DNA of 64,000 nt from NCBI GenBank assembly GCA_903953565.1, contig CAJBKE010000059.1, forward strand, positions 79,923 through 143,922. Direction: 5' to 3'. This document shows, piece after piece, positions 1-64,000 of this stretch. Position 1 is the stretch's first letter. Every line of letters starts with the position of its first letter. The notes under the pieces are model-generated. The model was given only the letters and a program-made list of their open reading frames with translations. It was not told the origin of the DNA and did not search any database. Source of the DNA: an uncultured Verrucomicrobiota bacterium. Lineage in GTDB: Bacteria; Verrucomicrobiota; Verrucomicrobiia; Chthoniobacterales; JACTMZ01. Made by a program: the position numbers and the translations under genes.

Positions 1-2884
1 AGGCGATCAGATTGCCATCTTCGCTGACGCTGCCGAAATCGCTTGCAGCGTTCCCGCCTTGAACAAACTCGCCCGTCTGCGTGCTAACCACGCTGGCCGC
101 CTCAAGGGTCGGTGATGCCGTTTCGAGAATACTGATCTTGTTTGCCGAATTGCTGACGAACACGTTGTTTGACGAGGCATCCTCATCCGAGTTGCTCATA
201 GCCACCTTCACGGCGACAAAGAAGCCGTCGCGATTGGAGTAGTTGCGGGGGATCAAGGTGTCCAACTCCGCCGAGACCGCTTCACCGATGTCGAGGAAGC
301 CGTCGTCCGGTTGCGGGGTATAGTCGCGGACTGTGCCGGTCACGTCAGTCAAGCCGTATGGGGGAACCTCACCCGGTGTGCCCGTGACAGCTACGCTGCG
401 CAGAACGGTGGCTCCGTCCGGGATGACAGGAACATCGCCGCTCCAGCGCAGGCGGCTGAGCAAGAAGTCATTGTTGCCGGTATCGCCGAACTCCGAATTC
501 ATGCTCAATCGCAAATCCGAGTAATAACCATCGCTCTCGTCGTCCACGCTGGTCCGCGAGGATTTCAAAGGTCTCGACTGCCGATCGCCCTCGCCTCGCG
601 GATCATTGACCCACTTGACCACAAACGGGAGGATGTCCCCACCGCGGTAACTGCCCGCGCGATAAGTTGCGGCGGGACTCTGCACGGCCAAGTCGGGCAG
701 GACGTCGATGTTTATTTGTCCTGAGGACAAACCGATGGCCAGATTAGAACTGAGGTCAGGCTCTGTGGTTGGTAAGTTTCCGGGGGTGTAGAACCGAACA
801 AACATCCTGTAACCGCTGGTTATGTTGTGGAGGGTGCCGTCGTTGGGGATAAAATAGGTTCCGGGCCCGACGCGGGCTGTGGTTTTTGGGACAGCGATAC
901 CGCCGCCGCCACTCAGAGTCACAGAAGGCGCGGAAGTATAGCCAGACCCGCCGTCCGTCACGGCCACCGCAGTGACCTGTCCACCGGCAATGGCAGCCGT
1001 GCCGGCGGCGCCCGTGCCCCCGCCTCCCCCGAATACCACCAACGGTGGCTCGCCGTAGTTGGATCCGCCGTTGGTCACCGCCACCGAGGCAACACTGAAA
1101 CCGATCGTTGCCGTTGCGGTTGCCCCAGTTCCTCCTCCGCCTCCGCTGAAGACAACGGTCGGCGCGCTGGTGTAACCGGAACCGCGATCCGTGATGGTGA
1201 TACCCGCAACCTGCAGCCCAATTGATGACGTGGCCGTAGCTCCAGTGCCACCGCCTCCCGAAACATTGACTGTCGGCGCTGAAGTGTAGCCGGAACCGGG
1301 AGCGGTCACTGCGATTGATTGGATACCGAACCCGCGAGAGGAAGTGAACACCGCGCCCGAGCCACCGCCGCCGCTCAATGTCACCGCAGGATTAGAAGTA
1401 TAGCCCGATCCTTGGGCCGTCACGGTTAACTCCGCGACGGCATACCCAAGAGTTGAGGTGCCAGCAGCACCAGTCCCGCCGCCGCCCGTAAACTGCGGAG
1501 TTGGCGGTGAGGAATAGCCAGAGCCGGAATTGGTAGTATTTACGCTGGCCACGCTGAACGCGCGGACAGCGGTGAAGTCAGCACCGCTACCTCCGCCGCC
1601 GCTAAGCGTAACTGAGGGAGTGGTAGAGTAGCCCGTTCCAGGCGTAGTGAGGCTAACGGCTGCGACGGCGTAGCCCAAAGTCGCAGTGGCGGTTGCCCCC
1701 GAGCCGCCTCCCCCGGTAATTGAAATGATGGGCGCAGAGGTGTACCCGGAACCTGGGTTGGTGACGCTGACTGCCACAATTTTATCGCCGCTTCTGAGAG
1801 CAGTAGCAATCGCCCCAGTTCCACCGCCGCCGATGATATTAACTATGGGGTCGCTAGAATATCCTGAACCTTGTGCGGTAACTGCTACAGAGGCCAAGGT
1901 ACCAACACTTGCCAACACCGCGTTAGCGGAGGCACCAGTGCCGCCACCTCCACTAATGGTAACGGCAGGCGCGGACGTGTAGCCACTGCCCCCCGACACA
2001 CGGTTGAAGTCCTTAACCACACCTACATCGCTAAGAACCGCCGTTGCCACAGCACCTGATCCGGAGCCACCGCCTACAAAAGAAACCGCCGGCGCGTTCG
2101 TGTAGCCGGTGCCACCAGTGGTGAGCGAAACATTCTTAACGCCTCCCAGATCCGCCAGAACAGCGGTCGCAATCGCACCTGTGCCCCCACCGCCACTGAC
2201 CGCAACGTTTGGTGCGCTCGTGTAGCCGGTGCCACCAGACACCTTGTTGAATCCTTTGACCACGCCGTTGTTGTCCAGCGTAGCGGTAGAGGTTGCACCG
2301 CTGCCGCCACCGCCGGCAAAATTGATCGTCGGCGGAGTCGTGTAGCCAGTGCCAGCCGCGGTTACCGCCACTGATGACAGGCCACCAGTGCCACCAAGCG
2401 TAACCGTGGCCGCAGCACCGGAGCCGCCGCCACCCACGAAAGCTACATCGGGCGGGGTGGTATAGCCACCGCCACGATTGTCCAGCGTCAAGCTCTTCAG
2501 TCCCCCCGTGCTGCTCAAATTCGCCACCGCGGTGGCCCCGCCCGCTGGCCGGAAAGTTTCGCCTCTCACCGTGACGGCACCGGCAGCCACGGGCAAGAAG
2601 GTCGGATTCTCGTAGATATCGTTGCCCTGTAGATAAACAAGGTAGGGATACGTCGTGTCAACCGCCTCCGTAGTCCCGCCCACGGTTACGTCGTAGCCAA
2701 CTGAACCGGTAAGAATCTGCACGGTGGTAAGCCCCGGACCGGGCAACGTCGGATCCCCGATGACCTCAATGGCACGAACGGGTTGGACCCCGAAAAGCGC
2801 CGCGATCGCGGAGGTCATTAACCAACCGGTGAATCGCGAAAAGCGCGCAGACAGGACAAGGGTCTTGGGAAGCTGGTGTTTCAT
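1..2884 (-). CDS. Large secreted glycine-rich tandem-repeat protein, 3' end beyond window
   Basis: The frame stays open from the ATG at 2884 to the window edge (about 961 codons), so the C-terminus is missing. The N-terminus (basic stretch, then a hydrophobic segment ending QPVRA) looks like a signal peptide. After about 110 residues come 14 tandem units of 37-40 residues built on GYTSAP followed by SGGGGTGA. A non-repetitive part follows, with segments such as PDLAVQSPAATY and DGYYSDLRLSMNSEF, suggesting beta-sandwich or CARDB-like adhesion domains. I checked the GYTS codon frame at eight repeats and all agree. The start lies one base after the stop of the upstream metalloprotease gene (TGA-T-ATG), so the two are probably co-translated. 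Function is unknown; a cell-surface or exported adhesin-like role is inferred from composition. Confidence 0.85.
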   Translation of the reverse strand, partial: MKHQLPKTLVLSARFSRFTGWLMTSAIAALFGVQPVRAIEVIGDPTLPGPGLTTVQILTGSVGYDVTVGGTTEAVDTTYPYLVYLQGNDIYENPTFLPVAAGAVTVRGETFRPAGGATAVANLSSTGGLKSLTLDNRGGGYTTPPDVAFVGGGGSGAAATVTLGGTGGLSSVAVTAAGTGYTTPPTINFAGGGGSGATSTATLDNNGVVKGFNKVSGGTGYTSAPNVAVSGGGGTGAIATAVLADLGGVKNVSLTTGGTGYTNAPAVSFVGGGSGSGAVATAVLSDVGVVKDFNRVSGGSGYTSAPAVTISGGGGTGASANAVLASVGTLASVAVTAQGSGYSSDPIVNIIGGGGTGAIATALRSGDKIVAVSVTNPGSGYTSAPIISITGGGGSGATATATLGYAVAAVSLTTPGTGYSTTPSVTLSGGGGSGADFTAVRAFSVASVNTTNSGSGYSSPPTPQFTGGGGTGAAGTSTLGYAVAELTVTAQGSGYTSNPAVTLSGGGGSGAVFTSSRGFGIQSIAVTAPGSGYTSAPTVNVSGGGGTGATATSSIGLQVAGITITDRGSGYTSAPTVVFSGGGGGTGATATATIGFSVASVAVTNGGSNYGEPPLVVFGGGGGTGAAGTAAIAGGQVTAVAVTDGGSGYTSAPSVTLSGGGGIAVPKTTARVGPGTYFIPNDGTLHNITSGYRMFVRFYTPGNLPTTEPDLSSNLAIGLSSGQINIDVLPDLAVQSPAATYRAGSYRGGDILPFVVKWVNDPRGEGDRQSRPLKSSRTSVDDESDGYYSDLRLSMNSEFGDTGNNDFLLSRLRWSGDVPVIPDGATVLRSVAVTGTPGEVPPYGLTDVTGTVRDYTPQPDDGFLDIGEAVSAELDTLIPRNYSNRDGFFVAVKVAMSNSDEDASSNNVFVSNSANKISILETASPTLEAASVVSTQTGEFVQGGNAASDFGSVSEDGNLIA
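842..2560 (-). repeat. 14 tandem coding repeats, about 111-123 bp period
   Basis: The GYTS/GYS-coding words recur near 935, 1052, 1175, 1288, 1400, 1516, 1630, 1744, 1862, 1980, 2102, 2222, 2342 and 2462. Each unit encodes a GYT-SAP turn, a short strand, a SGGGGTGA loop and a second strand. Units differ at many positions, so the array is old or under selection. The spacing is always a multiple of three, which keeps the frame. It lies wholly inside the secreted repeat protein. Confidence 0.85.
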
Positions 2885-2885
2885 A

Positions 2886-5800
2886 TCAAAGGGGATTATT
2901 GGCAAGGACTTTGAGGCGGAGGAACTGGGGACCGGAAGTGGACGCCGGAGTGGTCGCCCTCGCTCTGATCTGCGAGGCCGTCTCGGAGATCACGGTGACG
3001 CTCGTTCCGCCGGATTTCCACTCATGCAGATCGTCCGAAAACTCCACGCGATAGACCAGAGGTTTTCCCGTGCTGTCGCTCGCCGCCGGATATTTGGACG
3101 CGGTCAGGGTGAGATACCGGGCTCCTTCAATTTCTTCGGTCTGCACGAGAGGCCGCAGAGCCGCATCTGCTTCCACGGGGTTCATGCCGGACATGGCATA
3201 AATCATGTAGTCCGATAGACCGGAAGCTCCGCGCACGATATTGGGCGAGTCCCCCGGGTTGACAGCTGGGGCAAACGCCTCCTGCCAGCGTGCGAAGGAA
3301 ACGGGCGCGGTATTGATCACCAGCACGAAGCGCGTGCTTTCGCTGGCCGCCGATCCAGGTGCGGCCGGGGTCACTCGCACGAAAAATTCGAAGGTGCCGG
3401 CTTGGAGGGGAATACCGCTCAGTCGACCGGTCGCCGCGTCGAAGCTCAAGCCGAGCGGCGGGGTCGCGGGATTTCCTCGGCTATCGAGCAGCTCAAACTG
3501 CGCCGGACCGATGACCGATGAGGTGAACAGGTGATCAAGCTCGCCACCCGCGTCGATATTGCGCGAGAGCGGGGAGGTGATGATCGGCACGGCGGTGTCG
3601 AAGCCGGAGATGACGGCCAAACGGTTGGCCGTGCTGCCGTTGAAGCTGGTGAAGGCTCCCGCCGCGAGAATGTTTCCGCTGGCCATGGCCACGGCATCGA
3701 GAACCGTTCCACTGGCTCCTACTGAGTTGGGGTTGAAATTTGCATCTAAGGAGCCGTCCGCTTGTAACTGCACAATCCGTCCGGCCGCCGTGCCGGCCAA
3801 CCCGAGCGCACTGTTGCCGACCTGCGTGAAATGGCCGGCGAGAAGAATCTGACCGCCGGGCCGGACGATAACCCGGCGAACAGCTCCGTTCAGCCCAGGG
3901 GTGTAGTTAAATTTGGGGTCGACCCGGCCGTCGGATTGCAACTTAGCCACATTGTTGTAAAACGCCCGGCCATTGTAGCGGGAGAATTGCCCCCCGACGA
4001 TGACCTCCTGATCGAGAGTCGTGGCAAGAGAATTGACCGTTCCGTCAAAGCCGCCCGTGGGCCCGCTGCCGACATCGAAGTTGGTATCGAGCACACCATT
4101 TCGGTGCAAGCGGGCCAACCGATTACGCTCTGCGCCGTGCACTTGGCCGAAGGAGCCGCCGACATAAATTTTACCGTCCACCTGCAAGGCAATCGCCTGC
4201 ACCGCGCCACCGACCGGTGCATCGAATTCATCGTCGAGCGTGCCATCGGGCAGCAGACGCGCCAGATTCTCGCGTGGCTGTCCATTAACGCTGCTAAAGA
4301 ACCCGCCGACCAAAAGCTTTCCGTCATCTTGCAGCACGATTGCTTGGATGTAGGCCGACGCTCCTGTAGACGACGCAGCAAAGACTGGGGCGAAGTCCGG
4401 ATCAAGCGCACCATCGGCAAGTCCAGTTTTGCCCACCGCCAGGCGCGCCAGCGCGACGCGGCTGGTGCCGGCGACCGCGGTGAAGTCTCCCCCGATATAC
4501 AGCCCCCGGTCGCGTGACGAGAAGACCGCAGAACGGACCTGCCCATTGGGACCAGTGCCAGTGTTAAAGGTTGCATCGAGCGCCCCGTTGGCAGTCAGAC
4601 GAGCAACCTTGGATCGCGCCGTGCCGTCGATCTGCCCAAAGTTTCCAGCCAAATAGATCCTGCTACCTTCATCCATCGCCAAGGATTGCACGAAATCGTC
4701 GGCCGAGGGCCCGGTCACGGTTTCCAAAAGATCGCCGTAAACACTGACCAGTTCGAGAGTGTAGGATCCGAACGAGGAATAGGCGGAATAACCCGTGCCG
4801 GTCACGGGGACTTTGCCCGTCCCGCTCGCCCGGAAATAGACCGTGCCGGGCGCGTCGAGACGAAATCGGGCATCGGCCGTGAGAAGATCCGCCGGATTAC
4901 CACTCACCAGCACATTGAGGCCGGCATCGAGCACCTCGATCTTGGCATCCAAGTTGGCGTGCGGCACCGGTTGCATGTTTACGCGGTAAGAGCCGGCGGC
5001 GAGATTCGCGCGGAATACGTCCGCGTCGTTCGACGCAGAGTTGCCGATCACGCGTGGGACGGGGGCTGAGCCGGGGCTCAAGGAAGCCTCGGAACCGTCC
5101 GGAGCTGCCGGCGCATCGTCGGCGACGAACGGAATTTTGGCCGGATTGGACATGATGGCCAAATCATCCTCCGGGTTGTTGGCGCGGTCGTATTCACCCT
5201 TGCTCCACTGCACGAAGTTTTTGTAGTAGCCAACGCCCATGATCGGTGCCCAGCCCGTAACGCCGTTGCCGTGACCGCCGTAATACTCCTCGCGCGGCGC
5301 GGGCCACGATGCGGCCCGCCCATCGTGGCTCAGGTCCAAGGTGTGCCCGACTTCATGCGCGACGACGTCCGCGCAATACTTTGGGTTGGTGTCGATGAAC
5401 GCCCAGCAAACAGGCGAGGCAGTTCCGGTGAACGAATTCAGATAGGCTACACCACCAGCACCGGGCGCCGCGGCGTCGTTTGCCGTCACAATGCATTGTG
5501 TCCTACGGTTCGCTGGCGCGGCGTTGTAGTCAGCCAACAAGGTCGTCACGTTCACATCGAAGACCTCAAACTCTTTGGAGACACGCTCCCATGTTTCCCG
5601 AATCTGGATCGCGTTGAGCCGAGCAGCCGGAGCCACGATAGTATCACCGCCAGCCCACAGGGCATCTGTGACGGTTTCCCCGTCGAAATCAATGTAGATG
5701 ACGGCAGTCGCCCCGGGTCGACTTTGCAAAACCGGCACCACCGCGGCTGCTTGGGAGGATGCCGCCGCGTTGATCGCATCGTGTCCTTCCGGCAGAGGGA

Positions 5801-6455
5801 GACCTGCATCAACCGGCTCGCCGGGCACCGCTGCACGTCCGTCTGCTGGTGTGCTGCAGACCACATCGCTGAGCAACCACTCCTGCACAGCCGCATCTTC
5901 ACCGGAACCGTTCTGCACGATCCGGTAGGCAAGATTGCTCGACGGAATCTGAACGAGAGCGCTCATCGTCGCGCCCGACCACGTCATTCCGATTGATCCT
6001 CCCCCGGCAATCTTGGCCACGCGGTTGAGCCTCCCGTCTTTTTCCCAAGACTTGGTCAATCGCGCCGCGATGCTCCGACTGTCGGGATTGGTGAGTAATA
6101 TTTCGCTGCCGATTGCGGCACTGCGCCAAGCATCCACCTCCGCCGCCGCCAAGGTGAATTCCGAGATCGGCAGCACCTGACCGAGGTGGTTGCGCCCGCG
6201 CTGGTTCGAGGCTTTGACGATTCGCTCGCTGATGAACCTCGAGCGAGCCGCATTGGCTTGGGGTGATCCAACCTTCGGATCACTTAAGGCAGTGCTCTGA
6301 TCGGCATCGACGGCTGTAGGTGTTGGCAGTGACGAAGCGGCTCGTCCACCGGTCCGATCCGCCATCACAAGGGCAAAGGCCACGAAAAGCAGCAAGACCA
6401 AGGGGGCCAAAAGAACGAGGCTTTTGAATGATAACCAGTGACGGCGGGGGCGCAT
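2886..6455 (-). CDS. Secreted zinc metalloprotease-like protein with PPC, delta-60 and Ig-like domains
   Basis: About 1189 residues from the ATG at 6455; an in-frame ATG at 6521 would add 22 residues. I prefer 6455 because it directly gives a classic signal sequence (MRPRRHWLSF then a long Leu/Val core). The order is: a pro-region; a metzincin-like catalytic part with HEVGHTLDLSHDG near residue 367 (HExxH plus downstream His/Asp); a PPC-like beta domain near 470-570; about seven delta-60 (WD-like) repeats near 575-955 with the pattern DGKIYVGGSF; a putative He_PIG/Ig-like domain near 955-1050 (LGLSFDAATGRLSGIP); and a C-terminal module near 1050-1189 ending FLRLKVLANNPL. It is the first gene of a two-gene unit with the repeat protein. 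Protease activity is inferred from the motif only; the substrate is unknown. Confidence 0.85.
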   Translation of the reverse strand: MRPRRHWLSFKSLVLLAPLVLLLFVAFALVMADRTGGRAASSLPTPTAVDADQSTALSDPKVGSPQANAARSRFISERIVKASNQRGRNHLGQVLPISEFTLAAAEVDAWRSAAIGSEILLTNPDSRSIAARLTKSWEKDGRLNRVAKIAGGGSIGMTWSGATMSALVQIPSSNLAYRIVQNGSGEDAAVQEWLLSDVVCSTPADGRAAVPGEPVDAGLPLPEGHDAINAAASSQAAAVVPVLQSRPGATAVIYIDFDGETVTDALWAGGDTIVAPAARLNAIQIRETWERVSKEFEVFDVNVTTLLADYNAAPANRRTQCIVTANDAAAPGAGGVAYLNSFTGTASPVCWAFIDTNPKYCADVVAHEVGHTLDLSHDGRAASWPAPREEYYGGHGNGVTGWAPIMGVGYYKNFVQWSKGEYDRANNPEDDLAIMSNPAKIPFVADDAPAAPDGSEASLSPGSAPVPRVIGNSASNDADVFRANLAAGSYRVNMQPVPHANLDAKIEVLDAGLNVLVSGNPADLLTADARFRLDAPGTVYFRASGTGKVPVTGTGYSAYSSFGSYTLELVSVYGDLLETVTGPSADDFVQSLAMDEGSRIYLAGNFGQIDGTARSKVARLTANGALDATFNTGTGPNGQVRSAVFSSRDRGLYIGGDFTAVAGTSRVALARLAVGKTGLADGALDPDFAPVFAASSTGASAYIQAIVLQDDGKLLVGGFFSSVNGQPRENLARLLPDGTLDDEFDAPVGGAVQAIALQVDGKIYVGGSFGQVHGAERNRLARLHRNGVLDTNFDVGSGPTGGFDGTVNSLATTLDQEVIVGGQFSRYNGRAFYNNVAKLQSDGRVDPKFNYTPGLNGAVRRVIVRPGGQILLAGHFTQVGNSALGLAGTAAGRIVQLQADGSLDANFNPNSVGASGTVLDAVAMASGNILAAGAFTSFNGSTANRLAVISGFDTAVPIITSPLSRNIDAGGELDHLFTSSVIGPAQFELLDSRGNPATPPLGLSFDAATGRLSGIPLQAGTFEFFVRVTPAAPGSAASESTRFVLVINTAPVSFARWQEAFAPAVNPGDSPNIVRGASGLSDYMIYAMSGMNPVEADAALRPLVQTEEIEGARYLTLTASKYPAASDSTGKPLVYRVEFSDDLHEWKSGGTSVTVISETASQIRARATTPASTSGPQFLRLKVLANNPL

Positions 6456-6765
6456 TTTGTTGAAAAAAATTGCTGAATCTTCCCTATCCAGGTAGCGAGG
6501 ATTTCGGGAATCATACAGCATAATTGCGGGAGGTCAAACGAGGCGTAAGCGGTCACTTAAAGCCCCCCGCGTTCTGTCCCATGCCCTCCCTCCGAACCGT
6601 AAGATCCTGCCTGCCGTTGAAGCCCGCTCCATCCCCTATCCTTGCCACCGATGAAAGAAGATGGCAGGGGATGTGGTTTCAGACGCGGCCAGTTGAGAGC
6701 CGGAGCGAAGAGGAACCGGAAGCCGAATGGCTGGAGATGGCCCCGAGGCAAACAGCCGAAGGCAA

Positions 6766-6973
6766 TTAACCCGGATATTTCATGCATGACACGGAATATC
6801 CGCCCGGAGGGCCGATGCGGCCTGATATCATCAGGCCTACCGGGGTTAACCCCGTCGGAAAAATGGAAAAACCACTTTGGTTTTCCCATTTTTCCCGGTC
6901 GGCCGTGCCAAGTTCCTTTCCAAAAGGAACTTGGACGCGGCGCATATTTCACCCGGTGAAATATGCGGGTTAA
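6766..6973. mobile_element. 208-bp nested palindromic element with terminal inverted repeats (MITE/REPIN-like)
   Basis: Ends are 17-bp inverted repeats (TTAACCCGNATATTTCA, 16 of 17 matching) at 6766-6782 and 6957-6973. Between them lie six hairpins or palindromes in a row: 6772-6779/6795-6802 (8 bp), 6819-6826/6830-6837 (8 bp, 3-nt loop), 6841-6854 (14-bp palindrome), 6857-6874/6878-6895 (17 of 18 bp), 6908-6919/6923-6934 (12 bp) and 6942-6953/6955-6966 (12 bp). No open frame in the gap (6456-7125) resembles a protein. This looks like a non-autonomous palindromic element or compound REP; no target-site duplication is visible. Confidence 0.7.
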
Positions 6974-7039
6974 AGGTTGAGCATTGAGAGAACGCCTCCG
7001 ACGGAACACAGACAACTGACCAGCTAAAAACTCCTTTTG

Positions 7040-7077
7040 TTAAGCCACGGATCAACGCGGATGGACACGGATGAAAA
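7040..7077 (+). repeat. Dispersed short repeat with CCACGGAT words
   Basis: The words ccacggat, cgcggat and cacggat follow one another at short intervals. Related words occur at 8454-8462 and 8583-8601 and, in reverse orientation, at 10500-10517 (taatccgtgg). This degenerate CCACGGAT-type family is seen in intergenic DNA of many environmental bacteria. No function can be assigned from the sequence. Confidence 0.5.
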
Positions 7078-7125
7078 GGCCAAAGCCAAACCTGAGGGCT
7101 GAGCCCGTGAGGCCGCCCCTCGCCT

Positions 7126-7779
7126 TCAGCTCAAGTTGCCCGAGCGGCGCGGAACGACCGGCAGTTCACCGACCTTGGCAACCGAAGCACACAAGGTTTC
7201 CCGCACATCGGCCGACAGCGAGGACAAATCGCCGCCTTCGAAATAAGTCAGGGCCTTGAGCACAACCATCGGCGGCAGATCGGGCGCGAAGAGCGCCTCG
7301 GCGGCGGCCAAACCGCGCTCAAGCGGCAAGCCCGAACGGAGGATTGCCGCGACGTCGAGGTAATCCTTCGCCTCGATCCTCTGAACAACAAGCTTCAGCT
7401 TGAACGCGAGCAAGTCCTCCAACGAGGCCGCGACGATCACGCCATCTTCGGATGCCTCGGGCTCACCCACGCGCCCGACATTCAGGCCGCCGAAAAAAGA
7501 AACTTTAACGCTGCCGGGCGAAAGCACGGTCAGCGATTCCGGTTCATTCTGCAGCACCGCGGCGGACGCAAGCCACGGCAAGGACCGTTTCAGCGCTGCG
7601 CGTTCGAGCGGAAGATGCGTGAAGAAATCGAAATCGACCGAGTGGCGGTGACCCAGGCGCAGCGCGATGGCTGTGCCACTATAGAGGACAAACCCCAGAT
7701 CCCGCACCGGCGCCAGCTCTCCCCAAAGCTCCGCTTGAGGCGCGGGGAGAATCGCAAAGCGTGGATGAAACTTCTTCAC
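7126..7779 (-). CDS. AbiEii-like nucleotidyltransferase, probable toxin of a TA pair
   Basis: 217 residues from GTG at 7779, which overlaps the upstream stop (GTGA). The reading frame extends further upstream, but that part is the shadow of the upstream gene. The N-terminal third carries the AbiEii/polymerase-beta-type core: YSGTAIALRLGHR then SVDFDFFT, i.e. the G-G/S-T-A-L-A and D-x-D metal-binding motifs. Later DLLAFKLK and AKDYLDVAAIL match the usual helical part of this family. Such proteins typically act as nucleotide-transferring toxins in type IV TA or abortive-infection modules. The coupled upstream gene is the natural antitoxin candidate. Length is on the short side of the family but looks complete. 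Confidence 0.8.
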   Translation of the reverse strand: MKKFHPRFAILPAPQAELWGELAPVRDLGFVLYSGTAIALRLGHRHSVDFDFFTHLPLERAALKRSLPWLASAAVLQNEPESLTVLSPGSVKVSFFGGLNVGRVGEPEASEDGVIVAASLEDLLAFKLKLVVQRIEAKDYLDVAAILRSGLPLERGLAAAEALFAPDLPPMVVLKALTYFEGGDLSSLSADVRETLCASVAKVGELPVVPRRSGNLS

Positions 7780-8060
7780 GCGAAGCGACGAACCGGCATG
7801 GCGGGCACCGCACCCGCCGAGGCCAGCCCGAGACGGCGGTGCCAAAAATGCCAAGACCGCGGGGAAAACCACCCCGGCTCGGCATGCCGGATGACATCGG
7901 CCAAAGCGTCCGGCCCGGCGACCTTCTCGAGATCGCACACATCGGCGAATGTGCCGAGGTCCATGACTTGGGCCATGACGCGCTGCGGACGCAGCACCGC
8001 CTCTTCCGGCGTCTGCCACCAGATATATTTGGCCGCCCAATCGTAGACCGCAGGCGTCAT
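7776..8060 (-). CDS. Small protein paired with AbiEii-like toxin, probable antitoxin
   Basis: 94 residues beginning MTPAVYDWAAKYIWW and ending PAMPVRRFA. The pattern (TPEEA, QRVMAQVMDLGTF, VIRHAEPGWFSPRSWHFWHRRLG) belongs to a recurrent family of small proteins found directly upstream of nucleotidyltransferase toxins; I recognise it by pattern, not by name. It ends in a GTGA overlap with the downstream toxin gene, so the two are co-translated. An antitoxin role is inferred from this pairing. Confidence 0.75.
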   Translation of the reverse strand: MTPAVYDWAAKYIWWQTPEEAVLRPQRVMAQVMDLGTFADVCDLEKVAGPDALADVIRHAEPGWFSPRSWHFWHRRLGLASAGAVPAMPVRRFA

Positions 8061-8768
8061 ATAAGAATTTTAGCGCGAGTTCTCCGCCTATCCAAGCCCC
8101 ATCGTCGATAGCCAAGCTAGCCTTCGGCCAGTTGAGAGAACGCCTTCGGCTGCCCACTGAGCCAAGTCCGCGAACCGGAGGCGAAGCCGTAGATGGCCCA
8201 ACGGCAAACGGGCCTTAGCCAAAACTGCTACCTTCAGGTCTCAGGTTTCAGCCTTCCTCCTTTTTTCCATCCCCTCTCCACTTCCGTGGCAAGAAAGGAA
8301 CCGAGCGGAGCGAACCGTAGGCGGAGCCGAAGATAGGTCGCCCGGCGACCAAATAGACTGGCGCGAAGCGACAGCCAAGTAGCGGGATCGCCCAGAGGCG
8401 ATATCAAACCTGAGTTTGAATCCCGAATCAGCCGCAAACCGTCCAAATATTAGCCACCGATGGAGGAAGATGCCAGAAGACGGTTTCCCGCGGTGTGACC
8501 CCCGCGGGAAACAATTCCGTGCTCAGAGCCGGAATCCGCGAGCGCTGGGAGTCACCCCGGTGCGAGTAATTCTCCCCGGGGTAATCCGCGTTCATCGGTG
8601 GCCCGCCTTCTCAGGCCAGTTCTTTCCAAACTTGCCACACGTTTGCCTCAGGGCCATCTCCGCAGACTCCGGTTCAAGCCACACGTCACCGGGCGCCCCG
8701 CGCCCCGCCTCTTCCCCCGGCTGAACACCGAAAACCGCGGCCGCAGGCCGCTCCGCCTCACGGTCCGA
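8061..8768. other. Gene-poor accessory stretch with dispersed repeats
   Basis: No open frame here has protein-like composition on either strand. The stretch contains short related words around 8175-8225 and 8305-8360 (ccggaggcgaag..gtagatggccc..ggcaaa and cggagccgaagataggtcg..gaccaaa). These also occur near 6700-6745 and 9615-9660, so it is probably an eroded repeat graveyard. It also holds the palindromic element described separately at 8454-8601. Confidence 0.5.
8454..8601. repeat. 148-bp palindromic element with CCACCGATG inverted ends
   Basis: Perfect 9-bp inverted ends, CCACCGATG at 8454-8462 and CATCGGTGG at 8593-8601. Inside is an 11-bp perfect stem GTTTCCCGCGG / CCGCGGGAAAC (8483-8493/8502-8512) and a CCCCGGGG palindrome near 8572. 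The start (CCACCGATG, then purines and AAGATG) matches the sequence at about 6646-6668 upstream of the larger element, suggesting a common family. It is non-coding. Confidence 0.5.
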
Positions 8769-8857
8769 CTACACCAACGGATCCACGCGACGCACCCCGC
8801 CGAAGCGATCGAAGTCGCGGTCGTTGCTGTAAACGGTGGCCGCCTCCTTGCCAGAAA
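8769..8857 (-). pseudogene. Remnant of a PIN-domain (VapC-like) toxin C-terminus
   Basis: The last 27 codons before the TAG at 8769 read ATVYSNDRDFDRF then GGVRRVDPLV, which is the standard C-terminal end of VapC/PIN toxins (final acidic ND-DF block). Upstream on this strand the frame loses all PIN similarity and other genes lie on the opposite strand. About 100 N-terminal residues with the catalytic acidic cluster are therefore missing. It is interpreted as a truncated, dead toxin gene. Confidence 0.6.
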
Positions 8858-8882
8858 GGCGAAAGCAACGTATGTCTTCCGT

Positions 8883-9149
8883 GTGATCACGTTGGATAAA
8901 AACCGGGTGGTCGGGGGAGTTCTTTTGACCCTCCTGGCCGACCGCCACCGGCTGACTGAGGCCATGATCCTGCTGCGGCGGGCGCACGGCAAAGCGCTTA
9001 CCTCTTCGTGGCAAGACTTAGGCGCGAGCGAGGCCGAGGACACCGCTCTCTACGATGCGTGGCTTGAGCACCGCGGTCTGACAGCGGCCCTTGAGGCGGT
9101 GGAAAGCGAGATCAACGGGATCCGCCATGGGGATTTTTCACTGGCTTGA
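8883..9149 (+). CDS. Small hypothetical protein, possible antitoxin of TumE-like toxin
   Basis: Up to 88 residues if started at GTG 8883; the frame is open further upstream but without protein-like sequence. The distinctive part is the C-terminal 50 residues (WQDLGASEAEDTALYDAW, LEHRGLTAALEAVESEI), which is helical and acidic. It overlaps the start of the TumE-like gene by 23 bases, an arrangement typical of TA pairs. I do not recognise the family, and the antitoxin role is inferred from position. The start codon is uncertain. Confidence 0.45.
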   Translation: MITLDKNRVVGGVLLTLLADRHRLTEAMILLRRAHGKALTSSWQDLGASEAEDTALYDAWLEHRGLTAALEAVESEINGIRHGDFSLA

Positions 9150-9474
9150 GACCAGCCCTGTCGTCCGAGAATTCGAAGTTGCCGAATTCCGGGAATGGGC
9201 CAGCGGCTATTACTACCGCGTTGCCGTGACGCTGAGAGATGGCTCGTTGTTGCACGCGCGTGAATTCTTCAATCCTGAAGAGAGACACTATTCCTTCCAT
9301 TGGCAGACCGCAGCAGGCGCGTTGATTGTCCGCTGGGATGACGCGCCGCACCACCGCGGTCTCGAGACTTTCCCCTACCACGTGCACGAGGGCGATACGG
9401 TAAAAATCAGCCTTCCCGTTTCCCTGCGCGAAGTTTTGGCCGAGATTGATAAACGAATCAGAACAAGCGGCTGA
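9127..9474 (+). CDS. TumE-like (DUF6516 type) toxin
   Basis: 115 residues from ATG 9127 (MGIFHWLETSPVVREFEV). Diagnostic stretches are YYYRVAVTLRDGSLLHARE, YSFHWQ, LIVRWDDAPHHRGLETFPYH and the terminal SLREVLAEIDKRI. These match the small TumE/DUF6516 toxin family (RWD-aPHH then TFPxHxH). Full length is expected for the family. It overlaps the small upstream gene, its likely antitoxin. It sits in a patch with three other TA-like genes or fragments. Confidence 0.7.
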   Translation: MGIFHWLETSPVVREFEVAEFREWASGYYYRVAVTLRDGSLLHAREFFNPEERHYSFHWQTAAGALIVRWDDAPHHRGLETFPYHVHEGDTVKISLPVSLREVLAEIDKRIRTSG

Positions 9475-9651
9475 AAGCCGCAGATTTTTTGAGCCGTTCC
9501 CGGTGATCTGTCTCGAGTTGCCCGGCGACGATCGCCTGCTGATCTTGGTTGTCGATATCGGCCATCGCCGCGAAATCTGTCGCACTATTAAGACAGAGCC
9601 GGGTTTGCGAACCGAGGCTTGGCGAACAGGAGGAGCAGCCGGAGATAGCCC

Positions 9652-10005
9652 TCAGGCAAAATAGCTCGCCTCGACCAAACGGCCCTTAGGCAACACCGCC
9701 AACTGCGGCCGCAGGCCGATGATCCTGACAACACCATCACGAAGGATTACGCCGGAAAAATCCTGCTCCGAAACACTTGCCCAATTTCCCATGCTGACAA
9801 TATCGAGACGCACCCGGCCTTCGGTCATGGTCCGAACAGCGGCGCACCACTCGTCGACCGACAGACTCGGATCGAGCCAGACATCGCTGTCATAAGTAGA
9901 ACGCGAAAGGCCGTGTCCGATGACGGCAAGTCCTCCAAGCATCAACACGCGATGCCGACGAGCGAGACTCGCCGTCAGCTCTGCGGCGGTTTGTTCAGGC
10001 CCCAT
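9652..10005 (-). CDS. Truncated nucleotidyltransferase-like protein (MNT/DUF6036 type)
   Basis: 117 residues from ATG 10005 (MGPEQTAAELTAS). It carries the polymerase-beta-like signature LGGLAVIGHGLSRSTYDSDV, i.e. GG-A-x9-T-D-D, as in the nucleotidyltransferase half of MNT-type toxin/antitoxin proteins. Family members are usually 200 residues or more. Here the protein stops after LVEASYFA, exactly where a dispersed repeat (ggcaaaatag) begins, so it is probably 3'-truncated. Its start overlaps the upstream gene by 31 bases. Activity is doubtful. Confidence 0.6.
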   Translation of the reverse strand: MGPEQTAAELTASLARRHRVLMLGGLAVIGHGLSRSTYDSDVWLDPSLSVDEWCAAVRTMTEGRVRLDIVSMGNWASVSEQDFSGVILRDGVVRIIGLRPQLAVLPKGRLVEASYFA

Positions 10006-10220
10006 TGCTCGGCAGTTTCCTTGATCCGGTCGGAAATCCACATGGCATCGGCCATGGATCGCACACCGCCGGGCAGCCAGGGCTCGGAGTTGTCGGGAAT
10101 ACGGGGGCGGGAAGGATCCGGACCGTCCGGCTTGCCTTGCCAGCGTCGCAGCACCTTGCGCGACTTTTCCATGGAGTAGAGCCATTTCTGGCGCTCCACG
10201 TCCGGACGGTATTGCTTCAT
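9975..10220 (-). CDS. Small hypothetical partner of nucleotidyltransferase-like gene
   Basis: 81 residues from ATG 10220 (MKQYRPDVERQKWLYSMEKS), charged and probably helical, with no recognised domain. It overlaps the next gene by 31 bases, so the two form a coupled pair resembling the AbiEii pair at 7126-8060. A TA-partner role is inferred from arrangement only. The frame extends upstream to 10409 but the extra sequence is Ser-rich and unlike a protein. Confidence 0.5.
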   Translation of the reverse strand: MKQYRPDVERQKWLYSMEKSRKVLRRWQGKPDGPDPSRPRIPDNSEPWLPGGVRSMADAMWISDRIKETAEQWGLNKPPQS

Positions 10221-10901
10221 GGCGAAAAGGTAGCCCGCGAAACCGGACGAAACAAGATCAGGAGAGTTGGTTTGAACAGAAGGAAACGAAGTGAACGAAG
10301 ACCAAGCCGACGAAAGGCGCCCGGTCCTTCGCCACCGGTGGAAGAGGGTGTCGGAAGATGGTTTCCAGAGCAACGACGATTGATGGCTGGCCTCGAGAGT
10401 GCTCACCAAATGGTGAGATCTCTGTCACCAATCGCTTTGTTTGAAAATCCTCTGTTATCGGTGCCATTTGCCCAGAGGCTGTGTCGCCAAGCCTCCGCTG
10501 TGTAATCCGTGGTTAAACTCTTCTGCATGGATACGGCTTAGCACTTCGACCCCTCTCCTCGCCTTGCCACTCGACCCGCTCCAAGCTATTTGAAATCTCG
10601 TCTGAAACACCGCCCCACCGAAAGACTGGCCACCGTCTCCCGGCACCTGTCCCCCTGCATTTCCCCTCCCGCCCCTTGCCTCCCGCCATTCGACCGATTA
10701 CAGTTTCACCGAAATGCAGATCCACTGGGCCGGAGTTGTACGAGGACAACCTACAACGCAAATACCGGCCACCGAAACACTGCAATACTGCACTCTGACT
10801 TCTGATATCCGACTTCTGAAAAACTGAGCCGCAAGACAGGCCTTAGCCAAATACTGAAACACCGAAAAACCGAAAAACTGTCCCCCCGATCTCCGACCCG
10901 C
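10221..10901. other. Gene-poor stretch with short repeats and low-complexity CTGA/CCGA words
   Basis: No convincing gene. It contains a CCACGGAT-family copy (10500-10517, minus orientation), a small palindrome CTCACCAAATGGTGAG near 10404, and a degenerate run of ctgac/ccgac/ctgaaaaactg words from about 10750 to 10890. The first copy of a 26-bp direct repeat (10826-10851) lies just upstream of the small coiled-coil gene. Confidence 0.45.
10826..10851 (+). repeat. Left copy of 26-bp direct repeat
   Basis: This 26-bp word (starts gagccgcaagacagg, ends ttagccaaa) is repeated exactly at 11173-11198. Similarity continues loosely for another 10-15 bases in both copies. A partial third copy (ggccttagccaaaactg) is near 8210. 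The two exact copies bracket the gene at 10902-11144. Confidence 0.75.
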
Positions 10902-11144
10902 ATGAGCACGACCAAAATTCTGTCCATCCTTGAGGCAGCGCAAATTGAGCCGCCGAAAGCTCGCGCCATTGCCGAGAGCTTGGAAATTGCGTTCCGTGAG
11001 CACGAGCAGGATCTCACAACGCGCCTCATGACGAAACAAGACGGAGCCGACATTAAAGCCGAGATCATCAAATGGATGTTCCTTTTCTGGATTGGCCAAA
11101 TCGCCATCCTCATCGCCGCCGCTAAATTTCTCTTCGGCACCTGA
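10902..11144 (+). CDS. Small coiled-coil protein with one C-terminal membrane anchor
   Basis: 80 residues (MSTTKILSILEAAQIEPPKA). A helical charged N-terminal half (AIAESLEIAFREHEQDLTT) leads into a hydrophobic tail (WMFLFWIGQIAILIAAAKFLF). It resembles short bacterial coiled-coil/DUF1640-like membrane proteins that often sit in accessory DNA. No partner gene is evident, and it is bracketed by exact 26-bp direct repeats. Function is unknown. Confidence 0.65.
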   Translation: MSTTKILSILEAAQIEPPKARAIAESLEIAFREHEQDLTTRLMTKQDGADIKAEIIKWMFLFWIGQIAILIAAAKFLFGT

Positions 11145-11172
11145 AACGCTGGATAGATTACAACCAACGTCC

Positions 11173-11198
11173 GAGCCGCAAGACAGGCCTTAGCCAAA
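11173..11198 (+). repeat. Right copy of 26-bp direct repeat
   Basis: Identical to 10826-10851, 347 bp downstream of it. It lies in the leader region of the pseudopilin gene at 11269, ahead of a pyrimidine-rich run (11210-11265). Confidence 0.75.
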
Positions 11199-11268
11199 CA
11201 CTGACTACCGACCTCCAACCTCTGCACCCCTTTTCCCTTTCCACTTTCACTCTACACTCAAAACTCCC

Positions 11269-11820
11269 ATGAAACCACTCGCCACCCGCCACCTCTTCAG
11301 CTCTGACTCCACGCTCCACGCCTCCTGCTCCAGGCTGCGTAAAAGCTCCGCTTTTACGCTCATCGAACTCCTCGTGGTGATCGCCATTATTGCCATCTTG
11401 GCGGGACTCAGCTTCGCCGGCGTGAGCGGTGCGCTCAAGACTGCGCGCAAGGCTGAGGTGCGGGCGATGGCGAACCAGATCAAGCTGGCCATCACCGCCT
11501 ACTACGCCGACTACGGCGTATGGCCGACGAATGTCAGCAAAACCGACGCCAACTTCCTCGGGATGATCACCGGCCAAAGCACGACCGGCAACAAACGAGC
11601 TATCCGCTTTCTGGAGCCAGCGGCGAAGTTTACCAACAGCGCTGGCCTGGTCACACCCGCTAAATTCTATGCCGCTGGTCAGTCGAATTTCATGGTCATA
11701 GTCGACACCAACTACGCGGGCAAAATCCGGCTACCAGGGCAAAGCACCGACACGGCGGGATCAGTCGCCGTTTATGTGACTGACCCGGATAGCTCCGGCA
11801 AGTATATCGGGACCTGGTAA
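11269..11820 (+). CDS. Type IV/type II pseudopilin (GspG-like)
   Basis: 183 residues. A 29-residue leader is followed by the prepilin peptidase motif SAFTLIELLVVIAIIAILAG, with Glu+5 and the hydrophobic helix that holds pilins in the inner membrane. The body (MANQIKLAITAYYADYGVWP) matches the helix and DxGxxP turn of GspG-type major pseudopilins. The leader contains a ctcgccac-type low-complexity segment. It faces the five-gene pseudopilin operon, and the two genes end 12 bases apart. No assembly ATPase or prepilin peptidase is in the window, so it must rely on machinery elsewhere. Confidence 0.85.
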   Translation: MKPLATRHLFSSDSTLHASCSRLRKSSAFTLIELLVVIAIIAILAGLSFAGVSGALKTARKAEVRAMANQIKLAITAYYADYGVWPTNVSKTDANFLGMITGQSTTGNKRAIRFLEPAAKFTNSAGLVTPAKFYAAGQSNFMVIVDTNYAGKIRLPGQSTDTAGSVAVYVTDPDSSGKYIGTW

Positions 11821-11832
11821 ACCTTCGTCCGG

Positions 11833-14535
11833 TCACGGCCAGATCAGCGGCTCGAGGAAGACAATCTTAAACTTGCCGGTATTGGTGTCGCGCGCAACCT
11901 GCGCCCGCACACGCGCTTCGGCAACACTGCTGCCCTGCTTATCCGTGGCAAAACCGGCCGCGTAGATGGTGAAGACTTGGGAGGCTACGGCTACGCCGGT
12001 GTAGACAGCCTGGCCGCGCGCCTCGTTGGCTGCCTCGTCGGTGGAAAAATTAGCGACGCCGTTTATCTCCAGAACCTCGGCTGGGAGAGTATAGAGATTG
12101 GTCTGGTAAGCAGCGGCGTTGGCCGAGCGGCGCGCGGCCCAAGTGTTGGTGAACTTGAGCGAGGCGATGTTTGTCGCGTTTGTGAGAAAGTCGTTGGCAG
12201 TGGAAAAGCCCGCTGCGGCCGGGAAACCCAAGTTAGTGGTGCCCACCGCGGCACCAGCAGCGTTGGTCATCCCCGCCAGCAAAGCGGCGACAGCTTGGGG
12301 TCGAGCCAAACCTCCAGAAAGCAGTGCGGAGGACGCCATGGTGCTGGCCGCTGGATGGGCCAGCGAATTGATGTTGAGCTTGAAGGCCATGGGCGAGCCC
12401 GACGCGGTCGTGTTGGTCACGGCGAAGACTTCGAGCAGCGCCCAGTCGGGAACGGCAGTGGATTCTGACGCGTCCTGGGCGCGGAACTGTAGGGTGCGCC
12501 ACTGCAGACCGGTGTGGACCTTCGAAAGGTCGAAGGCTGACGAAAGAGGGCGGGCGGGGTATGTATTTCCGAGCGACTCAGCGCCGAAAAGTGTCATGAT
12601 GTCGGCATTTGTGATCCGATCGGAGGCAACATTAGGCAAACCGGTTCCGGATCCCACGCCGACGGTTGAATTGTTTGAGCCAAGGGTGATCGCGGGTCCC
12701 TGCACACTAATCCAAGGCCGCGATGGTGGAGGATAGTCAGGGTATCTTTTGACTCTTGGATCGTTCTTGGCTACGCCGACTGCGGTAGCGCTCTTCCAAC
12801 CATTGTTGACATAGCTTGGCACGTCGCTCGCAAGAATCTGGCCGTTCGTAGCAGAAACTTTTGCGACATTCGACATTGCGGAATTGGTCCAACTCTCGAA
12901 ATCGTCGCCGAATGCCCAGTCGCGTATAGTCTCGTTGGCGTCCCGCCACTGCAAATAGCGGACAACTTTCAGCCTGATGTCGTTGGTCACGGAAATATCA
13001 GCGGCATTGGTCAACGGTGCTGGAAGATTGGTTGAAGTGCTGAGAACGAGAAAAAGGTTGGTATAGCTCTGGCTGGGAATATTCGTCTGGGCAGCCCACT
13101 GCAGCTTCCAATTACTTTTCAGGCTTGCCGGTGCGGAATTTGTGAAAGGCACAGTCTCCCCGTTTGTGCCTTTGTAGCTGCCTTGGTATTTCCAATCGCC
13201 GACATCAACCACAATTTGGGAGCCGTCCCCCCAGGGTTGGTCAAACGGATTGGCGATTTCAAAGCCTAACCACACCTGCACCTGCAGTTCCGTCCCCGCT
13301 CCGCCGAGAGCTTCGTTGGTCGCATAATAAGTTTGGCAGGCGATTTCGTTGAGAAAGGGAAATGGGCGATACCCGGCAACTCTGGTTGGAATCAACTCCG
13401 GCGACAGCATGTTTAAAGCGGCACCTGTAACGCTAGTCTTGTTGCCCGGCGCGACTGCCCCCGTGGGCAGTGCGAAATCGTTGATGTTGGCCACGATTTG
13501 ACGTGAGATATTGCGTCCGTATTTGGCCAACAACCCGTCGGAGACCCCAAAGTAGCTCGCGAAGGCTGCACCTTTGAAGTTGGAATCCACGAACTTATCC
13601 AGTGCTGTCGTAAGGGAATCGAGGCTGTTCAGATACCGGCGGTCATAAATTGACAGGCAGCCACTGGTGCCCCCGGCGTCGATCGCCATCGGCAAGCCGC
13701 TGGAAGAGAAGGCGTAGCTGTTGCTCGGGCGCCAGTTGAGCGGCCCACCGGCAATTTGAAACATCATTGTGTTGTAATTTGTTGCATTCGTCATGCCCGG
13801 CAGTCCGCTCATCTGGCGTGGCGTGAAAAAGTATCCCCAGCCATTGGTGGTAACGCTCGTGTCTGCCGGGTGGATACGGCCGATGAAGGCGTTCGTGATG
13901 GATTTCCAGTTCTTTGTGCTGATGGCGGGAAACACGTTGCCACTCAGAACAAGAGGCCGGGCATTGGTCGGGAGGAAGTCGCTCTGCCCCGCAGAAGAAG
14001 CGGCATTGAGATTCAGGCGGCTGCCGTCGTCATCGATCCAGAATGCGTATTGCCCTATGGCGTTGGTGCCGCTTTTTTCCACCACAAGCGGAGCGGAGAA
14101 AGCAGCGGGGTCCGTGTTGGTGGATATGAAATAGTTGATGTTGCCCTTATCTTCCTGCCAAATGTTGATGTTCGTGCCACTAGCGCCGCTCGCAGCGAAG
14201 GCCGCACTGGAGAGCGGGGTTGTTCCGGAGGAAGGCACGAAGACCTGGCCGGGTTGAGTCACCGCATTGGCGCCGGCTATCTTAGAGTTGATCAACTCGA
14301 GTCCGCGGTTCACGGCCAGCATCGCCATCTGGTTCGCCTGCTCCTGGTAGCTGTAGTTACGGGCCGCCATCTGTTCGGTGCGCGTGGCCGCGTTGAAACC
14401 GATGACAAGAACCGTCATCATGACGATGACGATCAGAGTCAGGACAATGGCAAAGCCCGCGCGGTCTTGGTGGTGCCCGCGGGGCGAGCGGACACTACTC
14501 CGCCGCTTCGCTCTTATGTCATTCGGCAAACTCAT
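11833..14535 (-). CDS. Verru_Chthon cassette protein A (PilX-like minor pilin-associated protein)
   Basis: 900 residues. A short basic start is followed by a hydrophobic segment (GFAIVLTLIVIVMMTVLV) with a cleavage-site-like GF, then TRTEQMAARNYSYQEQANQMA, which matches PilX/GspK-like proteins. The long beta-rich remainder is full of Asn, Thr and Ser. Size, order and linkage match TIGR-type Verru_Chthon cassette protein A. It is the last gene of the operon and its ATG overlaps the stop of protein C (ATGA at 14532-14535). It probably forms the large exported subunit of a pseudopilus-like complex; the role is inferred. Confidence 0.85.
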   Translation of the reverse strand: MSLPNDIRAKRRSSVRSPRGHHQDRAGFAIVLTLIVIVMMTVLVIGFNAATRTEQMAARNYSYQEQANQMAMLAVNRGLELINSKIAGANAVTQPGQVFVPSSGTTPLSSAAFAASGASGTNINIWQEDKGNINYFISTNTDPAAFSAPLVVEKSGTNAIGQYAFWIDDDGSRLNLNAASSAGQSDFLPTNARPLVLSGNVFPAISTKNWKSITNAFIGRIHPADTSVTTNGWGYFFTPRQMSGLPGMTNATNYNTMMFQIAGGPLNWRPSNSYAFSSSGLPMAIDAGGTSGCLSIYDRRYLNSLDSLTTALDKFVDSNFKGAAFASYFGVSDGLLAKYGRNISRQIVANINDFALPTGAVAPGNKTSVTGAALNMLSPELIPTRVAGYRPFPFLNEIACQTYYATNEALGGAGTELQVQVWLGFEIANPFDQPWGDGSQIVVDVGDWKYQGSYKGTNGETVPFTNSAPASLKSNWKLQWAAQTNIPSQSYTNLFLVLSTSTNLPAPLTNAADISVTNDIRLKVVRYLQWRDANETIRDWAFGDDFESWTNSAMSNVAKVSATNGQILASDVPSYVNNGWKSATAVGVAKNDPRVKRYPDYPPPSRPWISVQGPAITLGSNNSTVGVGSGTGLPNVASDRITNADIMTLFGAESLGNTYPARPLSSAFDLSKVHTGLQWRTLQFRAQDASESTAVPDWALLEVFAVTNTTASGSPMAFKLNINSLAHPAASTMASSALLSGGLARPQAVAALLAGMTNAAGAAVGTTNLGFPAAAGFSTANDFLTNATNIASLKFTNTWAARRSANAAAYQTNLYTLPAEVLEINGVANFSTDEAANEARGQAVYTGVAVASQVFTIYAAGFATDKQGSSVAEARVRAQVARDTNTGKFKIVFLEPLIWP

Positions 14536-15428
14536 TTGGTATAGGCCGAGTTGACCAGCGGGACGAAGCGCCGAAGCACCGTTGTTCCCTCGCGGAGGAT
14601 GCGTGCCGCAACATCACTTTGAACAAGCGGGGTATCGTTGGTGGCTTTATCGATCGTTGCCGCGTCCAGCACGTTCAATCCGTTGATTTGGCTGAGCTTT
14701 GCGGCGGACTTGCTGTCCAAAACCAGCATGGTGACAAGAACGCCGAGGGGAAGGTTGGTCTGGCTGGTCCAGTTTGTGGTCCATGAGATGGAGCCTGCAC
14801 CGCCGTTGGTGCTAGCGAATTCGAGACTGAACCTGACGCAGTTGTCGACGAGCGGAGTGCGGTTGTTCGGTTCGGCGCCGGGGGTAACCAAATTCGTGGT
14901 GGGCCCCGCGCGCCCGTAAAAATCTTGGTAGTTGAGGTTCGTAGAGCCAGGGGCGAAGCCGTGACGGACAAGGCTATAGCTGCCGCCGGCCATACTCTGA
15001 TAGCCGTCACGTTTTGTGATAAACATAGGGAGGTAGCCGATCTCGGCAAATGGAACGCCCCCATCGGCATCGTGAGGACCGACCGGCGAAATAAAGAAGA
15101 GGGATTGACTCCCCGGAACGGCAGCGAGACTACCGCTTGTCTCCCCCGGCAGGCCATTGGTCGCAACAAAAGTCGCAAAATTCGAAAACACGGCCGTGGC
15201 ATTCGTTCCGCTGTTCGTGGCAACTCCGGCGAAGGCGTAGCGCAGTTCGCTGGCGAGGAGATTCATCCCGATTCTGCCAGCTTGTGCCGTCTCCATGCGA
15301 CGCCCGCCGGTTTCCCAAGCCCGCACGGATTGGCCGGCGATGTTGAACATAAAAACCATCATAAGTGAGAGCACGGCAATAGCCGTGAGCATTTCAAGGA
15401 GGGTGAACCCAGCAGAAGGACGACTCAT
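14532..15428 (-). CDS. Verru_Chthon cassette protein C (GspJ/PulJ-like pseudopilin)
   Basis: 298 residues from ATG 15428 (MSRPSAGFTLLEMLTAIAVL), with the prepilin motif GFTLLEM six residues in. The start overlaps the preceding stop as ATGA. The body (GRRMETAQAGRIGMNLLASE) resembles GspJ minor pseudopilins. A frame extension to 15488 exists but lies inside the upstream gene. It is coupled on both sides (B upstream, A downstream). A minor pseudopilin role is inferred from family. Confidence 0.85.
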   Translation of the reverse strand: MSRPSAGFTLLEMLTAIAVLSLMMVFMFNIAGQSVRAWETGGRRMETAQAGRIGMNLLASELRYAFAGVATNSGTNATAVFSNFATFVATNGLPGETSGSLAAVPGSQSLFFISPVGPHDADGGVPFAEIGYLPMFITKRDGYQSMAGGSYSLVRHGFAPGSTNLNYQDFYGRAGPTTNLVTPGAEPNNRTPLVDNCVRFSLEFASTNGGAGSISWTTNWTSQTNLPLGVLVTMLVLDSKSAAKLSQINGLNVLDAATIDKATNDTPLVQSDVAARILREGTTVLRRFVPLVNSAYTK

Positions 15429-15871
15429 AGCGGAATCCTCCGGATAAAAAACCGTTTCTGTGCGGCAGCGCCCCCACCCGGCGGCCAAACGAAATCAAGC
15501 GTGATGGTCGCCGCCGTGGTATCTGCGACGATATTGTAATTGAGTCGCATGCTCGCGCCGTTTGAGTTGGATAGTTGCGTCCCATCCCCCGCAAAATACA
15601 TGGAGTTCGACTTTTGCGTCAGAGGGATAGCGGGGTTGGTGAACATTCCGGGGATTTTGAATTCGTTAACGCCAGCCGGGCGGACCTGCCACGCCCCGAA
15701 AAAAGCCTCTGCCAGACTCGCCGCTTGGGCCTCCTGCGCCACGCTGCGCGCCGCACCCATGCCGACAGGGATGAGTCCGACGATGGGCAAGATGCAAAAG
15801 GCAAAAAGGCCGAGAGCAATCACCGTCTCCGTGAGGCTGAAGGCTGCCGAGAAGCGTGCGGAAGTTTTCAA
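15425..15871 (-). CDS. Verru_Chthon cassette protein B (GspI-like pseudopilin)
   Basis: 148 residues. The motif FSLTETVIALGLFAFCILPI follows a 10-residue leader; Thr replaces the usual Ile and Glu is retained. This is an acceptable but divergent prepilin site. Short length and position between D and C match cassette protein B. It starts in an ATGA overlap with D (15868-15871) and ends in one with C. Confidence 0.8.
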   Translation of the reverse strand: MKTSARFSAAFSLTETVIALGLFAFCILPIVGLIPVGMGAARSVAQEAQAASLAEAFFGAWQVRPAGVNEFKIPGMFTNPAIPLTQKSNSMYFAGDGTQLSNSNGASMRLNYNIVADTTAATITLDFVWPPGGGAAAQKRFFIRRIPL

Positions 15872-16671
15872 TTCTTGAATGACTCGGGCGAACGAACACG
15901 CACCCGCCCTTGCCGGTCAGTTTCGATGTAGTAGTAATTGTTTGTACTCTTGAGAATGATCTTGTTGTCGGCGGTGGCCACCCCGGATGCGACGCGTATC
16001 GCCATCTCCATTGTCATCCCGCCGGCGCCACCAAGCGTCGAGCCATCGCCTTTCACAGCCTCACCCACCCCGCGGTAGCCGACGCAAGCTGTATTACCAA
16101 GCGTGAAACTCTTGCCGGCGACCTCAACCGTCAGACCATTGGCCGAAGACTGGATATGTTGCCATTCCGCACCATCGCTCACGTCGTCAGCGCCAAAGAT
16201 TGGGGCAAAAGCTTCGCCGAGCTTTGCTCCGGTAATAGGGTTGCCCTGCCGCGTCGCGTATTTGCCGGCTTCCAGATTAAGAAAAACGACACCGGCGGGA
16301 AGCTTTTCCCACTCCTTAAGCATGGTCCATTTACCAGTGCCACGGTTGGTTTGTATAATCGACCAGTATCTCCAACTTTCGGGCGGCAACCCACTGCCGG
16401 ACGAGCCGTCGAGGTTGCAGATCAGAAATCGGGTTTCCAAATTTTTGGCGACGGCGTATTGGCGGGCCAGACTCAGCCCGCTGGCAACCTGCGCGGCGGC
16501 GACTTGGGGCGCAGGATCGCCCATGTTGCTCACCGCATAACCTAGCGCAGCCATGACAATGGCCATGATGGCCACCACCGAAAGCAACTCAACCAGAGTG
16601 AATCCGGCCCGGTTCCAGCGCAGCGGGTGGATGCGTAGTCTTCGGGATTTACCAGTTGCCGATGTCATCAT
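15868..16671 (-). CDS. Verru_Chthon cassette protein D (GspH-like pseudopilin)
   Basis: About 267 residues from ATG 16671; alternatives at 16668 and 16695 all overlap the upstream gene. The prepilin motif is AGFTLVELLSVVAIMAIVMAA. The body includes AQVASGLSLARQYAVAKN, the GspH/FimT-like helix, and a C-terminal FYIET-like strand (NNYYYIETDRQGRVRVR). It is coupled to the GspG-like gene before it and to B after it. Confidence 0.85.
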   Translation of the reverse strand: MMTSATGKSRRLRIHPLRWNRAGFTLVELLSVVAIMAIVMAALGYAVSNMGDPAPQVAAAQVASGLSLARQYAVAKNLETRFLICNLDGSSGSGLPPESWRYWSIIQTNRGTGKWTMLKEWEKLPAGVVFLNLEAGKYATRQGNPITGAKLGEAFAPIFGADDVSDGAEWQHIQSSANGLTVEVAGKSFTLGNTACVGYRGVGEAVKGDGSTLGGAGGMTMEMAIRVASGVATADNKIILKSTNNYYYIETDRQGRVRVRSPESFKN

Positions 16672-17179
16672 TGGTGTTGGTTGTGCTGGCGCCATCGCTC
16701 CACACGTCGAAAGTGGCGATGTTCACTTGCCCGGGGTTGCGATAGCGGTAGGGAGCCCCGAAGGGGTCGAGGAGCTGCGTGCCCGACATCGAACTAGGGT
16801 TCACCTCCATAAACATCTCGATACTGGTAAACACCAAACTGGTTCCCGATGCGGGCGGGTAGGCATCGTTTTGCATCTTGTAGCGCTCGATGGCATTGGC
16901 CAGAGCAGCAACCTCCGCGGCGGCTCGGTCGCGAGCCGACTTCTGGTTGGCGCCTCCCAGTGCGGCTAGCGTGATGCCGGCAAGGATGGCAATCACCGCG
17001 ACCACGACGAGCAACTCAATGAGGGTGAAAGCGCCACGCGCGCGGCCGGCGGAGTGTCTGGTGACTCGTGGCGAGTAACGGGTGCAAAGCAGAGAAGCCC
17101 CAACGGGAGCACCAAAACCCTGAGCCAAATCTTCGCTCACTGCTCCCTGCTCCGCGCTCCTTGCTTTATGCTCTTTCAT
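16649..17179 (-). CDS. GspG-like major pseudopilin, first gene of the cassette operon
   Basis: 176 residues. The motif GAFTLIELLVVVAVIAILAG is followed by the GspG body: AIERYKMQNDAYPP, LLDPFGAPYRYR and the terminal FDVWSDGAS then TNDDIGNW. The last part is the GspG calcium-site end. The leader is unusually long (48 residues before the cleavage site), and no later ATG or GTG offers a shorter one. Its DNA contains the same ctcgccac/gtcacc words seen in the other pseudopilin leader and in nearby intergenic DNA. It heads the minus-strand operon G-D-B-C-A. Confidence 0.85.
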   Translation of the reverse strand: MKEHKARSAEQGAVSEDLAQGFGAPVGASLLCTRYSPRVTRHSAGRARGAFTLIELLVVVAVIAILAGITLAALGGANQKSARDRAAAEVAALANAIERYKMQNDAYPPASGTSLVFTSIEMFMEVNPSSMSGTQLLDPFGAPYRYRNPGQVNIATFDVWSDGASTTNTNDDIGNW

Positions 17180-17248
17180 GTAATCACAATGTAAACATCC
17201 GGAGAGGAAGTCAACCCCCTCTTTTTACTGGGGCTGCAAACAGGCTTT

Positions 17249-17343
17249 TGGTGGATCACGACGCCCCAGGGCGCAACAAGCCATCTGAGGGTCGCGATGG
17301 AACCAAAGCGCAGACGGCCCCTGAGGCAAACATCGCGATCCAC
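17249..17343. repeat. Dispersed palindromic repeat, copy A (degenerate)
   Basis: Begins ggtggatcacg and ends catcgcgatccac. This gives imperfect inverted ends matching copies B (20536-20620) and C (25953-26019). The centre has diverged and contains a ggcccctgaggcaaa word found in other short repeats. It lies between divergent genes in a 282-bp gap. Confidence 0.6.
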
Positions 17344-17431
17344 GTGCGCCGACGGGTCCGGAGAAGTTGTTTTGGCACCAGGACATAGCCAAAATCTGTT
17401 GAAAAAATTGGTGGACAGCAGACGAGACATG

Positions 17432-17447
17432 GTTACTTTTTTGTAAC
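17432..17447. promoter_or_regulatory. GTTAC-T6-GTAAC inverted repeat upstream of secreted protein gene
   Basis: A 5-bp inverted repeat around six T residues, 15 bp before the ATG at 17462. It could be an operator or a leader hairpin. No clear -10/-35 pair is visible in the 200 bp upstream and there is no Shine-Dalgarno sequence (attatcctcctc precedes the ATG). Confidence 0.3.
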
Positions 17448-17461
17448 AAATTATCCTCCTC

Positions 17462-20224
17462 ATGAACACACGTTCCCTCCTCGTGCGGCTCGTAGCCGCA
17501 ATCACCCTGACCTTTGCGCTCACTGCCGGCCAAGTCGGCGCGCAGGTCACGACCTTTAACGACGCGACCAACGATATCGCGTCCGGAATCGCCACCGCCG
17601 GCGGGACGCTCGACATCGTGAAAATGGAGGTTGTCGATACGGAGACGGACGTCATCTTCACCATGACGCTGAATGGCAATACCAGCACGGGGGGCAACGA
17701 TTGGGGCAACTTCATGATTGGTATCGCCAATCAAAAAACGTCCGGCACAGCCACGGGCAACGGCTGGGGGCGTCCTATCAATCTGAATGCCGGAGTTACC
17801 AACGGAGTGACCAACGGCATGACTCACTGGATCGGATCTTGGGTCGGCGGCGGGGGCGGGAGTCAACTCTGGACCTATGGAACAACCAATTGGAGCCAGA
17901 CAGGCTCGCCTGCCGCGTATTTGATTACCCCGAACACCAACACCACCATCATTTATACAGTCTCCAAAGCGTCGCTCGGCGTCACAAATGGCGACACCAT
18001 CATTTTTGATGCTTACTCGTCGGGCGGTGGGGGCGGTGATTCCGCCGTCGACGCGCTGTCCAACCCGACCAATTCGATTGCCAGTTGGGGCGGCCCTTAC
18101 ACCTCTTCGGCCACGAACACGACGAACGGCGTAGGCAGCGGAATGACGCGGTCCTACCTGCTGGCCAACACGGCCCTGAACACCACCCAACCAGTCACAT
18201 TCGAAGTCGACATGCGTGCGCAAATCGGCGCGGGGCTCTTCAACCCATTGACCGCAGGTGTTGACGTCGAATGGGGAACTGGCTTCCTCAACTTCTCTTC
18301 GCTCACCGACGGCGATAGCGACGGCATCTATACCGGATCGCCTTCAGTCTCCGCACCCGCCAACACTCCGGTGAGCTACCGCTTCGTCATCTCGCCCAAC
18401 GACATCGCGCTGCCCCTCCAGCCCGAAACCGTTTCCCGCACATTCACCATGCTCGCCTCGCCGATAACAATCCCCGTGGCTTTCTTCAACAACATCGCCG
18501 GTTACCGCGATGTGACTTTCTCCGTCGACATGGCGGATGCACAAACTGCCGGAGCATTCAATCCGACCACCCAGACGGTGCAAGTGCGCGGGCCATTCAA
18601 CAACTGGGCCGGCACAACGCTTAGCAACACCACCGGATCGCTCTACGGCACCACCATTAGCGTAAGCGGCACGGCGGACAACCAAAGCGTGAACTACAAG
18701 TATTATGTGGCAGCCTCACCGCAGTCGCAGGCTATCGGCTACGAGGGGGGCGCGGAGCGCACCTTCACTCTCGCCTTCAACCCCGACCTTAATGTCGTTC
18801 CTGCGCTGGCCCTTGGTCAGGACACTTTCAACACGCCGGAATTCCGTCCTGTGACTTTCCAGGTCGACATGACTGTCCTGGAAGCGGCGGGCGGATTCAC
18901 GCCGGGCGTTGACTCGGTCAGAGCCTACGGAAGCTTCAGCGATTGGGCGACAGGCGGCGCAGCTTATCAACTTACGAACAGCGCCACCAACGGTGTTTAT
19001 ACCGGCACGTTCATCGTTTCGGGCACCAATGGCGGCTCCATCTCCTACAAGTTCTTCAACACAAGGGCGGGAGCTCCCAACGGCGGATACGAAAGCATCT
19101 CCGATCGGACAGCCACCCTCGGCGCATCCGGCACGACGCCTCAGGTCCTGCCGCTCGTCTATTGGAACAACGATCTCGGCCAAGCGCGCGATGTCACCTT
19201 CCGCGTCGACATGGGCGTCCAGCAAGCACTTGGACTTTTTGACCCCGCCATCGGCACCGTTCAACTCCGCAGCGGTTCCTTCGGCGAAGGCGATGCGAGA
19301 GCACTCACCCGCGAGGGCACGACCGCCATCTTCTCGGGAACCTTCTCCATTCCGGGCAATGAAGGGACGACCTTCCAATACAAGTTCTGGAGTCCGGGCC
19401 TGAACTTCTACAACGTGCCCAACAACACCGGTTTCGAGCAGATTGTGCTGGGCAATACGTTTATCAATCGCTCGATCACTTTGGGCGCGAACGGCGTGGC
19501 CATGCCCCTGCCGGTCTCGTTTTTCAGCAACCAGCTCTTCTACACCACCGGCGCTGCGCCCAACCCGTTCAGCACCACGCAGGGCATCGCCTCGGCCGCC
19601 CAGAGCCTCACGATCAACGGCCAAGGCCTGACCGCCGACATCGTCGCCACCGCGCCGACCGGCTACGAAGTCTCCGCCGACGGGATCACCTACGGCACCA
19701 CGGCGAACCTCGTCCCGGCCTCGGGCGCGGTCACCGGCACGAACAATCTCTTCGTGCGCATCGCCGCCTCGGCCGCCGTGGGGTCGCCGTCCGGCAATGT
19801 CAGCCTGACCAGCACCGGCAGCCAGTCCGTTAGCATCGCGGTCAGCGGCACAGTCACCGCCTCCGGCCAGACCTTTGCCGGTTGGAGCGGAGGACTGAGC
19901 AATACTCCGACGCTCCAACTGCAATACGCCATTGGCGGCGCCTCGGGCCCCGCCGCGACCAACGGCGTGCCTTCGGTCACAACGGTGACCTCCAACGCGC
20001 TCGCCATCACTGCGATCGTGCGGACCAACGACCCGAATCTGAGCGTCGTCGGTCAGGCGGTCATCGACCTGAGCGCCGGTGTCTGGTCCACCAACGACGT
20101 CACCATGACACCCGGTGATCAAGCCGGCGTCGGGGAAGGCCTGCAGAAGCAAATCTGGAGCGTCCCGCGTGCCAGCGACACCAAGAGATTCCTCCGCCTG
20201 CGCACGGTGCTGACCAATCAGTAA
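17462..20224 (+). CDS. Large secreted protein with four CBM-like beta repeats and Verrucomicrobia-type C-terminus
   Basis: 920 residues with a clear signal peptide (MNTRSLLVRLVAAITLTFAL, cleavage near GAQ). The N-terminal domain (to about 235) has TDVIFTMTLNG and Gly/Asn-rich loops. Four repeats of 106-114 residues follow, each starting DVTF-VDM, near residues 243, 349, 462 and 576. They contain GPFNNWAG/GSFSDWAT segments typical of starch-binding (CBM20/48-like) beta sandwiches. Next comes a domain with FSTTQGIASAAQ and GYEVSADG known from many secreted proteins, and a C-terminal module from about 800 ending RFLRLRTVL. A strong terminator follows. A carbohydrate-related surface or extracellular role is inferred. 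Confidence 0.8.
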   Translation: MNTRSLLVRLVAAITLTFALTAGQVGAQVTTFNDATNDIASGIATAGGTLDIVKMEVVDTETDVIFTMTLNGNTSTGGNDWGNFMIGIANQKTSGTATGNGWGRPINLNAGVTNGVTNGMTHWIGSWVGGGGGSQLWTYGTTNWSQTGSPAAYLITPNTNTTIIYTVSKASLGVTNGDTIIFDAYSSGGGGGDSAVDALSNPTNSIASWGGPYTSSATNTTNGVGSGMTRSYLLANTALNTTQPVTFEVDMRAQIGAGLFNPLTAGVDVEWGTGFLNFSSLTDGDSDGIYTGSPSVSAPANTPVSYRFVISPNDIALPLQPETVSRTFTMLASPITIPVAFFNNIAGYRDVTFSVDMADAQTAGAFNPTTQTVQVRGPFNNWAGTTLSNTTGSLYGTTISVSGTADNQSVNYKYYVAASPQSQAIGYEGGAERTFTLAFNPDLNVVPALALGQDTFNTPEFRPVTFQVDMTVLEAAGGFTPGVDSVRAYGSFSDWATGGAAYQLTNSATNGVYTGTFIVSGTNGGSISYKFFNTRAGAPNGGYESISDRTATLGASGTTPQVLPLVYWNNDLGQARDVTFRVDMGVQQALGLFDPAIGTVQLRSGSFGEGDARALTREGTTAIFSGTFSIPGNEGTTFQYKFWSPGLNFYNVPNNTGFEQIVLGNTFINRSITLGANGVAMPLPVSFFSNQLFYTTGAAPNPFSTTQGIASAAQSLTINGQGLTADIVATAPTGYEVSADGITYGTTANLVPASGAVTGTNNLFVRIAASAAVGSPSGNVSLTSTGSQSVSIAVSGTVTASGQTFAGWSGGLSNTPTLQLQYAIGGASGPAATNGVPSVTTVTSNALAITAIVRTNDPNLSVVGQAVIDLSAGVWSTNDVTMTPGDQAGVGEGLQKQIWSVPRASDTKRFLRLRTVLTNQ

Positions 20225-20247
20225 ATCGTAAGGGATCCACAAATCAC

Positions 20248-20282
20248 AAAACCCCGTCCCCTCACCGGGACGGGGTTTTTTG
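20248..20282 (+). terminator. Rho-independent terminator after 17462-20224
   Basis: Perfect 13-bp stem (20248-20260 with 20267-20279, core ACCCCGTCCC / GGGACGGGGT) with a 6-nt loop, followed by a T-rich tail. It lies 24 bp after the stop codon. Confidence 0.9.
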
Positions 20283-20752
20283 TTTGTGACGGCACTATGC
20301 GACCGGCTTCCTTGGCGCCGGTTCGCCAACTCCGTGATCCCATGCCACGGAAGCCCCTGTCCGCCTCGCAGCCCTCTGGCCCCTTGTCGCTGAAAGAACG
20401 TTGAGAGTTTATGGTTGAGAGGTTGAAAGCCGACGACGTGAACTGCTTATGCTCATTCCCTCAGCTCTCATCACTCAACTTTCAACTACGGTTTTAGGAC
20501 TATACCAATCACGAAAAGGTTCTGGACTTCTGGTAAGGTGGATCGCGCCGTCCTGGCGCGATAATCCAGCCTGGCAATCGTGATGGGGCCTCCGGCTCGG
20601 AGAGACATCGCGATCCACCTGTGCTTACGCTCATGGCCGCTTAAATGCTCGAGTTAGTCGGGATCCCCACCCATCCCCCATCGCCAAGCATGCGGACAAA
20701 TGAACGCATTGCCATAAGTCGATACGTGGCTCGGGTGCTACACCGAGGCCCG
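20283..20752. other. Intergenic region with palindromic repeat
   Basis: No gene recognised on either strand. From about 20400 to 20490 there are reciprocal words (gttgagag..gttgaaag and ctctcatc..ctttcaac) that could fold into a long imperfect hairpin. Dispersed repeat copy B occupies 20536-20620. The remainder is unremarkable. Confidence 0.5.
20536..20620. repeat. Dispersed palindromic repeat, copy B
   Basis: 85 bp with inverted ends AGGTGGATCGCG / CGCGATCCACCT. Its left half (aggtggatcgcgccgtcc, then ggcgcgataat) is nearly identical to copy C at 25953. An internal stem CGCGCC..GGCGCG is present. Confidence 0.8.
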
Positions 20753-22159
20753 TCAGTTTAGACGCTTGCCGAGCACGCTCAATTTGGCCGCAGGATCATC
20801 GTCAGGGACTGCTTCGAGTCGGACCGACACCGGAAAGTGATCGGAGTAGGTGTTGCGCCACTTCTTGGCATTGCCCAGTCCTTGTCGATTGTGGGTTTCG
20901 AAGCTGCCAAGGCGGATCTCTTCAAAGGTGCCGAGCGGAACCACCTGGTCGATCTGACGATCGAAGTGGATGATCGAACGTCCGCGCCCCCGCAGCAGTT
21001 GCGCGAAGCCTCCCTCTTTCCATGCATCGCCTTCCGGAGCGGACGGGTCGTGGTTGAAGTCGCCCAAGACCACGATGTCGTCGTCTTGGCTTTGATCGGA
21101 GACCAATTTTTCGAGATAGGCCCTCAGAGATCTGCCCTCTGCGGTGCGCCGGTCAACATCCTCGGGCGTGCGCCCGGCTTTGAGGTGCACCGAGACTACG
21201 CGAAAATCGGGTCCGCCGGCCCGGTCCCGGAATGCCGCGACCACCGGAGCCCGGTGAAAAACCAGGCCGGCGGAGCCGTGCTCGGACAACTCCGAGAGTT
21301 CCCCCGCCCCGAGCATTTCTACTTTTGAGTTATCCCACAGCACGCCCGGCGCAACTTGGCCCTCTTGACCCACTTTCCCACTCGTGCCGAGGACGAATTT
21401 CCAGTCCGGACCGATGCGCTTGACCAATTCCTTGAGCGGTTGTTCGCCGTTGATCTCGCAGACCGCCAGCACCTGCACACCCAAGTCCCGAATGTAATCG
21501 GCGATGGCTTGGACATCCCCGTCGGTTCGGGGCGGATCGTTGCGGCTGCCGAAATGCTCGAGATTCCAGGAACCGAGGCGGAGCGATTTGAGTTCGGGTC
21601 GTGTGGTCGCGGCTACTTGCGTGGATTTGCGCGCGGCTTGGCGGTCGGCCTCGGCGGATGCCAGAGCCGGTTCCCGACGCGCTGTCCGCAGCCGCGTGGC
21701 ATTTTCGTGGGCTTCTCTTTCCCGCGCCTGACGTTCGGCGATCTGCTGGTCGGTCAGCGCTTTCCGCGCGCGCAGTTCTTCGGCGAGTTGGATGTCCCGA
21801 GTGAACCAGCTTCTGGGACGTCGCGCCTCGGTCTTTCCGTCGGTCACGACAAAGTATCCTGCTTCTTGCCGCAGCAGCCGCACCTCGGTGCCGGGAGAAA
21901 ACCCGCGCACTCCGCCGTCATGCGGCTCACTGAAACGTTTTACCACGTAGAGAACTCCCTCGGGGGAGAGACGGGCCGCGGGCGCGGGCGCCGGTGTCGA
22001 GGTTGGCGTCGGGGTTGGCGTGGCCACCGGCGCGGGGCGCTCGGGCGGCGGCGCCAGGCGCTGGTAATATTCATAGCCCAAATACCCGAGACCCAAGAGG
22101 ACCAAAAGAATCAGAATCTTGTTAAGCATCAGAAAGATCCGCTGTGACAAATCGGTCAT
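20753..22159 (-). CDS. Membrane-anchored endonuclease/exonuclease/phosphatase family protein
   Basis: 468 residues; a second start at 22129 (MLNKILILLV) is equally plausible. One N-terminal membrane helix is followed by a Pro/Thr/Ala linker, an SH3-like segment (VRGFSPGTEVRLLRQEAGYF), a charged coiled coil near 125-180 and a C-terminal EEP domain. Catalytic motifs visible are GSWNLEHFG, CEING, VVLGDFNHDP and TYSDHFPVSV, so the metal-binding and general-acid residues are present. The family includes DNases, sphingomyelinases and inositol phosphatases; the substrate cannot be told. Active-domain topology suggests periplasmic action. Confidence 0.8.
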   Translation of the reverse strand: MTDLSQRIFLMLNKILILLVLLGLGYLGYEYYQRLAPPPERPAPVATPTPTPTSTPAPAPAARLSPEGVLYVVKRFSEPHDGGVRGFSPGTEVRLLRQEAGYFVVTDGKTEARRPRSWFTRDIQLAEELRARKALTDQQIAERQAREREAHENATRLRTARREPALASAEADRQAARKSTQVAATTRPELKSLRLGSWNLEHFGSRNDPPRTDGDVQAIADYIRDLGVQVLAVCEINGEQPLKELVKRIGPDWKFVLGTSGKVGQEGQVAPGVLWDNSKVEMLGAGELSELSEHGSAGLVFHRAPVVAAFRDRAGGPDFRVVSVHLKAGRTPEDVDRRTAEGRSLRAYLEKLVSDQSQDDDIVVLGDFNHDPSAPEGDAWKEGGFAQLLRGRGRSIIHFDRQIDQVVPLGTFEEIRLGSFETHNRQGLGNAKKWRNTYSDHFPVSVRLEAVPDDDPAAKLSVLGKRLN

Positions 22160-22301
22160 AAGCCCGCCTCACCCTCCGATCAATCGCGATCGACAACCCG
22201 TCTCCCGTTCGCCCTCCACCCCCGACCGCCCAACCAACATCACCCTTCCCCCCGGAGCCTGCCCCCGGCGTGCCTCGTGGGAGGCAAAAATCCCCCGGGA
22301 G

Positions 22302-22335
22302 CACAATTCGACTTTTGGCAAAATGTCGAATTGTG
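22302..22335. promoter_or_regulatory. Perfect 11-bp inverted repeat in a divergent intergenic region
   Basis: CACAATTCGAC (22302-22312) and GTCGAATTGTG (22325-22335) flank TTTTGGCAAAA, which is itself self-complementary. The repeat stands between divergent genes starting at 22159 and 22539. There is no T-run, so it is not an intrinsic terminator; an operator or small palindromic repeat is more likely. The rest of the 379-bp gap shows nothing recognisable. Confidence 0.45.
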
Positions 22336-22538
22336 ACTTTCAGATCGGGTTGAGCGCTTGCTGAACAAGCATCACTTTTTGATCCATCTTTTGGGTTTCT
22401 TTCCAAGCCATGAACCGATGCCCATCACATCGGCCTCTAGCCGAGAAGTGTTACCCGTCTTCTGACTGGGCCCAGCCATGCCCCCGCCGGCCAACTCGCC
22501 ACTCGTCACACGCTCCGAGTGACCCTAGTATTTACCCC

Positions 22539-24878
22539 ATGTCTCCCGATATCTACGAAAAGCTCGGACTGTTTTATCTCGGGCGCGAGGTCGACGAACA
22601 CGGCAAGGCCCAAGGGGAACCGGTCCTCTACGATTCGAGTAATCTGACCACCCATGGCGTCTGCGTGGGCATGACGGGAAGCGGCAAGACGGGGCTTTGC
22701 ATCGCCCTGCTCGAGGAGGCGGCGATGGATGGTATTCCCGCGCTGATGATCGATCCGAAGGGTGATCTGGGAAATCTCCTCCTCACCTTCCCGAAAATGT
22801 CGGGCGATGACTTCGCGCCGTGGGTCAGCGAGGAGGACGCGCGCAGGGCCGGCGTTACCGCAGAGGAATTCGCCGCGGCCGAGGCGGAGAAATGGACCAA
22901 TGGTCTCGCCGAGTGGGGACAAACGCCGGAACGCATCGCCGCGCTGCGGGAAAAAGCCGAGATCGCCATCTATACACCGGGAAGCAACGCGGGCATCCCG
23001 CTTTCCATCCTCCGGTCCTTCGAAGCACCCGGCCCGGGCATCGCGGATGACCCCGAGCTTTTGGCCGAGCGGGTTCAGAGCACGACAGCGAGTTTGCTCG
23101 GATTGCTCGGACTCGACGCGGACCCGCTGAAGAGCCGCGAATTCAGCCTGCTCTCGGCCATCCTGCAGGACGCGTGGTCGCGCGGGCAGTCGCCCGACCT
23201 GGCCGGCCTGATCGCCGCGGTTCAAAAGCCTCCCTTCGACAAGATCGGGGTGCTTTCGCTCGACGACTTCTATCCGGCCAAGCAGCGCATGGAACTCGTC
23301 CTTGCGCTGAACAATCTTCTCGCCTCGCCTGGCTTCGCCACTTGGCGCGAAGGCGAACCTCTCGACATCGCCAAGCTCTTGCACACGCCGGAAGGAAAGC
23401 CGCGCCTCGCCGTGCTGAGCATTGCCCATTTGTCCGACGCGGAACGCATGTTCTTTGTCACCACCCTGCTCGAGGAAGTGATTGCGTGGATGCGTCGTCA
23501 ACCGGGCACGCCCTCGCTGCGCGCCCTCCTCTATCTTGACGAAATTTTCGGCTACCTGCCGCCCGTTGCCAACCCGCCCTCCAAAGGCCCGCTTCTCCTC
23601 CTGCTCAAACAAGCGCGCGCCTTCGGTCTCGGACTTCTCGTCGCCACGCAAAACCCCGCGGATCTCGATTACAAAGCGTTGGCCAACTGCGGCACGTGGT
23701 TCATCGGACGCCTGCAGACAGACCGCGACAAACAACGCGTGTTGGAAGGACTGGAAAACGCCAGCGCGGGTCGCGGGGCCGACCGTGCAGCGCTGCTTGA
23801 TATGCTCAACAAACTGGGCAAGCGCGTCTTCCTCCTCAACAGCGTGCATTTGCCCGCGCCGGTCATGTTCGGCACGCGCTGGACGATGAGTTACCTGCGC
23901 GGACCGCTCACCCGCGAGCAAATCCGTGTGCTCATGGAACCAGGCCGCACCGCAACACCGCCGCCCCCTCCTCCCGCGCGCACCGAATCGCCCGCTGCGG
24001 CGACCGCGGAACCGCCACTGGCAGAGGCAGGCGTATGGCAACTCCTCGCGCCGGATTGCGGAAGGCAATTGTATCCGTGCCTCGGAGTGCGCGCGCGGGC
24101 CACATTCGCCTCGAAGCGGCCCGTGGCGGAGGCAACGGCGTCCGTGTTGCTCGCCGTTCCGATCGGCGCCGATGGACGTCCGGCGTGGAAACATGCCCGC
24201 GCCGTTTGCGATTCGTCCGACGCGACTCCGCCCGTGGCTCACGGCGGCGCGCTCTTCCAACCCGGCCCGGCCGAGTTGCTCAAGGCGACCGATCACAGTC
24301 TTTGGCAGCAAGAGGCACGGGCCGAACTCGGCGAAAATGTCGAAGTCACCGTGCAGCGGGCCGGCGCGATCACCGGCGGTCCCTTCGAGACGGATGGCGA
24401 CTTCCGCGTGCGCCTCGAGCAGGCCGCGCGCGAGCAGCGCGACGAGGCCGTGCGCCGTCTGCGCGAAAAGTTCGCGGCAAAAACAAAATCCATCGCCGTG
24501 AAAGTGTCCCGCGCGCAGGAAGCCGTGGCCCGTCAACAATCACAGGCCCGCGCCGCACAAATGCAGACCGCGATCAGCATGGGTTCGACCTTGCTCGGGG
24601 CGATCCTGGGGAAAAGCGCCTCAAAACTCGGCCACATCTCGCGCGCCAGCACGGCGGCCCGCGGCGCCACACGGGCCATGAAGGAATCGACCGATGTGGG
24701 AACCGCGAAAGAACGTCTCACCTCGGCCGAGGAGGAAGCCGCCGCGCTCGAGGCGGAGCTTGAGACGCAGATCGCCGACCTTGCCCCGCCCCCGCTGCCG
24801 CACCCCGAGACGCTGAGACTCAAACTGGTGCCCGCCACCCTTCGCGTCGAATCGACCGGCATTCTCTGGACGGCTTGA
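22539..24878 (+). CDS. HerA/FtsK-like ATP-binding protein (DUF87/DUF853 type)
   Basis: 779 residues from ATG 22539 (MSPDIYEKLGLFYLGREVDE); an in-frame upstream ATG at 22410 adds an implausible Arg/Pro/Ser stretch. An N-terminal beta-barrel-like part precedes the Walker A GMTGSGKTG near residue 50, then DPKGDLGNLL. Walker B is ALLYLDEIFGYLPP, followed by the LLVATQNPADLDYKAL sensor region typical of HerA/VirB4-like pumps. The C-terminal third has a Pro-rich linker (PPPPPPARTESP), then charged coiled coils around ALEAELETQIADL and a short hydrophobic GSTLLGAILGKSASK. Such proteins bind ATP and often act on DNA or in export. Its neighbours do not fix the role. Confidence 0.8.
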   Translation: MSPDIYEKLGLFYLGREVDEHGKAQGEPVLYDSSNLTTHGVCVGMTGSGKTGLCIALLEEAAMDGIPALMIDPKGDLGNLLLTFPKMSGDDFAPWVSEEDARRAGVTAEEFAAAEAEKWTNGLAEWGQTPERIAALREKAEIAIYTPGSNAGIPLSILRSFEAPGPGIADDPELLAERVQSTTASLLGLLGLDADPLKSREFSLLSAILQDAWSRGQSPDLAGLIAAVQKPPFDKIGVLSLDDFYPAKQRMELVLALNNLLASPGFATWREGEPLDIAKLLHTPEGKPRLAVLSIAHLSDAERMFFVTTLLEEVIAWMRRQPGTPSLRALLYLDEIFGYLPPVANPPSKGPLLLLLKQARAFGLGLLVATQNPADLDYKALANCGTWFIGRLQTDRDKQRVLEGLENASAGRGADRAALLDMLNKLGKRVFLLNSVHLPAPVMFGTRWTMSYLRGPLTREQIRVLMEPGRTATPPPPPPARTESPAAATAEPPLAEAGVWQLLAPDCGRQLYPCLGVRARATFASKRPVAEATASVLLAVPIGADGRPAWKHARAVCDSSDATPPVAHGGALFQPGPAELLKATDHSLWQQEARAELGENVEVTVQRAGAITGGPFETDGDFRVRLEQAAREQRDEAVRRLREKFAAKTKSIAVKVSRAQEAVARQQSQARAAQMQTAISMGSTLLGAILGKSASKLGHISRASTAARGATRAMKESTDVGTAKERLTSAEEEAAALEAELETQIADLAPPPLPHPETLRLKLVPATLRVESTGILWTA

Positions 24879-24938
24879 GACACAGCACTTCTTTTTTTAC
24901 TGACGACTCCTTTCTCCCTGCTCACTACTGAACAACTT

Positions 24939-25952
24939 ATGCAACTTGGAATGATCGGACTCGGCCGCATGGGCGCCAACATCGTGCGGCGACTCATGCG
25001 GGACGGACACACTTGCGTTGTCTATGACACACATCCGGACGCCGTGGCGGGGCTGGTCAAAGACGGTGCGGTCGGCGCCTCCTCGCTCGAGGAATTCGCC
25101 GCAAAATTGGAAAAGCCCCGCGCTGCGTGGATCATGGTTCCGGCCGGAGTGACGGACAAGGTCATCCAGGCACTCGTGCCGCATCTGGAGAAAGACGACA
25201 TCATCATCGACGGCGGGAATTCTTACTTCCGCGATGACCGCCGGCGCGCGCGCGAGCTCGAGCCCCAGGGCATCCATTACATCGACTGCGGCACAAGCGG
25301 CGGCGTGTGGGGCCTGGACCGCGGCTATTGCCTGATGATCGGCGGGCAAACGGAAGCCGTGCGGCACCTCGACCCGATTTTCAAAACGATTGCCCCCGGA
25401 CGCGGCGACCTTCCGCGCACGCCGGGCCGGGAGCAGCTCGGAGGCACGGCGGAGGACGGCTATTTGCATTGCGGAGCGGCCGGCGCAGGACACTTCGTCA
25501 AGATGGTCCACAACGGCGTGGAATACGGCATGATGGCCGCGCTGGCCGAGGGCTTTGACATCCTGAAAAATGCCGATGTCGACTCGCAGCCCGTAACGCA
25601 CGATGCCGAGACGGCGCCCCGCATGGGCAACGACCTCGACTACAAGCTCCCTCTCGGCGAGATCGCCGAGTTGTGGCGCCGTGGCAGTGTGGTGCAAAGC
25701 TGGCTGCTCGACCTCGTTGCCATTTCCATGGTCGATGATCCGGAGTTGAAGAACTTCTCCGGCCGCGTGTCCGACTCCGGCGAAGGGCGCTGGACGGTCA
25801 TGGCCGCGATCGAAGAGGGCGTGCCCGCCGACGTGCTCAGTGCCGCTCTCTATGCGCGCTTCCGTTCCCAAGAGCCGGCCTTTTCCGACAAAGTCTGCTC
25901 CGCCATGCGCTACCAGTTCGGCGGCCACCACGAGAAGCCGGCGGGGGGTTGA
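24939..25952 (+). CDS. gndA: 6-phosphogluconate dehydrogenase, decarboxylating (short GndA/YqeC type)
   Basis: 337 residues. The Rossmann start [20 protein letters not shown] is followed by [12 protein letters not shown], the CGTSGGVWG substrate loop and the catalytic Lys/Asn region [14 protein letters not shown]. The length fits the short, usually NAD-preferring 6PGDH rather than the 470-residue form. The enzyme converts 6-phosphogluconate to ribulose-5-phosphate plus CO2 in the cytoplasm. The stop codon abuts a palindromic repeat (25953) that could serve as its 3' end. Confidence 0.92.
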
Positions 25953-26019
25953 AGGTGGATCGCGCCGTCCCGGCGCGATAATAATCGGGCTATCGCGATA
26001 GGGACATCGCGATCCACCT
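25953..26019. repeat. Dispersed palindromic repeat, copy C
   Basis: 67 bp, ends AGGTGGATCGCG / CGCGATCCACCT, starting right after the gndA stop codon. It is shorter in the middle than copy B but shares its first 30 bases nearly exactly. It lies between convergent genes. Confidence 0.8.
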
Positions 26020-26054
26020 GGCAAACACGAGCTGAGAACTTTCGATGCTGGGCT

Positions 26055-26624
26055 TTACTGTCCCACGATCAACCCGTTCACAAACCGGATGGCTGGGCCG
26101 AGCAGCGGAAGGTGCTGGTAGATGCCGGCGGACGGATTCCAGAAGTCCTGATGCAGGACGATGCGGCCTTGGTCGTCGAAGCGCAGTTGCGACAGGCCTT
26201 CGGTGATGACCGGTTGACCGCCGGCGAGATTCTTGGTGCGGATTTCCATGGTCCAACGGGCGTAAACATCCGCCCCGGAAACGGCAACGTCGTTGATCTT
26301 GGCCTCGACCTTCTCCGCGCCGCGCGCGGTTTTGAGCAGATACTTCTCGATCGCGTCGATACCGAGCTCGGTGGCAATGGTGTCATTGAACCAGGCATCC
26401 GGCGCATAGACGTTGCGGACATTGGCAGTCACGTTTTGCTCGCTGAGATTTCCATAAAGCGCGGCGAAGCGGGCTACCGCGCGCTCGGCGCTTTGGCGAT
26501 CGCCAAGCGCCACGCCGGGGCGTTCAACGAGAGCCTTGTGGTAAGCCCGGGTGAAGTCGGTGGGACCTGCGGCGCAACCGCCGAGCAAAACGACGATCAT
26601 TCCGGACAAGCAAATATTTCTCAT
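26055..26624 (-). CDS. Lipoprotein with NTF2/SnoaL-like domain
   Basis: 189 residues from ATG 26624. The lipobox LLGGCAAG ends a short signal peptide (MRNICLSGMIVVLL), so the protein is probably lipid-anchored. The body has the alpha+beta cone pattern of NTF2-like folds: FAALYGNLSEQNVTANVRNV, AWFNDT, IDAIEKYLLKTA and IVLHQDFWNPS. No catalytic residues can be claimed. The start overlaps the acyltransferase stop as ATGA, giving a coupled pair. Confidence 0.75.
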   Translation of the reverse strand: MRNICLSGMIVVLLGGCAAGPTDFTRAYHKALVERPGVALGDRQSAERAVARFAALYGNLSEQNVTANVRNVYAPDAWFNDTIATELGIDAIEKYLLKTARGAEKVEAKINDVAVSGADVYARWTMEIRTKNLAGGQPVITEGLSQLRFDDQGRIVLHQDFWNPSAGIYQHLPLLGPAIRFVNGLIVGQ

Positions 26625-27649
26625 GCCTGATGCTGGGCGGACTCCGCGCCGCCGGCAACCTCGGTCTTCATCAAATCGTCGAATGCTTCCTGCCGCGAGG
26701 CGTAGAAGGGATAGTTCGCGGCATCCTCGCCTTTGGGCACGAAGCGCCAATGCTTGTAGGCCCAGAGCCAAGCCTCGGGTTGGCGGCGCACTTGGTCCTC
26801 GAAAACGTCCCAGCATTTTTGCGCGATTTCCTGCTCGGTGGCGTCCGGGCTGAAGTGGAGCGGTGGATGCGCAATGGTGCGGTAGCGGCCGTCGGGCAAA
26901 GGAACACTCTCGATGGGAATAATGGGAAAGCCGGTGCGCTTTTGCAGCATGGCGTGCAGCTTGGTCACGGAACACCAGCGACCGAACGACCGGATGGGCA
27001 CGGAGGGCAATCGCGGATCCAACTGCAAGTCGATCAAGACTCCGATGTTCCCGCCGGCTTTGAGGTGCTTGAGGGTGACGAGCATGGAGCGCTCCTGCGC
27101 GATGATGCGATGGCCGCTCATGGCGCGCAACCGGTCGAAGACGGGCCCGAGCAGCGGATTACGGAATTGCTGGGTGACAATGCATCCGGGGAGGAATTCG
27201 TAAGCACCGGCGATGCTCAGCCATTCGAAGTTGCCGTAGTGCAAGCAGACAAAAATGCCGCCGGAGTTCTCTTTGACCAGCGCACGCGCCTCATCCCAAC
27301 CTTCCATCCTCATGCGCTCCGTGTAGTTGGCCGCGGTGAAATTGCGGGCCCAGAAAAGCTCGAGCATGCTGCGGGCGAATTGACGGTAGGAATCGCGCGC
27401 GATGCGCTCGATTTCCTCCGGCGATTTCTCCCCGCCGAAAACCATTCCGAGATTAGCCAGCGCGTAGGAACGCCCTCGCTTGTCGAACTGGTAGACGAGC
27501 CCCCCGAGAAACCAGGCGAGTCCGCGCACGCCGCGCCATGAGAGCAAAGGAATCAGGCGCGAGACGGACCACAGACCGGCGTATTCCAAACGGCAACGCA
27601 GTCGCCGCGACCAGTCGAGTTCCTCCCAAGTTGGAAACTTCTTCGCCAC
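26621..27649 (-). CDS. Lysophospholipid/lipid A acyltransferase (LpxL/HtrB family)
   Basis: 342 residues, about the usual length for the family. Markers are the catalytic HYGNFEW (H-x4-E) near residue 137, LIDLQLDPRLP and the family end PEAWLWAYKHWRF. It transfers an acyl chain to Kdo-lipid A or a related lipid at the inner membrane. This agrees with the Kdo and Lpt genes elsewhere in the window. It lies between metG (upstream, 3-bp gap) and the lipoprotein gene (ATGA overlap). Confidence 0.88.
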   Translation of the reverse strand: MAKKFPTWEELDWSRRLRCRLEYAGLWSVSRLIPLLSWRGVRGLAWFLGGLVYQFDKRGRSYALANLGMVFGGEKSPEEIERIARDSYRQFARSMLELFWARNFTAANYTERMRMEGWDEARALVKENSGGIFVCLHYGNFEWLSIAGAYEFLPGCIVTQQFRNPLLGPVFDRLRAMSGHRIIAQERSMLVTLKHLKAGGNIGVLIDLQLDPRLPSVPIRSFGRWCSVTKLHAMLQKRTGFPIIPIESVPLPDGRYRTIAHPPLHFSPDATEQEIAQKCWDVFEDQVRRQPEAWLWAYKHWRFVPKGEDAANYPFYASRQEAFDDLMKTEVAGGAESAQHQA

Positions 27650-27652
27650 GGA

Positions 27653-29206
27653 TCAGGCAGCAACGTCGGTCTCGAGGCGGGGAAAAACCGGTTTGGCTTC
27701 ACCCACGCAATGTCCGGCGGCGACCGCACCCCAGGAGTTGGCGAGATTGCCGGCAAAGCCGAGTTGACCGAGGAGTTCGTCGGCGGCACGTGGCATGACC
27801 GGATGCACCAGCGCGGCGGCGAGGCGGGCGGCCTCGACCAAAACCACCAGCACTTCGTCCAGTCGACCGGACAGAGCGGGATCCTTGGCCAGCTTCCAGG
27901 GCGCGGAGCTTTCGACAAATCCGTTGGCTGCGGCGATCAGCTCCCAAACGGCATCGAGCGCGGTATGAACCTGATAGTTTTGCATGGCCGCGTCGAAACG
28001 CACGGCCGCATCGGCGGCCAGCGCCTGCAGCGCAATGGCGTCTTCCGATTGATCGGACGGCGCCCCGGCGAGGGTCCCTTCACGGTAACGCCGCGCCATA
28101 CTGACCGTGCGATTGACGAGGTTGCCGAGGTCGTTGGCCAGATCGGCATTGTAACGCGCCTTGAGCCGTTCCTCGTTGAAATCGGCATCTTGGCCGGTGG
28201 CGATGTCGCGCATGAGGTAGTAACGCAATCCGTCCGCGCCGTAGCGGTCCGCCAAGGCATCGGGGTCGACCACATTGCCGGCGCTCTTGCTCACCTTGGC
28301 GCCGCCGAGATTCCACCATCCGTGAACGAGCAGCCTCGGCATGACCTCGACTCCCGCCGCCTTCAGCATGATCGGCCAGTAGATGCCGTGGGCGGGGATG
28401 AGAATATCTTTGCCGATAACATGCGCATCGCACGGCCAGAGTTGCTGGAAATCCGGAAGCTGACCGCCGTTTGTCGCGCGGTAACCGGCGAACGTCGCGT
28501 AGTTCATCAGCGCGTCGAACCAAACGTAGGTGACGAAGTCGCGATCGAAGGGAAGCTCGATACCCCAGCCCAGGCGTGACTTCGGACGCGAAATGCAGAG
28601 GTCGCCCGCCTCCTTGGCCACCGCATTGGCTAATTCGTTGCCGCGGAAAGAAGGAAAAACAAAATCGGGATGCGCCGCGATGTGCTCGGCGAGCCACGGG
28701 CGGTATTTGGAGAGGCGAAAATACCAGTTTTCCTCCTCGATGAAGACCACCTCGCCCCATTCGGGACCGAACTCGCCCTGCGCATTGCGATCTTTGTCGG
28801 TGAGAAACTGCTCCTGCCGCACGCTGTAATGCCCGCTATGCCTCGCTTTGTAGAGGTCGCCTTGGTCGTGCAACTGCTGCAACACGTCCTGCACCGCGGC
28901 GATGTGGCGAGGGTCCGTTGTCTCGGCCCAGCCGTCGTAAGCAATGCCGAGCTTTTGCCAGAGCGCTTTGAATTTCGCGGTGATGTCGCGCGCGAATTCC
29001 GCCGGTGCCACCCCGGCCTTCTCGGCGGACTGCTGCACCTTTTGTCCATGCTGGTCGACTCCGGTGAGGAAAAACACAGACCGTCCGCGCTCGCGGTGCC
29101 AGCGTGCAATGACATCGGCCAGGACCTTTTCGTAAGCGTGGCCGATGTGCGGCGGCGCGTTCGTGTAATCGATCGCCGTGGTGATGAAAAAAGTTTGCGC
29201 GGACAT
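27653..29206 (-). CDS. metG: Methionine-tRNA ligase
   Basis: 517 residues from ATG 29206 (MSAQTFFITTAIDYTN). Class I signatures are PHIGHAYEKV and a KVSKSAGN form of KMSKS. The catalytic domain includes FFLTGVDQHGQKVQ and VWFDALMNYATF, and an all-alpha anticodon-binding domain ends the protein. There is no C-terminal EMAP/Trbp domain, so it is a short monomer-type enzyme. In-frame upstream ATGs at 29215 and beyond are possible but less fitting. Confidence 0.95.
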   Translation of the reverse strand: MSAQTFFITTAIDYTNAPPHIGHAYEKVLADVIARWHRERGRSVFFLTGVDQHGQKVQQSAEKAGVAPAEFARDITAKFKALWQKLGIAYDGWAETTDPRHIAAVQDVLQQLHDQGDLYKARHSGHYSVRQEQFLTDKDRNAQGEFGPEWGEVVFIEEENWYFRLSKYRPWLAEHIAAHPDFVFPSFRGNELANAVAKEAGDLCISRPKSRLGWGIELPFDRDFVTYVWFDALMNYATFAGYRATNGGQLPDFQQLWPCDAHVIGKDILIPAHGIYWPIMLKAAGVEVMPRLLVHGWWNLGGAKVSKSAGNVVDPDALADRYGADGLRYYLMRDIATGQDADFNEERLKARYNADLANDLGNLVNRTVSMARRYREGTLAGAPSDQSEDAIALQALAADAAVRFDAAMQNYQVHTALDAVWELIAAANGFVESSAPWKLAKDPALSGRLDEVLVVLVEAARLAAALVHPVMPRAADELLGQLGFAGNLANSWGAVAAGHCVGEAKPVFPRLETDVAA

Positions 29207-29266
29207 TTCCCCCATCAAAGCCTCACCCCGCGTCCAACCCAACGCCAAAAAGCGCCGGGCGACGCG

Positions 29267-30778
29267 TCACATCAGCGGGCGCAGGACCTCCAGACCCGAT
29301 TCCTGCCGGGCCGTGGCCAGCCATTGGGCCACGAGCAGCATCTCTTTGCCTTCGCGAATCCCGCTTTCAATTCGGGGCCGCTGCTCGGCCGCGGTTTTCT
29401 CGTCCGTTTCCCCACGCTCTTCGACAAACACGGCAAAGCCGCCTTCGGGCGATGGGACAAAGTCACTCAATGTTCCCGCCGGCAAATCGACCGCCGCCGC
29501 AGCCAACTGGCGCTTTGGAACCTCGAGGTCGGGATCGAAGACGCTGAGACCTTCGACTTTTTCGGGTCGAAGCCCCGCCTGCTTGGCGGCTTCGGCGAAG
29601 GTTTTGCCCCCGGCCAAAGCCGTGCGCATCCCGGCCAGCGCGGATGCAGAAGCCTCGCGCAGCGCAGCATCGCGTTTGCCGGCGATCAGATCGGCGCGCA
29701 GATCGGCGCGGGCCTCGTCAAAAGTCTGCGGCCGCGCCGCCTCGACCGCAGCCACCTCGATGACCGCGTAGCCGGTCTCCCCGACTTGCACGATCTCGTA
29801 GTTGCCGGGCCCGGGGGGCAGACGGAAGGCGACCGCCGCCGATGCCGGGACGACCTCGCCGTCGCCATCGCTCAAGGCACCGGAGGTTGCTCCATCGGGC
29901 GCGAAGAGCGGCGTGGTGCGAACCTCAAGGCCTTTTTGGCCGGCAACTGCAGCCATCTCGCCGCCGCCGGTGAGGACCTCCGCGAACTCGCCGGTGGCGG
30001 TGGCAATCCTTTGCAAAGCACCGACCCGTTCTTTGGCTTCAAGTTTTTCTTCATCCGGAGAGAGGGCGAAAAGCACATAGCGAACCGAGCGCTTTTCCGG
30101 CACCTGCAATTGCGCGGCGCGGGCTTGGAAAGCGGCTTGCAATTCCTCGTCTGTCACCTGCACGTCCTTGGCTGCGGCGGATGCATTCCAGCGAAGCACT
30201 TGAAGATCGAGAGGACGGACACGCTCGAGGGCCGAAGCGACCTCGCCCGGCATGACAACGGCCGGCGACGCGACCAGAGCCTTTACCCCGGCCAGGCGGA
30301 GGGTGTCACGGATCACGGATTCGAGCTGGCGCTCGGAGAAGCCCCGCGGCGCCAGTTGCTGCTGCAGGAACTCCGAATACTTCACGGGGTCGAATTGCCC
30401 CTCGGATTGGAAGACCGGGAGCGTTTTGATTTTGTCCACCACAGCCTGATCCCCAGGCTCGACGCCAAACCGCTGCGCCTCGTGCTGCAGGACCATGAGG
30501 TTCCAGATGAAGTTGTTGGCAGCCTCGTCTTCAGTTTGCGCCTGCCCGGAAAGATCGCGCACCAGATCGAACTGCCCCAAAGCCAAAGCGAGCTGGTAGT
30601 TGCGCACCGCTTTCTCGATATCCACCTGCATCACGTCGCGTCCGTAGATTTTGGCCACGATGTTGGATCCCACCCTCTCGAGGTCCGTCGTATTGTAGAG
30701 CCAGGCGAAAGCGATGATGGTGAGCGCGGCGACAAGAGTCATGAGCCAGCGCTGGTGCTTGCGGATCGTGGTGAACAT
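29267..30778 (-). CDS. Membrane-anchored SurA/PpiD-like peptidyl-prolyl isomerase
   Basis: 503 residues. One N-terminal membrane helix (WLMTLVAALTIIAFAWLY) precedes a SurA_N-like chaperone region (FIWNLMVLQHEAQRFGVEP, FSERQLESVIRDTLR). Rotamase-like segments follow in the middle and C-terminal part. It is predicted to assist folding of exported proteins at the periplasmic face. It lies 60 bp upstream of metG on the same strand. Confidence 0.75.
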   Translation of the reverse strand: MFTTIRKHQRWLMTLVAALTIIAFAWLYNTTDLERVGSNIVAKIYGRDVMQVDIEKAVRNYQLALALGQFDLVRDLSGQAQTEDEAANNFIWNLMVLQHEAQRFGVEPGDQAVVDKIKTLPVFQSEGQFDPVKYSEFLQQQLAPRGFSERQLESVIRDTLRLAGVKALVASPAVVMPGEVASALERVRPLDLQVLRWNASAAAKDVQVTDEELQAAFQARAAQLQVPEKRSVRYVLFALSPDEEKLEAKERVGALQRIATATGEFAEVLTGGGEMAAVAGQKGLEVRTTPLFAPDGATSGALSDGDGEVVPASAAVAFRLPPGPGNYEIVQVGETGYAVIEVAAVEAARPQTFDEARADLRADLIAGKRDAALREASASALAGMRTALAGGKTFAEAAKQAGLRPEKVEGLSVFDPDLEVPKRQLAAAAVDLPAGTLSDFVPSPEGGFAVFVEERGETDEKTAAEQRPRIESGIREGKEMLLVAQWLATARQESGLEVLRPLM

Positions 30779-30828
30779 AGGACGAATGTGTTGAAAAGTG
30801 CGAATGGGTGGCTTAATTGGTCAGGCTG

Positions 30829-31581
30829 ATGAAATCAAGCCCCCTCGCCTCCCTGAAGCTGTTGGCCGTCGTGGTCGTCGGGCTGGCTGCGGCCACCCCG
30901 GCCGGTGCACAGGACGCGGTCGTGCTCAAGTCCGGCCTGACCCGCGAGGGTAAAATCACCGGCGTAAGCGGCGGCAATATCCGCCTGCAAATGGGCAGCG
31001 CCACCAGCGGCATCCCTCTGGCTGACATCCGCGAGATCCGCATGGACGCGCCACCCGAGTTCGATGCGGCGGTGGGCAAGTTGACTTCCGGCGACGCGGC
31101 GGGCGCGGTGGGTGCGTTGCAAAAAATCACCGACACCTACGCCGGAGTGCCGACCCCCTGGGCGGAGCGCGCACTTGCCCTCCTTGGCGATGCCAAGCTG
31201 GCCGCGGGCGACAAAGAAGGTGCGGCGGCTGTCTATGACAAACTGACGCAGGCCTATCCGCAAGCCAAAGCCCTGGCCAATCTCGGCAGGGCGCGCCTCG
31301 CGGTCGACGGCGGAAAATTCAGTGAAGCGGAACCTCTCTTGCAGCCGCTCCTCGAGGCCTCGGCAAAAACGGGACTGCCGGCCGCCTCGGACGGACCCGC
31401 CTATACCCAAGCACATTACCTGGCCGGCCGCATCAAAGAGTCTGCCGGCGACCACCAGGCGGCTCTCGAACATTATCTCACCGCATCGGCAGTTTTTCCC
31501 TTCGACAAAGCCTCCGCTTCATCGGCCCAGCAGCGCGCCGACGCTTTGCGCGCGGAGAATGCCGGCCTGATCGCCCCCTGA
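30829..31581 (+). CDS. Periplasmic TPR-type protein
   Basis: 250 residues from ATG 30829 (a TTG at 30817 is in frame). The signal peptide MKSSPLASLKLLAVVVVGLA ends near PAGAQ. A short beta segment (VVLKSGLTREGKITGV) is followed by TPR helices: GAVGALQKITDTYAG, EGAAAVYDKLTQAYPQAKAL, FSEAEPLLQPL and GDHQAALEHYL. It is the first gene of a unit with exbB and two exbD genes, with which it probably works at the cell envelope. Confidence 0.75.
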   Translation: MKSSPLASLKLLAVVVVGLAAATPAGAQDAVVLKSGLTREGKITGVSGGNIRLQMGSATSGIPLADIREIRMDAPPEFDAAVGKLTSGDAAGAVGALQKITDTYAGVPTPWAERALALLGDAKLAAGDKEGAAAVYDKLTQAYPQAKALANLGRARLAVDGGKFSEAEPLLQPLLEASAKTGLPAASDGPAYTQAHYLAGRIKESAGDHQAALEHYLTASAVFPFDKASASSAQQRADALRAENAGLIAP

Positions 31582-31603
31582 TTTTCGAACACACCCACCA
31601 CCC

Positions 31604-32512
31604 ATGATCCCTCACCGCTCACTCCCCGCCCCCGCATTGCTCCTCGCCGGACTCCTTGCCGCCGCGCCGGCCCGCGCCGCCGATGCCGAAGGGGGCAGCA
31701 CCTCGGTCATCGAGATGATCCTGCACGGCGGACCGCTGATCATCATGATCTGGCTGGCCATCGTGGCCACCTCGATCGTCATGGTGACCTTCATCATCCA
31801 GCTCTTTCTCCAGGTCCGCCGTCAAAGTCTCGCCCCCAAAGCACTGGTCGCCGCACTGGATGAATCGTTGAAAAACGGCAACTTCCAAGAAGCGTGGGAA
31901 ACTTGCCAGGCCAACTCGAAAACGTATATCGCGGCGGTTCTCGGCGGCGCCCTTGAGCGGATCGGCCGCGGCAAGGATGCCACGGACACTGCTTTGATCG
32001 AGCTTGGTATCCGCGAGTCTCAAGTTTTCAAGACCCGCAACAGTTACGTCTCGGTCATCGGAGTCATTGCGCCGATGATCGGATTGCTTGGCACGGTCAT
32101 CGGAATGATGGGAGCCTTCGCTGTCCTCGGGCAAACCGGGGTATCTGACCCGCGTAAACTCGCCATGAGCATCGGTGAGGTGCTTCTTGCTACGGCCAGC
32201 GGCCTCTTCATCGCGATTCCGGCCTTCATTTTTTACTACTTCTTCCGCAACCGCATCAACGACGCCGTGGTTTACGCGGACGGCGAACTGAGTCAACTCG
32301 TTCAAGACATACCGTTCGACGAAGTCAAAGGTATGCGCATTGGCGAAGACTTCAGCGCCGGGGACGGACTGACCGCCGGTTCCCCGCAATCCAAGGTCTC
32401 GCACAAGGTGTCCATGCAACTGACCACCAACTGCCCTGTTTGCCAGACAGCGATCGTGCCGGGACATAATCCCTGCCCGGGTTGCGGCACCACGCTCGAC
32501 TGGCAGTCCTGA
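31604..32512 (+). CDS. ExbB/TolQ/MotA-family proton channel with C-terminal zinc ribbon
   Basis: 302 residues: a cleavable signal-like start (ending APARAADA), a first membrane helix near 40-65, and the two conserved helices around SVIGVIAPMIGLLGTVIGM and GEVLLATASGLFIAIPA. This is the classical ExbB/TolQ core. The C-terminal 30 residues carry two CPxC pairs (NCPVC and PCPGCGTTLDW), a zinc-ribbon not expected in ExbB. It should form a proton-driven motor with the ExbD proteins encoded next to it. Confidence 0.88.
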   Translation: MIPHRSLPAPALLLAGLLAAAPARAADAEGGSTSVIEMILHGGPLIIMIWLAIVATSIVMVTFIIQLFLQVRRQSLAPKALVAALDESLKNGNFQEAWETCQANSKTYIAAVLGGALERIGRGKDATDTALIELGIRESQVFKTRNSYVSVIGVIAPMIGLLGTVIGMMGAFAVLGQTGVSDPRKLAMSIGEVLLATASGLFIAIPAFIFYYFFRNRINDAVVYADGELSQLVQDIPFDEVKGMRIGEDFSAGDGLTAGSPQSKVSHKVSMQLTTNCPVCQTAIVPGHNPCPGCGTTLDWQS

Positions 32513-32515
32513 GCC

Positions 32516-32995
32516 ATGTCCGACGCCGCCCCCAGTCCCGGCAAGAAGAAGCGCCGCCAACCCGAGGCGGAGGCCGACCCGGAATTTCAGATAGCGCCGA
32601 TGATCGACATTCTCCTCGTGCTGCTCGTCTTTTTCATGTCGATCAGCTCGACCGAAGTGCTCCAGTCGAACAAAGACATCCGCCTGCCTGTGGCCAAGGA
32701 AGCGAAAGACGCCAAAGAAAACCCCGGACAAATCATCGTCAACCTGGCGTACAGCCCGATCAACAACGGCGTGGCCATCAGCGTTAACGACAAAGACTAT
32801 CCCTCGCCCGGCGACCTTATTCCCGTGCTGCAAAACCACATCCAGCAAAACCCCATGGTCCGCGTCCTCATCCGTGCGGACAAAGACGTGCGCTACGCCA
32901 CCATGAAAAGCCTGCTCGAAGCGGTGGGCAAGGCGGGCATCGCCAATGTCACTTTCTCGGTCGTCGACAAGGAGGAGGCGCCCACCCCTTCGTAA
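32516..32995 (+). CDS. ExbD/TolR-family protein 1
   Basis: 159 residues: a basic cytoplasmic N-terminus, one membrane helix (APMIDILLVLLVFFM) containing the conserved Asp of ExbD/TolR, and a periplasmic domain (VRVLIRADKDVRYATMKSLL). It starts 3 bp after exbB and 41 bp before a second exbD. It likely forms the proton-conducting stator part with ExbB. Confidence 0.9.
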   Translation: MSDAAPSPGKKKRRQPEAEADPEFQIAPMIDILLVLLVFFMSISSTEVLQSNKDIRLPVAKEAKDAKENPGQIIVNLAYSPINNGVAISVNDKDYPSPGDLIPVLQNHIQQNPMVRVLIRADKDVRYATMKSLLEAVGKAGIANVTFSVVDKEEAPTPS

Positions 32996-33036
32996 GCGGC
33001 TTGCGTCGCGGCGAAGATCGGTGAAATTACCAACAT

Positions 33037-33459
33037 ATGGGCGGATCCGTAGGCAGCGAGGACGGCGATGTGGGTTTCCAGATCGCGCCGATGGTGGACG
33101 TGGTCTTCGTCCTTCTTCTTTTCTTCATGGCCTCGGCCGGCTCCCAAGTCGTCGAGCGCGAACTGAACATCAGCCTGCCGAGCGGACGCAGTTCGGCCGC
33201 GGCAGCCGGACCGCCCCCCACTCCGATGATCATCGACATCAGCGCGGACGGCGTGGTCAGCATGAACAGCCGCATTTTCGACACTCCGGCGAGCAAGGAG
33301 CTTCCCGAGTTGCGCGCGCAACTCAAAGACAACATCGACCGTTTCGGCGAGGACAATCCCGTCCTCATCCGTCCCAACGATAGCGCAAGGCAAGAACGCA
33401 TCATCGACGTCCTCAACTCCGCCGCCGCGGCCGGGGTGAAGAATCTGACGTTCAGTTAA
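33037..33459 (+). CDS. ExbD/TolR-family protein 2
   Basis: 140 residues, with helix APMVDVVFVLLLFFMA holding the conserved Asp, then a periplasmic domain (VLIRPNDSARQERIIDVLN). It differs from the first ExbD in length and Ala/Pro linker, so it is an old paralogue rather than a fresh duplication. Two different ExbD partners for one ExbB are common in this phylum's operons. Confidence 0.9.
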   Translation: MGGSVGSEDGDVGFQIAPMVDVVFVLLLFFMASAGSQVVERELNISLPSGRSSAAAAGPPPTPMIIDISADGVVSMNSRIFDTPASKELPELRAQLKDNIDRFGEDNPVLIRPNDSARQERIIDVLNSAAAAGVKNLTFS

Positions 33460-33496
33460 CAGCTGCGCCCCCGGCGGGTCGCGACGTTTGATTCGA

Positions 33497-36400
33497 TCAT
33501 CGCACCGGGACGGCCGGCTCGGCTCCCGTCGTGCCGACGAGACTCTCGACGTAACCCGCCGAATTGACCCCGGCCAGTTTGGCCCGCGCGTCGTCAAGTC
33601 TTTGCGCGATACCCATGCGTTCGGCCACGGCGGCATAGCTCGTGTTGCGCAGGAAATTTTCCAAGTAGGCCACGTGCCGTTCCCAGAGGCGTGCATCGAC
33701 GCGCTGTTTGGACGCCAAGCGCGCGCGATACCAATCGCTGGACAACACGCTTTCGCGGGTGAACAAAGCGCGGATCTCCGGCTCGCCGAGCGTTTTGCCC
33801 TCATAGTGGTCGTCGCGCATGACGTGCAGGAGCGCCCGGAGAGGCGGACAGGCCCACGCGATGCTTCCGTCCGCGAAGTAATGCCCGGCCACGCGTTTTT
33901 GCGTCGCGGTGATGTTGTCCATGCCCTCGATGAAAGCCTCCAAGCCCTGCAATTCGGGCTTGAGCATGTCGTCGGTGAGAACGACGTGCGGGTGGTTGAA
34001 GACGCGGCCGAAGAACGTGTTGACGAATTTCTGCGTGATCCGGCTGCCGAGGCGGCTGGCCGCGATTTTCCGGCCATCGTGCTCGAAATCCTGCAGGCGC
34101 TCGAGATAGCCGTGCGCGTGGAGAAATTCCGGCGTGCGCTCCTCGACGCTCATGCGGCACCAGACCTCGGGAACGAGCAGGCTGATATCGTGGTCGACCC
34201 GGGCACAAGGCCCGACGTATCCGGCGGCGGTGACAAAACCCTCGTAACCGCTGATCGCGTAGGAAACGAAGGCGGAGTTCAGGTCGTAGATCGGCAGCAA
34301 GGCATTGAACGGCCCCTTGGTCAGCGCACCCTCCGAACCCGCACCGGTGGTGGATGGCGACTTTCCCGTCATGCTGCAGATGAACTCCATGAAAAGTTCC
34401 GGCAGCTCCATGTGGTGGATCGGATTGTAAACCGCGAGGGAAAGAATCCCCGCGGCCTTGTCCGGCGGGTTGTTGCGGCGGCCGGCCAGGACAGCGTTGA
34501 CCGGCGTGAGCGCCGGCTGATCATGACGGAGCCCGCGCGCCAGACGGATCCCGACGTCCGCGAGATAGCGTCCGCGCGGATCAAGCAAGTCCGGCCGGGT
34601 CTGGAGGTAGCGCGGGTTCTTGGTCGGCTTGCCATCGACGATGCGCGGATTGGCATTGGAGACGAAGAAGGCGGGGGAGCCGGCTTCCACGTAGCCCGCA
34701 ATCATCTTCTGCATCGGCCGCGTGTACTCGTAATAACCAATGGCATTCTCGAGGATCTCGCCCGCCTCCCTGACGGTCAGCGGTTGGTAGTTGGAGAAGA
34801 AGTTGCCGCCGTGGGCAAAATCGAATTCGGTCACTTTGTCATAACCGCGGTGAATGGCATCGTCCGGACGCTGGAACAGACGGTATTCGCAGTTGTGCAC
34901 GAATTTGACCCCGGCCAGTTGCTCCGTCTGCGCGTCGAGGAGCCCCTCGATAAGCGGGCGCGGCACCACGGTCGACGCCGTGATGTCGTCCTCCATCTGG
35001 ATCTTGGTCGCCGGATAGAAATCTTTGCGCAGCCCGAAGGTGCGCCACGAGTCCTCCGCATCAAAGCCGACGCGCAGGAAATTGGCCACCAGTTTGCGAC
35101 GGTGGAACCGCAGTTCGTTGGCCGGGAGACCGTTCACGGTGTCCACGCTGAAATTCTCACGCCAGTTGTCTCCCCATTCCGGGCGGTAAAAGCGCTTGAG
35201 CACAAAGACCAGCTCTTTGATGTGCTGCGGGATGGTTTCGAGCCATGCGTTGTATTCCGCACCGAAAGACGGCGACGGCGTAAGGAGTTTGATGACCGAG
35301 CCGAGCGAACGATTCGGGCTCAGGATAGGGCGATCGTCGTGGCCGTTGCGCGACGCATCGGCGTAGCGGTCCGAGTAATCCCGCCGGATAAGTCCCTCGA
35401 CGTGGTCGAAGTCCGCTTTGAAGTCCGCCACGAAGATCGGTCCGGCCAGAATCGCATCGGATATGGGCTTGGAGATTTCCGATTTGCCCCCGCCGGAAAC
35501 CGTGCAGGGTTTGTGGCACAGGGTGCCTTCGGCCATTGTGCCGATGAGGCGCCAGGCGCGGCCGGCTGGCGGCTTTTCCATGTGGATCTTGTAGCCGCAG
35601 GGAAGGACGTAACGGTGATCGAGACGGAGTGGAATCTCGCGGGTCGTACCCGCTTGCTCCCAAGTCACCTTCTGGGTCAGCAGCTGGAAGCGGGCGTTTT
35701 CGGGGACATAGATGATGTCCGGGTAATGACGGTCCACCGCGTAGCCTTCAGCATGCAGCTCGGCGGAATCACCGAGCAATTCCATGGCTTGCCCGAAACT
35801 CCGTGGCATCTCGAGGGGGAGGTCCGGCGCGGCGATTTGCTCGGCCAAGTCGTAGCTCGGAAAAATGAGCGCACCCCCGGCATGCTCTTCCTCGGCATTG
35901 CCGAAAAGGTTGGCCGCCATACCGAGCTGGGTTTTGACCTCCTTCTTGCAATAGCCGAAGTAGTTGTCCGAAATGATGGTGACAACGACGCCCCGTTCGT
36001 CGCGCGCGGTGATCTTGAAAGGCGTGCCGTCGTTGTAGGGCTCGTCAGGCGATTTCCAGCACATGCCATCGCGGCGCTGGCGCTCGGTGGCTTGGTCCCA
36101 TGACGGCAGGCCCAATTCGGACTTGGTCAGCTTGTTGAGATGGGGGGCAAGAATCACGCAGCCCGTGTGACCGGTCCAATGCTCGGTATCGAGCGCCGCA
36201 TCGTGATCGGGAAGGTTCGGGTCACCGGCATTGCCGAAAATGCTTTCCACGAAGTCCAGATTGCAGACAAGTCCCCCGGGCACAAAGAAACGGACTTCCA
36301 TGCTTTTCTCCGGAGTCACTCCGGGGATCTCGGGGCAAACCACCGGGCGGAGGAGAAGGGTGACGAAACACTCGGCCGCGTCGGGCAAGGTCGAAGTGAA

Positions 36401-36973
36401 GGGCAGACGCAGTAATTCGCGTGGCGGTTGCAACGCGGCCTTGAGGAGCCGGCCGAAGACCGCCTTGGGGACGGCTTTTTTGTCGTCCGGCACGGGCAAG
36501 CCGCCCTCGGTAACGTGAAAAATCCCCTGCGTGGTGCGCCGATCGCTCTTGGGATTGTGCAGCACGCCCTGGCGCACGCGGTAAGAATTGATGATGTCGG
36601 AAGAAAACTCGTCCTTGTCGGGCGGCAGGGAAAGCTGACGCGCCAAGCCATGACGATCGAGGACGAAGGTTTGGTTGGGCAACCGCGGCACTTCGACTTC
36701 ATCGCCCAAATAATCTTGGAGGAAGTTTTGGATGCGCGTGTCCGCGGGACACATGTGCTGGGCCAAGAGGCGGTCCTTCTCGCGGTGCGATGCCATCAGC
36801 CCGCCGACCAAGTCGGCGAATTCCGCGTCATGCGCCACGGGGAACGCCGGGCAACCGAGATCGCGCAACTTGAGGTTGATGTAAAAAATACGCCGCTGCA
36901 CGGCATCCGCATCTTCTCCGCCGCCGGGAACTCCCCGCAACACGCCAACTTTTCTTCCGAGGTCTCTGGTCAT
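33497..36973 (-). CDS. Large conserved protein, candidate PPi-type phosphoenolpyruvate carboxykinase
   Basis: 1158 residues with no signal peptide or membrane helix. Highly ordered, apparently enzymatic stretches include FLQDYLGDEVEVPRLPNQTF, IISDNYFGYCKKEVKTQ, EEEHAGGALIFPSY, GKSPSTTGAGSEGALTKGPF and DHDISLLVPEVWCRM. The length (about 130 kDa) and conserved blocks suit the PPi-dependent PEP carboxykinases first found in Entamoeba and Propionibacterium. These interconvert oxaloacetate + PPi and PEP + Pi + CO2, and were long annotated as hypothetical. I assign this from memory of the family's size and style, not by alignment. It stands alone between convergent exbD and a divergent CDF transporter; malate dehydrogenase lies 2 kb away. 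An alternative is an uncharacterised large cytosolic family. Confidence 0.5.
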   Translation of the reverse strand: MTRDLGRKVGVLRGVPGGGEDADAVQRRIFYINLKLRDLGCPAFPVAHDAEFADLVGGLMASHREKDRLLAQHMCPADTRIQNFLQDYLGDEVEVPRLPNQTFVLDRHGLARQLSLPPDKDEFSSDIINSYRVRQGVLHNPKSDRRTTQGIFHVTEGGLPVPDDKKAVPKAVFGRLLKAALQPPRELLRLPFTSTLPDAAECFVTLLLRPVVCPEIPGVTPEKSMEVRFFVPGGLVCNLDFVESIFGNAGDPNLPDHDAALDTEHWTGHTGCVILAPHLNKLTKSELGLPSWDQATERQRRDGMCWKSPDEPYNDGTPFKITARDERGVVVTIISDNYFGYCKKEVKTQLGMAANLFGNAEEEHAGGALIFPSYDLAEQIAAPDLPLEMPRSFGQAMELLGDSAELHAEGYAVDRHYPDIIYVPENARFQLLTQKVTWEQAGTTREIPLRLDHRYVLPCGYKIHMEKPPAGRAWRLIGTMAEGTLCHKPCTVSGGGKSEISKPISDAILAGPIFVADFKADFDHVEGLIRRDYSDRYADASRNGHDDRPILSPNRSLGSVIKLLTPSPSFGAEYNAWLETIPQHIKELVFVLKRFYRPEWGDNWRENFSVDTVNGLPANELRFHRRKLVANFLRVGFDAEDSWRTFGLRKDFYPATKIQMEDDITASTVVPRPLIEGLLDAQTEQLAGVKFVHNCEYRLFQRPDDAIHRGYDKVTEFDFAHGGNFFSNYQPLTVREAGEILENAIGYYEYTRPMQKMIAGYVEAGSPAFFVSNANPRIVDGKPTKNPRYLQTRPDLLDPRGRYLADVGIRLARGLRHDQPALTPVNAVLAGRRNNPPDKAAGILSLAVYNPIHHMELPELFMEFICSMTGKSPSTTGAGSEGALTKGPFNALLPIYDLNSAFVSYAISGYEGFVTAAGYVGPCARVDHDISLLVPEVWCRMSVEERTPEFLHAHGYLERLQDFEHDGRKIAASRLGSRITQKFVNTFFGRVFNHPHVVLTDDMLKPELQGLEAFIEGMDNITATQKRVAGHYFADGSIAWACPPLRALLHVMRDDHYEGKTLGEPEIRALFTRESVLSSDWYRARLASKQRVDARLWERHVAYLENFLRNTSYAAVAERMGIAQRLDDARAKLAGVNSAGYVESLVGTTGAEPAVPVR

Positions 36974-37068
36974 GACAAAACTCTCCGAAGGTTAAAGGCC
37001 GCCAGCACAGGGGAGCAAGAAACTCAGACCGAAATGGCACTTGCTTCGCCCCGCAGTCGCAGGCACAG

Positions 37069-37992
37069 ATGCGCGCCATGGGAGAAGCCTTGCCCGCACC
37101 TTCCGCCGCGGCGGAGAAGAAATTCGCCATGACCCTCTCGGTCGCCGCGGGACTTTTGCTCCTCGCTCTCAAGGCCTTTGCCTGGGCTTGGACCGGATCG
37201 ACAGCCATTTTGAGCGACCTCGGCGAAAGTGCCGCGCACCTCGTGGCGGTGACTTTTGCCGCATACAGCCTGTGGCTGACGCTGCGCCCGGCAGACGCCA
37301 ACCATCTCTACGGTCACGCCAAAGTGAGCTTCTTCTCGGCCGGATTCGAAGGCGCCATGATCATCGCGGCGGCGTTTTACATTCTCTACGAGGCTGTCCG
37401 CGCGGCGATCCAAGGTCCCTCCCTCTCGCACATTCCGGTCGGTCTCGCCCTGACAGCAGTGGCGGCCGTGCTTAATGGCGTGCTCGGCTGGCACCTCGTA
37501 CGCATCGGGAAAAAACGCGGATCGATTATTCTCGAAGCCAACGGACACCATGTGCTGACCGATTGCTGGACCAGCCTTGGTGTCCTCATCGCGCTCGGTC
37601 TGGTCATGCTGACCGGTTGGCCTTACTGGGATCCTCTTTTCGCCGCCGCAGCCGCCCTGAACATTCTTGTTTCCGGGGTGGGCCTTCTCCGGCGCAGCGT
37701 GAGCGGCTTGATGGATGCCGCCGATCCCGCCGTCCACCGGGAGATCGAGAAAATCGTCACCGCCGAAACAAACCGGCACGGCATCACCCACCACAATTTG
37801 CGCCACCGCAATATCGGCGACGCTTACCTCGTCGAATTGCACCTCGCTTTCCCCTCGAACATCCTCCTGCGCGATGCCCACCGCGTGGCCACCGAAATCG
37901 AGGAGTCACTCGAGAAAAACATCCATCCGGCGGCTCATGTAACCACGCACCTCGAGTGCGAGGGCGATCACGACGAAGCCGCCGGACCGTAG
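37069..37992 (+). CDS. Cation diffusion facilitator (CDF) family transporter
   Basis: 307 residues from 37069 (second ATG at 37078). Membrane helices are visible near 20-40, 45-65, 85-110, 120-145 and 165-200. The second metal pair is present as the HxxxD site in ANGHHVLTDCWTSLGVLI. The first site, ILSDLGESAAHLVAV, departs from the usual DxxxD pattern. A cytoplasmic C-terminal domain (HHNLRHRNIGDAYLVELHL) is typical. It exports a divalent metal, probably Zn or Mn; specificity cannot be read. Confidence 0.88.
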   Translation: MRAMGEALPAPSAAAEKKFAMTLSVAAGLLLLALKAFAWAWTGSTAILSDLGESAAHLVAVTFAAYSLWLTLRPADANHLYGHAKVSFFSAGFEGAMIIAAAFYILYEAVRAAIQGPSLSHIPVGLALTAVAAVLNGVLGWHLVRIGKKRGSIILEANGHHVLTDCWTSLGVLIALGLVMLTGWPYWDPLFAAAAALNILVSGVGLLRRSVSGLMDAADPAVHREIEKIVTAETNRHGITHHNLRHRNIGDAYLVELHLAFPSNILLRDAHRVATEIEESLEKNIHPAAHVTTHLECEGDHDEAAGP

Positions 37993-38008
37993 CTGCGGCT
38001 GCAAACGC

Positions 38009-38563
38009 CTATCCGCGCACCGCGAGATACTCCCGCGACAGGCGCACGTAACGCAGCGCCCACATTTTGATCTCGTCCTGCTCGGCCTCGGAGAGCGTCC
38101 GCACAATCTTCCCCGGGGTGCCGAGGACAAGCGAACCCGGGGGCACCTCCATGTCCTGCTTGACCGTGGCATTGGCGCCGATGATCGAGCGTGTGCCGAT
38201 ATGCGCGCCGTCCAGGATGATCGAGCCCATGCCGACGAGGACCTCGTCCTCCACGGTGCAGGCATGGACGATGGCCTTGTGTCCGACGGTGACTAACTGG
38301 CCGATGATGGCCGGCAAATCATCCGCCGTGTGGACAACCGCACCATCCTGCACATTGGACCGGGCACCCAAGACGATGGGCGCAACATCACCGCGCAGGA
38401 CCGCTTGGTGCCACACGCTGGCTTCGGGCCCGATCTCCACGTTGGCCACCACGGTGGCATCGTCTGCGATGTACACATCCTGCGCGATGCGCGGTGCGGT
38501 GCGGATATTGCGGGCAATGGTTTCGGCGAATTTCTCCATCGGACCGAAGGTCGGCGTGCTCAT
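38009..38563 (-). CDS. Gamma-carbonic anhydrase family protein (left-handed beta-helix)
   Basis: 184 residues of hexapeptide repeats (VVANVEIGPEASVWHQAVLRGD). The metal ligands expected for gamma-CA are visible in VVHTADD and VGHKAIVHACTV. Length and the short C-terminal helix match the YrdA/CaiE/PaaY branch. Whether it is an active carbonic anhydrase is unclear from sequence. It is convergent with the CDF transporter. Confidence 0.9.
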   Translation of the reverse strand: MSTPTFGPMEKFAETIARNIRTAPRIAQDVYIADDATVVANVEIGPEASVWHQAVLRGDVAPIVLGARSNVQDGAVVHTADDLPAIIGQLVTVGHKAIVHACTVEDEVLVGMGSIILDGAHIGTRSIIGANATVKQDMEVPPGSLVLGTPGKIVRTLSEAEQDEIKMWALRYVRLSREYLAVRG

Positions 38564-38713
38564 ACCCCCATCCGCCCTCCGGCGCGCCCCCCTGTCAAAC
38601 CAAAATCCGGCGGGAATTTTTTCCTCCCCTCGCGATGACGGTTGACAGGTTCCGGCTCATCGGGGAAAAGCCTTTTGTAGTTCCACCCGCCCAGCAAACC
38701 GCACACCCCAACA

Positions 38714-38983
38714 ATGAACAAAATCAAACTCACCGAATCCGTCCAAAAGGAACTCGGCAGCACCAAGGCCGACGCGGAACGTGCAGTGAACGCCGTGATT
38801 GAAGGCATCAAGTCCCACCTCAAGAAGAGCAAGTTGATGCAACTCGTCGGCTTCGGCACATTCAAAGTGGTGAACCGCAAAGCGCGCCTCGGGGTAAATC
38901 CAAAGACGGGTGAGCGCATCAAGATCAAGGCCTCTAAGAGCGTAAAATTCGGCGCAGGCAAAGACCTGAAGAGCAAACTTTAA
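38714..38983 (+). CDS. HU family DNA-binding protein
   Basis: 89 residues, the full HU length. The dimerisation helices (NKIKLTESVQKELG, AERAVNAVIEGIKSHLK) lead to the conserved LVGFGTFKVVNRKARLGVNP arm. It packages and bends DNA. A 14-bp-stem terminator follows. The 150-bp leader has no clear promoter apart from a TTGACA word at about 38642. Confidence 0.95.
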   Translation: MNKIKLTESVQKELGSTKADAERAVNAVIEGIKSHLKKSKLMQLVGFGTFKVVNRKARLGVNPKTGERIKIKASKSVKFGAGKDLKSKL

Positions 38984-39002
38984 GCCCCTTTCCCCCCAAC
39001 CC

Positions 39003-39047
39003 GAGGAACCCCGTTCCGCCACTTGGCTGAACGGGGTTCCTCATTTT
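39003..39047 (+). terminator. Rho-independent terminator after HU gene
   Basis: Perfect 14-bp stem (39003-39016 with 39029-39042, core GGAACCCCGTTC / GAACGGGGTTCC), 12-nt loop, then ATTTTTG. It separates the HU gene from malate dehydrogenase. Confidence 0.92.
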
Positions 39048-39100
39048 TGTGCGTTGGTTTTTTGTCGAGTCCGGCCTCCGTCTCCCGCAGAATCGAACCG

Positions 39101-40087
39101 ATGAAAAAAGCAATCCGTGTTGCCGTGACCGGCGCCGCCGGCCAGATCGGCTATTCCATTCTTCCCCGCATCGCCAGCGGCCAGGTTTTCGGGGCCGACC
39201 AGCCCGTCTCTCTCCAACTGATCGAGATCGAGCCCGGCATGGCCGCACTCCAAGGCGTGGCCATGGAGCTGCAGGACGGTGCTTTTCCCCTCTTGGAGAA
39301 CATTGAGACAACGAGCGACCTTGACCGCGGCTTCGACGGCGTCAGCTGGGCCCTGCTCATCGGCAGCGTGCCGCGCAAAGCGGGCATGGAGCGCAAGGAA
39401 CTCCTCGGCATCAACGGGAAAATCTTCACCGGACAAGGCCGGGCGATCGAGAAGAACGCAGCCTCCGATGTTCGCGTGCTGGTTGTCGGCAATCCCTGCA
39501 ACACGAACTGCCTCATCGCCATGAACAACGCGCCGGCGGTGCCCCGCGACCGCTGGTTTGCCATGATGCGGCTCGACGAGAACCGGGCCAAATCCCAACT
39601 CGCGCAGAAAGCCGGTGTCCCTTGGCGCGACGTGACCAACATGGCCATCTGGGGCAATCACTCGAACACGCAGTTCCCCGACTTTTTCAACGCCCGCATC
39701 GGCGGGAACCTTGCCCCCGAGGTGATCAAGGATACGCCGTGGCTCGAGGGCGAATTCATCAAGACGGTGCAGGAACGCGGCGCCGCCATCATCAAGGCCC
39801 GCGGGCTTTCGTCCGCTTTCTCCGCGGCCCACGCCGCGATCGAAACCGTGCGCAGCCTCACCTCGAACACGCCGGACGGCGATTGGCACAGCGTGGCCCT
39901 CTGCTCGGATGGCTCCTACGGTATCGAGGCAGGCCTCATTTGCGGGCTGCCGGTGCGCAGCAAGGACCAGAAAGCGTCCATTGTGCAGGGCATCCCGCAC
40001 AATGACTTCGCCCGCGAGCGCATCGAGAAATCGGTCAATGAGCTGAAGGAAGAACGCGCCATGGTGGCGGACCTTCTGCCGAAATAA
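39101..40087 (+). CDS. mdh: Malate dehydrogenase (NAD-dependent, cytosolic-type)
   Basis: 328 residues from ATG 39101; upstream in-frame sequence belongs to the terminator. The Rossmann start [19 protein letters not shown], substrate Arg loop ([15 protein letters not shown]), [12 protein letters not shown] and active-site His in [12 protein letters not shown] are all present. It oxidises malate to oxaloacetate in the TCA cycle. Confidence 0.95.
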
Positions 40088-40102
40088 CCGGCGCGCAATC
40101 CG

Positions 40103-40726
40103 TCAGGCGGCTTTCGACTCGCGGTGGCGCAACGCTTTCCGCTTGGGACGGCGCTTTGGCTGCACCGTGGCTTCCGACTTGTGGCAAGCCACGATGAACA
40201 TCGGGGGAATGCTGGCCAAGAAGTATTCCACCTCGTGGGCGGCAAACATTTTGGTGTGCGCCTTTAGCTCCGGGGTGACTTGATAAACAAGAAACTGGCC
40301 GTCCGGCGTCAGACCCTCGTGCACCGCACGCAGGATCTCTTTTTTCTTTTTTGGCTCGAGGTAGCTGAAAGGTATGCCTGACACCACATAATCGGCCTCA
40401 GTGAAGCCGAGCTTGTGCAACTCCTCGCGGAAGCTGGCCGCATCTTGGTTGTAGATGAGGACACGATCGTCGTCCCGAAACTGCTCGCGCAAATGATCGG
40501 CCAAATGGTTGTCCAACTCGAAAGCGAGCAGCTTGGCATCCGGAGCCAGCCGCTTGGCCAACTCGCGGGTGTAGCATCCTTCACCCGCGCCGAATTCCAC
40601 GAAGACCCGCGCTTTGTCGAAGTCCATCTTGTCCAAGACCCGCCGGACGAGCCCTTTGGAGCTGGGCAGGACATAAGCCACCTGCAGGGGACGGGCCAGA
40701 AAGCGGCGGAACAGGATGGCACTCAT
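40103..40726 (-). CDS. Class I SAM-dependent methyltransferase, KsgA/PmtA-like
   Basis: 207 residues from ATG 40726 (an ATG at 40738 is also possible). The SAM-binding motif VFVEFGAGEGCYTREL and a post-I acidic loop (LLAFELDNHLADHL) are present. Motif IV appears as YVVSGIPFSYL, where S-x-I-P-F replaces the NLPY of rRNA methylases. That pattern is seen in the phospholipid N-methyltransferase/rRNA dimethylase-like group. A basic tail (KRRPKRKALRHRE) is notable. The substrate is unknown. It is divergent from the permease gene with nearly overlapping starts. Confidence 0.7.
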   Translation of the reverse strand: MSAILFRRFLARPLQVAYVLPSSKGLVRRVLDKMDFDKARVFVEFGAGEGCYTRELAKRLAPDAKLLAFELDNHLADHLREQFRDDDRVLIYNQDAASFREELHKLGFTEADYVVSGIPFSYLEPKKKKEILRAVHEGLTPDGQFLVYQVTPELKAHTKMFAAHEVEYFLASIPPMFIVACHKSEATVQPKRRPKRKALRHRESKAA

Positions 40727-40754
40727 GCAGGGAGCCATGCTAGGAGTGCGGCGT

Positions 40755-42086
40755 ATGCCGAAGCAAGCGCAAGGTGGGGAGTCAGAGGGGTCCGCACCGC
40801 GGTCCGTCGGCCTGGTCACTTGCGCCGCGCTAGTCGTAGCCAACATGGTTGGCACGGGAATCTTCACCAGCCTCGGCTTCCAAGTCGGTGAAATCCCCTC
40901 GCGCCCTGCCATCATGACCCTCTGGGCCCTGGGCGGTGTCCTCGCCCTCTGCGGCGCACTTTGTTACGCGGAGCTTTCCGCGGCCCTGCCGCGTTCGGGC
41001 GGGGAATACCATTTTCTCGGTCGGATCTATCATCCGTCGGTCGGACTGATGGCCGGCCTCGTCTCTATCGTCGTCGGCTTCGCCGCCCCCGTGGCCTTGA
41101 GCGCGATGGCTTTCGGTTCGTATCTGCAAGGCGTCTTTCCCGCGGTGTCGCCACCGGCGACCTCCGTGGCCGTGGTGGCATTCGTGACCCTCTTCCATTT
41201 GCGCGACTTGCGCGTGAGCAGCATTTTCCAAGTTTTTTTCACCGTCCTGAAAATCGGCCTGGTGCTCTTTTTGATCGCGGCTCTCTTCGCCGCGCCCGCG
41301 ACCACGCCGACGCCTGCCGCGCCTTGGGAGTCCTACCTTTTGACGGCGCCCTTCGCCGTCTCGCTCATGTTCACTCTCTATGCCTATTCGGGCTGGAATG
41401 CGGCCACTTACATTCTTGGTGAAGTCCGCACCCCGGGGCGCGTGATTCCGCGCGCCTTGGCCGCGGGCACATTGCTTGTCATGTTGCTTTACCTCGGGCT
41501 GAACGCCGCTTTCCTCCATGCCGCCCCGACCACCTTATTGGCCGGAAAGCTCAACGTGGCCCAAGTCGCCGCGCAAAGCGTCTTCGGGGACGGTGGAGGA
41601 CGCATGGTGGCCGGAGTCATTGCGCTCGGTCTTGTCTCCTCCATCAGCGCCATGGTCTGGGCCGGACCACGCGTGGCCATGGTCATCGGGGAAGATTATC
41701 CACGCGCTTTCGGTTGGCTGAGGGTGCGCACAGCCTCCGGCATTCCCGCCGCCGCGGTCGCCGCGCAGGGCGTGCTCACGCTGGTTCTCCTCCTCACCTC
41801 GACCTTCGAACAAATCCTTGTCTACACCCAATTCGCCCTCTTGGCCTGCAGCTTTCTCGCGGTGCTTGGCGTGATCCTTTATCGCATCACGCAACCCGAC
41901 CTGCCGCGTCCCTTCCGCGTGCCGTTCTATCCGGTCACTCCCCTCCTCTTCCTGGCCATCAGCGCTTTCGCCATGGTCTATACCGCGACGGTGAAACCAT
42001 TCGAGGCACTCTGCGGCGCCCTGACCTTGGTGGCAGGTTTGGGTATTTACCCCCTCGTCGCCAACGGACAAAAATGCAGGTCATGA
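40755..42086 (+). CDS. APC-family amino acid permease
   Basis: 443 residues from ATG 40755. Helix 1 carries the substrate-site glycine run ANMVGTGIFTSLGF, and SGGEYHFLGRIYHP follows helix 2. About 12 membrane segments are visible. The YSGWNAATYILGEVRTP segment is typical of LAT/SLC7-like carriers. It imports or exchanges an unidentified amino acid. It overlaps the next gene (ATGA). Confidence 0.88.
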   Translation: MPKQAQGGESEGSAPRSVGLVTCAALVVANMVGTGIFTSLGFQVGEIPSRPAIMTLWALGGVLALCGALCYAELSAALPRSGGEYHFLGRIYHPSVGLMAGLVSIVVGFAAPVALSAMAFGSYLQGVFPAVSPPATSVAVVAFVTLFHLRDLRVSSIFQVFFTVLKIGLVLFLIAALFAAPATTPTPAAPWESYLLTAPFAVSLMFTLYAYSGWNAATYILGEVRTPGRVIPRALAAGTLLVMLLYLGLNAAFLHAAPTTLLAGKLNVAQVAAQSVFGDGGGRMVAGVIALGLVSSISAMVWAGPRVAMVIGEDYPRAFGWLRVRTASGIPAAAVAAQGVLTLVLLLTSTFEQILVYTQFALLACSFLAVLGVILYRITQPDLPRPFRVPFYPVTPLLFLAISAFAMVYTATVKPFEALCGALTLVAGLGIYPLVANGQKCRS

Positions 42087-43201
42087 AGCCAATGCGGCTC
42101 TTGCTCCTGCTCGTCGCGCTTTGGTCGCCGTCGGCCCGCGCCGTCTCGCCGACCGAACTCGGCGCCTTCCTCGCGGGGCGTCAACTGCCGGCTTCGAGTC
42201 CCCTTGCCCCGCTGCAGGAGTCGGCCGAATACCGTGAACATGCCCGGCAATACGCCGCGCAATGGTATCGCTATGACGATTTTTATTTCGCCCCGATGCG
42301 CTCTTGGGCCGCGGGCGAACTTGTGCCGCGGATCGGCTCCACCTCGCAGGTCACTTACATGTTCGGCGGACCCGATCTGGTTAGCGCCCTCGCGCTTTTT
42401 CCCGAGGCGAAGCTTTATGCCCTGGGCGGACTCGAACCGGTGGGCAAGTTGAGCAATCCACTCTCGCTCAGTCCCGAAGAATTGCACGCCAGCCTGGCCA
42501 TGCTGCGGAAGTCGACCGAGGTGATCATGAATTTCAGCCACTTTATCACCAAGGACATGAAGACCGAACTCGCCGCTTCGCATTTCCAAGGCGTCTTTCC
42601 CATCATGCTCGTCTTTTTGTCCTTCACCGACGCGCGCATCGATCTTGCCGAGCGACTCACCTTGCAGCGAGACGGCACACTGGCACAGGGCGAGTCTTCC
42701 GGCGGACAACCGGCCTTGCGTATTATTTTCCGCCCCGCGCCCGGCATGCCGCAGGCCGAGGTTATCTACCTGCAAGCCAATCTCTCCGACGGCGCACTCA
42801 AATCGCACCCCGGCATTCTCGAATGGCTCAGGTCACGCGGTCGCGCCACGGGCTACCTTAAGGCCGCCTCGTATCTCATGCACACCGGCGGATTCACCAC
42901 CATTCGCGACTTCCTGCTCGGTCATTCTGCGGCCATCGTGCAAGACGACTCGGGCATCCCGCTCTCCATCTTTCGCGAGCGCGACTGGCGGGTCATCAAC
43001 TTCGGCAGCTACACCACGCCGCTGGAAATTTTCGCCAAATACAACCAACCGGCCCTGCGTGCGCTCTATGAGAGCGGAACGGCATTTTCGCTTCCGTTCG
43101 GTTTCGGCTACCGCTGGCAGCGCGGCGAGTCGACCCTGCTCATGGCCCTGCCGCCAGAAGCTGCGCCTCGCGCATTGCCCGCGCATCCCGCCGAGTATTG
43201 A
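42083..43201 (+). CDS. Exported protein of unknown function, coupled to permease
   Basis: 372 residues from ATG 42083, whose ATGA overlaps the permease stop. The signal peptide is MKPMRLLLLLVALWSPSARA. Conserved-looking blocks are QWYRYDDFYFAPMRSW, YMFGGPDLVSALALFPEA, YALGGLEPVG and GYLKAASYLMHTGGFTTI. I recognise a recurrent hypothetical bacterial family but no function. An alternative start at 42074 adds three residues. The coupling hints at a role linked to the transporter. Confidence 0.7.
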   Translation: MKPMRLLLLLVALWSPSARAVSPTELGAFLAGRQLPASSPLAPLQESAEYREHARQYAAQWYRYDDFYFAPMRSWAAGELVPRIGSTSQVTYMFGGPDLVSALALFPEAKLYALGGLEPVGKLSNPLSLSPEELHASLAMLRKSTEVIMNFSHFITKDMKTELAASHFQGVFPIMLVFLSFTDARIDLAERLTLQRDGTLAQGESSGGQPALRIIFRPAPGMPQAEVIYLQANLSDGALKSHPGILEWLRSRGRATGYLKAASYLMHTGGFTTIRDFLLGHSAAIVQDDSGIPLSIFRERDWRVINFGSYTTPLEIFAKYNQPALRALYESGTAFSLPFGFGYRWQRGESTLLMALPPEAAPRALPAHPAEY

Positions 43202-43216
43202 TCCCCCTTTTTTGTC

Positions 43217-43237
43217 GCGGCGGACATAGTCCGCCGC
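43217..43237. repeat. GCGGCGGAC/GTCCGCCGC hairpin between convergent genes
   Basis: 9-bp perfect stem (43217-43225 with 43229-43237) and a 3-nt loop. It lies between the stops of two convergent genes and touches the stop codon of the minus-strand gene. There is no T-run after it on either strand, so it is better called a small palindromic repeat than an intrinsic terminator. Confidence 0.6.
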
Positions 43238-44214
43238 TACAACCTCGCCTCGAACAACTGCCGCAAAAACTCGGCGTCGGAAAATCCGCGCCCATCTCCT
43301 TGGCGAACCACGACCAAATTGCGCGATGGCACCACATAAACACGCTGACCGCGCGTTCCGATCATGGCCAACAAATCGGACGGTGCCTCACGGCAAAGAC
43401 ATGCATTACTCCAAAACGCCGCGGACTGATCCCGGCCGAGCGATGACTCGACATCGATTTCCCGCGCGCCGGGAAAAGACGCCGCGCGATTGAGCCAGAA
43501 ACCCAAGGCATACATGCGGTTCGCCTCGGTGCCTTGGGAAAGCATAGCGCGAACTTCAGCCGGCCATTTTCCACGCTGCACGCCGTCGAGGACTCCGCGC
43601 CCCGCCGGCAAAAGACCGGCGGCATCCATTCGCGCGCCGGTCGAGAAAAACAGACGCCCTTTGTCATCGCGGGTCCACCGCGCAAGCGCGTCGGCCCGGA
43701 CCCCAGGAACGAATTTGCGGACCCAGCCGTCCAACGAGGGACCGCGCTGCTCCCGGATTTCCTCCGCAAGCACTTCCCAATGCGAAGGACCGTAGGAAAA
43801 TCTGCCGCCGTCGCCATCGACCCGCAGGCGTTCGAGAACCGGGGCTTTGTCTTTGAGGCCTTGCGAATAGAACTCGCGCGAGGCCGCGGGCAAGCCGGAG
43901 CTCTGATTGAGCAAATCCGAGAGAATAACGCCCCGGGCAGCCCGATGCCGTGCGGGCTGCGTCAAGGAAAGCCCGCCGGTCTTCGCATCACGGAAGACAC
44001 CGATCGAGACGAGGCTCTTTGTGATGCTGAAAATCCGCTGCGGAACATTCGGACGCTTGGCCCGTTCGTAAATCGTGCGGCCGTTTTCCCAGACGAGCAG
44101 CGCCGTTTCCCCGCGCGTGGCGGAATATGCCGCAGCCTCGGGTAAGCCGGGCAGATCCGCTCCTGCCTGCGCCCAAGAAGCCGCGAACCACAGGGCGAGG
44201 ATGATCCAGCGCAT
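43237..44214 (-). CDS. Serine hydrolase (class C beta-lactamase/esterase family)
   Basis: 325 residues with signal peptide MRWIILALWFAASWAQA. The S-x-x-K motif is FSITKSLVS, and the second motif is RFSYGPSHWEVL (Tyr-based). A normal third K/H-x-G box is not clear; the corresponding part reads MIGTRGQRVYVVP. It is probably a periplasmic esterase or peptidase rather than a true lactamase. The start overlaps recR's stop by one base. Confidence 0.75.
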   Translation of the reverse strand: MRWIILALWFAASWAQAGADLPGLPEAAAYSATRGETALLVWENGRTIYERAKRPNVPQRIFSITKSLVSIGVFRDAKTGGLSLTQPARHRAARGVILSDLLNQSSGLPAASREFYSQGLKDKAPVLERLRVDGDGGRFSYGPSHWEVLAEEIREQRGPSLDGWVRKFVPGVRADALARWTRDDKGRLFFSTGARMDAAGLLPAGRGVLDGVQRGKWPAEVRAMLSQGTEANRMYALGFWLNRAASFPGAREIDVESSLGRDQSAAFWSNACLCREAPSDLLAMIGTRGQRVYVVPSRNLVVVRQGDGRGFSDAEFLRQLFEARL

Positions 44215-44822
44215 CAGTTTTCCCCGACATGGCGACGGCCCGCCAAGGCCCGCGCCAAGGTCAATTCATCCGCATGTTCCAAGCCACCACCGGCCGGCAT
44301 ACCTTGGGCCAAGCGCGATACCCTCACCCCGCGCGGCGCGAGAATTTCCTCCAAATAATTCGCCGTCGCTTCGCCTTCGACATCCGTGCTCAGGGCCAGA
44401 ATCACCTCGGTGAACCCGCCGCGCTCGAGACGCGAGGTCAGTTCGCCCAAGCGCAAATCCTCCGGACCGACATGCTCCAGCGGCGAAAGACGGCCGCCCA
44501 GCGCGTGATACCGTCCGTTATACGCACCGGACCGTTCGATCGGCAAAATGTCCGTGGCCCGTTCCACCACGCAAAGCAATGGTTCGCGCCCGGCCTCCGC
44601 GCAGATGACGCACACTTCTTCCACGCTGAAAAATCCGCAATCGCGGCAATGACGCAGTCCATCGCGCGCCACGCCCAGAGCATGGGCGAAAGCGGACGGG
44701 CGCTCGCCATCCTCCGTGAGCCAGAGGGCCATGCGTTCCGCACTGCGCGGCCCCACGCCCGGCAAACGCCGCAACTCGCGCACCAGAGCCTGGAAAGGCT
44801 CGGGGTATCCGGCGGTCTTCAC
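44214..44822 (-). CDS. recR: Recombination mediator RecR
   Basis: 202 residues from GTG 44822, in a GTGA overlap with the upstream gene. The helix-hairpin-helix start (LRRLPGVGPRSAERMALWL), the C4 zinc finger CRDCGFF..CVIC, the Toprim segment and the C-terminal Walker-like end are all present. It loads RecA with RecF/RecO at gapped DNA. Confidence 0.94.
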   Translation of the reverse strand: MKTAGYPEPFQALVRELRRLPGVGPRSAERMALWLTEDGERPSAFAHALGVARDGLRHCRDCGFFSVEEVCVICAEAGREPLLCVVERATDILPIERSGAYNGRYHALGGRLSPLEHVGPEDLRLGELTSRLERGGFTEVILALSTDVEGEATANYLEEILAPRGVRVSRLAQGMPAGGGLEHADELTLARALAGRRHVGEN

Positions 44823-45967
44823 GAAACAGTCCCCGCACGTCGCGCCGCGGCGCTGCGCAGGGCAAAGACTCGCGCCGCCGCATCGTCCCGCTCGCGCGCC
44901 AACGCGGCAAAAGCATTCTCCGCTTCCGCCCAGTGACCGGCCCAGAAAGCATCCCACGCAGCATCCCACCGACGCAGGTCTTCGCCGGATTGCCCGGAGA
45001 CTTTCTCCGCGGGCCCGGTCACTTCGTGCAGCAAAATCCGTTCGCCATCGAAGTCGCACCACGCCATCCGGCGGGATTGCCAGGCATCGCCGGAATCGCC
45101 GGTCAACGCATCCTCGATGAGCACGCCGGCCGCATAACCGCGGGCAGCCGATGCCATGCGCCGCGCCCGGCGCAGCGGCCCACCGCCGACCGTCCAACGT
45201 GCTTCGGAAGGAAAATACCCCACGCCGGATAGGCATTCGCCGCGTGTCAGGGCCGCGCAGCCGCCGGCTTCCTTGACCCAAGTCCAGAGCGAGCCGACCA
45301 CGTCCTGCGTCGATGCCGCCTGACCCCACAGACCGAAGGCAAACAACGCACCCTCGCCATCACAGCGCTCGAGGTAGCCGCCCGCCTTATGGAAATGCCG
45401 TGCGGCGCGCGCCGCCAAGCCGGGCAATCCTTTCCAAGCTTCATGCGACTCGCCTTCCAGGTGTCCCGGCCAAAGCACTTCGGCAACGGCAAGCACCTCG
45501 CTGCGGGGACCTTCTTCGAGATATTGCTCGTCGATACGCGAGCGCAGGAATACCGGCGCAACGCGTCCACCGACCAGCGACTGCCAGCGTGCGCGGCGCG
45601 ATCCGGCCGGCGTGAAGGAAAAGGCCAGTGCCCCGGCGCCCGCCAAGCCTGCCGCGGTGAGAGGGACAAGCGAACTCGAGGCGTAGCCATAAAGTCCGGA
45701 CAGCCAGATCCCGCCACCGAGCAGCCAGAGGGTGGCCAGCCAAATGAGAACCTTCAGACCGCGCCGCGGAATATCCACCACGCACCACGCCACCCCCAGG
45801 GCCATGATGACGGCAAGGATCGCCTCGGCGCGCGGACTGACCACGGGCGGACGCCATCCCTGCCACGCGGGCAACATCGGCAGCCAGAGCAAAGGCAAGG
45901 CCAGCACGATGCCGACCAGCGCACAAAGGAGCGCAGCTTTAAGATGCAGGGCCAGTGGTCGGTTCAT
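44819..45967 (-). CDS. Membrane protein with degenerate nucleotide-cyclase-like domain
   Basis: 382 residues: three to four membrane helices up to about residue 120, then a soluble region. The stretch AGGYLERCDGEGALFAFGLWG aligns by eye with the class III adenylate/guanylate cyclase strand (G-G-x-v-x-x-x-G-D-x-x-A-x-F-G). The first metal-binding block reads SEVLAVAEVLWPGH, and the expected Asp and GFT are missing, so catalysis is unlikely. A TPR-like tail (WAEAENAFAALARERDDAA) follows. It lies between the clpX-like gene (29-bp overlap) and recR. A signalling or scaffold role is inferred. Confidence 0.55.
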   Translation of the reverse strand: MNRPLALHLKAALLCALVGIVLALPLLWLPMLPAWQGWRPPVVSPRAEAILAVIMALGVAWCVVDIPRRGLKVLIWLATLWLLGGGIWLSGLYGYASSSLVPLTAAGLAGAGALAFSFTPAGSRRARWQSLVGGRVAPVFLRSRIDEQYLEEGPRSEVLAVAEVLWPGHLEGESHEAWKGLPGLAARAARHFHKAGGYLERCDGEGALFAFGLWGQAASTQDVVGSLWTWVKEAGGCAALTRGECLSGVGYFPSEARWTVGGGPLRRARRMASAARGYAAGVLIEDALTGDSGDAWQSRRMAWCDFDGERILLHEVTGPAEKVSGQSGEDLRRWDAAWDAFWAGHWAEAENAFAALARERDDAAARVFALRSAAARRAGTVS

Positions 45968-47519
45968 CGGAAGAGCTGGTACGATAGGCGCGCACGACCA
46001 AGTCGCTCAAGAACTTGTCGGGTGCCTCCACGGCCTCCCGCGGCAAAATCAACGAACCCTCCGTGGCCGGCGGCTTGACCAAGCGCAGGCCGAACTCGTA
46101 ATCACGGAACAACTCGGCGCAAAGTTCCCGCACCGGCGTGTGGCGGGCAACGGCCATCTCGACCAGCAAATCGAGGGCTGCGGGGGACAGCTTCAAGTCG
46201 AGCCCTTGCGACTGTCCAAGCCGATCGATGAATTCCTCGGCACTCCGGCGCAGGACACGCGCACGCTCGCCCTCGCCGCTGGCCCGCAATTGGTTCAAGC
46301 GATCGGCCGGGCGCTCGATGAGATCCATGTCCACGCGCAGCGAAGTGACGCCGGAACCGGGCAACTCGAACTTGAACTCGCGGAGCAAACGTTCGCACAC
46401 CGTGAGCAATCCGCGCGCGCCCGTTCCCTCCTCCGCGGCCAACTCGGCAATGCGGTCCAAGGCCGCATCGTCAAATACCGCCTCGATCCCGAAGGCGAGG
46501 AACGCCCGCTCGTATTGCCGCAAGACACTGCCCTCGGATTCGGAGAGAATTTTGCGCAGGTCGGAAGCGGTCAATTCCTCGCAAGCCACCCGCACGGGCA
46601 AACGCCCGACAAACTCCGCCTCCATCCCGTATTCGATCAGATCGGGTGTGGTCACCTCATGCTGCCAGGCGCGTTCCGTATCCTGACCGGACGGCGCGGC
46701 GAATCCGATTTGCGCCTGTTTGTGGCGTTTCTCGACGATTTCCTTCAGGCGCGGGAAGGCGCCGCTGACGATGAAAAGAATACTCCGTGTGTTGACCGAC
46801 TGGCGTCCGGGCTTGCCGCCGCGCTGGATTTCCATGACCGCTTGCATCTGGCCCGCGAGGTCCATCGGGTTGCGCAAGGCGACTTCGGTTTCTTCCATCA
46901 GCTTTAGCAGCGTGGTCTGCACGCCGCGTCCACTCACATCGCGGCCGATCATGTTGCCTGACGTGGCAATCTTGTCGATTTCGTCGATGTAGACGATGCC
47001 ATGCTCGGCACGCGCGATGTCGCCGTCCGCTTTCTGCACCAATTCGCGCACCAGATCCTCGACGTCGCCACCCACGTAGCCAGTTTCGCTGAATTTGGTG
47101 GCATCGGCTTTGACGAACGGAACACCGATCAAATCGGCAATGTGGCGCACAAGGTAGGTTTTACCCACACCGGTCGGACCGGTGATTATAACATTCTGCT
47201 TGGCGTATTCGACCGGCGCCGTTTCGCCGCGGTCGGCGCGGTCGCGGAGGAATCTCGCGTGGTTGTAATGGTCGCAGACCGCGATGGAGAGGACCTTTTT
47301 GGCTTCGTCCTGCTTGATAACAAAACGGTCCAGATGCGCTTTGATATCGCGAGGGGTGAGCTTGAAATCGAAAATGTTTTCGTCCGCGCCCGCCGGTTCC
47401 TCCGTCGCGCCGGCCGGTTCGGCGGCCGCCGGGCGCCCCTGTTGCTGGAAGGCGGACTGCAAAAAAGCCTGGAGGCGGCGCTGCAATTCCTCGGGACCGG
47501 GAGAATTCGGATCGCTCAT
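45939..47519 (-). CDS. ClpX-like AAA+ ATPase without zinc-binding domain
   Basis: 526 residues, longer than standard ClpX (about 420). No N-terminal C4 zinc finger is visible; the start is Gln/Ala/Pro-rich. Walker A GPTGVGKTYLV, Walker B GIVYIDEIDKI, the GYVGGDVEDLVREL and QTTLLKLMEETEV blocks and sensor GTGARGLLTVCER are clear. An IGF-type ClpP loop is not obvious (HKQAQIGFAAPSG may stand in). A C-terminal extension of about 90 residues follows. It is probably an unfoldase paralogue. Confidence 0.8.
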   Translation of the reverse strand: MSDPNSPGPEELQRRLQAFLQSAFQQQGRPAAAEPAGATEEPAGADENIFDFKLTPRDIKAHLDRFVIKQDEAKKVLSIAVCDHYNHARFLRDRADRGETAPVEYAKQNVIITGPTGVGKTYLVRHIADLIGVPFVKADATKFSETGYVGGDVEDLVRELVQKADGDIARAEHGIVYIDEIDKIATSGNMIGRDVSGRGVQTTLLKLMEETEVALRNPMDLAGQMQAVMEIQRGGKPGRQSVNTRSILFIVSGAFPRLKEIVEKRHKQAQIGFAAPSGQDTERAWQHEVTTPDLIEYGMEAEFVGRLPVRVACEELTASDLRKILSESEGSVLRQYERAFLAFGIEAVFDDAALDRIAELAAEEGTGARGLLTVCERLLREFKFELPGSGVTSLRVDMDLIERPADRLNQLRASGEGERARVLRRSAEEFIDRLGQSQGLDLKLSPAALDLLVEMAVARHTPVRELCAELFRDYEFGLRLVKPPATEGSLILPREAVEAPDKFLSDLVVRAYRTSSSDEPTTGPAS

Positions 47520-47558
47520 GCCGCCAATGTAACCCGCCCCGGCCCGGGGGCAAACCCC

Positions 47559-49187
47559 CTAGCTGCCGGCCATCAGCCGCTCCGCAACCTTGCGGTAGCT
47601 GTTCCAGCCCGCGACGCCGGGGTCCGGACTGATTTCCAGAAATTGGCCGAACAGACTCTTGGCTTCGTCTTTTTCGCCCAAGGCCCAATCCGTCACGCCG
47701 GCCACGAAAAAAACCAGCGCGCCCGGACCGGTTTGCGGGTATCGCCGGAGGTCATCGGTGCGCAGAGGTTTGCCGCGCGTTCCGAAGTCGGCCGAGTCGA
47801 GGAACATGTTGGCCAGATCGCGATGCTCGGAGCGGTCGGAGAAAAGACCCGTGCGCGACACCTCACGCCAACGATCCCGCGCGGCGTCCGCGTTGCCGGA
47901 CAGCGCGGCGGAGAGCGCAAGGTTGAAGGCCGCCCATTGCGCGCGCTCACTGCCGGCCGGTGCCTCGGCGGCGGCTTTGGCGAAATTCGCTTCCGCCTGG
48001 GCCATGTCCCCGTCAGCCAAAGCGGCCAGCCCCGTATCGAGAGGATCCGCCACCTCTCCTTGGCGTCCGGCGGTCACCGCTTCGCGCAGCCCCTTGATCT
48101 CCGGACGCTCGCTGGTGAAGAAGAGCCAGACGCCGGCGACGAGCATGAGCAAGGCGGCCGCGATGGAAATGAGGGCCACGTAGACTTTGGTGCGGTTCGT
48201 CTCGACCTTGATCACTTCGCGCTTGGTGCCGGCCGGTCGCCCGGCATGCTCCAGAACTTTGGCGCGGGCGAATTCGAGATGCTCGATCAACTCCGCATAC
48301 GACGGGTAACGGTCGTCCGGATTTTTCTCCAGCATGCGATTGACGACATAGGCCGTCTCGGGCGCGACATCGGGCGCGAAAGCCTCGAGGCTGGCCGGTT
48401 GGCTTTTCATTTGCTTGAGCGCGACAAGGCTCGCGCTTTCCGCCTCGAAGGGCGGACGTCCCGCGATGGCATGGAAAAGCGTTCCGCCCAAGCTGTAGAT
48501 ATCGCTGCGAAAATCTTCCGCTTCGTAATTGAGCCGCTCCGGCGCGATGTAATACGGGGTGCCCCAAATCTCCCCTCGCGCCCCGGCTTCTTCCGCCAGC
48601 GCGCGGGCCAAACCGAAGTCGACAATCTTGGTGGTGTGCGCATCGGCGAAGAGAATGTTGCCCGGTTTGACATCACGGTGAACCAGCCCCTTCTCCGCCG
48701 CCGCTTCGAGTCCTTGCGCGATTTGCGCCCCGATCTCCAGCACCTGCGCCTCGGAAACGCGGCTTTGCACCGACATCAGGTCGTCGAGGGAACCTTTTTC
48801 GACCAACTCCATAGCGAGGTAAAACTGGCCGTCCGCCTCGCCGAATGAATAGACGCGGACCACGTGCGGATGATTGACCGAGGCGGTGACGCGCGCCTCC
48901 TGTTCGAGCTTGGCCCGCTCGTCTTCACGTGCGCTCATTTCACGACGCAGGACTTTCAGGGCGACCATGCGTCCGAGATTATGGTCGTAGGCCTTGAAGA
49001 CGGATCCCATGCCGCCCTCGCCGATCAGCTCGACCAATTCGAAATTGTTGAAGATACGGCGTGCACGCATCCCCTCGCCGCAATGCGGACAGTAAATTTG
49101 CGCAAAGGGCAGTTCATCGGACACGTCGATCGTCCCGCCGCAAGCGGGACACGTGTCGATGATCCGGGGGGAAGACTCCTCGTCCAC
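47559..49187 (-). CDS. Membrane Ser/Thr protein kinase with zinc-ribbon N-terminus
   Basis: 542 residues. The N-terminal zinc ribbon (TCPACGG..YCPHCGEG) is followed by a complete Hanks kinase: IGEGGMGSVFKAYD (P-loop), VALKVL (Lys), GLVHRDVKPGNILF (catalytic), KIVDFGLARA (DFG) and GTPYYIAPERL (activation loop). One membrane helix near residue 340-360 (VALISIAAALLMLVAGVWLF) leads to a TPR-like periplasmic tail (GDMAQAEANFAKAAAEAP). It is an environmental or envelope sensor kinase; the ligand is unknown. Confidence 0.92.
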   Translation of the reverse strand: MDEESSPRIIDTCPACGGTIDVSDELPFAQIYCPHCGEGMRARRIFNNFELVELIGEGGMGSVFKAYDHNLGRMVALKVLRREMSAREDERAKLEQEARVTASVNHPHVVRVYSFGEADGQFYLAMELVEKGSLDDLMSVQSRVSEAQVLEIGAQIAQGLEAAAEKGLVHRDVKPGNILFADAHTTKIVDFGLARALAEEAGARGEIWGTPYYIAPERLNYEAEDFRSDIYSLGGTLFHAIAGRPPFEAESASLVALKQMKSQPASLEAFAPDVAPETAYVVNRMLEKNPDDRYPSYAELIEHLEFARAKVLEHAGRPAGTKREVIKVETNRTKVYVALISIAAALLMLVAGVWLFFTSERPEIKGLREAVTAGRQGEVADPLDTGLAALADGDMAQAEANFAKAAAEAPAGSERAQWAAFNLALSAALSGNADAARDRWREVSRTGLFSDRSEHRDLANMFLDSADFGTRGKPLRTDDLRRYPQTGPGALVFFVAGVTDWALGEKDEAKSLFGQFLEISPDPGVAGWNSYRKVAERLMAGS

Positions 49188-49240
49188 GCGGCAAACCTTG
49201 CGCGGGACCGCGGGAACGTCCAGCGTTTCCGCGAACCACT

Positions 49241-50149
49241 ATGAACGAACCACTCACCTGCACCGCGGCGCAAAGCGCGCCCCGCCTCGACCGCTGGATG
49301 GCCACGCAATGGCCGCAATTCAGCCGGGCGCGCTGGCAGAAAGCGCTCGTGGCAGGGTTGGTCACCTTGAACGGTGCCGTGGCCCGCGCCTCCGATCCCG
49401 TAGCCGCCGGCGATGTGGTGGCCGCTTTGCCTCCGCCCGCCTCCGAACCGCCCGTGCATGCCGTGGCGGAGAACATTCCGCTCGAGATCATTCACGAGGA
49501 CGACGATTTGCTCTGCCTGAACAAACCGCCCGGCCTCGTCGTTCATCCGGCGACGGGCCACTGGCAGGGCACGTTGGTCAATGCCATCCTGCATCACTGC
49601 GCAAATATTTCGGACGGCGGCCATCCCTTGCGGCCCGGCATCGTGCACCGTTTGGACAAGGACACAAGCGGGTGCATTTTGGTGGCCAAAAATGATGCGG
49701 CCCACGCCGCGCTGGCGCGGCAATTCGCGGAGCGCACCGCGCAGAAAACTTACCTCGCCGTGGTGCGCGGACGTCCCCGCGCCACCGGTGGCGTGGTCAC
49801 CGGCGCGATTGCGCGGCATCCGGTGCACCGCCAGCGCATGGCCATCAGCCGCCGCCCCGAGGCGCGCGCGGCGGAGACCACGTGGAAAGTTCTGTCTTCC
49901 GAGGGCAATCTCTCGCTCGTCGAATGCCGCCCGAAAACCGGACGCACCCACCAGATCCGCGTGCATTTGAAACACCTCGGCCACCCCATTGCCGGCGACC
50001 GCGTGTATGGCGGCGGGGCTGACTTTCCCCGGCAGTTGCTCCATGCGTGGAAAATCTCGGTGGATCACCCGACGAGCGGGGAACGGTTGGATTTCACCGC
50101 ACCCTTGCCCGATGATTTTCCGCTCCGGCCGGCAGGAACCGGGTCTTGA
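49241..50149 (+). CDS. RluA-family 23S rRNA pseudouridine synthase (RluD-like)
   Basis: 302 residues. An S4-like N-terminal segment (FSRARWQKALVAGLVTLNG) precedes the catalytic HRLDKDTSGCILVAKN with its Asp. The later RPKTGRTHQIRVHLKHLGHPIAGD block is typical. It isomerises uridines in rRNA. It is divergent from the kinase gene. Confidence 0.92.
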   Translation: MNEPLTCTAAQSAPRLDRWMATQWPQFSRARWQKALVAGLVTLNGAVARASDPVAAGDVVAALPPPASEPPVHAVAENIPLEIIHEDDDLLCLNKPPGLVVHPATGHWQGTLVNAILHHCANISDGGHPLRPGIVHRLDKDTSGCILVAKNDAAHAALARQFAERTAQKTYLAVVRGRPRATGGVVTGAIARHPVHRQRMAISRRPEARAAETTWKVLSSEGNLSLVECRPKTGRTHQIRVHLKHLGHPIAGDRVYGGGADFPRQLLHAWKISVDHPTSGERLDFTAPLPDDFPLRPAGTGS

Positions 50150-50408
50150 GGGTGCTCGAGTTGCTGAGCTGGACGGCCGGAAGGGAATCGGACATTACAT
50201 TCTCCACCTTAGCGACGAAGGAGTCGGTCTGCCGCAGGAAAATCTGGAAAGCGATGGCAGCCGTCTCTTCGGTCGAACCACTCCGTGCGGCTTCGGACCA
50301 TGCGTCGTGCGGTTCATTGACCAACGCGCCGGCGGCAAACTTGAAAGCGAAGCGAGGTCCGACTGCTCGATGTGCCTTCCCTTCACGCTTCAGGCGCGCT
50401 GATCCTTC
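50094..50408 (-). other. In-frame open stretch after the rhomboid stop codon
   Basis: The 258-bp gap between the pseudouridine synthase and rhomboid genes contains no independent ATG-initiated gene I can support. The frame immediately after the rhomboid TAG stays open for about 104 codons, to a TGA at 50094, with rather normal composition (RFAFKFAAGALVNEPHDAW). It has no start codon but a TTG/GTG and no recognised domain. It is listed as a possible remnant or readthrough region only. Confidence 0.25.
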
Positions 50409-51215
50409 CTACCAACGCCGCTGGCGCTGTCGGGTCAGAGCCTCGAGTTGCCGCTTCTCTTCGCGGCTCAAGCTCTCGATTCCTTCGTCCATGACACGGG
50501 CCAGCAACTCTTCGGTTTGCGCCTCGCGCTCGACGCGATCGGCCGGCCGTTGACCCCGCGGCGAGGCAGGCAACCACCACCACGTGAGGAAGGCGCCCAT
50601 CAGCGCCCCGCCCAAATGCGCAAGGTGCCCGACTTGCGGCACGATGCGCAGGAGCGCGCAGGCCAGGGAAACCACGATGAGCCCGCGACCGAGGGTCTTG
50701 GCTTTCATGTTCACCGGCAGGATGAAAAAGAGCAGCGCGCGCAGCGGCATCTCGGGATACGCCGTGGTGAACGAGAGCAGCAGGCCGCAGACTGATCCGG
50801 ATGCTCCGATCAACTCGACACTCGGCGGCGAGAACCATGTTTGCAGCAGCCCGCCGGCGATTCCGGAGAACAAATAGAGCAGCAGATATTTCGCGCGGCC
50901 GAGCATGTATTCGACCTCCGGGCCGATGAACCACAGGCCGAGCACATTGACCAAGAGGTGCAGCATGTTCGCGTGGAGGAAGAGGTGCGTGACAACCGTC
51001 CACCAACGCCCACCGGCCAGCGCATCGCCGCTCAGCGCCCACAGCGACAGGTCAATACCGCGGGCGGTGTTCAAAAAAAACACCTCGAGCGCGTAACCGG
51101 CCACGCAAGCTCCGGCCAGCAACACCGTGACCGGGGCCACGCGGAATTTTTCCCGCAAACTTTCCACTCGCCGCAGCGTATCAGTTGCCGATGGACGGAG
51201 CAATGTGCGCTTCAC
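50409..51215 (-). CDS. Rhomboid-family intramembrane serine protease
   Basis: 268 residues with at least six membrane helices. The active site GASGSVCGLL (Ser) and the partner His in QVGHLAHLGGALMG are present, as is the N-terminal loop HLFLHANMLHLLVNVLGLWF. A charged C-terminal tail (ELLARVMDEGIESLSREEKR) follows. It cleaves membrane protein substrates, which are unknown here. Confidence 0.92.
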   Translation of the reverse strand: MKRTLLRPSATDTLRRVESLREKFRVAPVTVLLAGACVAGYALEVFFLNTARGIDLSLWALSGDALAGGRWWTVVTHLFLHANMLHLLVNVLGLWFIGPEVEYMLGRAKYLLLYLFSGIAGGLLQTWFSPPSVELIGASGSVCGLLLSFTTAYPEMPLRALLFFILPVNMKAKTLGRGLIVVSLACALLRIVPQVGHLAHLGGALMGAFLTWWWLPASPRGQRPADRVEREAQTEELLARVMDEGIESLSREEKRQLEALTRQRQRRW

Positions 51216-51257
51216 GCTTTGCTTCGTCCTCCAAAGCCAACTATTCTCGCCGGTTCC

Positions 51258-52664
51258 ATGCCGCGTTGCCTACGCCCCTGCCTGATCGCGCTCGCCGCCG
51301 TTTTCGTCGTCGTCCTCGCGGCCGTGGTGGCTTTCAACCTCCATCTGCAGTCCGCCGCCATGCAGCAGCAATTGCGGCAAGCGGCAATGGACAGCGTCGG
51401 ACTGCCCCTCAGCGTGCGCAGCGCCATCTATACGCCTTGGGACGGCATCCGCTTGCGCGGACTCGTCATGCCCGACATGGAAAATGCCGGGGTCAATTTC
51501 CTCGAGGCCTCCGAGTTCCAGATTCTCTTCCGACTCATGCCGTTGCTGCGCCGCGAATTCGTGGTCAGCGATCTGCGTCTCAAGGAAGCCGTCCTCACCT
51601 GGCGGCAAAACGCGAACGGCCAGTGGCGCGTGCCACGCCGACCGGAGGAAGCCGTTGCGGTGCCCGCAGGCACGCCGGTCACGGTGCGTTCCGCCGCAAC
51701 TCCGGAGGCGAAGCGTCCCGCGGTGGAAATCGCCGGCGCTGTTGCGCCGAAACCTCTCGTGCATGTCCGCGTCGACGGCATGCAGGTCCGCCGCTCGCGT
51801 ATTCTTTTCGAGAACCGCGACGGCTGGCCGCTGCTTGACGCCGATGGCATCACGGCAAATGCCGATCTGTCGCCGGAAGGCAATGCGCACGGCGAGGCGC
51901 GCGTCCCGGAAGCCGTGCTGGCCGGACTGATTGTCGCGCGCGAACTCTCTTCGGATTTCACCTTGGAAGAAGGACAACTCCGACTCGCCGCGATCAGCGG
52001 CGAGATTGCCGGCGGACAACTCTCCGGACGCGGCGAAGTGGCCACGCGCACCGATGGCTCTCCCTATGAATGGGATCTGAAGCTCGACGGTTTCCGCCTG
52101 TCGGAATTGCGTCTGCCCTCCTCCTTCGGCGGCACGCGTCTCGAAGGCACGCTCGCCGCCACCTTCGCCGTGCAAGGACGCAACGCCCCGCAACGACGGC
52201 TTCGCGGCAAAGCCCGTGTCGATCTGACGGGCGCGCGGATGATTCCTTCCGAATATTTGCGCGGCATCGGGCAGGCCCTCGGCATCCGCGAGCTGCAGAA
52301 TCTGGAGTTCAAAGAATCTTACGCGGAACTCCGGCTTGAGGATGACTTTGTCCACGTCGCGCCACTCTGGCTGCGCGCGGACGAGTTCGCGGTGGAAATG
52401 TCCGGCCCGATTACGCGTGCCGGCGGCCTCGACCTCAAAGCGCGGCTCATCCTCGGCCCCGCGTCGGCCGCGCGCATCGCGGCGGTTACCGGCCGTGAAT
52501 TTCCGGACGCCGGCATCGAAGGCATGCCGGGCTTCCGCGCCGTTGACTTCCGCATCACCGGCACGTTGGAAAAACCGCAAAGCGACCTGGCCGCGCGCGT
52601 GCTCGGCGGCGGCATCGGCGGCAAAATCGGCGAATTTTTCCTCAACTTCCTCGGCACTCCCTGA
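51258..52664 (+). CDS. AsmA-like membrane-anchored protein
   Basis: 468 residues from ATG 51258. A signal-anchor (LIALAAVFVVVLAAVVAFNL) is followed by long beta-rich sequence with AsmA/TamB-like features: LRLKEAVLTWRQNANGQW, DLKLDGFRLSEL and a terminal PGFRAVDFRITGTLEKPQSD. Such proteins are thought to move lipids across the periplasm. It precedes rsmD by two bases and the LPS genes, which supports an envelope role. Confidence 0.72.
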   Translation: MPRCLRPCLIALAAVFVVVLAAVVAFNLHLQSAAMQQQLRQAAMDSVGLPLSVRSAIYTPWDGIRLRGLVMPDMENAGVNFLEASEFQILFRLMPLLRREFVVSDLRLKEAVLTWRQNANGQWRVPRRPEEAVAVPAGTPVTVRSAATPEAKRPAVEIAGAVAPKPLVHVRVDGMQVRRSRILFENRDGWPLLDADGITANADLSPEGNAHGEARVPEAVLAGLIVARELSSDFTLEEGQLRLAAISGEIAGGQLSGRGEVATRTDGSPYEWDLKLDGFRLSELRLPSSFGGTRLEGTLAATFAVQGRNAPQRRLRGKARVDLTGARMIPSEYLRGIGQALGIRELQNLEFKESYAELRLEDDFVHVAPLWLRADEFAVEMSGPITRAGGLDLKARLILGPASAARIAAVTGREFPDAGIEGMPGFRAVDFRITGTLEKPQSDLAARVLGGGIGGKIGEFFLNFLGTP

Positions 52665-52666
52665 CC

Positions 52667-53221
52667 ATGCGCATCATCGCCGGTAGCGCGGGAGGGTTGC
52701 ACCTCGACTGCCCTGACGGAATTGCCCGTCCCATGATGGACCGGGTGCGCGGCGCGGTTTTCTCGAGCTTGGGCGAGGCTGTCATTGGCGCGCGCACGGC
52801 CGATCTTTTTGCCGGCAGCGGGGCGATCGGCATCGAAGCGCTGAGCCGGGGCGCGCAGTCCTGCGTTTTTGTCGACCAAAACCGCAAGGCCGCCGATGTG
52901 GTGCGCAAAAATTTGGCGCGCGCGCGGCTATCCGGCACGGTGCGGATGCAAGACGTCGCCAAATTCCTCGCGCAAGCCGCGCAGGACTCCTTTGATCTGG
53001 TCTTTGCCGATCCGCCTTTTCCCTTACCCAAGGAAGACCCGGCCCATCCGGCGACCCTGCTCTCCGGCGACCGGCTCTCGTATTGCGTGGCACCCGGCGG
53101 ATTTTTCATCACTGAATTGCCGCAGGAGCCTCCGCAGGGAAATGCGTCTTGGACATTGCTCAGGAACCGCCGTTACGGGCAGGCTTGGGTCGCAATCTAC
53201 CGGCGGCTACCGCTCGAATGA
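52667..53221 (+). CDS. rsmD: 16S rRNA (guanine966-N2)-methyltransferase RsmD
   Basis: 184 residues. RsmD start MRIIAGSAGGLHL with the RPMMDRVRGAVFSSL block, SAM motif TADLFAGSGAIGIEALSRGA and catalytic FADPPF are present. Its stop overlaps the waaA start (ATGA). Confidence 0.93.
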   Translation: MRIIAGSAGGLHLDCPDGIARPMMDRVRGAVFSSLGEAVIGARTADLFAGSGAIGIEALSRGAQSCVFVDQNRKAADVVRKNLARARLSGTVRMQDVAKFLAQAAQDSFDLVFADPPFPLPKEDPAHPATLLSGDRLSYCVAPGGFFITELPQEPPQGNASWTLLRNRRYGQAWVAIYRRLPLE

Positions 53222-54528
53222 TCCGTTTCCTTTACAATCTTTTTTTCCCCCTCGCCTTAATCGTCATCCTCCCACGCTATCTCGTGCGGATGTTCCGCCG
53301 CGGGGACTACCGACGCGATTTCGGTCAACGCTTCGCCCGCTACAGCCCCGACCTCCAGCAGCGCTTTGAGTCGGGAACTTGGCTCTGGGTCCACGCCGTC
53401 AGCGTGGGAGAATTGCTCATCGCCCTTAAGCTTCTCGACGAACTGCATCGCCGTCGGCCGGAATGGAAGTTTGTTGTCTCGAGCACAACCTCCACGGCCC
53501 ACGCACTTGCCTTGGCGCAGCAGAAAGACTGGTGGGTGCCCGTCTACACACCCGTCGATTTCGGTCCGGTGGTGCGTCGAGCCCTCGGATGCGTCCGGCC
53601 ACGCGCCGTCATCCTGACGGAGAGCGAAATGTGGCCGAACTTCGTCTGGACCGCCGCCGACCGGAAAATTCCGGTGGTGCTGATCAATGCGCGGGTCTCT
53701 CCGCGCTCGGCCCGGCGTTACCGCCGGTTCGCGCCGATTCTGCGTCCCATCACGAGTCTCCTCGGCGCGGTCGGCCTCCAGGAAAAAGAACATGCCGGCC
53801 TGTGGAAACATCTCGGCATTGCCGCGGAACGACTGCACATCACCGGCAGCGTAAAATATGATCCGACTGTCGGGGGAGAACCGGCCCGCGATCTGCAACC
53901 GGTTCTTGCGGCGTTCGGACTCACCCGCGACGAACCGGTCTTGCTGGCCGGCAGCACCCATGAAGGGGAAGAGGAACTTCTGGCCGACGCTTTGAACATC
54001 CTGCGGAGGGATTTCCCCTCAGCCCGCTTGCTCATCGCCCCGCGTCATGTCGAGCGCACGGCCGATATCATGAGCCGGTTGGCCGGCAAGAATCTGCGCG
54101 TCATGCGCCGGACTGCGGAACCGGACAGTTCGCCACCGGACATCCTGCTGCTCGATACCACCGGGGAGTTGCGTGACTGGTATTTCTGCGCAGATGCCGT
54201 CTTCATAGGGAAAAGTTTGTCGGGATCGGGCGGACAGAATCCCGTCGAGGCCATCCTCGCCGGACGCCCCGTCCTCTTTGGTCCGCGCATGGAGAATTTC
54301 GCATCCTTGCGAGACGCGCTCTGCACAACCGGTGGCGCCATTGAGATTCGCGATGCGGCGACGCTTTCCGCCGAAACGGCGCAGCTTTGGTCCGACCCGC
54401 AGAAGGCCGCACAATTGGTGGCGGCGGCAAATCTGGCTCTGCTCCCGCACCGGGGCGCGACGGAGCGCACGGCCAACCTGGTAGAGGAAGTGGTCATGGG
54501 GAGTGACTCCGCCGCTTCGCGCGTGTAA
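53218..54528 (+). CDS. waaA: 3-deoxy-D-manno-octulosonic acid transferase
   Basis: 436 residues from ATG 53218. The GT-B Kdo transferase markers are WVHAVSVGELLIALKLLD, VILTESEMWPNF and GKSLSGSGGQNPVEAILAG. The membrane-associated N-terminal helix FLYNLFFPLALIVIL is present. It adds Kdo to lipid A precursor. It is followed five bases later by kdsA, which makes the Kdo precursor. Confidence 0.94.
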   Translation: MIRFLYNLFFPLALIVILPRYLVRMFRRGDYRRDFGQRFARYSPDLQQRFESGTWLWVHAVSVGELLIALKLLDELHRRRPEWKFVVSSTTSTAHALALAQQKDWWVPVYTPVDFGPVVRRALGCVRPRAVILTESEMWPNFVWTAADRKIPVVLINARVSPRSARRYRRFAPILRPITSLLGAVGLQEKEHAGLWKHLGIAAERLHITGSVKYDPTVGGEPARDLQPVLAAFGLTRDEPVLLAGSTHEGEEELLADALNILRRDFPSARLLIAPRHVERTADIMSRLAGKNLRVMRRTAEPDSSPPDILLLDTTGELRDWYFCADAVFIGKSLSGSGGQNPVEAILAGRPVLFGPRMENFASLRDALCTTGGAIEIRDAATLSAETAQLWSDPQKAAQLVAAANLALLPHRGATERTANLVEEVVMGSDSAASRV

Positions 54529-54532
54529 CCTT

Positions 54533-55357
54533 ATGCGCATGATGAAGGCCAAACCCTTCAAGATCGGAAACGTCACGGTGGGCGGGAAAAATCTCCTGCT
54601 CATTCTCGGACCCTGCGTGCTGGAGAGCGAAAAATCCGCGCGCCGCGCCGCCGCCCGTCTCGTGGCTCTCTCCCGCAAACTGCGCGTTCCATTCATCTTC
54701 AAGGCCTCCTACGACAAAGCGAACCGCACGTCGGGCCGCTCGTTCCGCGGACTTGGTCTCGAAGAAGGGTGTCGCATCCTGGGCGCCATCCGCCGCGAAT
54801 TCGGGATTCCGGTGACCACCGATGTTCATTCGCCGGAAGACGTGGCCGTTGCCTCCCGCCATGTCGACCTGCTGCAAATTCCCGCCTTTCTCTGCCGCCA
54901 GACGGACCTCATCGAGGCCGCCGCGCGCAGCGGTCGTGCTGTCAACGTGAAAAAAGGCCAATTCCTTTCCCCGTGGGAAGTCGCCCCGATCGCGGCGAAA
55001 CTGCGCGCCGCCGGATGCCGCAAGTTTTTCTTCACCGAGCGCGGCACGACTTTCGGTTACAATAACTTGGTGGCCGACATGCGCTCCATTCCGTGGATCC
55101 GCGAGCAGGGCTTTCATATCGTGTTCGACGCCACGCACTCGGTGCAGCGCCCGGGCGCTGGCGGGGACCGCACGACCGGCGATGGAGAGTTGGCCCCGAT
55201 CCTCGCCGCCGCCGCCGTGGCCGCCGGAGCCGACGGTGTCTTTCTCGAAACGCACGAGAATCCGAAGCGCGCGCCATCCGACGGCCCGAACCAGATTCCC
55301 CTCGCCCGCTTGCCTTCCGTCTTGCGCCGTCTTATTGCCATCCGTCATGCGTTGTAA
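54533..55357 (+). CDS. kdsA: 3-deoxy-8-phosphooctulonate synthase
   Basis: 274 residues from ATG 54533 (in-frame ATGs also at 54539 and 54542). The signatures are LILGPCVLESEKSARRAA, FKASYDKANRTS, GIPVTTDVHSPEDVAV and FDATHSVQRPGA. It condenses arabinose-5-phosphate with PEP to give Kdo-8-phosphate. It ends with an 11-bp overlap into the lptC-like gene. Confidence 0.95.
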   Translation: MRMMKAKPFKIGNVTVGGKNLLLILGPCVLESEKSARRAAARLVALSRKLRVPFIFKASYDKANRTSGRSFRGLGLEEGCRILGAIRREFGIPVTTDVHSPEDVAVASRHVDLLQIPAFLCRQTDLIEAAARSGRAVNVKKGQFLSPWEVAPIAAKLRAAGCRKFFFTERGTTFGYNNLVADMRSIPWIREQGFHIVFDATHSVQRPGAGGDRTTGDGELAPILAAAAVAAGADGVFLETHENPKRAPSDGPNQIPLARLPSVLRRLIAIRHAL

Positions 55358-55799
55358 GTTCATTGCCTTATCCGCAGCATTGGCCGCGGGCCTCACGCTT
55401 CATGCCCAAGAGGCCCCGGCGCCGGTCGATATTCCCGTCGATATCGGTCAGAGCGTGAAAGACATCCGCGTGCCGCACCACAATGCGCAGGGCAAACTGA
55501 GTCTGCGACTCAACGCCGCTGAAGCAGAACGGTCCAGCAACACCGCATTCACCTTCACCGATCTGCAAATCGAAATTTTCGGCGAGCAAACGGAAACCCC
55601 CAGCCTGACGGTCGTGCTGCCCGAGGCGGTTTTCGATCAGACCACGCGTCGCCTGTCCAGCGACCGTCGTTCCGTGATCAAAGGCGACACGATCGAGATC
55701 ACCGGACGCGACCTCGAGTTCGACATCGATTCGCGCACCAGCCGGTTGAGCGGTCCGGTCACCATGATCGTGACCGCGGCGGACACCACCCAGCCGTGA
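55347..55799 (+). CDS. LptC-like periplasmic LPS-export protein
   Basis: 150 residues from ATG 55347 (signal MRCKFIALSAALAAGLTLHA). The beta-jellyroll-like sequence includes FTFTDLQIEIFGEQTETPSL and FDQTTRRLSSDRRSVIKG. Position directly before lptA and lptB supports the LptC role, but LptC diverges strongly and the assignment rests partly on context. It overlaps kdsA and is followed by a GTGA overlap with lptA. Confidence 0.65.
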   Translation: MRCKFIALSAALAAGLTLHAQEAPAPVDIPVDIGQSVKDIRVPHHNAQGKLSLRLNAAEAERSSNTAFTFTDLQIEIFGEQTETPSLTVVLPEAVFDQTTRRLSSDRRSVIKGDTIEITGRDLEFDIDSRTSRLSGPVTMIVTAADTTQP

Positions 55800-56335
55800 A
55801 GACTGCAACTCTTCTCATTTTTCTCTGCGGCGCCGCCGGCGTTCTCGGCCAGACCGGCGGCGATCCACTCGGACTCGGACCGCTGGCCGACTCTCGGCCC
55901 GTCGGAGCCAAGACGGAAATCACCGCGCAAAAAGAAGCGACCTTTGACGAGAAGCGGAACATCGCCGTTTTCGTCGGCAGTGTCCGGGTCAATGACCCTA
56001 GCTTTCTCATGGCGGCAGACCGACTGACCGTCACGCTCTCCGCCGACCGTTCCGGTATCGAGCGCGCCGTGGCGGAAGGCAATGTGGTCATCGTCCAGCG
56101 CACCTCGAAAGACGAAGAGGGCAAAGGCGCGGTCGGCCGAGCCCAGCGCGCCGAATACATTCCCTCGACCGGCAAGGCCACGCTCAGCGGCAGCCCGCAA
56201 ATCCAGCAGGGCATCAACCGGCACATTGCCACCTCGCCGGGCACACGCATGATCTTGCACCGCGACGGCCGGGCCAGCACCGTAGGTCCCAGCCGCACCG
56301 TCATCACCGACTCCTCCGCCCCGCAAATGCCATGA
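55796..56335 (+). CDS. lptA: LptA/OstA-type LPS transport periplasmic protein
   Basis: 179 residues starting at GTG 55796 (GTGA overlap). The signal peptide is KTATLLIFLCGAAGVLGQ. OstA/LptA repeats appear as ITAQKEATFDEKRNIAVFVG, VRVNDPSFLMAADRLTVTL and AQRAEYIPSTGKATLSGSP. It bridges LPS through the periplasm. It ends in an ATGA overlap with lptB. Confidence 0.85.
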   Translation: MKTATLLIFLCGAAGVLGQTGGDPLGLGPLADSRPVGAKTEITAQKEATFDEKRNIAVFVGSVRVNDPSFLMAADRLTVTLSADRSGIERAVAEGNVVIVQRTSKDEEGKGAVGRAQRAEYIPSTGKATLSGSPQIQQGINRHIATSPGTRMILHRDGRASTVGPSRTVITDSSAPQMP

Positions 56336-57105
56336 CCGCCACATCCGAACAACCTGCCGCACGCGGCGCGGAGACCGCCGGGACGACACTCCTGCAGACG
56401 GACAAGCTGGTCAAAGTCTATGGCGGTCGCGCCGTGGTCAACGGGGTCGATATCAATGTCCGCCGCGGGGAAGTCGTCGGCCTCCTCGGACCCAACGGCG
56501 CCGGAAAGACAACGAGCTTCTACATGATCGTCGGTCTGGTCCGCCCGAATTCCGGCCGCGTCCTTTTCGATGGCAAAGACGTCACCGGCATGCCGATGTT
56601 CAAACGCGCGCGCTCCGGCATGGGATACCTGCCGCAGGAGGAATCCGTTTTCCGCAAGCTCACGGTCGAGCAGAACATCATGGCCATCCTCGAGACGACC
56701 AAACTCGGCAAGTCCGAGCGCAAAGCGCGTTGCGAGGAGTTGCTCCACCAGTTCGGCATCGAGCACATCGCGAAAAACACCGCCCTCACCCTCAGCGGCG
56801 GCGAAAAACGGCGCCTGACCATCGCCCGATCCCTGGTCACCAACCCGTCGCTTCTCATGCTCGACGAACCGTTCAGCGGCGTTGATCCCATCGCCGTCTT
56901 CGACGTGCAACAGATCATCTCCAACTTGCGCGATGCCGGCCTCGCCATCCTCATCACGGACCACAATGTCCGCGAGACGCTCGCCATCGTCGACCGCGCC
57001 TACCTCATCTTCGAGGGACGCGTCGAGAGCGAGGGACCGAAAGATTTCCTTCTCAACGACCCCGTCAGCCGCAAGCTTTACCTTGGCGAAAGCTTCACCA
57101 TGTAA
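56332..57105 (+). CDS. lptB: LPS export ABC transporter ATP-binding protein LptB
   Basis: 257 residues. Walker A GPNGAGKTTSFYMIVGL, signature LSGGEKRRLTIARSL and Walker B LLMLDEPFSGVDP are present, with FRKLTVEQNIMAIL typical of LptB. The N-terminal 25 residues are a small extension. It powers LPS extraction from the inner membrane with LptF/G, not in this window. The start overlaps lptA's stop. Confidence 0.94.
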   Translation: MTATSEQPAARGAETAGTTLLQTDKLVKVYGGRAVVNGVDINVRRGEVVGLLGPNGAGKTTSFYMIVGLVRPNSGRVLFDGKDVTGMPMFKRARSGMGYLPQEESVFRKLTVEQNIMAILETTKLGKSERKARCEELLHQFGIEHIAKNTALTLSGGEKRRLTIARSLVTNPSLLMLDEPFSGVDPIAVFDVQQIISNLRDAGLAILITDHNVRETLAIVDRAYLIFEGRVESEGPKDFLLNDPVSRKLYLGESFTM

Positions 57106-57107
57106 CT

Positions 57108-58055
57108 ATGCCCTCTCCCGGAATCGAACCCCCCAGCGTCGGACGCTTTTTCACCGCCCACGCCGACGAACTTGGCCTGGAACTCGTTGCCGGGAAAAAA
57201 GGCCTTGAGCGGGTCATCCGCGAACCCACGGTCAACCGCCCCGGTCTCGCGCTCTCCGGATTTTACAAATACTTCGCCCCGAAACGGGTCCAGGTCTTCG
57301 GCAGCGCCGAGCTGAGCTATCTGCAGAATCTCCCCGCCGCCGAGCGCAGGGAACGCCTGCGCCGCTTTTTCGACTGCACCATCCCCTGCCTCGTCGTGGC
57401 CCGACGGGCCAAGCTTCCGGCCGGAGTCGCCGAGATGGCCAACGAGGCCGGTGTCCCGCTTTTCCGCACGCCGATGATCACCATGAAGTTCATCAATGCG
57501 GCCACCATCGCCCTCGAGTTCGAGTTCGCCCCGCGACGCAGCGAGCACGGCAGCATGGTCGATATCCTCGGCGTCGGCACCCTCATCCGCGGCGCCAGCG
57601 GCATCGGAAAAAGCGAATGCGTGCTCAGCCTTCTCGAGCGGGGTTACAGCCTGGTCAGCGACGATATCACCCGCTTCCGTGCCTTCGAGGGACGCGAAGT
57701 GGTCGGCACCTCGGCCGACCTGACCCGTTTTCATATGGAGGTCCGCGGTATCGGCATCATCAATGTGGCGTCAATCTTCGGCGTCCGCAGCATCCGCACC
57801 GAGAAGACCCTCGACCTGGTCGTTACTCTGAAGGACTGGCAGGAAATGGAGGATATCGACCGCCACGGCCTCCAGCGGCAGTCTTACAAGATCCTTGGCA
57901 TCTCCGTGCCCCATGTTATTATTCCAGTTCGAATGGGCCGCGACCTCGGACGTCTGGTGGAAGTTGCTGCGTTGGACCAAAAACTGAAGTCCCACGGGAT
58001 CGACAGCGCGCACGATTTCAACGAGCGGCTCATCGCGACCATGAAGCCCAACTGA
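57108..58055 (+). CDS. hprK: HPr kinase/phosphorylase
   Basis: 315 residues, two bases after lptB. An HprK N-terminal domain leads to the P-loop RGASGIGKSECVLSLL. The HprK signature region is SDDITRFRAFEGREVVG then MEVRGIGIINVASIFG, with ISVPHVIIPVRMGRDLGRLV later. It phosphorylates or dephosphorylates a serine in HPr, encoded next. A regulatory rather than sugar-uptake PTS is suggested by its neighbours. Confidence 0.94.
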   Translation: MPSPGIEPPSVGRFFTAHADELGLELVAGKKGLERVIREPTVNRPGLALSGFYKYFAPKRVQVFGSAELSYLQNLPAAERRERLRRFFDCTIPCLVVARRAKLPAGVAEMANEAGVPLFRTPMITMKFINAATIALEFEFAPRRSEHGSMVDILGVGTLIRGASGIGKSECVLSLLERGYSLVSDDITRFRAFEGREVVGTSADLTRFHMEVRGIGIINVASIFGVRSIRTEKTLDLVVTLKDWQEMEDIDRHGLQRQSYKILGISVPHVIIPVRMGRDLGRLVEVAALDQKLKSHGIDSAHDFNERLIATMKPN

Positions 58056-58062
58056 ACCCGCC

Positions 58063-58368
58063 ATGGGGATCCTCGCCAAAAAAACCGCCGACAACGAAAG
58101 CCGCCTCACCCGCGAGCTCGTCATCATGAACCGCTACGGACTGCACGCACGTCCGGCCGCCATGTTCGTCAAGACATCCAACCGCTTCAAATCCGAGGTC
58201 TGGGTCGAAAAAGACGGTGAAGAAGTCAACGGCAAGTCGATCATGGGGCTCATGATGCTCGCCGCCGGTCACGGCTCGAAGCTCACCGTCTCCGCCTCGG
58301 GCAGCGACGCCGAAAAGTTCCTCGAAGAAATCGCGCAACTCGTCGCGAACAGGTTCAACGAGGACTAA
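58063..58368 (+). CDS. ptsH: Phosphocarrier protein HPr
   Basis: 101 residues, slightly longer than usual because of a 12-residue N-terminal extension (MGILAKKTADNE). The active His is in RYGLHARPAAMFVK. The HprK target serine is in NGKSIMGLMMLAAGHGS. It carries phosphate between EI and downstream acceptors. It is seven bases after hprK. Confidence 0.95.
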   Translation: MGILAKKTADNESRLTRELVIMNRYGLHARPAAMFVKTSNRFKSEVWVEKDGEEVNGKSIMGLMMLAAGHGSKLTVSASGSDAEKFLEEIAQLVANRFNED

Positions 58369-58466
58369 CCGGGCGCCGCTCCCGCCCCGGCCGGGCTGGG
58401 AATCGAGCGGTTTTTGTTTCTCTGATCTTCCCCCCACCCCTCGCCATGCTGTAAACAGCGCCCGCG

Positions 58467-60233
58467 ATGGGAGAACCTTTGGATCAAGAGTCAATCAGTC
58501 AGGGACTGGGCGTATCACCCGGCATTGCCGAGGCGGAGGTCGTCGTCCACTGGCAAAACGAAGAGGAAATACCCCTTCGCGACATCAAGGAAGCGGACAT
58601 CCCCGGCGAGATCGAACGCTTCGAGGCCGCCCTCATCGCCACGCGTCAGGAGCTTCTCGATATCCAGCAGAAAATCGCCGGGGCGATCGGTGCGGACGAT
58701 GCAAGTATCTTCGACGCGCACCTCCTGGTGGTCGAGGACCGCACGCTGATCGACGAGACCCTGCGCGGACTGGAGCGCGAGCTGCACAACATCGAATTCG
58801 TTTTCCACCAGGTCGCGGAAAAATACTGCCGCACGCTCGGTGCGATCGACGACCCCTACCTGCAGGAACGCGTCGTCGACGTCGAGGATGTGACCAAGCG
58901 CGTCCTCCGGCACCTGCTCGGAAAATCGCGCGAGGAATTCCACCGCCTGGACCGTCCTCACATCATCGTGGCGCGCAATCTCACGCCGTCGGACACCGCC
59001 CTCATCAACCGCGCGCTGGTCCGCGGCTTCGTCACCGAGCAAGGCAGCCGCACTTCTCACAGCGCGATCATGGCGCGCTCCCTCGGCATCCCGGCCATCG
59101 TCGCCCTGCCGGGCATTTGCGCCAAGCTCACCACCGGCGATCAAGTGCTCCTCGACGGATACAGCGGCAAACTCATCCTCAATCCCTCGGAGTCGACCCG
59201 CTTGCAATACGGACAAATCGAGCGCCAGAAGGTCGAGGTCGCCCACCAGCTCGACTCAATCCGCGACACCCGTTCCACCACACGCGACGGCAAACACATC
59301 GTCCTCTCGGCCAATATCGAGCTGCCCTCGGAACTCGACGCCGTCGCCGCCTCCGGGGCGGAGGGCATCGGTCTTTTTCGCACCGAATTTCTCTTCCTCA
59401 ACAAGACCGAGCCGCCCTCCGAGGACGAACAATACGAGGCTTACAAACTCGTGGCCGAACGCTGCTCCCCGCATGGCGTGATCGTCCGCACCCTCGACAT
59501 CGGCGGCGACAAGCTCAGCCACCTTTCCGGCCATGACGGCGAGGACAATCCGTTTCTCGGCTGCCGGGCCATCCGCCTCTGCCTGGCCCAACCTGAGCTC
59601 TTCAAAACGCAACTCCGCGCCATCCTGCGCGCCGCACACCACGGGCAAGTCCGGCTGATGTATCCGATGATCGGACAAATCGACGAACTCCGCCGCGCCA
59701 ACGCGCACCTCGAGGAATGCAAAAAGGAACTCGCCGACCGCGGTGTCCCCTACTGCCACGACATCGAAGTCGGCACCATGATCGAACTGCCTGCCGCCGC
59801 GCTCATCGCGGACCAACTGGCCAAGGAAACCAAATTCTTCAGCGTCGGCACCAATGATCTCGTGCAATACACCATGGCGGTGGATCGCGGCAACGAACGC
59901 ATCGCCCACCTCTACCAGCCAACCCATCCAGCTGTCCTCCGGCTCCTTGCCATGGCGGCAAGTGCCGCACACCAACATGGTATATGGATCGGCGTATGCG
60001 GCGAGATGGCTTCGGAAATCCATCTCACACCGCTCCTTCTCGGACTCGGCATGGACGAACTCAGCGTCGTCACCCGCGCCGTTCCCCGTGTCAAAAAAGC
60101 GTTGCAAAGCCTCGACGCCAAAGAATGCGGCGGGGTGGCCAGCGAGTGCTCTGCCATGACCGACCCTGCTGCCATCGAGCAAAAATGCCGCGACTATGCG
60201 CGGCAACATTATCCCGAATTGTTCGATGTGTGA
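58467..60233 (+). CDS. ptsI: Phosphoenolpyruvate-protein phosphotransferase (enzyme I)
   Basis: 588 residues. The phospho-His loop is GSRTSHSAIMARSLGIP. The TIM-barrel part shows GIGLFRTEFLF, RTLDIGGDKLSH, GCRAIRLCL, PMIGQIDELRRA, GTMIELPAAALIAD and FFSVGTNDLVQYTMAVDRGN. It phosphorylates HPr from PEP. No EII permease is in the window. Its stop overlaps the rsmA start (GTGA). Confidence 0.95.
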   Translation: MGEPLDQESISQGLGVSPGIAEAEVVVHWQNEEEIPLRDIKEADIPGEIERFEAALIATRQELLDIQQKIAGAIGADDASIFDAHLLVVEDRTLIDETLRGLERELHNIEFVFHQVAEKYCRTLGAIDDPYLQERVVDVEDVTKRVLRHLLGKSREEFHRLDRPHIIVARNLTPSDTALINRALVRGFVTEQGSRTSHSAIMARSLGIPAIVALPGICAKLTTGDQVLLDGYSGKLILNPSESTRLQYGQIERQKVEVAHQLDSIRDTRSTTRDGKHIVLSANIELPSELDAVAASGAEGIGLFRTEFLFLNKTEPPSEDEQYEAYKLVAERCSPHGVIVRTLDIGGDKLSHLSGHDGEDNPFLGCRAIRLCLAQPELFKTQLRAILRAAHHGQVRLMYPMIGQIDELRRANAHLEECKKELADRGVPYCHDIEVGTMIELPAAALIADQLAKETKFFSVGTNDLVQYTMAVDRGNERIAHLYQPTHPAVLRLLAMAASAAHQHGIWIGVCGEMASEIHLTPLLLGLGMDELSVVTRAVPRVKKALQSLDAKECGGVASECSAMTDPAAIEQKCRDYARQHYPELFDV

Positions 60234-61621
60234 CGGGCCATAATTCCTCCGACCGGCACGCATATCATCCCGTTCTTCCGCCCTTGCGCCTCACCGACAT
60301 CCGTTCCGCGCTCGACGAGCTGCAACTGCGCCCGACGAAAAGCCTCGGACAGAATTTCCTCCACGACCAGAACCTTGCCCGGACCATCGCCGCGGCGGCG
60401 GTTCCCGGGCACGCGGCCTTTGCCGTGGAGATCGGGCCGGGACTCGGCTCGCTGACCGCACCCCTGCTCGAGCGCTGCGACCGGCTGCTTCTGATCGAAA
60501 AAGACGCACGCCTCGCCGAATGGCTGCGCGGCAAACTCCCCGCCGACCGCGTTGAAGTGGTGCATGCCGACGCCATCGAATTCGACTGGCGTCCGCTCAT
60601 GGCACAAGGACCCTTTCCTTTGGCCGGCAACCTGCCTTATTACGCGACCTCTCCGATTCTGCGCAACTGGCTCGGACCCTGCTCTCCGGTCACCCGCGCC
60701 GTGTTTGCCGTCCAGGACGAGTTCGCCGCGCGACTCGCCGCGGGACCGGACCACGCCGATTACAGCGCATTGACCGTGCGCACCCAAAGACTCTGGACAG
60801 TCCGCCGCGAACGCTCCCTGCCGCCTTCCGTCTTCTTTCCCGAGCCCGGGGTCGACTCGGCCTTGGTTGTCCTCGAGCGGCGCGATGCTCGGGAATTTCC
60901 GCCGGTCCGTGCCACATTTTTCGACGACCTCGTCCAACGCGGATTCAGCCAGCGGCGCAAACAACTGCGCGCCCTGCTCAAGGCTCCCCTTGGCCTCTGG
61001 CAGGAATGGTCGGCCAAGCACGGCCTGTCGCCCACCTGCCGCGCGGAGAATCTTTCCTTAGCGCAATGGATCGACCTCGCACGCACGCTCGACCCGTCTG
61101 CTGCCACGCCCGCGCAACATGATGGCGAGACATTCGATGTTGTGGACGAATCCGACCGTGTCGTGGCCACGCGACCGCGCCGGGAGGTTCACGACGGGAA
61201 TCTTTTGCACCGTGCCGTGCACATTCTCGTCTTCAACCACTCGGGAGAACTTCTCCTGCAGAAACGCAGCGCATGGAAAGACCGCGAGCCGTGCAAATGG
61301 GACTCAAGCGCGGCCGGACACCTCGAACCGGGCGAAGATTACGACGCCGGCGCGGCTCGTGAGACCGAAGAGGAACTCGGCATCCGCCCTCAACTCACCC
61401 CGATCGGCAAAATCCGCGCCTGCTCGAATACCGGGCAGGAATTTGTCGAGGTCTACACCGCCATCCACGACGGACCTTTTGTTCTTCCCCCGTCCGAAAT
61501 CGAAAGCGCGGGCTTTTTTCCGGTCGAGACCGTGCGTGCCTGGGTTGCCAACCGCCCCGGCGACTTCGCCCCGGGATTCTGGGAGGTTTGGAAGCTGTAC
61601 CAGGCAGCCAACGAGCATTGA
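60230..61621 (+). CDS. rsmA: RsmA (KsgA) 16S rRNA dimethyltransferase fused to Nudix hydrolase
   Basis: 463 residues if started at GTG 60230, in a GTGA overlap with ptsI; a TTG near 60283 is an alternative. Residues about 18-280 are KsgA: PTKSLGQNFLHDQNLA, VEIGPGLGSLTAPLLE, LAGNLPYYATSPIL and FSQRRKQLRALL. Residues about 300-463 are an IDI/YfcD-like Nudix domain with HRAVHILVFNHSGELLLQKR. The Nudix box is canonical, from GHLEPGED to ARETEEELGI. The frame is continuous with no stop or frameshift between domains. The first part dimethylates A1518/A1519 of 16S rRNA; the Nudix substrate is unknown. Confidence 0.88.
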   Translation: MTGHNSSDRHAYHPVLPPLRLTDIRSALDELQLRPTKSLGQNFLHDQNLARTIAAAAVPGHAAFAVEIGPGLGSLTAPLLERCDRLLLIEKDARLAEWLRGKLPADRVEVVHADAIEFDWRPLMAQGPFPLAGNLPYYATSPILRNWLGPCSPVTRAVFAVQDEFAARLAAGPDHADYSALTVRTQRLWTVRRERSLPPSVFFPEPGVDSALVVLERRDAREFPPVRATFFDDLVQRGFSQRRKQLRALLKAPLGLWQEWSAKHGLSPTCRAENLSLAQWIDLARTLDPSAATPAQHDGETFDVVDESDRVVATRPRREVHDGNLLHRAVHILVFNHSGELLLQKRSAWKDREPCKWDSSAAGHLEPGEDYDAGAARETEEELGIRPQLTPIGKIRACSNTGQEFVEVYTAIHDGPFVLPPSEIESAGFFPVETVRAWVANRPGDFAPGFWEVWKLYQAANEH

Positions 61622-61657
61622 CGCGCGCGGCCTCCAGTGGCAATTTTCTCCCTTTCA

Positions 61658-61748
61658 GGTGAGGTGGCTGAGTGGTCGAAAGCAGAGCTTTGCTAAAGCT
61701 CCGTAGTCCAAAAGGCTACCGAGGGTTCGAATCCCTCCCTCACCGCCA
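61658..61748 (+). tRNA. tRNA-Ser (anticodon GCU)
   Basis: 91 nt including an encoded CCA end. Acceptor GGTGAGG pairs with CCTCACC; the D-arm starts TGGCTGAGTGG. The anticodon stem GAGCT/AGCTC encloses loop TTGCTAA (anticodon GCT). A long variable arm (GTAGTCCAAAAGGCTAC) and the T-arm GGGTTCGAATCCC are complete. A weak TTGACG word lies at 61618-61623. Confidence 0.97.
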
Positions 61749-62621
61749 CTCTTCACCAGCATCTTTCCGTGAACTCCCTACGGTAATCACCGCGAGTGGG
61801 CCTCCGATAGTTCACAACAGTTTCCACAACTGTGCCGCCCATGCCGCCGACGGCTTTTGATCACGCGGAGCATCGAACTTTTGGCGACGAAATTTCGTCG
61901 GCTGCCCCGCTCCGCGTACAAAATGGCCGTGCCTAGTTGTTTTCTTTCGTGCCCGGCGCCCCTTGCATTTGCCAGTCCCAAGGCACCGAGAACCTCCCAT
62001 CTCGCCGCGTATTTCATACCCCGCATCGATAGATCTCCTCGTAGCAATTTTGCCTTCGGCTGCCTGAAGCCACAAACCTCTCGAGCTTTAAGGGCGATCA
62101 CTGGCAACCACTAACGGCCAATCATCGCCGGGCGCCATGCCTCGGCGTTCCTTGGCCACACCCTAGTGCACGTTTTCGAATCCCGTGCGCGCTGCCATTT
62201 TCTTTTGGGTTCAAATACGCTTTCACCCCTCATGAATACTCAATTCGCGGGCGTTTGATGGAAAAAGCCAAGCGAGCAAGTTTCACCAAGTTTTAGCAAC
62301 ACTTTGTGGCAAACTGTGGCAAAATCACTCCGCGCACAGCAACGATGCGGCAACACGCCTTCCTTGCGTTGTCAAAACGTTGCCCCTTTGTTGCCTGCCT
62401 TAAATCGCTTAAGGGGTAGAGTGTCCTCCACATTTGGAAAGACTCTGGCATGTTTCTGAAGTTTAGATAACTGGCTCCGCCACGGCAGTTGCTTCAGTCG
62501 GGCGCAGCAACCAAGCCACTTCGCCAGGTTTCGATGTCCCTTGGAAAGCCCAACTTCACACGCGCTGGAGCGCTCCGTCGCTGCTAGAGTTGAAACGCTT
62601 GGCGGTGCCCGCGCGCTTGTA
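61749..62621. other. Gene-poor stretch downstream of tRNA-Ser
   Basis: No protein-like frame or RNA gene recognised on either strand. Notable points are a 14-bp palindrome GACGAAATTTCGTC near 61880-61905, a tRNA-3'-end-like word (TTCGAATCCC then gcgctgcca) at 62176-62200, and tandem TGTGGCAAA words near 62305-62325. The part from 62240 to 62480 is more AT-rich than the surrounding genes. It could be a decayed integration site. Confidence 0.4.
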
Positions 62622-64000
62622 TCACAGGGACCGGATGAACTTGATCACGGCCGCGCGGTCTGCAGCGGGCATGTTTCGGAAGTTTTCCTTGGCCTGCTCG
62701 GCTTCGCCTCCGTGCCAGAGAATAGCCTCCTCCAGCGTCCGCGCGCGTCCGTCGTGCAAATACCCCTCCCCGCCGCTGACTCCGGCCGATAGGCCGATAT
62801 TCCACAACGGTGCGGTGCGCCATTCGGAACGCGAGGCGCCTTCGCCATTCATGTTGTCCGCCAAACCGGGGCCCATGTCATGCAGGAGCAGATCGGTGTA
62901 AGGGCGGATCGTCTGGTTCCTCAATTCGCCCAGCGGATGATAGTTGCCCGTGGTCATCTCCGGGGTGTGGCAAGCGACACACGACGCGGTGGCAAAGAGC
63001 CGCTGGCCGCGGAGGACTTCGGCATCCTGCAGGTCGCGTCTGGCGCCGACCCCGAGCAACTTGACGTAGCGATTCATCAGATCAAGTTCCTCGTCGCCGA
63101 TTTCCGCCGGCCGCGGAGATGTCTCGCCGTCGAGGACCGGAAAGATGCTGCTCGTCACGCCCATGTCGCGGTTGAAGGCGTGGGCAATCTGGTTCAACAC
63201 CGAGGCTTGGCTTGCTTTATGCCCAAAGCGGCCGAGGCGGAGGATGGCGGGATTAACCGGATCCGGAACCATATTGGCACGGCCGGAAATGCCGTCGCCG
63301 TCGGCATCATCGGGGTCGGCGAGGGCGAGGATCGTGCTTTCCGGAACGGCCTCGAGAAGACCCAAACCGATGAGCGGCAGCGCCGTGCGCAGGGAATAGA
63401 ATGCGGGCGTGACGCCGCTGAATTCCAACTCCGGCTTGCGCAGGGTGTAAGGCGTGCCATCGCCGTAGGTGCCCGTGATTTCGGTATATCCTTGCAGACT
63501 GACCTCCGCCTCGGGCGTTCTTTCGGTGGAGTGAGGTTGCAGTTGCTCGCCGAGCAACGGATGCGGCGCACCGTCCTCCCATGCCGCGACCTTGACGACA
63601 GCCCGGTCAATGGTTTCGCCGACCGCCGGCAGCAAAGATCTTCCATTGTTCGCATGGCAGGCGACACAGCTCTGTGCGACGAATCCGGGCCCGACCTTGC
63701 CGATGTGCTCGGCGAAAACCGGATTCCCCGCTTCGGTGTGCGCGCCGGTGCGGAAATCGGTATGATGGAGGCGGCGTCCGAGCAGGAACGGCTGCCCGCT
63801 CTCGGGCGTGATGTTCCCGGCCATTTGCTTGTAGCGGTTCTCCGGTTCGTTCGAATACTGGTAGGGCAGCGTGGTCAGTCCGCCGAGCCACGCTTCCTCC
63901 GGCAGCGGAAAGGAATCGAACGACGTGACCCCGACCACTTTGTTGGTTTCCGCCTCCCAGTCCTTCGCATACCAAGGGACGACGCCCTGGCCGACCACGT
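62622..64000 (-). CDS. Di-haem cytochrome c/peroxidase-like protein (DUF1111 type), 5' end beyond window
   Basis: At least 459 codons, open to the right edge. It lacks its signal peptide in view. Two CXXCH haem sites are visible: SCVACHANNG and SCVACHTPEM. The segment between them (SGRANMVPDP, RLGRFGHKASQASVLNQIAHAFNRDMG) and the end (GGEGYLHDGRARTLEEAILWHGGEA) match the di-haem oxidoreductase/thiol-oxidoreductase-like family. It is a periplasmic electron carrier or peroxidase; the partner is unknown. Confidence 0.85.
   Translation of the reverse strand, partial: VVGQGVVPWYAKDWEAETNKVVGVTSFDSFPLPEEAWLGGLTTLPYQYSNEPENRYKQMAGNITPESGQPFLLGRRLHHTDFRTGAHTEAGNPVFAEHIGKVGPGFVAQSCVACHANNGRSLLPAVGETIDRAVVKVAAWEDGAPHPLLGEQLQPHSTERTPEAEVSLQGYTEITGTYGDGTPYTLRKPELEFSGVTPAFYSLRTALPLIGLGLLEAVPESTILALADPDDADGDGISGRANMVPDPVNPAILRLGRFGHKASQASVLNQIAHAFNRDMGVTSSIFPVLDGETSPRPAEIGDEELDLMNRYVKLLGVGARRDLQDAEVLRGQRLFATASCVACHTPEMTTGNYHPLGELRNQTIRPYTDLLLHDMGPGLADNMNGEGASRSEWRTAPLWNIGLSAGVSGGEGYLHDGRARTLEEAILWHGGEAEQAKENFRNMPAADRAAVIKFIRSL

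Follow-up and report, generated by a model that had tools for sequence, protein, structure and literature searches.

A KsgA/RsmA-Nudix fusion protein in a branch of the Verrucomicrobiota

The window, a 64,000-nucleotide stretch of a contig from an uncultured Verrucomicrobiota bacterium, carries on its + strand a single open frame that runs from 60230 to a TGA at 61619-61621 without an internal stop. An earlier note on this DNA had read a complete KsgA/RsmA domain and a complete Nudix domain with an intact box in this one frame, and both stand, with Pfam and TIGR00755 scores above their cut-offs. Features are collected in Table 1. Residue numbers are those of P0001, the translation of the frame from 60230, in which the TTG at 60284 is residue 19.

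Table 1. Features of the fused gene and its surroundings (window positions, P0001 residues), and the adjacent gene pair in genome G322 (positions on L127).
Feature	Position	Residues	Strand	Basis or remark
ptsI (PTS enzyme I), next gene upstream	58467..60233		+	Pfam
rsmA-nudix fused gene, most likely CDS	60284..61621		+	TTG start, 445 aa; L009-L015 start codons at same position; AF2 disorder upstream
Alternative upstream start of the fused gene	GTG 60230, in frame		+	overlaps ptsI stop
RsmA/KsgA domain	60329..61087	34-286	+	TIGR00755 213.1 bits, PF00398, KsgA 6ift fold match Z 30.3
NLPY catalytic motif of rRNA N6-adenine dimethyltransferases	60629..60640	134-137	+	conserved in fused homologues
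Inter-domain linker	61088..61126	287-299	+	homologue alignment; pLDDT dip in block 291-300
Nudix domain with N-terminal hairpin of YfcD/DR_0079/IDI branch	61127..61612	300-461	+	PF00293 69.8 bits; 2fkb YfcD Z 24.6
Nudix box GX5EX7REXXEEXGI	61316..61384	363-385	+	catalytic residues conserved, fused and unfused
Adjacent separate rsmA and Nudix genes, G322	L127:5090-6498; rsmA TAA end L127:5914, Nudix ATG L127:5968		same strand

The true start of the gene is most likely TTG 60284 rather than 60230, because the seven closest homologues (L009-L015) have an ATG, TTG or GTG start codon at that position, homologue alignments of the fused protein begin only at about residue 19, and residues 1-12 of the longer frame are unstructured in the AF2 model. 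The earlier start that the note had given is thus probably wrong.

The ptsI gene lies upstream of the fused gene in the closest relatives only (L009-L015). In the window it ends a tight one-strand run, lptA-lptB-hprK-HPr-ptsI (55796-60233), of LPS-export genes and a regulatory PTS (HPr kinase, HPr and enzyme I), and this run is kept in L012-L015. Directly downstream of the fused gene is a tRNA-Ser (GCT) at 61658-61748, the sole tRNA in the window, and an ORF with CxxCH haem motifs at 62622-63998 on the - strand, by eye a putative di-haem oxidoreductase, extends to the window end. At L017, L018, L020 and about thirty-five other Chthoniobacterales loci we saw by eye a GTPase-like protein of ~400 aa with a membrane-like C-terminal part just upstream, and a DnaB-like helicase farther upstream of it. 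No operon partner conserved across the fused clade was found, and with no neighbour common to the whole clade we dropped such a partner as a clue to function.

RsmA is near-universal and among the most conserved of the RNA-modifying enzymes, and to our knowledge it is generally taken to stand alone. The first half of the fused protein matches the TIGR00755 equivalog at 213.1 bits against a cut-off of 171, covering profile positions 2-255 of 256, and Pfam RrnaAD (PF00398) matches residues 37-286 at 168.6 bits, far above its cut-off. Across 112 fused proteins the SAM motif GxGxG (G69, G71, G73) is invariant, as are N134, P136 and Y137 of the NLPY motif (112/112 each; L135 in 110). The fused protein thus resembles RsmA/KsgA in its complete domain, equivalog score, all motifs and fold, and differs from it by the additional C-terminal Nudix enzyme; the solved or annotated RsmA proteins we saw were stand-alone. 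The gene is also the only full RsmA match in its genome, the next matches being partial (45 and 29 bits). From these sequence features the RsmA half looks active. A PADLOC match to mad2 was rejected, since it is confined to the methyltransferase half and scores far below the match to KsgA.

For the second half, Pfam NUDIX (PF00293) matches residues 326-442 at 69.8 bits, far above cut-off. The Nudix box is intact (G363-x5-E369-x7-R377-E378-T-E-E381-E382-L-G384-I), with a Thr after the RE where the consensus GX5EX7REUXEEXGU has a bulky hydrophobic residue. We compared 132 Nudix sequences, 112 fused and twenty unfused. R377, E378, E381 and E382 are invariant in both sets (112/112 and 20/20), and among the fused proteins E369 is kept in 95 and G384 in 110. 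Four more residues, H321, H327, H364 and E404, are invariant in all 132 and correspond in the alignment to the metal ligands H25, H32, H69 and E116 of type I IPP isomerase (IDI); the fifth IDI ligand, Glu114, has no counterpart. At the position of IDI Cys67 the fused proteins have Ala (107) or Ser (5 of 112), and the unfused ones Ser (14) or Ala (6 of 20). For the IDI residues, roles and numbering follow what is generally known of the E. coli enzyme, with positions placed through the alignment.

Scores against curated models are lower. The domain reaches 57.9 bits with TIGR02150 (type I IDI; cut-off 105.8) and 76.6 bits with the YfcD equivalog NF011922 (cut-off 152), by which it is not a YfcD equivalog. 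It misses all NCBIfam Nudix equivalog cut-offs, and therefore no curated model gives its substrate. True type I IDI was absent from fifteen of fifteen genomes searched; the single sub-cut-off IDI match in each was the fused gene or the stand-alone form.

AF2 modelling of the whole protein, built with fifty-five window and locus sequences, gave pLDDT 92.9 and pTM 0.89. The RsmA part of the model matches KsgA (6ift, Z 30.3), and residues 298-461 match YfcD (2fkb, Z 24.6). Modelled alone, the Nudix domain has pLDDT 97.3 and matches 2fkb at Z 24.1 (rmsd 1.6 over 157 residues); DR0079 (22.3) and E. coli IDI (21.6) follow, with a drop to 17.3 after them. None of the fold matches listed is a solved chain spanning both halves. 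Between the domains, the span from W280 to E300 is mostly 17-24 residues long in homologues and up to 38.

By profile and fold the solved structures nearest to the Nudix half are YfcD of E. coli (PDB 2fkb) and DR_0079 of D. radiodurans (PDB 2o5f), which share its N-terminal hairpin. Both, however, are stand-alone and lack equivalents of His321, His364 and Glu404, and YfcD has no substrate assigned (PMC5389931). Type I IDI (TIGR02150) lies in the same clan branch, and four of its metal ligands are kept; the window domain differs from it in the Ala/Ser at Cys67, in a REXXEE box where E. coli IDI has RRXXYE, and in its sub-cut-off score. Sequence and models place the Nudix half in the YfcD/DR_0079/IPP-isomerase branch. 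Because the hydrolase box is intact and the isomerase cysteine is missing, we predict a hydrolase and not an isomerase, and the domain looks active. It represents an unassigned Nudix subfamily with an unusual site, in which a hydrolase box is combined with the metal ligands of the isomerase and the isomerase cysteine is absent.

Is the join itself real? A search of genome contigs found eighty fused loci, including one in the cultured Chthoniobacter flavus Ellin428 (L059). That an assembly or frameshift artefact joined two genes is next to impossible and was rejected: unfused homologues do exist in other orders, one pair of them adjacent, but the same full-length architecture recurs in well over 150 genomes, among them the Ellin428 genome and single-contig genomes. 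The sequencing frameshift that the earlier note had raised is likewise excluded, and the RsmA-Nudix join is confirmed. The other doubt raised there, homologues encoded as two separate genes, has a mixed answer: such homologues occur in other orders, yet the fusion is universal within its own clade, so they do not refute it.

In a sample of 387 genomes from the phylum, a full-length fused match was present in fifty-five, one each. These were all fifty-five sampled genomes of nine families, namely seven from the window's own order (f1-f7) and two others of the same class (f9 and f12); none of the remaining 332 genomes of the sample carried the full-length fusion. Family f9 is read as Akkermansiaceae-like because a UDP-glucose 4-epimerase gene adjoins the fused gene in this group, an arrangement shared with the Akkermansia clone in PMC3861447. 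By inference, f12 is Verrucomicrobiaceae-like.

Within the window's own order we searched 117 genomes, of which 107 gave a one-piece match over both halves. One more (G428) is fused with a long linker (a 475-aa frame), and in G412, G471 and G411 contig ends truncate the fused-gene matches. None of the 117 had an RsmA lacking the Nudix half. Six MAGs (G417, G418, G429, G445, G479 and G430; 91-96% complete) had no RsmA above cut-off. This may reflect either assembly loss or true loss. Two of the six, G417 and G418, represent different genera of a single family (f88), so that this lineage may really have lost RsmA.

The fusion is retained in two single-contig genomes of 0.9 Mb that have only two Nudix genes each, and no fused copy turned up in a plasmid search. 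Purifying selection acts on both halves, with dN/dS of 0.08-0.24 among close relatives.

In other families of the class, RsmA is encoded separately from a stand-alone Nudix protein of ~180 aa that is ~41-54% identical to the fused Nudix domain. The two genes were not adjacent in the twenty unfused genomes placed for both, except in G322, the sole genome of its order in our sample, where rsmA is followed on the same strand by the Nudix gene after a 53-bp gap. The stop, the gap and the separate start argue that this pair is not a simple frameshift, and it likely represents the pre-fusion state. At two unfused Nudix loci, those of G169 and G351, long frames (514 and 479 aa) were considered as other fusions and rejected, since each proved to be high-GC open sequence preceding a regular ~180-aa Nudix gene.

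The fused sequences fall on one side of a branch in both the Nudix tree (SH-aLRT 96) and the RsmA tree (93). In the rpoB tree, G322 lies outside the fused genomes and groups with f10 and f13 (94/96), and a single fused clade is weakly supported (65/78). Fused and adjacent genomes as one clade are not rejected yet not favoured (AU p = 0.078). The fusion probably arose once, with the order of steps inferred, and the simplest history is that two neighbouring genes fused a single time. It probably happened before Chthoniobacterales split from the Akkermansia/Prosthecobacter-like order, perhaps between genes that already lay side by side, and has been kept since. The related order in which the genes are adjacent offers a view of the fusion before and after the event.

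The architecture is already on record, since a table in PMC3861447 (2013) has a row for an Akkermansia-type ORF 34 of 450 aa annotated as 'Dimethyladenosine transferase; ksgA, NUDIX hydrolase'. Going by that row, ORF 34 shares architecture, length and clade with the window protein and belongs to the same family; in the portion of the paper that holds the table, the architecture appears only as this annotation. We found no study of a KsgA/RsmA-Nudix fusion in the open-licence literature. RsmA-Nudix is thus a variant of RsmA that is on record and apparently unstudied, and not a new kind of system.

A partial parallel comes from Arabidopsis. AtNudx3 cleaves IPP and DMAPP according to PMC6779861, is grouped with IDI in PMC2707057, and is the topic, as a dual enzyme, of a paper cited in PMC5389931. 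By these descriptions, AtNudx3 (dipeptidyl peptidase III-Nudix) likewise joins a Nudix domain of the IDI group to an unrelated enzyme; its partner is a peptidase and its host a plant, as against RsmA in a bacterium.

The explanation we favour, tentatively, is a bifunctional housekeeping protein whose halves are fused mainly for co-expression; we infer both activities, the substrate class and the reason for the fusion. The RsmA/KsgA domain would dimethylate A1518/A1519 of 16S rRNA, and the C-terminal Nudix domain, joined by a short linker, would hydrolyse a small, possibly prenyl, diphosphate. Because of the IDI-type metal site and the AtNudx3 precedent, our leading guess for the substrate is short prenyl diphosphates, with IPP/DMAPP converted to monophosphates as by the plant enzyme. 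Against this reading, the nearest sequence relatives, YfcD and DR_0079, are not known prenyl diphosphatases; the missed NCBIfam cut-offs, the lack of a Glu114 counterpart and the weak rpoB support for one fused clade also count against it. Fixed co-expression would be the simplest reason for the fusion.

A DR_0079-like nucleotide substrate is nearly as likely as a prenyl diphosphate. The fuller version of this explanation, which we hold possible but less likely than the one above, makes the Nudix half a pyrophosphohydrolase of nucleotides (e.g. CDP/CTP or damaged nucleotides) in a housekeeping pair with RsmA, with a possible tie to a DNA-repair side activity reported for E. coli KsgA. DR_0079 ranks second among the relatives by both profile (2e-24) and fold (Z 22.3), and PMC5389931 gives it a preference for cytosine (d)NDP/NTP. 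For KsgA, a role as DNA glycosylase and in DNA binding has been reported (PMC10091538). The E. coli rsmA gene adjoins that of a nucleotide hydrolase, apaH. However, the metal site differs, since YfcD and DR_0079 have no equivalents of His321, His364 and Glu404, which are invariant in this family, and ApaH was absent above cut-off in twenty-four of twenty-four genomes, fused and unfused, so that the fusion does not follow ApaH loss. Replacement of ApaH was rejected for the same lack of contrast between fused and unfused genomes.

Functional coupling of the halves appears improbable. Here the Nudix domain would sense or destroy a small diphosphate signal and so gate RsmA or 30S release, or would act on an RNA end while the 30S subunit matures. 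The high pLDDT and pTM of the whole model fit a fixed relative orientation of the domains, RsmA never occurs without the Nudix half in the fused clade, and no other neighbour is conserved across it. On the other hand, the linker varies in length, and the stand-alone Nudix proteins of related orders have the same invariant residues, so the chemistry is independent of the fusion. With no conserved operon context, a variable linker and these shared residues, none of our findings indicates that one activity influences the other. Non-enzymatic Nudix domains exist (PMC5389931), but a non-catalytic RNA- or 30S-binding appendage that has lost hydrolysis is very unlikely when dN/dS is low and 112/112 fused proteins keep the four catalytic residues of the box and the additional metal ligands unchanged.

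The earlier note had suggested that the fused pyrophosphohydrolase could link ribosome assembly to nucleotide or isoprenoid turnover. The isoprenoid option gains support from the IDI-branch fold and metal ligands, and the substrates (p)ppGpp and m7GTP that it had also named gain none specifically. For the link to ribosome assembly no finding gave support, and under the co-expression reading the fusion may do no more than secure joint production of the two enzymes.

In an entire bacterial branch, to which the gut symbiont Akkermansia apparently belongs, RsmA occurs only as this fusion. It is unlikely that one protein couples a near-universal late step of 30S maturation to prenyl diphosphate hydrolysis; if it did, a whole lineage would tie its ribosome output to its supply of isoprenoids, used for the cell-envelope carrier and quinones.
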